Part shown: positions 1-34,650 of the stretch, one piece after another
Layout: each line of letters opens with the position of its first letter
Position numbering within the stretch: the first letter of the stretch is position 1
NCBI GenBank assembly: GCA_030693045.1
Contig: JAUYBU010000320.1
Span: 1 to 34,650 of the forward strand
Length of the DNA stretch: 34,650 nucleotides
Reading direction: 5' to 3'
Source of the DNA: Bryobacterales bacterium
Lineage (GTDB): Bacteria; Acidobacteriota; Terriglobia; Bryobacterales; Bryobacteraceae
Translations under genes and position numbers: made by a program
The notes under the pieces: generated by a model
Told to the model about the DNA's origin: nothing
Database searches by the model: none
What the model saw: the letters and a program-made list of their open reading frames with translations, nothing else

Positions 1-103
1 CGGCGCGCGCCTGATCCAGTGCAACCAGCGGCTTCAGGAGGCGCAGGCCGAGGTCGAGCGCCTCTACGCCCGCTGGGCGGAACTCGAGTCCAAGCTCGGC
101 TGA
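1..103 (+). pseudogene. 3' end of a second ABC-F ATPase copy (partial at window edge)
   Basis: Reading from base 2, this encodes 33 residues ending at TGA 101-103. They are identical to the last 33 residues of the ABC-F protein on the opposite strand at 322-2124. The 103 bases are a perfect reverse complement of 322-424. The window begins here, so I cannot tell whether a whole second gene, a fragment, or a foldback in the assembly lies to the left. The non-coding sequences after the two stop codons are similar but have diverged, which argues against a trivial mirror artefact. Confidence 0.6.
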
Positions 104-321
104 ACCCGCGTCCCCTTCACCTTCGGCAAGGTGATACATTGTTTATCCGTGTTCATCCGCGGCTACTTTTTCCTGGAGGCATCCGCTGGTCATCGATGCC
201 TCCAGGAAAAAGTAGCCGCGGATGAACGCGACTAAACAATGATAGCGGCTTGTGTCGCCTTGCCGAGGGTGAGGGAGGCTTCCGCCGCCGGTCCCGAAGC
301 GGGCGCGGCCCGAAGGGGCTT
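104..321. repeat. Imperfect inverted repeat with a central hairpin
   Basis: This is the gap between the two tail-to-tail ABC-F ends. At its centre is a near-perfect palindrome. The arm at about 153-183 (containing TTCATCCGCGGCTAC and TTTTTCCTGGAGGCAT) pairs with about 196-228, around a short loop. Outside the hairpin the arms still resemble each other (CGGCAAGG followed by CATTGTTTA), but the right arm carries about 40 extra bases. No gene is supported here. The hairpin could act as a bidirectional terminator, since the left-hand strand has a run of five T, but this is not proven. Confidence 0.65.
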
Positions 322-2124
<1,803 letters not shown>

Positions 2125-2136
2125 GTGGGCCGGCGC

Positions 2137-2967
<831 letters not shown>

Positions 2968-3025
2968 GCTTCGATCTTACCAAGCCTCACTCGGCGGCCA
3001 TCGGATAGGGTCCGTCAGGAAAGCA

Positions 3026-3084
3026 CCGCTTGCTGACGCGCGCGGCTCAGTAGAAGTTTCCGAGCCGCGACCGTCAGAAAGCGG
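3026..3084. repeat. Palindromic intergenic repeat, class A (degenerate copy)
   Basis: Arms 3026-3048 and 3062-3084 pair with a few mismatches around a loop of about 13 bases. The right arm carries GAGCCGCGACCGTCAG, which is shared with the two near-perfect palindromes at 23881-23952 and 32099-32166. It sits between the hydrolase stop and the mrp start. This looks like an older, mutated member of a REP-like family. Confidence 0.75.
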
Positions 3085-3093
3085 GCGGAGTGG

Positions 3094-5037
3094 CTATTTC
3101 ATGACGGACTCATAGCTCCAGCGCTGGCGCGCCGATTCGCCGGCGCGCGCCACGTCGCGCTCGATCATGAATCCTTCCGTAACAAGCTGCCGCGCCGCCG
3201 CCAGGCACCTGGCAACGTAGTCGTCGGCGTCTTTGTAGCGCGCCGCCTGTGCGCGCGTGAACGGGAAGAACGACCCGGCCATGCTGTAGAGTTCGTCCGG
3301 CGCGCCGATGGCATCGGTCCGCAAATTCCAGCCGGTGTAAACGCCCAGCGGGACGGCGACGTGCGGCAAGCGCACGCCCGCGATCTCATTGCCATCGGCG
3401 TCCACTTGCGGAACCAGCGTCGGGAACGGGTTCCCGACGCGCGGCGGTTCAAAGGCGACGATGCCCTTGGCGCGAAACTCGGGGCCGTAGTCGGCGCGCC
3501 AGGCGCGATGCATCCGCACGGGAAACGCTACGCCGGGAATCTTCGGGAACTTCACGGATTCCAGCGCGACGAGTTCGCCGCGATCGATGCGCGGATAGCG
3601 CGATGCCGGCGGCTCCTTGCCGCCTGCGATCCAGTTGTTGAGCGCCACCAGCAAGGCGCGCATCAGGGGGCGGAAGTCGTTCGGGTTGCGCAGGTGGCGC
3701 TCGTTCTGCTTGCTCGGCGGAAACGCGCCCGGGCCGTGTTGCGAGCCGGTGATGAAATAGATTCGCGTGTCCTTGAGCGGCTCGACATCGCGGCGGCCAT
3801 CGACGCTGGTATGGATCAACGACGCCGCGCGGCCCCAATATTCGTAGGACCCGTTGGTGTAGAAGATCTTCGGAACGGCCTTGGCGCGGGTGAGCAGGCC
3901 TTCGGTGAGACCGGTTTCGGGATCGGTCTGCGCGGTGTCGGTGAAGGGGAAAATGTCGGTCGGATAGAAGGTGTTCAGGTGCGGGTGGCCGTCGCGCGAG
4001 GCCTGCGCGAAGCGGTGATTGAAGCTGCCGCGCCCGGCTCCGGCCACGTGCGCCCACACGCCGTCGAACACCCGCCGGCCCTGCTCGTCCTGATTGAAGC
4101 CGTAGCAAAGAAACGTCCGCAGAAACCGCCCGCTCTGCGACGTCCCGAAGCCGATGGCGCGCCGGATGTGCCGCCGCTGATCGCCGAGCGGCGTTTCCGC
4201 GCCGCCATACTTGAGAAACGAGATCAGGTCGCGCACCGCCGCCGGGCCCAGGCCAGCCAATACCGGGTCCTGCGCGCGATAGACCACCTCATAGATTTTT
4301 CCCGGTTCGAAACCCGATGGCATCTCGACGTGCTCGCGGTCCGGAAAACGCCACCGATTTCGCGGGACCACGCTGCGCGGGGAGGCGGCGCGATCGCGCA
4401 CCGTAAGCTGCATCGACGGGTCGTCGGGGTCGATCACCGGATACGGAATGTGATCGCGATCGGCGAGCGACTGCACCGTAACGCGCCGGTCGGGAGTGAA
4501 CTCGGCGCGGACCATGCCCGTGACCGGCTGCCCGTCCCGCTTCGCCACCGGCGCGTCGAGACGCAGCAATTCCGGGTTGCGCGGCACGTCCCATTGCCAG
4601 CCCAGCCAGACCAGCGTGTAGCCTTGTTCGAGCAGAAAACGGTCGCCGAAGTGCTCCGGCTGCCGCGGGTCGCGCGCGGAGGTGGCGAGGTTGAAAGTGC
4701 CCAGCATCCCTTTTCCGCCGCGATTGGAGACTTCAAAGAACACCGTGCCGTTGCCCTTGGCCGAATCGCGCGGCATCAACACGTACAGGTCGGCCGAGAA
4801 CTCGACCAAGCCCTTCTGGTTGCGCGGCGCCAGATCGATGTCGGAAATGATGCGATTGGCCGCCAGCTTCGGATCGACGGCGAAGTGCGCCTTGGCGACG
4901 ACCCGCTGGTAGGGCCCCGCCGCGCCCATGCCTTCGCCGTTCAGCACGTCGGAACGGCCGGTGACCTGAATCTCTCTGACTCCGGCCGCCAGGGTTGCGG
5001 CGGCCACTACCGTAAGAACAATCGAACGACCGGGCAT
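3094..5037 (-). CDS. Exported alpha/beta hydrolase (PF20091-like)
   Basis: A 647-residue protein with a hydrophobic N-terminus (VLTVVAAATLAAG) that probably acts as a signal peptide. The overall pattern, from REIQVTGRSDVLNG and GPYQRVVAKAHFAVDP to the C-terminal YVARCLAAARQLVTEGF, matches the alpha/beta hydrolase domain family common in Acidobacteriota (Abhydrolase_10). The nucleophile elbow is GTSQSGR, with Ser300 the likely catalytic serine. The substrate is unknown; members are annotated only as hydrolases or esterases. The gene follows tsaD by 18 bases on the same strand, so they may be co-transcribed, although nothing else links them functionally. Confidence 0.82.
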   Translation of the reverse strand: MPGRSIVLTVVAAATLAAGVREIQVTGRSDVLNGEGMGAAGPYQRVVAKAHFAVDPKLAANRIISDIDLAPRNQKGLVEFSADLYVLMPRDSAKGNGTVFFEVSNRGGKGMLGTFNLATSARDPRQPEHFGDRFLLEQGYTLVWLGWQWDVPRNPELLRLDAPVAKRDGQPVTGMVRAEFTPDRRVTVQSLADRDHIPYPVIDPDDPSMQLTVRDRAASPRSVVPRNRWRFPDREHVEMPSGFEPGKIYEVVYRAQDPVLAGLGPAAVRDLISFLKYGGAETPLGDQRRHIRRAIGFGTSQSGRFLRTFLCYGFNQDEQGRRVFDGVWAHVAGAGRGSFNHRFAQASRDGHPHLNTFYPTDIFPFTDTAQTDPETGLTEGLLTRAKAVPKIFYTNGSYEYWGRAASLIHTSVDGRRDVEPLKDTRIYFITGSQHGPGAFPPSKQNERHLRNPNDFRPLMRALLVALNNWIAGGKEPPASRYPRIDRGELVALESVKFPKIPGVAFPVRMHRAWRADYGPEFRAKGIVAFEPPRVGNPFPTLVPQVDADGNEIAGVRLPHVAVPLGVYTGWNLRTDAIGAPDELYSMAGSFFPFTRAQAARYKDADDYVARCLAAARQLVTEGFMIERDVARAGESARQRWSYESVMK

Positions 5038-5055
5038 GGGAACAATTAGACGAAG

Positions 5056-6138
5056 CTACGACGCCAATGTCAATCCCGCGCTGGCGCCCAGGTCGAGGCC
5101 GGCAAATTCGCCGCGCCGGTACTTGGCGAACGCCGCGGCGGCGATCATCGCGGCGTTGTCGGTGGCCAGTCCCACCGTTGGGAACAGCACGGGGTAGGGA
5201 AACCGCGCCTGCTCGGCCGCGCGGCGCAAGCCCTGGTTGGCGGCCACGCCGCCGGAGACGATCAGCGCGCGGGCGTTGATCTGCTCCCCGGTCAGGCGCA
5301 CCCGGCGCAGCAGTTCTTCGATCACCGTGCGCTGGAACGACGCCAGCAGATCGAGCGTGTCCCGGGGCGTCACCGCCAGCCAATCTTCGGTCGCCGGCCG
5401 CGAATTGCTCTTGAGCAGCGCGCGGCGCGCCTGGATTTCGGCGGCCAGATCGCGCGCTTGGGTCCAGCGAAGCACGGCCGTCTTCAAGCCGCTGAAGCTG
5501 AAGTCCAGCGGGTTGCCTTTCATTTTGGCCAGCGTGAAACGAACCGCGCCGGGGTTGCCGTGGGGCGCCAGCCGGTCGATCACCGGCCCGCCCGGATAGC
5601 CGAAGCCGAGGAGTTTGGCGACCTTGTCGTAGGCTTCCCCGGCGGCGTCGTCGCGTGTCTTTCCGAGCAGCCGGTAGCGCCAGCCCTCGCGCACCTCGAA
5701 CAGGTGCGTGTGGCCGCCGCTGGCCACCAGCGCCAGCGCCGGCAACTCGACCTCCTGCCCGCCGTGCCTGGTCTCCATTACGACGGCGTGGATGTGGCCC
5801 TCGATGTGGTTCACGCCGATCAGCGGCAACCCGTGCGCGAACGACAGCGCCTTCGCGAAGGTCATGCCGACTAGCAAAGAGCCGACCAGGCCCGGTCCGC
5901 AGGTCACCGCCACGGCGCCCAAAGCCGGGTAGCTTGTGCCGGATCGCTCCATCGCCTCGCGCACCACCTGCACGATGGCACGCAGGTGTTCGCGCGAAGC
6001 CAGCTCCGGCACCACGCCGCCGTACTTGCCATGCGTGTCCAGTTGCGAGGCGACCACCGAGGCCAGCAGGTTGATCGAGTCTTCGACCACCGCGGCCGCC
6101 GTCTCGTCGCACGAAGTTTCAATTCCGAGGATGCGCAA
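5056..6138 (-). CDS. tsaD: tRNA N6-adenosine threonylcarbamoyltransferase TsaD
   Basis: A 360-residue member of the Kae1/TsaD/YgjD ASKHA family. It transfers threonylcarbamoyl from TC-AMP to A37 of tRNAs reading ANN codons, together with TsaB and TsaE. The diagnostic N-terminus [16 protein letters not shown] is present. The metal-binding stretch NHIEGHIHA includes His111 and His115. The phosphate-binding [11 protein letters not shown], the SGGHTHL loop and the late ATDNAAMIA are all visible. Length is slightly above the usual 335-345 residues. It is divergent from queA, another tRNA-modification gene, across a long palindrome at 6159-6241. Confidence 0.97.
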
Positions 6139-6158
6139 GTTGTTACCCTGTACCTAGG

Positions 6159-6241
6159 CGAACCCTATTTCGGGGACAGGCTACGAAATCCCGAAATAGG
6201 AGTTTCGGGATTTCGTAGCCTGTCCCCGAAATAGGGGTTCG
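6159..6241. repeat. Long palindromic intergenic repeat, class B
   Basis: A nearly perfect palindrome with arms 6159-6196 and 6203-6241. Each arm contains CCTATTTCGGGGACAGGCTA and then CGAAATCCCGAAA. The two arms differ by a single extra C. It fills almost the whole gap between the divergent tsaD and queA genes and so lies where both promoters should be. It shares the GGGGACAGGC core with the palindrome at 12215-12285. Confidence 0.9.
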
Positions 6242-6251
6242 TCAAGATTCG

Positions 6252-7307
6252 ATGCTGGTCTCTGAATTCGATTATCACCTGCCGGAGGACCGCATTGCCC
6301 AGCGGCCGCTGGAGGATCGCGCGGCGTCGCGGATGCTGGTGGTCCATCGCGACGGCCAGCGCTGGGAGGATCGCCGGTTCCGGGACCTGCCTTCGTTTCT
6401 GGGGCCGGGCGATTGCCTGGCGCTCAACGATTCGCGGGTTTTCCCGGCGCGGCTGTTCGGACATCGAACCGGCGTCCGCTCGCTGCCTATCGGTAAGAAT
6501 AATCCCAAGCGCCGGGAGTATCTTTCCGGCCGCGTGGAGGTCTTTCTCACGCGGCCGATCACCGGCGACCGGCTGACCTGGGAGGCCCTGGTGCGGCCCG
6601 GGCGCAAGATGCGCACCGGCGAGCGAGTGCGTTTTTCCGAAGACCTGGAGGCCGAAATCGTCGCCCGCGGCGAGTACGGCGAACGCACGCTGCGCTTCTA
6701 TCCGGAGGGCGATATCTACCCGCGCCTGGAGCGCCTGGGCCACGTCCCGCTGCCCCCTTACATCCACCGACCGGACGAAGCCGCCGACCGCGAACGTTAC
6801 CAGACGGTCTTCGCGCGCGCGAGCGGTTCGGTCGCCGCGCCGACGGCCGGCCTGCACTTCACCCCGGAAACGCTCGACGCCTGCCGCGCCGCCGGAGCCG
6901 GCCTTGCCTACCTGACCCTGCACGTCGGCCTGGGCACATTTCAGCCGGTGCATACGGAGGTGGTCGAGCGGCACCATCTGCACGCCGAGTGTTTCGAAAT
7001 CAGTGAAGACGCGGCGGCGCGCCTGCGCCAGGCGCGGCGGATCGTCGCCGTCGGCACCACCAGCGTCCGCGCGCTGGAGAGCGCGGGCCTGCAGGCCGCT
7101 CACGGCGAAACCGGCATCTTCATCTACCCGGGCTACCAGTTCCGCGCCGTGGGAGCGATGTTGACCAACTTCCACCTGCCGAAATCGAGCCTGCTGATGC
7201 TGGTCTGCGCGTTTGCCGGCAAAGACCTGACCCTGGCGGCGTACGGCCACGCCGTCGAAGCCGGCTACCGCTTCTACTCCTACGGCGATTGCATGCTGGT
7301 TCTATGA
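6252..7307 (+). CDS. queA: S-adenosylmethionine:tRNA ribosyltransferase-isomerase QueA
   Basis: A 351-residue QueA, which makes epoxyqueuosine by moving the ribosyl part of SAM to 7-aminomethyl-7-deazaguanine in tRNA. Recognisable parts are the N-terminus [19 protein letters not shown], the segment [12 protein letters not shown], the SAM-site region [37 protein letters not shown], and [19 protein letters not shown]. An insertion after RLFG (about residues 77-97) is tolerated in the family. The start at 6252 has only a weak ribosome-binding site and lies 10 bases beyond a large palindrome. The next gene begins 7 bases after the stop. Confidence 0.96.
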
Positions 7308-7314
7308 TGGATCT

Positions 7315-7929
7315 ATGAGCGTTCGCCGCTGGCTGCTACTGTTCGCGATGCTGACGGCGGTGTGCGCGCCCGCGCAGGTCATCGAATTCGAGTCCGGCGG
7401 CCTGAAGTACCAGACCCTCACCCGGCGCGGCATCACCATCATGTACGCCCACCTGCCCACGCGCCTGCGCCAATGGGCGATTATCCAACTGGCAGCCTCG
7501 AACGGTTCGCCGCTGGAGTGCGCCATTCTGCCCGACACCCTCGAATACCGGCGCAAGGACGGAACCGTGCTGCGGGCGGACACGGCCAACGCGGTGGTCA
7601 AGTCGCTGATCGAACGCGCCGGGCGCAACGACGTGGTCCGCGTGGTGTCGGCTTACGAACTGGGGTTGTACGGCATGCAGCGGTTCAAGTCCACCAACGG
7701 CTATGAGCAGCGGCGTCAGTCGGCGCTCGCGGAAGTCTCCTCGGCGAAGCTGAAAGCGGCCGCGGCCGCATCCGCCATCGCCTTTGTGCCGGCCAAGCTC
7801 AAGCCCGGCGAATCGACCGACGGCGCCGTGTTTTTTCCGACCGCGGGCAAGCCGCTGGGAGCGGGCCGGCTGGTGATGAAGGCGGCCGGCGAGATCTTCG
7901 AATTCGACGCCGAGACGGCCGGACCGTAG
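7315..7929 (+). CDS. Small exported protein of unknown function
   Basis: A 204-residue protein not assigned to a named family. The N-terminus MSVRRWLLLFAMLTAVCAPAQ is a good signal peptide, probably cleaved after the APA-Q region, so a periplasmic or secreted location is likely. The mature part starts with a beta-rich stretch (VIEFESGGLKYQTLTRRGIT), has an alanine-rich helix around residues 140-160, and ends with a beta-strand segment that would suit a small extracytoplasmic domain. It starts 7 bases after queA and is likely read from the same transcript. The stop lies 4 bases from the end of the converging vapC remnant. Confidence 0.7.
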   Translation: MSVRRWLLLFAMLTAVCAPAQVIEFESGGLKYQTLTRRGITIMYAHLPTRLRQWAIIQLAASNGSPLECAILPDTLEYRRKDGTVLRADTANAVVKSLIERAGRNDVVRVVSAYELGLYGMQRFKSTNGYEQRRQSALAEVSSAKLKAAAAASAIAFVPAKLKPGESTDGAVFFPTAGKPLGAGRLVMKAAGEIFEFDAETAGP

Positions 7930-7933
7930 CGGC

Positions 7934-8283
7934 TCAGAGCAGGGGATTCAGCCACTTCAGGCCGGGAAACCGCGCAACATCACCGTCGGTCGAACACAGG
8001 GTGCGCCCGTGCTCGATGGCCAACGCGGCCAGATGGGCGTCGGGAATCAGGTTCGGACCGCCGCCCAGGTGCGCAAGCAGGCCCCCCAGAACGTTCCCGT
8101 GCGCATCGGTGGGCAGTGGAATCCAGACGTTGGGCACACTCAACCACGCTTCGACCTGGGTCCAAGCGCCCGCGAACGTGAGCGGCGTCCGAAACGCCCG
8201 CGGATTCGTGACCACGGCAGGCCCACCTGAACCGGATCATTCAGCTTAACGTCCAGCCAGTTCCTGGCCGCGCCGTATTCGGA
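7934..8283 (-). pseudogene. Degraded VapC-type PIN-domain toxin
   Basis: Two pieces of a PIN-domain toxin are visible in different frames. The downstream piece (7934-8215) reads VTNPRAFRTPL, then IPDAHLAALAIEHG and CSTDGDVARFPGL, typical of the C-terminal two thirds of VapC. The upstream piece (8212-8283) reads SEYGAARNWLDVKLNDPV and VGLPW, typical of the helix region before it. The pieces meet at a GTGG sequence; in intact relatives about ten residues lie between them. The first catalytic aspartate region is missing altogether. The toxin is therefore dead. The remaining acidic residues (in PDAH and STDGD) fit the PIN active site. Confidence 0.8.
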
Positions 8284-8453
8284 AGCCGGCACTGCCCCAG
8301 ATCCAAGGTCGGAGTTTGAAACCGGGGACCGGTCGCCGGCGAGGCAAGCATCCTTGGAAGTCCCTCGCGAAGGGCGGCATTCACGGCCTGCTTGAGGCCG
8401 GCCTTGCGCTCCCGGCGAACGCGTTTCAGCATCGCCGCAACGTCGTCGTCCAT
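8277..8453 (-). pseudogene. Degraded VapB-type antitoxin
   Basis: This encodes MDDDVAAMLKRVRRERKAG, then LKQAVNAALREGL and later LDLGQCRLPN, the pattern of the small ribbon-helix-helix-like antitoxins paired with this kind of VapC. The usual N-terminal strand before DDDVAAML is not recognisable, no ribosome-binding site precedes the ATG at 8453, and the tail after CRLPN runs out of frame directly into the vapC remnant. Both the antitoxin C-terminus and the toxin N-terminus appear to have been lost in one deletion. Confidence 0.72.
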
Positions 8454-8505
8454 AAAGGCCCGGCCCGGCGGCCCGGCTTCGATCGGGTGCGGCGGGTCGG
8501 ACGGG

Positions 8506-11500
8506 TCAGAAGAAGAACTTCGCCGCGATCTGGGCAAAGCGCGGGAAGTTGAGCTGGCTCTTGGGCAGAATGCCGAAGTCCTGGCTGGTAAAACTGGTGT
8601 TGGGTCCGGGGCGAATGGCGGTGTTGGTCACGTTGAACATCTCGGCGCGGAACTGCACCCGGTAGCGTTCGTGAATGGTCACCATCTTCTCGATGGCGGC
8701 GTTCAGCAGCGGTTTCTGCGGGTTACGGATGTTGCCCGGGAAGCGGTCCGGCAAGGTGCGCTGTGTGTTGGTGGCCCGCTGCACGTAGCAGGTCTTGTCG
8801 TTGTTGAACCAATGGTTCTCATCCTGGTTTGGCGCGGTCCAGTTGCCGCACTTGTTGACCAGATCCGGCCAGCCGGTCGGGTATCCGGAGACGTACTGTA
8901 AAATCCAGTTCACCCGCCAGCCGCCGGCGATCTTGGCCGCCACCGGGTTCTGGACGTTGAAAAGCCTGCGGCCCTTCCCGACGGGCAGGTCCCAAACGCC
9001 GCTAAAGCTGATGTTGTGGGTTTTGTCCGTGTTGCTCAACTGCTTGATCAGCGGCTGGGTGGTGTCCCAACTCGAGCCGATACGGTGGTTCTGTTCGAAC
9101 TCCTTGCCGAAGGTCCAGGAGAGTACCCAGGTCATCACCCCGGCGGCGCTGCCGCCGCCATCGCCGAAGGCCCGCTTTTCGACTTTCGTCTGCAGCGCGT
9201 CGGAGCGGTACCGGGAGGCCTGCACATTATTGTTGGCCATGCCTCCCCAGAGCGGGTACAACTGCATCAGGCTGGAGCGGGAGATGGACGGGCTGGCGCC
9301 GCGGCTGGAGGTTTGCGGCAGGATGCCGTAGAACGGGTTGGCGAGCTGCGTGCTGTAGAAGGTCGGGTCCGCAATCGCCTGGTTCTGCAGGACCAAACCG
9401 GCTTCGCCGGCGGGCCAGTTCAGGTCGAAAGCGTAGGTTTCGTAGATCTGCAAATTGCCCGAGTAAGATACCTCGGCCACGATTCGTTTCGGCAACTCCC
9501 GCTGGAATCCGAACGAGTACTGATACGTTCTTGGAATCTTGTAGCGCGAGGGCTCGAAGCCAACCCCGTTTCCAACGCTGGTCATCGAGCCGCCGGCGGA
9601 CTTGAGGGGCGCGGCCAGTCCCTGCGGGAACGGATTCACGAGCGAGTACGGCCCGGTCGGCGCTCCGCTCGCGCAAGCGCCGTTGGCGCAGGCCGAGGGA
9701 GTTTTTCCGCCGTCCAGCGAAGCCGTGTAGTTCGTGGTCTGGCTGAATCCATTGGCGCCCTGGGTCCCGGTTGGCGACTTGTAAAACACGCCGGCGCCGG
9801 TGCGAAGGACGGTCTTGCCCGTCACGCGGTAAGCCAGGCCGATGCGCGGCGCAAGGTTGGTCCAGTCGGTGTCGTAAAACCGCCGCGACTGGCCGTTGAC
9901 GCCCAGGAAGAGCCACTGGCCAACCAGCGCGGCCGGCGGATCCGGATAACGATACTTCGGATTGGTGGCGTCGTAGGCCGCCTTGCTGGCCCTCCACTGA
10001 GTCAGGATCTGGTCGCTGAGGGGATGCTTGGTGGTGAGGTCGAAACCGCGATTGCGGCGATTGTAGCGCTCCAGGAACGGGACCTGAACGTCGTAGCGCA
10101 GGCCCAGGTTCAGCGTCAGCTTGGGGCTGACTTTCCAGTCGTCGCCCACATAGAAGCCGTAGTAGGGACGGGTCCAATAGTAAGTGTCGTTGTAGTCGAT
10201 GCTCGCCGCGGTGGGAATGCCCAGTAGCACGGTGGCAATGCTGTTGAATTGGTCGGTCGAGTTCAGCGACCGGCTCGAGGCCTGGCGCGTGGGGCCGGAA
10301 TCGAGAGTGAAATTACCGTTCGAATTCCCGATGCCGCCATTGCCCACCGCATAGTACATGAACTCGAAACCGGCCTTGATGGTGTGACTGCCGCGAGTCA
10401 TGGTCAGGCTGGGGGTGAAATCCCAGGTACTTCTGGGCGACCAGGTCGAGATCGGGCCGCCGCTCCCGAACAGGGCCTGATATCCGCCGACGGTAAACCT
10501 CGGCACCAGGTCGCGGGGATAGGTTGGCGCGTGAATCATCTGCGTCATCCCGAAGTCCTTGGTGGTCAGCTTCAGAGCCTGATCGTTGTAACCCGGAGTC
10601 AACTGCGTGAAACGGCCCCAGGACGCCTTAATGTCCACGACCGTGGTGGGCCCCAGGATGTGGGTGTAATCGAGGATAAGGTTGTTGTCGGTGCGCTCGT
10701 TGTCCGTGTTACCCTGCGCCGCCGGCTTGGGGTAGCCGCTGGAGGAGCGGAATTCGTAACCGTGCTGGAACGTGTACAGGGCGTAAAACTTGTTATTGAC
10801 GCCGAACACATGATCCCAACGCAGCATGGGCTGGTTGTAATAGTAACGGCCGAGATTACTGCTGGCTACAAAGTTATTGGTGAGCGACCCGATGACATTC
10901 TCCGCCGGGTAGTAAGACAGTATCTTCTGTCCGATGGGGCTGATGCGGTTCTGCGGAATCACGTTGCCCGGAAACGGATTGCGCCAGTAAGTCGATCCCG
11001 TCGATCCGCCGCACGGCTCGAACGTGCCGGTGGACTGGCAATTGTGAGTCGTGAGGGGGTCGTAGACGGTCATCCCGAACTGCGTGAAGTGCTGCCCGTC
11101 CCGCAGGGCCACGTTGGGAGTGTTGGTATTGGCGGGGAACGGAACCACTTCCTGCCAGCCTTCGAAACTGAAGAACACGAAGTCCTTGTTCTTGCGAACG
11201 GGACCGCCCACCACTCCGCCGAACTGGTGCTGGTTGTGGAAGCCCCTGGGCGCGTTAACGAAGTTATTCTGGAAGCTGTTGGCGTCCATGATGCGGTTGC
11301 GCCAGTATTCGAAAACGTTACCGTGCCAGGAGTTGGTGCCGGATTTCAGAGTCGTGTTGACGACGCCGCCCTGGAAGCGGCCGTAAGCCGCGTCGTAGGT
11401 GTTGGTCATGACCTTGAATTCCTGCACCGCCTCGACGTTGGGCGCAAGCTGCCAACTGCCGCCGTTGTCGCTGATGGGGGCGCCATTGAGCAGGAACAGG

Positions 11501-12075
11501 TTGCCGCCCGGGCGCGCGCCGTTGATCTTATAGCTGCTGTTGACGTCCCAGCCGCGGGTACCCGAGAAACCGCTGGCGCCGAACTGCTCCTGGGTGAAGA
11601 TCACCCCCGGCGTAAGTGACATCAGCATGTAGGTCTGACGTCCGTTCAACGGGTAGGACTGCGTTTTGACGGAATCGAAAACCAGGCCCCGGCTCGCGTC
11701 CGCCGTGTCGATCAACTCCTGCAGGCCGACGACGGTCACCTCCTGGCTCATCTGGCCCACCGTCATCTGAAACCCGAGATTCATCTTCTGCGCCACCTGC
11801 AGCGTGATCGCCTCGCGCTTCATGGTTTGGAAGCCGCTGGCCGCCGCCTCGACGCTGTAAGTGCCGGGGTCGAGGTAGGGTATGGTGTAGACGCCGTCCG
11901 CGGTGGTCTTCACCTCTTTGGCCGCATTGGTCGCGGTGTTGGTTGCCCGCACCGTCGCACTGGGAATCGCGGCCCCGCTGGGATCGGTAACCGACCCGGT
12001 CAACGTCGCGCGAAAGTCCTGCGCGAAAAGCCCGGCGGCGAACGGCAAAATCGTCAGCACACTTCTCAATTTCAT
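8506..12075 (-). CDS. Oar-like TonB-dependent-type outer-membrane receptor
   Basis: A 1189-residue outer-membrane protein of the acidobacterial Oar-like family. It has a signal peptide (MKLRSVLTILPFAAGLFAQ). A carboxypeptidase-regulatory-like domain follows at about residues 22-105 (TLTGSVTDPSGAAIPSATV, TTADGVYTIPYLDPGTYSV). Next is a plug-like region with QEFKVMTNTYDAAYGRFQGG and VVNTTLKSGTNSWHGNVFEY at about 210-250. The rest is a long beta-barrel rich in aromatic residues, ending in phenylalanine (AAKFFF) as expected for BAM-dependent insertion. No TonB box could be picked out by eye. Such proteins are thought to bind or import large substrates, often carbohydrates; the ligand is unknown. 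The start has GAAGGGTGAG upstream as a ribosome-binding site. It stands alone. Confidence 0.92.
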   Translation of the reverse strand: MKLRSVLTILPFAAGLFAQDFRATLTGSVTDPSGAAIPSATVRATNTATNAAKEVKTTADGVYTIPYLDPGTYSVEAAASGFQTMKREAITLQVAQKMNLGFQMTVGQMSQEVTVVGLQELIDTADASRGLVFDSVKTQSYPLNGRQTYMLMSLTPGVIFTQEQFGASGFSGTRGWDVNSSYKINGARPGGNLFLLNGAPISDNGGSWQLAPNVEAVQEFKVMTNTYDAAYGRFQGGVVNTTLKSGTNSWHGNVFEYWRNRIMDANSFQNNFVNAPRGFHNQHQFGGVVGGPVRKNKDFVFFSFEGWQEVVPFPANTNTPNVALRDGQHFTQFGMTVYDPLTTHNCQSTGTFEPCGGSTGSTYWRNPFPGNVIPQNRISPIGQKILSYYPAENVIGSLTNNFVASSNLGRYYYNQPMLRWDHVFGVNNKFYALYTFQHGYEFRSSSGYPKPAAQGNTDNERTDNNLILDYTHILGPTTVVDIKASWGRFTQLTPGYNDQALKLTTKDFGMTQMIHAPTYPRDLVPRFTVGGYQALFGSGGPISTWSPRSTWDFTPSLTMTRGSHTIKAGFEFMYYAVGNGGIGNSNGNFTLDSGPTRQASSRSLNSTDQFNSIATVLLGIPTAASIDYNDTYYWTRPYYGFYVGDDWKVSPKLTLNLGLRYDVQVPFLERYNRRNRGFDLTTKHPLSDQILTQWRASKAAYDATNPKYRYPDPPAALVGQWLFLGVNGQSRRFYDTDWTNLAPRIGLAYRVTGKTVLRTGAGVFYKSPTGTQGANGFSQTTNYTASLDGGKTPSACANGACASGAPTGPYSLVNPFPQGLAAPLKSAGGSMTSVGNGVGFEPSRYKIPRTYQYSFGFQRELPKRIVAEVSYSGNLQIYETYAFDLNWPAGEAGLVLQNQAIADPTFYSTQLANPFYGILPQTSSRGASPSISRSSLMQLYPLWGGMANNNVQASRYRSDALQTKVEKRAFGDGGGSAAGVMTWVLSWTFGKEFEQNHRIGSSWDTTQPLIKQLSNTDKTHNISFSGVWDLPVGKGRRLFNVQNPVAAKIAGGWRVNWILQYVSGYPTGWPDLVNKCGNWTAPNQDENHWFNNDKTCYVQRATNTQRTLPDRFPGNIRNPQKPLLNAAIEKMVTIHERYRVQFRAEMFNVTNTAIRPGPNTSFTSQDFGILPKSQLNFPRFAQIAAKFFF

Positions 12076-12214
12076 GGCTCACCCTTCCATGGCGGCGCAC
12101 GCGCGGCCACCTGTGGATAGCCACGGAGCATCGCGGCGCAATCGTTTTGAAGAGACCCGTTTCTCTGTAAACCTCTACATGAGAATCCATTGCGGCCCTG
12201 GAAGTCAAGGGCTA

Positions 12215-12285
12215 AACCCGGGGACAGGCGCGACGTTCCCCACTTTTCGTTTCAAGGTGGGGAACATCGCGCCTGTCCCCGGGTT
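12215..12285. repeat. Palindromic intergenic repeat, class B
   Basis: Arms 12215-12244 and 12256-12285 pair around an 11-base loop. The outer part AACCCGGGGACAGGCGCGA is exact, and the inner part GTTCCCCA pairs after one mismatch. It shares GGGGACAGGC with the palindrome at 6159-6241. It lies between the divergent receptor gene and the start of the 12351-16003 cassette. Confidence 0.88.
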
Positions 12286-12350
12286 GACGCCGCTGGGTTG
12301 ACAGAGCCGCAATAAACATCCTAATATCCATTGGAAAGGAGCGCACGGCA

Positions 12351-12752
12351 ATGAGCGGATTCAACCAGACAAGCGGTTCCATCGGAGGGGGCGGTTCGCA
12401 GAGTTTCAACAAGACGAGTGGCTCGACGGGCCTCGCCCAAGCCGCGGGCATTGGTCCCCAATACCCAGGCCAGAGCCTGGACGAGGTCTTTGCCAAACTG
12501 CGCAAGAAGGCCAGTCAGCTCTCTAACGGCGAGAGCTATTCCAAGGCGACCGGCACGCTCGATCCGGTCCAGGACCTGGTCAAGAAAGCCGCGCAAAAGC
12601 ACAAGGACCTCTGCAAGGACATCGTCGACAAAGCCTGGAAGGCGGCCGGGCAGGTCCACAACATCATCGAGGAAGGCTTCGACAAGACGGTCGAGAACGC
12701 CGCCAAGAACATCGAGAACGCCGCTAAGAACTGGGACAAGGGACTGGTCTGA
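12351..12752 (+). CDS. Small soluble protein with Ser/Gly/Asn-rich N-terminus and helical C-terminus
   Basis: A 133-residue protein of unknown function. AAAGGAG lies just upstream of the ATG. Residues 1-30 are low-complexity and contain two imperfect copies of FNxTSGS (FNQTSGSIGGGG and FNKTSGSTG). From about residue 40 the protein is highly charged and predicted helical, with amphipathic heptads such as DLVKKAAQKHKDLCKDIVDK. The end repeats an ENAAKN-type unit (ENAAKNIENAAKNWDKG), like LEA or apolipoprotein-type helices. There is no signal peptide or membrane segment. It begins the run of plus-strand genes to 16003 but is separated from the next gene by 82 bases, so it may be transcribed on its own. 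Confidence 0.65.
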   Translation: MSGFNQTSGSIGGGGSQSFNKTSGSTGLAQAAGIGPQYPGQSLDEVFAKLRKKASQLSNGESYSKATGTLDPVQDLVKKAAQKHKDLCKDIVDKAWKAAGQVHNIIEEGFDKTVENAAKNIENAAKNWDKGLV

Positions 12753-12834
12753 TGGGATCGCAGGCGGGGCTTGTGCCTGACCAGTATCTTGAAGGCCGGA
12801 TGTATACAGTACCGGAAGAGGAGGAGGAATCCCG

Positions 12835-13725
12835 ATGGTTACCTATGGCGAGTTGATGTGCATGGCAGTGGCCATGATCGCGTTTCCGGTGGTCATGATG
12901 ATGGCGGCGGAGGAGGGCTCGGCCTCCGGATGGATAGAAGTCAAGGGCCAGCGGGTGGCTCTGAAATACGCCTTCGCGGCGATGACCGAGGACGTGACGG
13001 AGAGAGGCAAGGAGAAAATGGAGGTGTTGTTGTCCGACAAACCGGTGCCGATGGAAATGCGCAAGGCGACGAATGCGTGGGAATTCTGGGTGACTGAGCA
13101 GGCGCAAAAGGGAGAGTTGCACGGCATCATCGTCTACCTCGACGCGGACACGAAGGTGTGGAGCCGGAGCCAAAGACTGTCGAGAAACGGGATGGAGTTC
13201 TACTCGCAATCGGTTTCGCCGCCGGAGTTGAACGATCTGGTCTTTGCGCCAGCCCCGGCGGGCTCCGGCGAGATCGCGGGTAAGGTTTCGATGAAGAAGG
13301 CGATGCGGGCCGTGATGGAGAGTGAGGGGCCGTGGCAGGTGGAGGCGGACTTCCGCACGCCCGTGGTGGCCCGCCCGTCCGTGACCGGCAGTTTCACCGG
13401 CGCGGCGGCACGCGACAGTGCGCCCTACAAGGCGGTGCAAGCGCACTTACTGGCCTGCCAGAAGAAGGACCTGGAGGCCATCCGGAAGACGATGAACCCG
13501 AACGCGCAAGGGACGCTGGCTAAGTTCGAGGCGGCCCGGGGCAGGAAAGCAATGCTGGATGCGTGCGCCGAGATGGCGACGGAAACGCTGAAGATGAAGC
13601 TTACCAAGGTGACCGTACGAGGCGACACGGCGGAGGTGGAGTTTTCCGGCGGCGATGAGACATCCAGCAGCGTGCAGACGATGCCCGTAGTGTTGGACAA
13701 CGGCGTCTGGAAGATCGGGCAGTAA
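12835..13725 (+). CDS. Exported protein of unknown function
   Basis: A 296-residue protein with a strong ribosome-binding site (GGAGGAGG). A hydrophobic N-terminal segment (MCMAVAMIAFPVVMMMAA) is either a signal peptide or an anchor. After that come a beta-rich domain at about residues 30-155 (GWIEVKGQRVALKYAF, GIIVYLDADTKVWSRS) and a C-terminal domain at about 190-296. The C-terminal domain combines a helix pair with strands (VTVRGDTAEVEFSGGDET, VVLDNGVWKIGQ), which resembles NTF2/DUF4878-like lipoprotein domains. The function is unknown. The following gene begins 4 bases after the stop, so it clearly belongs to an operon. Confidence 0.7.
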   Translation: MVTYGELMCMAVAMIAFPVVMMMAAEEGSASGWIEVKGQRVALKYAFAAMTEDVTERGKEKMEVLLSDKPVPMEMRKATNAWEFWVTEQAQKGELHGIIVYLDADTKVWSRSQRLSRNGMEFYSQSVSPPELNDLVFAPAPAGSGEIAGKVSMKKAMRAVMESEGPWQVEADFRTPVVARPSVTGSFTGAAARDSAPYKAVQAHLLACQKKDLEAIRKTMNPNAQGTLAKFEAARGRKAMLDACAEMATETLKMKLTKVTVRGDTAEVEFSGGDETSSSVQTMPVVLDNGVWKIGQ

Positions 13726-13729
13726 GAGA

Positions 13730-14428
13730 ATGTGGCGGCAGACCGGCATCGTGCTTGCGCTTGGGGCGATGGTTGCCTGCACCGGCGGACGGGCGCCCAG
13801 TGGGACAGGCGCGTCCCAGGATGAGGTGGCGGTAAAGCACGACCCCGAGAGTCGGGAGACCGACTACACGATTGTGTCGGGGGACTGCCGGATCGCGTGG
13901 ACGGTGTACCGCACCGAGGCCAACCGCGGGGTGATCCGGCACCGGTCGGATTGCGGGCTGGCGCTGGCCGAGCAGGCGCCGCTGATCGGGCAGGTTCTGC
14001 GCAAAGTGATGGCGAGCGACGCCGAGGCGGCGGGTTTTCGGACGCTGTCGTGGGGAAGGCTGTACCCGGACGGAGCGCGCGACACGACCATGCCGGCGAG
14101 GCTGGCGCTGGCAGCGGCGCGGTCGGCCGAGTGGGATAAGGCGAAGGGCGCGCCGCGGGGCGGGGACCTGAACGGGTGGGTGCGAAAACTAGCGAATGAA
14201 GCTCCGATTTACGAGGAGTTGCGTCCGGTCTTCAGTCAATCGGGCCTGGACATAAGATTGAGTTCCGTGGAGAAGGTGCTGGTGCTACCGGCGGGGCGGC
14301 TCGGGTTTTTCGAAAAGCTGCGCGAGGGCGGCGTGCGGGCCCAGGACAAAGTTCCGTTCGATTGCCAGGCCTGGTTCTCGGTGCGGCCGGCGGGCGGAGT
14401 AAGGCGGGAAGCGAAGGAGCCATTATGA
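13730..14428 (+). CDS. Putative lipoprotein of unknown function
   Basis: A 232-residue protein with a lipoprotein-type leader, MWRQTGIVLALGAMVACTGG. The MVAC stretch can serve as a lipobox with Cys17 lipidated. The mature part contains two further cysteines near ISGDC-like VSGDCRIAW and HRSDCGLAL, which could form a disulfide in the periplasm, and a late FDCQAWFSV. No family was recognised. It is placed 4 bases after the preceding gene, and its stop overlaps the ATG of the next gene (ATGA). Translation of the three genes is therefore probably coupled. Confidence 0.65.
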   Translation: MWRQTGIVLALGAMVACTGGRAPSGTGASQDEVAVKHDPESRETDYTIVSGDCRIAWTVYRTEANRGVIRHRSDCGLALAEQAPLIGQVLRKVMASDAEAAGFRTLSWGRLYPDGARDTTMPARLALAAARSAEWDKAKGAPRGGDLNGWVRKLANEAPIYEELRPVFSQSGLDIRLSSVEKVLVLPAGRLGFFEKLREGGVRAQDKVPFDCQAWFSVRPAGGVRREAKEPL

Positions 14429-15093
14429 GACGCCGCGAAGGAGGAAAGATGGGGACCGGGGAAATTGTCGTGATGTCCATTTTCGGCCTTCTGTGCGTGG
14501 GCGCCCTGGTGTTGGCGACCTATCAGGGGGCGCAGATGAGGAAGCGGGTCGCCAACTACGCGGCGCTGCACGGGTGGAGCGTTTCAAGACTGGGAGATGC
14601 CCGGCTGAACGCTCTGCTCGGGGAGGTGTCGCCCGAACTGGATTGGAGCCCGAATGCCGTCATGCAGGTGGAGGGGCCGCCGGAAAGCCTCTACCTGTTC
14701 GGCTACAACGTCCGCCCTAAGACAGGACGGTCGAATACGTCGTCCGGAAGAGCCTGTCTGGTCGAACACGCCGGCCGTGTACACCAGGGCCCGGTGGAGA
14801 TCCAAACCCGGACGCCGGGCTTCGACAGGTTAGTGGAAAACCGGGTGAAAGCCGGCGGCGAGAAGTTCCGCGAAGAGTTCACGGTGATGTGCGTGCGGCC
14901 CGAGGAGGCGCTGAGGTTGGTCAACGCGGAGGTGGAGAGGATTCTGCTGGAACACGCAGCGGGCCCGAGTTGGAACCTCAGCGTGGCGATCGGGGGCCGC
15001 GGCGTGCTGGTGTCCAGTCACTGGGCGGAGACGGACCAGGAATGGGACTACCTGATCGCGCTGGCCAGGAGACTGCGGGCGGCGGTGCGCTAA
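14425..15093 (+). CDS. Single-pass membrane protein of unknown function
   Basis: About 222 residues from ATG 14425, which overlaps the previous stop. A second ATG at 14449 has an even better ribosome-binding site (AAGGAGGAAAG) and would give 214 residues; both are plausible. A transmembrane helix (VVMSIFGLLCVGALVLATY) follows a basic N-terminus. The rest is a soluble domain with ALHGWSVSRLGD, then FREEFTVMCVRPEEALRLVN, and a final WDYLIALARRLRAAV. That order resembles a widespread group of DUF3137-like membrane proteins in which a strand-rich domain ends with an amphipathic helix. No enzymatic motif is visible. Confidence 0.65.
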   Translation: MRRREGGKMGTGEIVVMSIFGLLCVGALVLATYQGAQMRKRVANYAALHGWSVSRLGDARLNALLGEVSPELDWSPNAVMQVEGPPESLYLFGYNVRPKTGRSNTSSGRACLVEHAGRVHQGPVEIQTRTPGFDRLVENRVKAGGEKFREEFTVMCVRPEEALRLVNAEVERILLEHAAGPSWNLSVAIGGRGVLVSSHWAETDQEWDYLIALARRLRAAVR

Positions 15094-15112
15094 TGGCGGC
15101 AGGAGGCGGGAG

Positions 15113-15667
15113 ATGAATCAGTCGTTTTGGCAGAGCCTTTACCGGAGTTGGATATGGTTGGGCGCGCCGGTGATCGTGATTGCATTAGCGGCGCTGGGGA
15201 TGCTGATTGCCGGCGTCGTAGTGCTGGTGAAGAAGTCGACTTTGTCGAGAATGCCGCTGGCGGAACGGCAGGAGGTTCAGTTCGCCGAAGCCGGGCGGGT
15301 GGTTCTGATCATGGAAGGCCCGCATTTGTCGCGCCGGTACGCGCAGGTCGGTTTCGAGTTGAGCGGGATAGACGGGGACAGGGTCGAGGGCCGGACGGCA
15401 TTGTTTCACGCGCGGTCATCGGGCTTCTCGAAGGCGCGAATGGAGTTGCTGAAGTACGATATTCCCAGGCCGGGGCGGTACTTACTAAGAATGACCGGGC
15501 TGGGGGCGCCCCAGGCGAACGACTTCAAACACGCGATCTTGTTTGCGAGACCGCACCTGGCGCAATCCGTAGGCTACGTGCTGGGAATCATTCTGGCGTC
15601 CCTTGTTTTCATCGCGAGCCTGGTGTTTTTTCTGGCGCGCCTGATGGAGAAGGGGGGAAGTAACTGA
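15113..15667 (+). CDS. Two-pass membrane protein of unknown function
   Basis: A 184-residue protein with one transmembrane helix near each end. They are about residues 14-40 (WLGAPVIVIALAALGMLIAG) and about 152-175 (YVLGIILASLVFIASLVFFL). Between them is a roughly 105-residue beta-rich domain (EAGRVVLIMEGPHL, GFSKARMELLKYDIPRPGRY, LLRMTGL) that could form a jelly-roll-like fold outside the cytoplasm. The topology suggests both ends are cytoplasmic. It lies 19 bases after the previous gene and 21 bases before the Cys-rich gene, so it is part of the same operon. Confidence 0.68.
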   Translation: MNQSFWQSLYRSWIWLGAPVIVIALAALGMLIAGVVVLVKKSTLSRMPLAERQEVQFAEAGRVVLIMEGPHLSRRYAQVGFELSGIDGDRVEGRTALFHARSSGFSKARMELLKYDIPRPGRYLLRMTGLGAPQANDFKHAILFARPHLAQSVGYVLGIILASLVFIASLVFFLARLMEKGGSN

Positions 15668-15688
15668 ACCACGGGGGGAGCGTGTCCA

Positions 15689-16003
15689 ATGGCCGAAGGC
15701 GACGTGCAATGCAGCCGCTGCGGCAGGCCGTTCGCAAAGAAAGAACGCGTGGCCTGCATCTCCGGCAGGGTCATGGGCGATGAGTGCACGGACTGTTACT
15801 ACTTGTGCGGGACGTGCGGAGTCTACACGATCCGGCTGTACCGCGACGTCTTCTGCGGGGAGGAAACGTCGCACGACTCCAACCCGATTTCCAGGGAAGA
15901 GGGCGACCGGAGACTCGAGTTGATGCGGGCTTGCGCGCACCCGAACGATGAGCGATGCCAGTGTGCGGCGCACCGGGAGTACTTCGGAGGGTGGCTGGAT
16001 TGA
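15689..16003 (+). CDS. Cys-rich putative zinc-ribbon protein
   Basis: A 104-residue protein with CSRC, CTDC and CGTC pairs, further cysteines in VACISG and FCGEE, and a final CQCAAH. The arrangement points to one or two structural zinc sites. It has no signal peptide or membrane segment, so a cytosolic location is expected. No family could be named. It is the last gene of the 12835-16003 operon, after which a 159-base gap precedes the kinase gene. Confidence 0.65.
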   Translation: MAEGDVQCSRCGRPFAKKERVACISGRVMGDECTDCYYLCGTCGVYTIRLYRDVFCGEETSHDSNPISREEGDRRLELMRACAHPNDERCQCAAHREYFGGWLD

Positions 16004-16122
16004 GGTGGATCGGCCGGAGGATGAGGCGCCGGCTCAATTATGTGCCCGAATTTCCGGCCTGCTGTCCGATAAGAACTGAAGAGAGGGTGAGCCGCGCGGA
16101 GACGCCGCCCGCAACCGGGGAA

Positions 16123-16146
16123 GGAATCGCTGCATCCGGCGATTCC
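16123..16146 (+). promoter_or_regulatory. Stem-loop before the hybrid kinase start
   Basis: A perfect 8-base stem (GGAATCGC with GCGATTCC) surrounds an 8-base loop, and ends 16 bases before the GTG start at 16163. The likely ribosome-binding site GGAAGAG follows immediately. With no T-run it is unlikely to be a terminator; it may influence translation of the kinase. The evidence is only structural. Confidence 0.35.
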
Positions 16147-16162
16147 GGAAGAGAGCAGACTC

Positions 16163-19717
<3,555 letters not shown>

Positions 19718-19723
<6 letters not shown>

Positions 19724-19877
19724 GCGATCCGGCAGGAACCTCGCCAGGTCCACGCTCAAAAACTCCGCGCGGCGGAAGCGCTCCTTCAGGTCATACGGCA
19801 CGGTGCAATCGAAGTGAGTTCGTCGAAACCCAGGGGTGTCGTCGGCGGTTCGAAGCAGGCGGCCGGATGCAAGGCGG
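19718..19877 (-). pseudogene. Internally deleted remnant of a second ubiD-like gene
   Basis: From 19718 to about 19813, read on the minus strand, the sequence encodes FDCTVPYDLKERFRRAEFLS and the PDRS end. This is the C-terminus of the intact ubiD-like gene at 20807-22255, with one Met-to-Leu change. Immediately upstream in gene order, 19814-19877 aligns with 21579-21642 of the intact gene at about 80% identity, in a different reading frame. About 680 bases in between have been lost. Beyond 19877 the similarity fades. The remnant shows that a copy of ubiD once ended here, tail to tail with the kinase gene. Confidence 0.85.
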
Positions 19878-20086
19878 ACTATTGGGGTGCATTTCAGAGT
19901 CCGAGGCAAAGTTCGGACTGGCGTCGCGGATACAGCAATCGCCTTGCCGCACGGACAGACCGGCTGCATTCGGTTTTCCGTCTCTCTTTCCGCGAGCGTT
20001 TCCGCCCGCCGCGCCGGGCAACGCAAGGGGACCAGGACGCGGACTCATCGGCTTGTAGGGTTGTGGCATACTCGAAGAAACCGCCT

Positions 20087-20377
20087 ATGACGCTGGAGGA
20101 AGTCCGCTCCCGATATCGCGCCCAGATCGTCGCGGCGGCGGAAAGGCGCGGCGCCCACAATATTCGTGTGTTCGGTTCGGTTGCCCGCGGCGATCAGCGT
20201 TACGACTCCGACATTGACTTCCTGGTCGATTTCGAGCCGGGCCGGTCGCTACTCGATCTGACGGGGTTGTGGCTCGACCTTGAGACGGTATTGGGCTGCA
20301 AGGTCGACGTCGTCTCCAGCCGTGGGCTTAAGCCGCGCCTGGCGTCCGAAGTGATGCGTGACGCGGTTTCATTATGA
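20087..20377 (+). CDS. mntA: MntA-type minimal nucleotidyltransferase antitoxin
   Basis: A 96-residue minimal nucleotidyltransferase. The GSx10DxD active-site motif is complete: Gly30-Ser31, then Asp42 and Asp44 in GSVARGDQRYDSDIDFLVDF. Proteins of this family neutralise a HEPN toxin by transferring AMP from ATP to a tyrosine on it. ATG at 20087 fits the usual family N-terminus; an in-frame GTG at 20063 would add eight residues. The stop overlaps the ATG of the HEPN gene (ATGA), the classic coupled order for this toxin-antitoxin type. The pair lies between two copies of a duplicated gene junction. Confidence 0.88.
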   Translation: MTLEEVRSRYRAQIVAAAERRGAHNIRVFGSVARGDQRYDSDIDFLVDFEPGRSLLDLTGLWLDLETVLGCKVDVVSSRGLKPRLASEVMRDAVSL

Positions 20378-20712
20378 GGGCGGATCGCCTCCGTCTTCTT
20401 GATGCCGTCGAGCAGGTCGAACTGATTTCCAGGTTCTCCCAACGGGGCCGGGAAGCGTTCTTCAGCGACGTTCTGATTCAGAGCGCAGTATTGCACCGCT
20501 TGGCGTTGTTGGGCGAAGCCTGCCGGGGGCTGTCCTCCACGCTTCGCGAAGCTCACCCCGAGGTTCCGTGGCCGCAGATCATCGCGTTCCGCAACGTCGT
20601 GATCCATGAGTATTTCGGGATCGATCTTGAACTCGTGTGGGCGATCGTTACCGAGCACATCGCGGATTTGGGAGAGCGACTCCTTTCAGTCGCGGATTCT
20701 CTGCCCGATTGA
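20374..20712 (+). CDS. hepT: HepT-like HEPN-domain ribonuclease toxin
   Basis: A 112-residue, all-helical HEPN (DUF86-like) protein. It carries the full Rx4HxY motif: Arg73, His78 and Tyr80 in FRNVVIHEYF. Arg and His form the RNase site of HEPN toxins, and the tyrosine is the residue AMPylated by MntA in the characterised Shewanella pair. It also has the usual LLGEACRGLS helix and PWPQIIAFRN entry. It is translationally coupled to mntA. Both genes look intact, so an active toxin-antitoxin system is likely. Confidence 0.88.
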   Translation: MRADRLRLLDAVEQVELISRFSQRGREAFFSDVLIQSAVLHRLALLGEACRGLSSTLREAHPEVPWPQIIAFRNVVIHEYFGIDLELVWAIVTEHIADLGERLLSVADSLPD

Positions 20713-20775
20713 ATCGCCGGCACAACGCCGTCGTCGGCGGGACCTTGAAGCGGCACGATTCGAGAGGGTGGCCCG

Positions 20776-20902
20776 CCAGCCGGCCGCACCGGCCCCGGCG
20801 CGCGGGTCATGAGCGATCCGGCAGGAACCTCGCCAGGTCCACGCTCAAAAACTCCGCGCGGCGGAAGCGCTCCTTCATGTCATATGGCACGGTGCAGTCG
20901 AA
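20776..20902. repeat. Direct repeat, right copy
   Basis: This matches 19687-19813 with four mismatches in 127 bases. It contains a displaced copy of the last eleven codons of the kinase ([11 protein letters not shown], with Gly instead of Glu), followed by the TCATGA junction and the 3' end of the intact ubiD-like gene. The fragment of kinase sequence has no upstream gene and is a relic of the duplication. Confidence 0.92.
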
Positions 20903-22255
20903 AATGGTCTTGCAGGAGGTGCCCTCGGCGCGAAGGAAGGGGCTGAAATCGGGCGATTGCGAAGGATCCAGCGGATGGCATCGCACGCCCGGAATGAAGG
21001 CCGTGCTGGCGTCGCCCTGGTAGCGGGTGGTCATGGCCCAGAGCACGTCGTTGGTGTCGAAGATGTTGACGTCTTCGTCGACCAGGACGACGTGCTTGAG
21101 TTCCGGAAACGCCGCGAATGCGGTTATGGCGGCCTGGCGCTGGCGTCCCTCATCGCTTGCCTGCCGCTTGCGGAATTGCAGAATCGCCAGATACTTGCCG
21201 CCGCCGGAGGAGTGACAATACACATTCGCCAGGCGGCCCGGCATGCTGTTTTCGACCAGCCGCAGGATGCTCGCTTCGGTGGGGATTCCCACCAGGTTGG
21301 TGTGCTCCTCGGCGGGCCCGACGATGGTTTGGAGAATCGGGTTCCGCCGGTGAGTGACCGCCGTCACGCGGATCACCGGGAGGTCGGCCTGGGCTTTGCC
21401 GAGATAGCCCGGAAACTCGGGCATGGCGTAGCCGGTGCCGGTCTGGGCGTCCTCGCGGATGCGCTCGCCAGCCAGGATTTCGCCCTCGAGCACGATCTCG
21501 GCGCGCGCAATGGCCTTGGCGGCGACCGACACGCAATCGGCCAACTCCACCGGGCGGCGGCGCAACCCGCCCGCGATGGTTAATTCATCGAAGCCCAGCG
21601 GCGTCGTCGGCGGCTCGAAGCAGGCGGCCAGGTAGATGGCGGGGTCGAGTCCCATGCTGATGGAAACCGGGAGCGCGCGGCCCATCTTTTCGGCCTTGAT
21701 GCGGAACTGATCGATGTGCCGCCCGGGGACGAAGTACACGCTCAGCCGGTCCGGCCCCTGCACACACAGGCGGTGGATAGTGACATCCGATTCGCCGGTT
21801 TCCGGGTCTTCGGCGCGCAGCAGGCCCATGTTGAAGTACGGGCCGGCGTCGCGCAACGTGTTGGTGGGCGCCGGGATCAGGCGGCGCAAGTCGAACGGCG
21901 GCCGGATCACCACTTCCTGGCAGGGCGCGGAGGCAACCATCACCGGAGGGCACGGGTGATTGAGCGCTTCCAGCAGGTCGAACGGCAGCCGGTCGATGCG
22001 GCTGTTCATGAGCAGGGCGGTGCGCTCGCGGCTGGCCAGGACCCCGACCACCACCGGCATGTCGTAACCCTTCACGTTCTCGAACAGCATGGCCGGGCCA
22101 ATGCGCGTGGGCGGCGCCAGGGGCGTCCCGGCGCCAACCAGCTTGTAGACTCCGGCGAGTTCGGCGACCGGATCGACCGGCTCGCGCGTCGAGACCAACT
22201 GTCCCGGAATCGAACGGAGAAACTCCAGTGCGGAACGCAGGTCCACAATTTGCAT
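20807..22255 (-). CDS. UbiD family decarboxylase
   Basis: A 482-residue protein of the UbiD superfamily, whose members use prenylated FMN (made by UbiX) for reversible decarboxylation of aromatic or alpha,beta-unsaturated acids. Family features are PCQEVVIRPPFDLRRLIP, the TIHRLCVQGPDRLSVYF block, GRHIDQFRIKAEKMG, FDELTIAGGLRRRPVEL, the acidic EIVLEGEI, and VDEDVNIFDTNDVLWAMTTR. The ATG at 22255 has AGGGAGG seven bases upstream and fits the family N-terminus, although the frame stays open much further. No ubiX is in the window, and the substrate is unknown. The 3' end exists in a second, broken copy beyond the MntA/HepT pair. It is divergent from the GH10 gene, with 63 bases between starts. 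Confidence 0.88.
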   Translation of the reverse strand: MQIVDLRSALEFLRSIPGQLVSTREPVDPVAELAGVYKLVGAGTPLAPPTRIGPAMLFENVKGYDMPVVVGVLASRERTALLMNSRIDRLPFDLLEALNHPCPPVMVASAPCQEVVIRPPFDLRRLIPAPTNTLRDAGPYFNMGLLRAEDPETGESDVTIHRLCVQGPDRLSVYFVPGRHIDQFRIKAEKMGRALPVSISMGLDPAIYLAACFEPPTTPLGFDELTIAGGLRRRPVELADCVSVAAKAIARAEIVLEGEILAGERIREDAQTGTGYAMPEFPGYLGKAQADLPVIRVTAVTHRRNPILQTIVGPAEEHTNLVGIPTEASILRLVENSMPGRLANVYCHSSGGGKYLAILQFRKRQASDEGRQRQAAITAFAAFPELKHVVLVDEDVNIFDTNDVLWAMTTRYQGDASTAFIPGVRCHPLDPSQSPDFSPFLRAEGTSCKTIFDCTVPYDMKERFRRAEFLSVDLARFLPDRS

Positions 22256-22318
22256 GCGTGCACCTCCCTGAGATTCAGTATGACAAGAGCGTGGCCACGG
22301 CGATACAATCTCGTGAAT

Positions 22319-23887
22319 ATGGAAACAGACTTGACCCGCCGTCAGACCATCGCCGCCCTGGCCCTCGCCCCGCTCGCCCGGGCCGCGCAAGGGCAGGCGC
22401 GGATTCGCGCTTTCGACCACACCGGGGCGCCGGCCTCGATGACCGCGCTCAAAGCCCTGCTGACCATCTCCGCCGACGGGCGCGCGTTCGAGCTGCTGCC
22501 GCAAATCACCGGGGAAGGCACGGCCACGCTCGAATTGCCGAGCGAGAAATTCGAGCTGATGATGCCGCTCGCGGTGCGCGGCTTCGGCGATCTCTACCTG
22601 TATGCCGACGACGGTGGGGCGCTGTACCGGGCGGCGCGCGCCGGCGGGCGCGAACTGCTGCTGAACTACGAGTTCGCGCGCAGCCGGGCGGCGTTCGTCC
22701 GGCGCTACGTGAAGGCCGCGCAGACCGAGGGATGTGTCTTCGGCGCGGCGGTGACCGAACGCCTGGAACGCGGCGAGGCGGCGCTGGCCAAAGCCACGGC
22801 GGCGCGTGACGTGAGCGAACGCGCCGGCTTGTCGAACGACTCGCTGGCCGAAACCATGTGGGCCGGCGAAATGGCGGCTGTCGAGCGGGCCCGCGACCGC
22901 ATCCGGCGCAACGGCCCCCGCCCCGGGTTCCTGTTCGGGTGCAACGCGTTCCAGTATCACCGGTCCGATGAGTACGCCCGCCAGTACAACCAACTGCTCA
23001 ACTTCGCGACCCTGCCGTTCTACCGCGCCCGCACCGAACCCAAGCAAGGCCAGCCCGACTACTCGCAGGTGGACGCCATCCTGGCCAAGCTCGCCGGCAC
23101 TCAGATTCTGACCAAGGGCCATCCGCTGGTGTGGTTTCACCGCGCCGGTGTGCCGGAGTTCCTGAAGGGCAAGTCGTGGGATGAGCTGCGGGCCAGTTGC
23201 CGCGACTTCATTTTGCGCAGCGTGAGCCGGTACCGCGACCGCATCCATGTCTGGGACGTCATCAACGAAGCCCACGACTGGGCCAACGACCTCAACCTCT
23301 CCCACGAGCAGCTTATCGAGTTGACCCGGCTGGCCGCTCAGGCGACCCGCGAAGCCGACCCCACGGCCTTCCGCGTGGTGAACTCCTGCTGCACCTGGTC
23401 GGAATACGTCGCCACGCGCAGGACCTACTCGGGGCCGCTGGGCCGGAGATCGAACACCGTGCTGGACTACGTCCAGGCCTGCGAGAACGCCAATGTGCAG
23501 TACGAGGTGATCGGCCTGCAAGTTTACTATCCGCGGCGCGACATGCTTGAGATCGAGCGCCAGCTCGAGCGGTTCTTCCGGTTCAACAAGCCCATTCACA
23601 TCACCGAACTGGGCATCTCTTCGTCAAGCGAACCGCAGAAGGCCGGCGAGGAGAAAGTTCCCAGCCGCGCGGTCTGGCACGGCCAGCAATGGACCGAGCA
23701 GATTCAGGCCGATTGGGCCGAGCAGTTCTACACCCTCTGCTACAGCAAGCCGCTGATTCAAGCCATCACCTGGTGGGACTTCTCCGACCCGGCCTTCATT
23801 CCCCACGGCGGCCTGCTGACGCCCGAGAGGAAGCCAAAGGAGATCTACCGCCGGCTCCAGCGCCTGATCTCCGGCTGGCGACAGTGA
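22319..23887 (+). CDS. GH10 family glycoside hydrolase (endo-1,4-beta-xylanase-like), probably Tat-exported
   Basis: A 522-residue protein. The N-terminus has a twin-arginine motif (TRRQTIAALALAPLARAA), indicating folded export. Residues about 30-170 form a separate beta-rich domain of unknown type. From about 180 the GH10 barrel is clear: FLFGCNAFQYH, TKGHPLVWFHRAGVPEFL, WDVINEAHDW with acid/base Glu317, and HITELGISS with nucleophile Glu430. Such enzymes cleave internal beta-1,4-xylosidic bonds. The active-site Asn-Glu pair is intact. The in-frame extension upstream of the ATG at 22319 overlaps ubiD and is not used. The stop codon is inside the palindrome at 23881-23952. Confidence 0.9.
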   Translation: METDLTRRQTIAALALAPLARAAQGQARIRAFDHTGAPASMTALKALLTISADGRAFELLPQITGEGTATLELPSEKFELMMPLAVRGFGDLYLYADDGGALYRAARAGGRELLLNYEFARSRAAFVRRYVKAAQTEGCVFGAAVTERLERGEAALAKATAARDVSERAGLSNDSLAETMWAGEMAAVERARDRIRRNGPRPGFLFGCNAFQYHRSDEYARQYNQLLNFATLPFYRARTEPKQGQPDYSQVDAILAKLAGTQILTKGHPLVWFHRAGVPEFLKGKSWDELRASCRDFILRSVSRYRDRIHVWDVINEAHDWANDLNLSHEQLIELTRLAAQATREADPTAFRVVNSCCTWSEYVATRRTYSGPLGRRSNTVLDYVQACENANVQYEVIGLQVYYPRRDMLEIERQLERFFRFNKPIHITELGISSSSEPQKAGEEKVPSRAVWHGQQWTEQIQADWAEQFYTLCYSKPLIQAITWWDFSDPAFIPHGGLLTPERKPKEIYRRLQRLISGWRQ

Positions 23888-23952
23888 CCGCTCCCTGACG
23901 GTCGCGGCTCAGTACCGTTTCCGAGCCGCGACCGTCAGGGAGCGGTCACTGT
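23881..23952. repeat. Palindromic repeat, class A, shared by two gene ends
   Basis: A perfect palindrome with 30-base arms (23881-23910 and 23923-23952) and a 12-base loop. Each arm contains GACCGCTCCCTGACGGTCGC and then GGCTC. The left arm includes the stop of the GH10 gene; the right arm supplies the last codons and stop (VTAP, TGA) of the converging glycosyltransferase gene. No T-tract follows either arm. Confidence 0.95.
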
Positions 23953-25053
23953 CCCCACGTTCCCCAGGATGGCCAGCGTCTGTTCGGCGGCGCGGCGCCA
24001 ACTGAAGTCGCGCGCGCGCTCCCGGCCTGCGGCGACGAGTCTGGCGCGCCCGGCGTCGTCGGAAACCAGATGCGTGAGAGCGTCCGTGAGGGCGGTCTGG
24101 TTCAGCGGATCGAACAGCAGCGCGGCGTCGCCGGCGGTCTCCCGCAGCGGGCGGATGTCGGAGCAGGCCACGGGAACGCCCGCCGCCATGGCTTCCAGCA
24201 CCGGCATCCCGAATCCTTCAAACGTGGACGGATAGACGAAAGCCCAGGCGGTGCGGAACAACTCGTAGAGCTGCTCGCGCGGAAGCCACCCGGTGATGCG
24301 CACCGATGCGCTCAAGCCCAGCTCGGCGGCCAGATCTTCCACTGCTCGCGCTGAGAAACCCTTCATGCCCGCCAGCACCAGCTTGACATCCGGCCGCTGC
24401 TGGTGCAGGGCGGCGAAGGCCCGTAGCAAGCGGTCGAGATTCTTGTGTGGATGCAGCGTCGAAACGCAGAGCAGGAAAGGCTCGGGCGCGCGCGCGCCGG
24501 CGATCTCGAACATGCGCTGGTCCACGCCGTGCGGAACCACCGCCACCCGTTCGGGCGGAAGGCGGTAGAAGGCGACCAGATCGTCGCGGGTGGCCTCGGA
24601 AACGGCGATCAGGCGGCGCGACCGGTGCGCCGAAGCGTAGAGCAGCATGCGCCAGAACGGCAGGTCGAACCGGCGAAAGTGCTCCGGATGCCGTTTGTGC
24701 TGCAAGTCGTGGAAAACCGTCACCTGCGGGCACCGGGCCAGCACCGGCGCGGTGAAGCCGGGGTTCAGAAGCACGCTCAGCCGGTGATAGCGCGCGGCCA
24801 CGGGCAGCGCCAGTTGCTCCCACAGAATCCGGTAGGGGCGCACGGCGGCGCGAACCGGTTGCGGCGCCAGCGTGAAGTTCGGCGCATCCGGCGCCAGGTC
24901 CAGACCGGTTTCGCGGTTTATGAAGAGGATGTACTCGTTGCGCGAATCGATCTCCGCCAGCGCATGCAGCAGGCTGCGCAGATAGATCTCGGTGCCGCCG
25001 ACTCCGCCTGGAATCAGGTACAGCGCGTTGACGCCGATCCGCAGCCGGGGCAT
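23935..25053 (-). CDS. GT4 family glycosyltransferase
   Basis: A 372-residue GT-B enzyme that would transfer a sugar from an NDP-sugar with retention. It has an N-terminal PGGVGGTEIYLRSLL loop, HDLQHKRHPEHF, PHGVD at about 174-178, STLHPHKNLDRLLRAF, and the Ex7E motif with Glu279 and Glu287 in FEGFGMPVLEAMAAG. No membrane segment is obvious, so it probably acts on the cytoplasmic face. It is the last gene of the glycosylation operon, beginning 1 base after the TPR-gene stop. Its last residues and stop codon are encoded by a palindromic repeat, so the original C-terminus may have been replaced. Confidence 0.92.
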   Translation of the reverse strand: MPRLRIGVNALYLIPGGVGGTEIYLRSLLHALAEIDSRNEYILFINRETGLDLAPDAPNFTLAPQPVRAAVRPYRILWEQLALPVAARYHRLSVLLNPGFTAPVLARCPQVTVFHDLQHKRHPEHFRRFDLPFWRMLLYASAHRSRRLIAVSEATRDDLVAFYRLPPERVAVVPHGVDQRMFEIAGARAPEPFLLCVSTLHPHKNLDRLLRAFAALHQQRPDVKLVLAGMKGFSARAVEDLAAELGLSASVRITGWLPREQLYELFRTAWAFVYPSTFEGFGMPVLEAMAAGVPVACSDIRPLRETAGDAALLFDPLNQTALTDALTHLVSDDAGRARLVAAGRERARDFSWRRAAEQTLAILGNVGTVTAP

Positions 25054-25054
25054 G

Positions 25055-26752
25055 TCAGCGCGGCGCGCGCAGCCGCCCTTCGGCGGCGCGCAGCCCCTGT
25101 TGCGCCGCCGGGTTGGAAGGATTTAGGCCCAGCGCCCGGCGAAACTCCGCGGCCGCGCGCTCGAAATCGTCTGCCACGAAAAACAGGTTGCCCCGATAGG
25201 CGTAGGTCATGTCGTAGTTCTTATCGATCGACTCGGCGCGCGCCAGCGCCTCCAGCGCCATCTCGCGGTTGCCGCGTTTGCCGTGCACCATGCCGAGCAA
25301 GGCGTACACATGCGCCGTCGATTCCAGCCGGGCCGCGTGCTCGAACCGCTCGACGGCGGCCTGGTACTGTCCGTCGCAGTCCAGCGCCAGCCCCCAGTCC
25401 ACCAGGAGCTCGTAGTTGGGCTGGCCCAGCTTCGACGCGGTTTCAAACTCGCGCGCCGCCTCCCCGCAGCGGCCCGCCTCGTAATAAGCGAAGGCAAGCT
25501 GGAAGCGGGGCCGGACTTTCGATGGGGACCCGGCCACCGTGTCGGCCCACAGCCCAATCGAACCGGCCCACACCTGGTTGCGCTGGTAAGTGGCGAACGC
25601 CACCAGCGCAATCACCGCGGTCAAGGCGCCCGTGCCAGCCCGCCAGCGGCGCATCAGCGCGATGGTCGCCAGGATCAGGCCGAGTATCGGCAAGTACATG
25701 CGGCGCTCGGCCGCCAGGTCGCGAATGGGGACGATGGACGAGGTCGGCGCCAGCAGCAGCAGAAACGCCAGGACGCCGTAGGAGGCCAGCGGCTCGCGCT
25801 TGCGCCACATCCAGGCCGCGGCGGCCAGCGCCGCCAGGCCCGCCAGCCCGATCGCCGCCCCGTGGTCCAGCAGACCGCGCGAAATCGGAATGTCGGGGTC
25901 GAGGTTCTGTCCCACCGGCAGAACGTAGAGCCGGATGTAAGTCCAGATCACCCGGCACTGGGTGAAGAAGTACTCGTACCAGGCCACGCCCTGGACGCGG
26001 AATCCGGCGGTGCGCCCGCTTTGCTGCAGCGCTCTCCAGACGAAAACCAGGCCCCCTGCGCCCACGAGCAGAACCGGCGCGTGGAGCCGCCAGTTCTTCC
26101 TGATTCCCGCCAGCGAGAATCCCGGATTCCAGTAGTAGTCGGTGAGCAGAAACAGGGCGGGCAGAACCGCCGTGTGTTCCTTGGTGAGGACCGCCGCGCC
26201 GAACAGCGCCAGCGCCAGCGCGGCGTTGCTCCACGCCGCCGCCTCGCTCCGCCGGCCCAGGACGACCGCCAGCGACCCCAGAAAAAACGTCGCGCTGAGC
26301 GCTTCCGAGCGGCTCGCGATGTACGACACCGACTCGGTCTGAAGCGGGTGCAGCAGAAACAGCGCCGCTCCGAAGCCGGCCAGAACAGTGTTTCGGGGGC
26401 CGCTTTCGCCAGCCCAGCCGATCAGGCGTCGCGCGATCAGGAACACCAGCGCCGAGTTGACCAGATGCAGAAGCAGGTTCGCGAGGTGGTAGGAGTAGGG
26501 CGCCTGGCCGAAAAGCCGAAGCTGTAGCCAGAAGCTGAGCATGAGAATGGGACGGTTCCAACCAACCCAAAGGCCGATCGGCCAGTTGGCGGCGTCCCGG
26601 CCCAGAATAGGGAGATACCGATCGTCGAAAACGAAGTCGCCGCCCAGCGCCGGCCGATAGACCAGGTATGCCAGGGCCGCCGCGGCGCCGGCCAAGGCCC
26701 ACGGTTGCCAGCGCCCGGGTTCGCCCGCTTTACTGGTCTGGCTCTTTTTCAT
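25055..26752 (-). CDS. TMTC-like GT-C membrane glycosyltransferase with C-terminal TPRs
   Basis: A 565-residue membrane protein. The first periplasmic loop has GGDFVFDDRYLPIL, with the acidic pair Asp43-Asp44 typical of GT-C enzymes. About ten transmembrane helices follow to about residue 400. The segment ASRSEALSATFFLGSLAVVL matches the TMTC/DUF1736-containing group. Residues about 415-560 form roughly four TPR repeats (FAYYEAGRCGEAAREFETAS and similar), presumably outside the cytoplasm. Eukaryotic TMTC proteins with this layout are dolichyl-phosphate-mannose-dependent protein O-mannosyltransferases. A polyprenyl-phosphate sugar synthase is encoded two genes upstream. Its start overlaps the DUF2304 gene by 23 bases. 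The transferred sugar and target are unknown. Confidence 0.85.
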   Translation of the reverse strand: MKKSQTSKAGEPGRWQPWALAGAAAALAYLVYRPALGGDFVFDDRYLPILGRDAANWPIGLWVGWNRPILMLSFWLQLRLFGQAPYSYHLANLLLHLVNSALVFLIARRLIGWAGESGPRNTVLAGFGAALFLLHPLQTESVSYIASRSEALSATFFLGSLAVVLGRRSEAAAWSNAALALALFGAAVLTKEHTAVLPALFLLTDYYWNPGFSLAGIRKNWRLHAPVLLVGAGGLVFVWRALQQSGRTAGFRVQGVAWYEYFFTQCRVIWTYIRLYVLPVGQNLDPDIPISRGLLDHGAAIGLAGLAALAAAAWMWRKREPLASYGVLAFLLLLAPTSSIVPIRDLAAERRMYLPILGLILATIALMRRWRAGTGALTAVIALVAFATYQRNQVWAGSIGLWADTVAGSPSKVRPRFQLAFAYYEAGRCGEAAREFETASKLGQPNYELLVDWGLALDCDGQYQAAVERFEHAARLESTAHVYALLGMVHGKRGNREMALEALARAESIDKNYDMTYAYRGNLFFVADDFERAAAEFRRALGLNPSNPAAQQGLRAAEGRLRAPR

Positions 26753-27092
26753 GAAGCGATCGCAGATGGAATTCGAGGATGGCCACGCGCTGCGCCAGCG
26801 CGACGCTGTGGTCTTTGAGGTGCGACAGGATCACCGAGAACCGGAAAAAGACCATCAGGAAAACGCTGAAGACGATCATCAGCAGAGCCAGCGGCGCGCT
26901 TTCGACGCCCAGAAGCGCGGCCATCCAGGCCAGCAGACCATGCATGCGCGACAGCCCCAGCAGCACCGCGGCGGCCACCAGCCAGCTTACCGAATACTCG
27001 ACCCGTATGTGCGCCCGGCGCACCGATACCAGCACCAGCGCCAGCAGCGCCACGCTCAAACCGGTCATGACCATCAGCAGTCGGTCCATCAT
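26730..27092 (-). CDS. DUF2304 small membrane protein
   Basis: A 120-residue protein with three hydrophobic segments: LLMVMTGLSVALLALVLV at the start, YSVSWLVAAAVLLGL, and LALLMIVFSVFLMVFFRFSV. After these comes a short charged helix (HLKDHSVALAQRVAILEFHL). The size, spacing and the position directly after a DPM1-like GT2 gene are typical of DUF2304. This family is thought to assist the neighbouring polyprenyl-phosphate glycosyltransferase at the membrane, but a biochemical role is not established. The ATG overlaps the upstream stop by one base (TAATG), and the 3' end overlaps the next gene, so translation is tightly coupled. Confidence 0.88.
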   Translation of the reverse strand: MMDRLLMVMTGLSVALLALVLVSVRRAHIRVEYSVSWLVAAAVLLGLSRMHGLLAWMAALLGVESAPLALLMIVFSVFLMVFFRFSVILSHLKDHSVALAQRVAILEFHLRSLHEKEPDQ

Positions 27093-27817
27093 TATTGCCG
27101 CCGGCGGCGGCCCTCGTACTTCAGGATATTCACGAACACGCCCAGAAGCACGTGGACGATGTAGTAGAGCGACTTGAGCGCTGTGATGGTGCTCTGCCCG
27201 GCCAGCCGCGGGCGCGTTTGGCAAGGCACTTCCAGGAAGCGGAAGGACTTGCGTTGAAGCACCACCAGCGCCTCGATTTCGGGATACTCGAGCGGAAAAC
27301 TGCGAGTGAACAATTCCAGCGCGGCGCGGTTGACGCCCACGAAGCCGGAGGTCGGATCGTGTACCGGGCGGCCCAAAATCGGCCGCAGCACCAGGCGGAA
27401 GAAACGGATTCCCAACCCCCGCACCCAACTGGTGCGCGGCGGCGTGCCGCCGGCGTAGCGCGAGCCGATCACCATCTGACAGCCGGACGTCTTGAGCGCG
27501 TCGAGAACCCGGGGGATGTCCTGCGGGGCGTGCTGCCCGTCGCCGTCCACGCGGATCACGTAGTCGTAGCCCAGTTCGAATGCCAGCTTGTAGCCCGCCT
27601 GCACGCACCCGCCCAGCCCCAGATGATGAGGCAGGCCGAGCACCTCGGCGCCGGCGTGGCGGGCCACGCTCACGGTGGCATCCTCCGAGCAGTCGTCGAT
27701 CACCAGCACCCGGACGCCGGCCATGGTTTCCCGGACTCCGCGCACCACTTCGCCCACCGCTCCCGCCTCGTTGTAGGCCGGGACGATCACCATTAGCGAG
27801 CCAGCTTCCAGCGCCAT
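27092..27817 (-). CDS. DPM1-like GT2 polyprenyl-phosphate glycosyltransferase
   Basis: A 241-residue GT-A enzyme without C-terminal membrane helices, similar to dolichyl-phosphate mannose synthases. It shows MVIVPAYNEAGAVGEVV, VIDDCSEDAT at about 39-48, the metal-binding DGDGQH with Asp91 and Asp93, IGSRYAGG, and the HDPTSGFVGVNR acceptor loop. It probably loads mannose or a related sugar from a nucleotide donor onto a polyprenyl phosphate, giving the lipid-linked donor needed by the GT-C enzyme of this operon. It starts 2 bases after the stop of the upstream GT2 gene. The hydrophobic C-terminus (YYIVHVLLGVFVNILKYEG) may dip into the membrane. Confidence 0.92.
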   Translation of the reverse strand: MALEAGSLMVIVPAYNEAGAVGEVVRGVRETMAGVRVLVIDDCSEDATVSVARHAGAEVLGLPHHLGLGGCVQAGYKLAFELGYDYVIRVDGDGQHAPQDIPRVLDALKTSGCQMVIGSRYAGGTPPRTSWVRGLGIRFFRLVLRPILGRPVHDPTSGFVGVNRAALELFTRSFPLEYPEIEALVVLQRKSFRFLEVPCQTRPRLAGQSTITALKSLYYIVHVLLGVFVNILKYEGRRRRQ

Positions 27818-27819
27818 CC

Positions 27820-28836
27820 TCACAAGCTTGCCACTTCCCGCGGGCTGATGTAATGCCGCTTGATCACGCGACGGAATTCGGCGGCCGAAATGCGCGCCCG
27901 CCGCCGCACCTCGCGCCGCTTGCGCCACAGCTTCGGCAGGTTGACGGCCAGCGCCAGATGCGCCCTGACGGCGTATAGCGCCAGCTTCAGCGCCGGCTGC
28001 CCGTCCTGGCGGAAGCGCGCCGCCGCGCCGCCCCGCCCGCGCACCACCGACGCCGCGTGCCAGAAGTAACGCGCCAGCGTGGCAAACGGCGCGCGCAGAA
28101 GCATGGCCAGAGGGAAGTTCTTCACCAGCACGAACAACCGGTTGCGCTCCACCAGGTAGGCTTTGAGCGGCGAGGCGCGCCCGGCCGAATCCGAGTAGCG
28201 GTGATCCACCACGGCGTCCGGCGCGTACAGACATCTCCATCCGGCCCACTGGCCGCGGAGCCCGAGATCGGTGTCCTCGCAGTACAGGAAGAAGTCCGGA
28301 TCGAACAGCCCGACCTCATCGAGCATAGCGCGGCGATACAGCGCCGCCGAGCCGCTGGGGCACAGCGCCTGGTCGGCCCGGCTGAATTCCCGCGGCGGCC
28401 GGCCGTGCCCTCGTTGCCTGCTGCTGGCGTCCGCCGAAGCCAGCATTCCGGCCGAATCGAGCAGGTCCTGGCCGGCCAGCATGACGCGCGAGGCGCACAT
28501 GCCGGCCCGCTCGTCGGACCGGGCCGCGCGCACCAGGGCTTCCAACCACCCGGGGCCGGGCGCGGCATCGTCGTTCAACGTCGCCAGAAACGGCGCACCG
28601 GAGCGGCGAAAACCCTGGTTCACGGCTTCTCCGAAACCGGCGTTGGCGCTGTTTTCAAGCACCCTCACGCGCGGGTGTCCCCGGCCGGCCGCCCGGGCCA
28701 GCCCGCGCCCGCTGTTGTCCACCACCACCACGTCGAAATCGCCGAGCGTCTGCGCCTCCAGCGCATCCAGACACGCCGCCAGCGCTTCGCCCGCCTTCAA
28801 GGTCGGGATCACAACGGTCACGCAAGGTTCCGGCAA
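27820..28836 (-). CDS. GT2 family glycosyltransferase, rhamnosyltransferase-like
   Basis: A 338-residue GT-A enzyme with VTVVIPTLKAGEALAACLDA, VVVDNSGRG, NAGFGEAVNQGFRRSG, the NDD metal site (residues 88-90) in LATLNDDAAPGPGWLE, and the later FFLYCEDTDLGLRGQWAGW. This combination is typical of WsaF/RfbN-type transferases that extend cell-surface glycans. The C-terminal third is basic and helical. It is the first gene of the operon. The start is uncertain: TTG at 28836 gives a complete N-terminus, while an in-frame GTG at 28821 is an alternative. No convincing ribosome-binding site was seen. Confidence 0.9.
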   Translation of the reverse strand: MPEPCVTVVIPTLKAGEALAACLDALEAQTLGDFDVVVVDNSGRGLARAAGRGHPRVRVLENSANAGFGEAVNQGFRRSGAPFLATLNDDAAPGPGWLEALVRAARSDERAGMCASRVMLAGQDLLDSAGMLASADASSRQRGHGRPPREFSRADQALCPSGSAALYRRAMLDEVGLFDPDFFLYCEDTDLGLRGQWAGWRCLYAPDAVVDHRYSDSAGRASPLKAYLVERNRLFVLVKNFPLAMLLRAPFATLARYFWHAASVVRGRGGAAARFRQDGQPALKLALYAVRAHLALAVNLPKLWRKRREVRRRARISAAEFRRVIKRHYISPREVASL

Positions 28837-28905
28837 CCTTCGATTTTACGCCAATTCCGGGGACCGTCGGCGCCATGGCGCCGAGTGCCCCCGAGCTAGG
28901 GCGGC

Positions 28906-29519
28906 TCACCGAACAGTGATGGGGACTTCGCGCGTGTCCGCGCCGCCCGGGCCGGTGGCGGTGAGCCGGTAGGTGGTGTTCCGCTCGGGCGCGTGCCCGA
29001 AACAGCCGCGCGCGGGGAGTCGGAAATCGACCACCGGAGGCTCGATGCGGACATCCGTGGCGTCGATGGTCTCATAGCACAGCGTCACGGTTTCTTCCCG
29101 GGAGATCTGTTGGGCGCTGGCGGTGAAAGAGGTAATGCGCGGCCGGGGCGGCGCTTCCGCCTTCGCTTCCGGCTTCGCTTCCGGCGCGGTGACGATCACC
29201 TTTAGGCTTCGCCACACCCGCCGGCCGCCGGAGTCCTCGGCGGACAGCACGTATTCGGTGGTGCGCTGCGGGCCGATCTCAAAACAACGGTTCGCGTATG
29301 CCGGCACGCCGCCCGGCTGAGGATCGATGCGCGCCGTGGAAGCATTCTCCACGCCGTAGCAGATACGCGCATGTTCGCCTTTCGAAATGGCCGCGGGGTA
29401 GGCATAGAAGTGGAGAATAGCGGGTTCGCCGGCGGGCGGCCGGTCCGGCGGCCGGGGCTCCCGGCCGGCTCGTCGGGAACAGCCGGACAAGGCCAGGACG
29501 GCCAGCAGCGCAACCATTC

Positions 29520-29523
<4 letters not shown>
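28906..29523 (-). CDS. Lipoprotein with two tandem Ig-like repeats
   Basis: A 205-residue protein with a clear lipobox (LALSGC, Cys15) after MRMVALLAVLA. Two homologous domains follow. The first, about residues 35-110, has ILHFYAYPAAISKGEHARIC and later CFEIGPQRTTEYVLSAED. The second, about 127-205, has ITSFTASAQQISREETVTLC and later CFGHAPERNTTYRLTATG. Each has two cysteines likely to pair, and the layout resembles bacterial Ig-like beta-sandwiches. They are joined by an Ala/Pro/Lys linker. The ATG overlaps the stop of the sigma-54 activator gene (ATGA), so the two are translationally coupled. No enzyme motif is seen. Confidence 0.78.
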
Positions 29524-30863
<1,340 letters not shown>

Positions 30864-31012
30864 GACCTGTTTTCCCTCTGACACCTGCGAGCAGTATATC
30901 ACCCTGGCCAGTCCTGTGTCACGCGGATTGAGCGAAATCACCCACTCCAGCCGCCTACAAGATCCACCGCTGCTTCCAGACTGGGTGAGATCCCTTGATA
31001 TGGCCCCAATAC

Positions 31013-31024
31013 CACCGACCGGTG
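31013..31024. promoter_or_regulatory. Candidate activator site 1 (CACCG-N2-CGGTG)
   Basis: The sequence CACCGACCGGTG is a 5-base inverted repeat with a 2-base spacer. It lies about 320 bases before the sigma-54 promoter and uses the same half-site letters as the second candidate. A short palindrome of this kind can occur by chance. Confidence 0.3.
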
Positions 31025-31127
31025 TCCGGAGTCCTCCCCCTGTTCCAAACCGTCGAGCCTGTCGCCGAGGCAGGGCTGCGATTCCCGATTTGCCAATCGG
31101 AGATCGCCTCTGTTGGGGCAGTTTACA

Positions 31128-31147
31128 CACCGCTATCGTTAGCGGTG
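31128..31147. promoter_or_regulatory. Candidate activator site 2 (CACCGCTA-N4-TAGCGGTG)
   Basis: A perfect inverted repeat with 8-base arms and a 4-base spacer, about 200 bases upstream of the sigma-54 promoter. This distance and symmetry suit an enhancer site for a dimeric Fis-type activator such as the divergent gene product. Confidence 0.45.
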
Positions 31148-31342
31148 GGGGAATTTGCGCTAAAGACCTGTTTCCAGACTGCCAACCACGCCCATCCGGT
31201 AGTGAAGTACACCCGCCTGTTGCACATTTCGACACTCGACGGGGTTTACCGCGTAATTCATCAACATACCGCAGCCTTCCTGGTGGCTACCCGCCAGGGT
31301 TATGGGGCCCGGCGGATGCCCCTGTGAATCCTAAAGAGACTC

Positions 31343-31357
31343 TGGCTATCGGATTGC
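31343..31357 (+). promoter_or_regulatory. Sigma-54 (-24/-12) promoter
   Basis: TGGC at 31343-31346 and TTGC at 31354-31357 have exactly the spacing of the consensus TGGCAC-N5-TTGC, followed by T. Transcription would begin near 31369. That leaves only about 11 bases before the ATG at 31380 but includes the GGAG ribosome-binding site at 31371. The divergent gene encodes a sigma-54 activator, which supports the call. Confidence 0.72.
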
Positions 31358-31379
31358 TCACCGACTTGGCGGAGATCTA

Positions 31380-31601
31380 ATGACCAAGCTGAAATTCGCC
31401 GTTCCTGTTCTTATTTTTGTCGGTGGACTGATTTCGACCACCACCATGTCGTTCGGCAAGGCTGAATACACCAAGAAAGAGAAGAAGGCCTGCGTCTTTT
31501 GCCACGTCAAGGCTACCTCGAAGGAGTTGAACGAGGCCGGCAAGCACTACAAAGAGAAGAAGACTCTGGAGGGGTACACAGCGCCGGAGAAGAAGGGCTA
31601 G
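31380..31601 (+). CDS. Small monoheme c-type cytochrome
   Basis: A 73-residue protein with an N-terminal hydrophobic leader (KLKFAVPVLIFVGGLISTTT) for export and one heme-binding motif CVFCH (Cys38-His42). A Lys-rich tail follows (KELNEAGKHYKEKKTLEGY), and His51-like GKHY could provide the second axial ligand region. The mature protein of about 50 residues is very small for a cytochrome c. It is the first gene behind the sigma-54 promoter and probably shuttles electrons in the periplasm. Confidence 0.82.
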   Translation: MTKLKFAVPVLIFVGGLISTTTMSFGKAEYTKKEKKACVFCHVKATSKELNEAGKHYKEKKTLEGYTAPEKKG

Positions 31602-31631
31602 GTTGAGTTGGTTCGGGCTCAGCCCGAGTGT

Positions 31632-32000
31632 ATGGACACGATTCAGGTTGCCATCAACGATGCTCCTTATGCGGCGGCGCTGAGGGAGTTATTGGAGCGC
31701 AACGGGTCCTGGGAGGTTCTCTGTGTGGACCGGCCGGACCCCGATCGCGACGGGGTGATGGTGCTCGACTCGGAACATCTGGGGTTTCTTCGGCAGCCGA
31801 TCTCCAATCCCGAGAGAGTAGTACTGATTGCGGGGAACAATTCCGGCGATCTGGCCCGGGCTTGGGAGGCGGGCGTGAATTCCGTCATTACGGACAAGGA
31901 TCCGCTGAATACGGCCATGCTTGCGATCATGGCGGCGCGGCTCAGAGCGGGCAAGGGTCTGCATTCCGGCTCGGTTAAGGGTTCCCCCGGGCGGCCGTAG
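31632..32000 (+). CDS. Receiver-like protein of unknown function
   Basis: A 122-residue protein from ATG 31632; a TTG at 31608 would add eight residues. Neither start has a good ribosome-binding site. The alpha/beta pattern resembles a response-regulator receiver: IQVAINDAPYAAALRELLER, then VMVLDSEHLGFL, VVLIAGNN, AWEAGVNSVITDKDPL. Asp in MVLDSEH could be the phospho-acceptor and Lys in TDKDP the conserved lysine, but the acidic pocket near the N-terminus is reduced, so it may be a degenerate receiver. It lies 30 bases after the monoheme cytochrome gene and is probably in the same operon. No output domain is present. Confidence 0.6.
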   Translation: MDTIQVAINDAPYAAALRELLERNGSWEVLCVDRPDPDRDGVMVLDSEHLGFLRQPISNPERVVLIAGNNSGDLARAWEAGVNSVITDKDPLNTAMLAIMAARLRAGKGLHSGSVKGSPGRP

Positions 32001-32098
32001 GCGCTTCAGAAGTCATACTCCGCTTGTGGTTGTTGCTGCTATAGTTGGGTGGGCGCAAGTAGGGGCCGGTCGGGAAATAGCCGTTTCGGGCGGCAAAC

Positions 32099-32166
32099 TC
32101 CGCTCCCTGACGGTCGCGGCTCGGAAACTGCTTGCCGCTACCGAGCCGCGACCGTCAGGGAGCGGA
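32099..32166. repeat. Palindromic intergenic repeat, class A
   Basis: Perfect 26-base arms (32099-32124 and 32141-32166) with a 16-base loop. Each arm contains CCGCTCCCTGACGGTCGCGG, the same core as at 23881-23952. It separates the receiver-like gene from the nine-heme cytochrome gene and could reduce read-through or stabilise the upstream transcript. Confidence 0.93.
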
Positions 32167-32266
32167 CAATCGCGGCTGCCAGCCCTGGGCATGCCCGCCC
32201 GGCCACGGGAGCAGCGAGCCGTGAACCTTGCGCCGTGGGCGATCGGTTTGGCAAGAGCGAGCTAGC

Positions 32267-34000
32267 ATGGGTCTGTGGGCAAAACGAGGAGTGTATCTGT
32301 CGATTCTTGAGCGTATCCCGGGGCGATCCGGCGGTTGGGCCGCGGCTGTCGCGCCGCTTGCACTGCTGATTTTTCTGTCGACCTTCCCGGCGCGGGCGCA
32401 GGAGGCCGGCGCGGACGTTTGCGCGTCCTGCCACGAGCAGGGACAGAAGCTGAAAGCCTCGATTCACGCGGGTCTGGGCTGCTCCGGCTGCCACGAGAAA
32501 CACGAGAAATACCCGCACCCGGCCAACGCGCCCAAGCCGGCTTGCACCACCTGCCACTCGCCGCAGGTCCGGGATTACTCGATGGGCGTGCACGGGCGCG
32601 CGGTCAAGGCGGGAAACCAGGCCGCGCCGGACTGCTCGATGTGCCACGGCGACGTGCACCAGACCGCCTCCGCCAGAACCGAGGCTTTTCGCAAGGCGGA
32701 GCCGGAAACCTGCGGCATGTGCCACGACAAAGTGGTTGCCGAATTCAAGGCCAGCGTGCATGGCAAGGCGGTCGAACGGGGGGTGAAGGACGCGCCGTTG
32801 TGCACCAACTGTCATGGCGAGCACAGCATCCTGCCGCACAAGGACGTGGCCTCGTCGGTCAGCGCCGCCCACGTCTCGGAAACTTGCGCCCGTTGCCACG
32901 GCGACGTCCGCCTGTCGCGCAAGTTCGGCCTGCCGCCGGACCGCATCACCAGCTTCGACTCTTCCTTCCACGGTCTGGCGTCCAAGTCCGGATCGCAGAC
33001 CGTGGCCAACTGCGCCAGTTGTCACGGAGTCCACGGCATCCTGGCTTCGAGCGACCCGAAATCGATGATCAACGCCAGGAACCTGCCGGCCACTTGCGGA
33101 AAATGCCACCCCGGCGCCGGCTCGCGTTTCGCGCTCGGCTCGATTCACCTCGTCCAGGGGGCGCGGGAGCCGGACCTGCTGCGTTGGGCGCGGATCTTCT
33201 ATCTCACCCTGATTCCCGTCACCATCGGCCTGATGTTGCTGCACCACGGCGGCGACTGGATCCGCAAGCTGATTTATCTGCGCCTGAAGGCACAGCCCGT
33301 GAAGGCCTGGCGGCCCATGCCGCCTGGGCCGCCCGAGATCCGCATGTTCCTGGCCGAGCGCCTCCAGCACGCCCTGCTTGCGGTTTCCTTTATCGTTCTG
33401 GTCTGGACCGGTTTCGCGCTGAAGTATCCGGAGCAGTGGTGGGCCCGTCCGCTGGTGGTCTGGGAGGGAAGCTGGCCGGTGCGCGGCACCATTCACCGTA
33501 TCGCGGCGGCCGTCATGGTGGCCGTTACGGTTCTTCACGCCCTTTCACTGGCGGCCAGCCGCCGGCTGCGGGAGCACTGGAAAACGCTCCTGCCGGTCAA
33601 GGCCGACATCTACGAGGGTTTCGCGGGCCTGTCTTACGCGCTTGGCCTGCGCGACAAGCCCGTGATCTCGGCCCACAGCTACGTCGAAAAGGCCGAATAC
33701 TGGGCCGTGGCCTGGGGCACAGTGGTCATGGGGCTGACCGGCGTCCTGCTGTGGGCCAACAACTGGGCCCTTAAGTTCCTGCCCAAGGTCTGGCTCGACC
33801 TGGCGACCACGATTCACTTCTATGAGGCCGTTCTGGCCGCGCTGTCCATCGTAGTCTGGCACTTTTACAGCGTGATCTTCGATCCCGACGTCTACCCCCT
33901 GGATCCCGCCTTTCTCACCGGCGTGAGCGTCCGGACGAGAGAATCGCATCCGCACGCGCCGGCGGGAAAGCCAACCCGCGGGTCCGGGGAATCCGCATGA
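32267..34000 (+). CDS. Nine-heme c-type / b-type cytochrome fusion, CbcL-like
   Basis: A 577-residue inner-membrane protein with its heme domain in the periplasm. A long signal or anchor (about residues 22-44, ending PARAQ) precedes nine CxxCH motifs starting at Cys52, 72, 93, 123, 149, 179, 207, 249 and 277. A b-type cytochrome domain follows from about 305, with about five transmembrane helices. Histidines in or near them include His326/327, 368, 410, 424, 517 and 532, several of which are probably b-heme ligands. Nine c hemes fused to a diheme b domain is the layout of Geobacter CbcL, which passes quinol electrons to periplasmic carriers during metal reduction. ATG 32267 is preferred; TTG 32228 is possible. 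The stop overlaps the next ATG. Confidence 0.9.
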   Translation: MGLWAKRGVYLSILERIPGRSGGWAAAVAPLALLIFLSTFPARAQEAGADVCASCHEQGQKLKASIHAGLGCSGCHEKHEKYPHPANAPKPACTTCHSPQVRDYSMGVHGRAVKAGNQAAPDCSMCHGDVHQTASARTEAFRKAEPETCGMCHDKVVAEFKASVHGKAVERGVKDAPLCTNCHGEHSILPHKDVASSVSAAHVSETCARCHGDVRLSRKFGLPPDRITSFDSSFHGLASKSGSQTVANCASCHGVHGILASSDPKSMINARNLPATCGKCHPGAGSRFALGSIHLVQGAREPDLLRWARIFYLTLIPVTIGLMLLHHGGDWIRKLIYLRLKAQPVKAWRPMPPGPPEIRMFLAERLQHALLAVSFIVLVWTGFALKYPEQWWARPLVVWEGSWPVRGTIHRIAAAVMVAVTVLHALSLAASRRLREHWKTLLPVKADIYEGFAGLSYALGLRDKPVISAHSYVEKAEYWAVAWGTVVMGLTGVLLWANNWALKFLPKVWLDLATTIHFYEAVLAALSIVVWHFYSVIFDPDVYPLDPAFLTGVSVRTRESHPHAPAGKPTRGSGESA

Positions 34001-34650
34001 GGCGGATCGGCACAGGGTGGCTCCTGGGGGCCCTGATCGTGTCGGCGCCGGATCTGGCCGGCCAAAAGGTCCAGCCGCCGCTGCCCGGTTCCGAGGAGTG
34101 CGCCAACTGCCACGACAGCGGCCGCCGGACCGGCAAGCGGGAGCCCGGCGTTCCGCAGCCGTTCGACCAGGCGGCGCTGCGGGCCTCCCCCCACGCCGCG
34201 CTGGAGTGCGCCGCCTGTCACACCGGCGTCGACGTGAAGAAGCTGCCGCACGCCGAGAAGCTCGAACGCGTGGCGTGCGGGAATTGCCACCCCGACCAGC
34301 AGACGCAGCACTCCGAGAGCCTCCATGGCAAGGCCACCGGGAAGGGCGATGCGCTGGCGCCGTCCTGCTCCACCTGTCACGGAGCGCACAACGTCCTGGC
34401 GCGCTCGGCGCCGCGTTCTCCGATTTCGACCATGGAGATTCCGCGCTTGTGCGGGCGCTGCCACCGCGAAGGGTCCGACGTCTCCAGGACGCACGCGATC
34501 CCGCAGGAGAACATCCTGGGCAACTACATGGACAGCATCCACGGCGAGGGCCTGTTCAAACGCGGCCTCACCGTGACGGCGGTCTGCACCAGTTGCCACA
34601 CCTCGCATTTCGCGCTGCCTCACACCGACCCGCGCTCGTCGATTTCCAAG
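33997..34650 (+). CDS. Multiheme c-type cytochrome (3' end beyond the window)
   Basis: An open frame from ATG 33997, overlapping the previous stop (ATGA), that continues to the window end: 218 residues visible. A signal peptide (WLLGALIVSAPDLAGQ) is followed by six CxxCH motifs starting at Cys35, 71, 94, 124, 152 and 197. The IHGEGL and SLHGKA segments are typical of the cytochrome c3-like multiheme family. It is translationally coupled to the CbcL-like gene, so the two products probably form one electron-transfer path. The total heme number and C-terminal location signals cannot be seen. Confidence 0.88.
   Translation, partial: MRRIGTGWLLGALIVSAPDLAGQKVQPPLPGSEECANCHDSGRRTGKREPGVPQPFDQAALRASPHAALECAACHTGVDVKKLPHAEKLERVACGNCHPDQQTQHSESLHGKATGKGDALAPSCSTCHGAHNVLARSAPRSPISTMEIPRLCGRCHREGSDVSRTHAIPQENILGNYMDSIHGEGLFKRGLTVTAVCTSCHTSHFALPHTDPRSSISK

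Follow-up and report, generated by a model that had tools for sequence, protein, structure and literature searches.

A sigma-54-associated CbcL-like cytochrome locus in Bryobacteraceae: a probable quinol-oxidation module for extracellular electron transfer

Does a cluster of multiheme cytochrome genes at the end of an acidobacterial contig encode a regulated route by which electrons leave the cell? Acidobacteria of the Bryobacteraceae or Solibacter type are common in soils and wetlands, and to our knowledge iron respiration in Bryobacteraceae is known mainly from Paludibaculum fermentans, the extracellular electron transfer (EET) of the lineage having been little studied. In Geobacter, CbcL, which is required for EET to low-potential acceptors, and ImcH serve different redox potentials and are encoded apart from each other. 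The original prediction, made from the nucleotide sequence alone, took the DNA to be acidobacterial and described a nine-heme c domain fused to a b-type membrane domain with the architecture of Geobacter CbcL, coupled to a second multiheme cytochrome and preceded by a tiny monoheme cytochrome under sigma-54 control; a regulated path from quinol to metals or another outer acceptor was proposed. The host proved to be a member of the Bryobacteraceae, and each of these elements of the locus was recovered in the analysis that follows. The locus is probably a regulated inner-membrane quinol-oxidation module feeding EET. Its core enzymes are of known kinds; the novelty lies in the pairing of CbcL-like with ImcH-like genes, in the additional 19-heme paralogue and receiver-like protein, and in a conserved control by sigma-54 and a PAS-Cys4 activator.

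The window, that is, the whole stretch of DNA analysed, is a complete contig of 34,650 bp, and flanking content was read through relatives. The features of the locus are collected in Table 1. No convincing terminator or sigma-70 promoter was found within the operon.

Table 1. Features of the cytochrome locus and the evidence for each
Feature	Coordinates	Strand	Basis and remarks
PAS - sigma-54 AAA+ - Fis-type HTH activator P0004	29520..30863	-	Divergent; 447 aa from ATG; Pfam matches
Sigma-54 (-24/-12) promoter TGGCTATCGGATTGCT	31343..31358	+	21 nt 5' of monoheme ATG; conserved motif
Small secreted monoheme c-type cytochrome P0003	31380..31601	+	73 aa, one CVFCH
Stand-alone receiver-like (REC fold) protein P0005	31632..32000	+	122 aa; AlphaFold/Foldseek, alignment
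REP-type palindrome	32099..32166	.	26-bp arms; site where relatives encode X1
CbcL-like inner-membrane cytochrome P0001	32267..34000	+	577 aa; nine-heme c domain + b domain
Second multiheme cytochrome P0002	33997..34650	+	Truncated by contig end; N-terminal 218 aa

The central protein, P0001, carries in a single reading frame heme motifs spanning residues 52-281 and a b domain at about residues 303-540. All nine CXXCH motifs are invariant in an alignment of 22 homologues, and the c domain contains exactly nine further invariant histidines (67, 84, 109, 131, 165, 186, 235, 256 and 294), which with the nine motif histidines would supply bis-His ligation of nine hemes, as expected. The b domain matches Pfam Ni_hydr_CYTB/cytochrome b561 (E 6e-10), and His 326, 368, 410, 424, 517 and 532 within it are invariant among homologues. 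Five long helices occupy the C-terminal half of the AlphaFold model (mean pLDDT 77.7), in agreement with hydropathy, which also marks an N-terminal signal helix. The original prediction had proposed comparing the b domain with the HydC/FdnI and NrfD-like families. In Foldseek its best solved match was FdnI (1kqf_C; E 3.5e-3, TM 0.66 normalised by target length). The top ten also included hydrogenase-1 cytochrome b, and nothing NrfD-like ranked near the top, on which ground an NrfD-like b domain was rejected.

An N-terminal nine-heme bis-His c domain joined to a HydC/FdnI-like diheme b domain is the architecture of Geobacter sulfurreducens CbcL (GSU0274) and the CbcL/MtoC/MtrH family (PMC9129911, PMC6295460), and it is through this published architecture, rather than through sequence identity to GSU0274, that P0001 is likened to CbcL. 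CbcL is described with nine bis-His c-hemes and ten such conserved histidines (PMC9129911); CX2CH motifs in the N-terminal half number nine in CbcL and 3-23 across the family. The modelled P0001 has five C-terminal transmembrane (TM) helices, whereas CbcL is described with six (PMC6295460); most family members have six such helices in the C-terminal half, and a few have four or five. P0001 differs from CbcL also in its setting, adjoining a 19-heme paralogue (its homologues in relatives adjoin an ImcH-like gene) and having upstream of it a conserved sigma-54 promoter and a divergently oriented PAS-Cys4 activator gene. The fold of the b domain is held in common with FdnI, the gamma subunit of formate dehydrogenase N, and with HyaC/HydC (Foldseek 1kqf_C, 4gd3, 6g94; Pfam Ni_hydr_CYTB), but in P0001 it is fused to the nine-heme c domain and preceded by one TM helix added ahead of the FdnI-like core and, unlike for FdnI/HyaC/HydC, no dehydrogenase or hydrogenase subunits were recognised in the locus.

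The coupling to a second multiheme cytochrome is close, the start of P0002 overlapping the stop of P0001 (ATGA at 33997-34000). Six CXXCH motifs lie within the 218 residues of P0002 that precede the contig end, and this segment is 82% identical to the start of a homologue in the sister species (L056 6472-9270). The complete sister-species (G001) counterpart has 932 residues, 19 CXXCH motifs and an FdnI-like b domain of its own; by this comparison P0002 is the N-terminal part of a 19-heme protein of about 930 residues, itself predicted to be fused to a b domain. In a quick tree built from b domains, the 19-heme sequences fall into a single clade (100% support) distinct from the CbcL-like proteins.

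An ImcH-like gene usually comes next after the CbcL-like gene in relatives. Enough flank for this count was available at 67 of 70 distinct nine-heme loci: 50 of the 67 have the ImcH-like gene next to the nine-heme gene in the same orientation, and 7 more have it elsewhere in the locus. Most of these neighbouring pairs overlap or are separated by less than 50 bp; where the ImcH-like gene follows directly, the spacing ranges from overlap to 49 bp. The encoded proteins have about 480 residues, three N-terminal TM segments (in the members checked) and a NapC/NirT Pfam match, and one CX3CH with five CX2CH motifs was found in 21 of 21. The published signature of ImcH consists of three N-terminal TM segments, CX3CH, 5-9 CX2CH and NapC/NirT similarity (PMC6295460). 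As in Geobacter ImcH, the CX3CH of the relatives' proteins stands next to TM3; their five CX2CH motifs, within the published range, contrast with six in the Geobacter protein, and their genes, unlike Geobacter imcH, adjoin a CbcL-like gene. NrfA as the identity of this five-heme neighbour was ruled out by the NapC/NirT match at the N-terminus together with the ImcH features. A further difference concerns the imcH loci of the 2018 survey, in which mtrAB was never found beside imcH (PMC6295460), whereas some of the relatives' loci carry MtrA-like genes nearby.

No match to the ImcH-like gene was found in the window's own assembly (G000, 91.7% complete). In the sister species (G001) the ImcH-like gene begins one contig (C477), while another (C317) ends just past the 19-heme gene, and the gene order at locus L065 is nine-heme, 19-heme, ImcH-like. 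In view of these contig ends and this order, the ImcH-like gene of the window's genome is presumed to lie in an assembly gap, probably beyond the end of the contig. Clusters of ImcH-like, 19-heme and longer CbcL-like genes occur also in other Acidobacteriota and in Ignavibacteria.

A CbcL-like gene is present in 101 of 237 Bryobacteraceae genomes, and its presence goes with that of EET genes. With kinship ignored in both comparisons, MtrC-family decahemes (TIGR03507) were found in 98 of the 101 genomes with a CbcL-like gene and in 69 of the 136 without, and ImcH-like genes in 98 of 101 and 66 of 136, respectively. Half of the genomes without a CbcL-like gene still have MtrC-family genes. MtrA (TIGR03508), present in 61 of 61 relatives, was uninformative as a marker and was dropped. 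The 2018 survey counted two CbcL homologues in Acidobacteria (PMC6295460); the present numbers suggest that CbcL-like proteins are far commoner there. One carrier is P. fermentans P105T (G231), described as a fermentative Fe(III) reducer (PMC8407742), in which activator, receiver-like, CbcL-like and ImcH-like genes are arrayed and the MtrC family is represented.

In the window's genome, contig C560 encodes side by side an OmcA/MtrC decaheme (500 bits; cut-off 209), a DmsE/MtrA decaheme (250; cut-off 192) and an MtrB/PioB porin (23.4, just over the cut-off of 23). This set resembles an MtrCAB/PioAB-type outer-membrane conduit, except that its porin is very divergent from the Pfam model. Being on a separate contig, it is unlinked to the window locus.

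Of the other ways to read these data, the better one has the module oxidise quinol on behalf of soluble reductases in the periplasm, or of cytochrome peroxidases, instead of an outside acceptor, and assigns the outer-membrane conduits to other pathways. CymA-like quinol dehydrogenases do serve several acceptors (PMC6295460), the unlinked outer-membrane set fits such a division, and a MauG/MbnH-like diheme protein adjoins the activator in the sister species. In most loci, moreover, the module has no recognised porin gene next to it. The Pfam MtrB model (PF11854), tried as a marker of porins, finds matches in few relatives and misses divergent porins; those beside MtrA-like genes at loci L064, L076 and L179 have no PF11854 match. 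Against this reading, the module lacks a consistently linked gene for a periplasmic reductase, decaheme MtrA-like cytochromes are encoded alongside it in some loci, and co-occurrence with the MtrC and ImcH families is strong, so that this reading appears unlikely. Genes for nitrite or sulfite reduction downstream, which the original prediction had named as the sign of an unrelated pathway, were not recognised in the loci inspected. Inward flow, in which an MtoC/MtrH-like quinone reductase with an MtrAB-type conduit would draw electrons from Fe(II) or some other donor outside the cell, rests on the occurrence of CbcL/MtoC/MtrH homologues in Fe(III) reducers as well as in Fe(II) oxidisers, the two directions not being separable by sequence (PMC6295460), but is very improbable given that the usual neighbour is ImcH-like, of a family to which only quinol oxidation has so far been attributed (PMC6295460), and that the sole described carrier identified is a fermentative Fe(III) reducer.

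The regulated path from quinol to metals or another outer acceptor is supported by linkage, by co-occurrence and by an Fe(III)-reducing carrier, and the assignment of function, for which homology is also used, remains the favoured one. We infer the signal, the quinol chemistry, the direction of flow, the acceptor and the equivalence to Geobacter CbcL as follows. Induction would begin when P0004, through its four-cysteine PAS domain, sensed what is probably a shortage of oxygen or of electron acceptor; RNA polymerase-sigma-54 would then fire at 31343-31358. The FdnI-type diheme b domain of the CbcL-like protein would take electrons from (mena)quinol and hand them to the chain of nine bis-His c-hemes, which would lead into the periplasm. 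Further quinol-oxidising routes would be offered by the 19-heme paralogue and the expected ImcH-like partner. Electrons would then reach MtrA/MtrB/MtrC-type outer-membrane conduits encoded elsewhere in the genome and finally an acceptor outside the cell, such as Fe(III) or humics. More tentatively, the Bryobacteraceae may possess a redox gearbox for extracellular respiration, a compact sigma-54-switched operon in which two inner-membrane quinol oxidases (three with the 19-heme paralogue) are joined by a free-standing receiver-like protein and by a PAS-Cys4 activator. With its promoter and activator defined, the conserved and regulated CbcL-ImcH locus provides both a genetic marker and a testable quinol-to-metal route in this family.

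Control by sigma-54 is conserved at the level of the promoter. Of 41 distinct homologous regions between activator and operon, 38 contain the motif TGGN7ATTGCW, to which the window's own site at 31343-31358 conforms; about 0.5 would be expected (12.6 kb of intergenic sequence, background 0.043 per kb), and on the opposite strand none of the 41 has it. Together with the nearby activator P0004, these -24/-12 sites bear out sigma-54 control of the tiny monoheme gene. P0004 has Pfam matches to Sigma54_activat (E 2e-69), HTH_8 and PAS. The motif C-X5-C-X2-C-X3-C in its PAS domain is invariant in 49 of 49 close homologues and missing from all eight distant activators of the loci, a pattern that suggests a thiol, metal or Fe-S sensor.

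The reach of this control toward the large cytochromes depends on the region between P0005 and P0001, where no second sigma-54 site was found in the window. In 61 loci, including that of the sister species, a two-TM protein of about 95 residues, X1, is encoded, and at the loci that were examined its gene lies just 5' of the CbcL-like one. X1 is absent from the window and has no convincing match in the window's genome; its place is occupied by the palindrome (-66.7 kcal/mol, z -10.6). Since the palindrome may attenuate transcription into P0001 or break the operon, it is only presumptively that sigma-54 governs the large cytochromes in this genome.

Roles for the monoheme and receiver-like proteins are putative. 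The tiny cytochrome predicted ahead of the large ones, P0003, belongs to no Pfam family that we found; it has homologues in 26 of 61 relatives, and 25 of 70 distinct loci have a monoheme gene upstream of the nine-heme one. Receiver domains are marked by an alpha/beta fold, a phospho-acceptor Asp, an acidic pocket, and Thr/Ser and Lys residues. P0005 has no Pfam match, but its AlphaFold model (pLDDT 86) finds as best Foldseek match the receiver of DctD (E 5.5e-5, TM 0.71), itself a sigma-54 activator; in the alignment Asp46 is invariant and the conserved REC Lys is missing. Since P0004 itself lacks a receiver domain, a speculative role for P0005 is to act on it in trans. A P0005-type gene stands upstream of the nine-heme gene in 46 of the 70 distinct loci.

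Upstream of the CbcL-like gene, relatives encode a conserved two-TM protein of about 95 amino acids, X1, which is found in the sister species (locus L056, 4459-4764) and at 60 other loci. The X1 gene is absent from the interval between the receiver-like gene and the CbcL-like gene (window 32000-32266), and the window's species is without X1.

Within the CbcL-like locus of some relatives there is also a conserved Cys-rich protein, X2, of ~130-160 amino acids with repeated ICSVC...C motifs, which is present at L057 (15653-16135) and about 23 other loci and has no Pfam match. A gene of ~290 amino acids often lies 3' of the ImcH-like gene (loci L058, L060, L062, L071, L073 and L080); the one at L060 is a tandem universal stress protein.

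The window's genome carries other cytochrome sets, listed below together with a palindromic REP-like element that occupies three window sites, two of them inverted pairs. Five copies of this element are found in the window at ≤3 mismatches, versus 0 expected.

Repeat element in the window and other cytochrome sets of its genome
Feature	Location	Type
Palindromic REP-like element CTCCCTGACGGTCGCGGCTCGG	window 3060-3081, 23891-23942, 32103-32162	sequence repeat
Cytochrome pair: 9-heme 740-aa protein and 5-heme protein resembling ExtKL	G000:C125 (L088) 11667-15002	
Gene trio: MtrC-like, MtrA-like, MtrB-like	G000:C560 (L180) 2643-7813	

Three loci labelled as Arcobacter (L121), Acidimicrobiia (L142) and Bacillota (L148) MAGs are acidobacterial in appearance. 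In a quick tree of b domains, L121 is placed within the Bryobacteraceae clade and L148 beside a Terriglobia row; the genes and scores of L142 equal those at the locus of G031, a genome of the window's own family. The three records are probably misbinned or misnamed.
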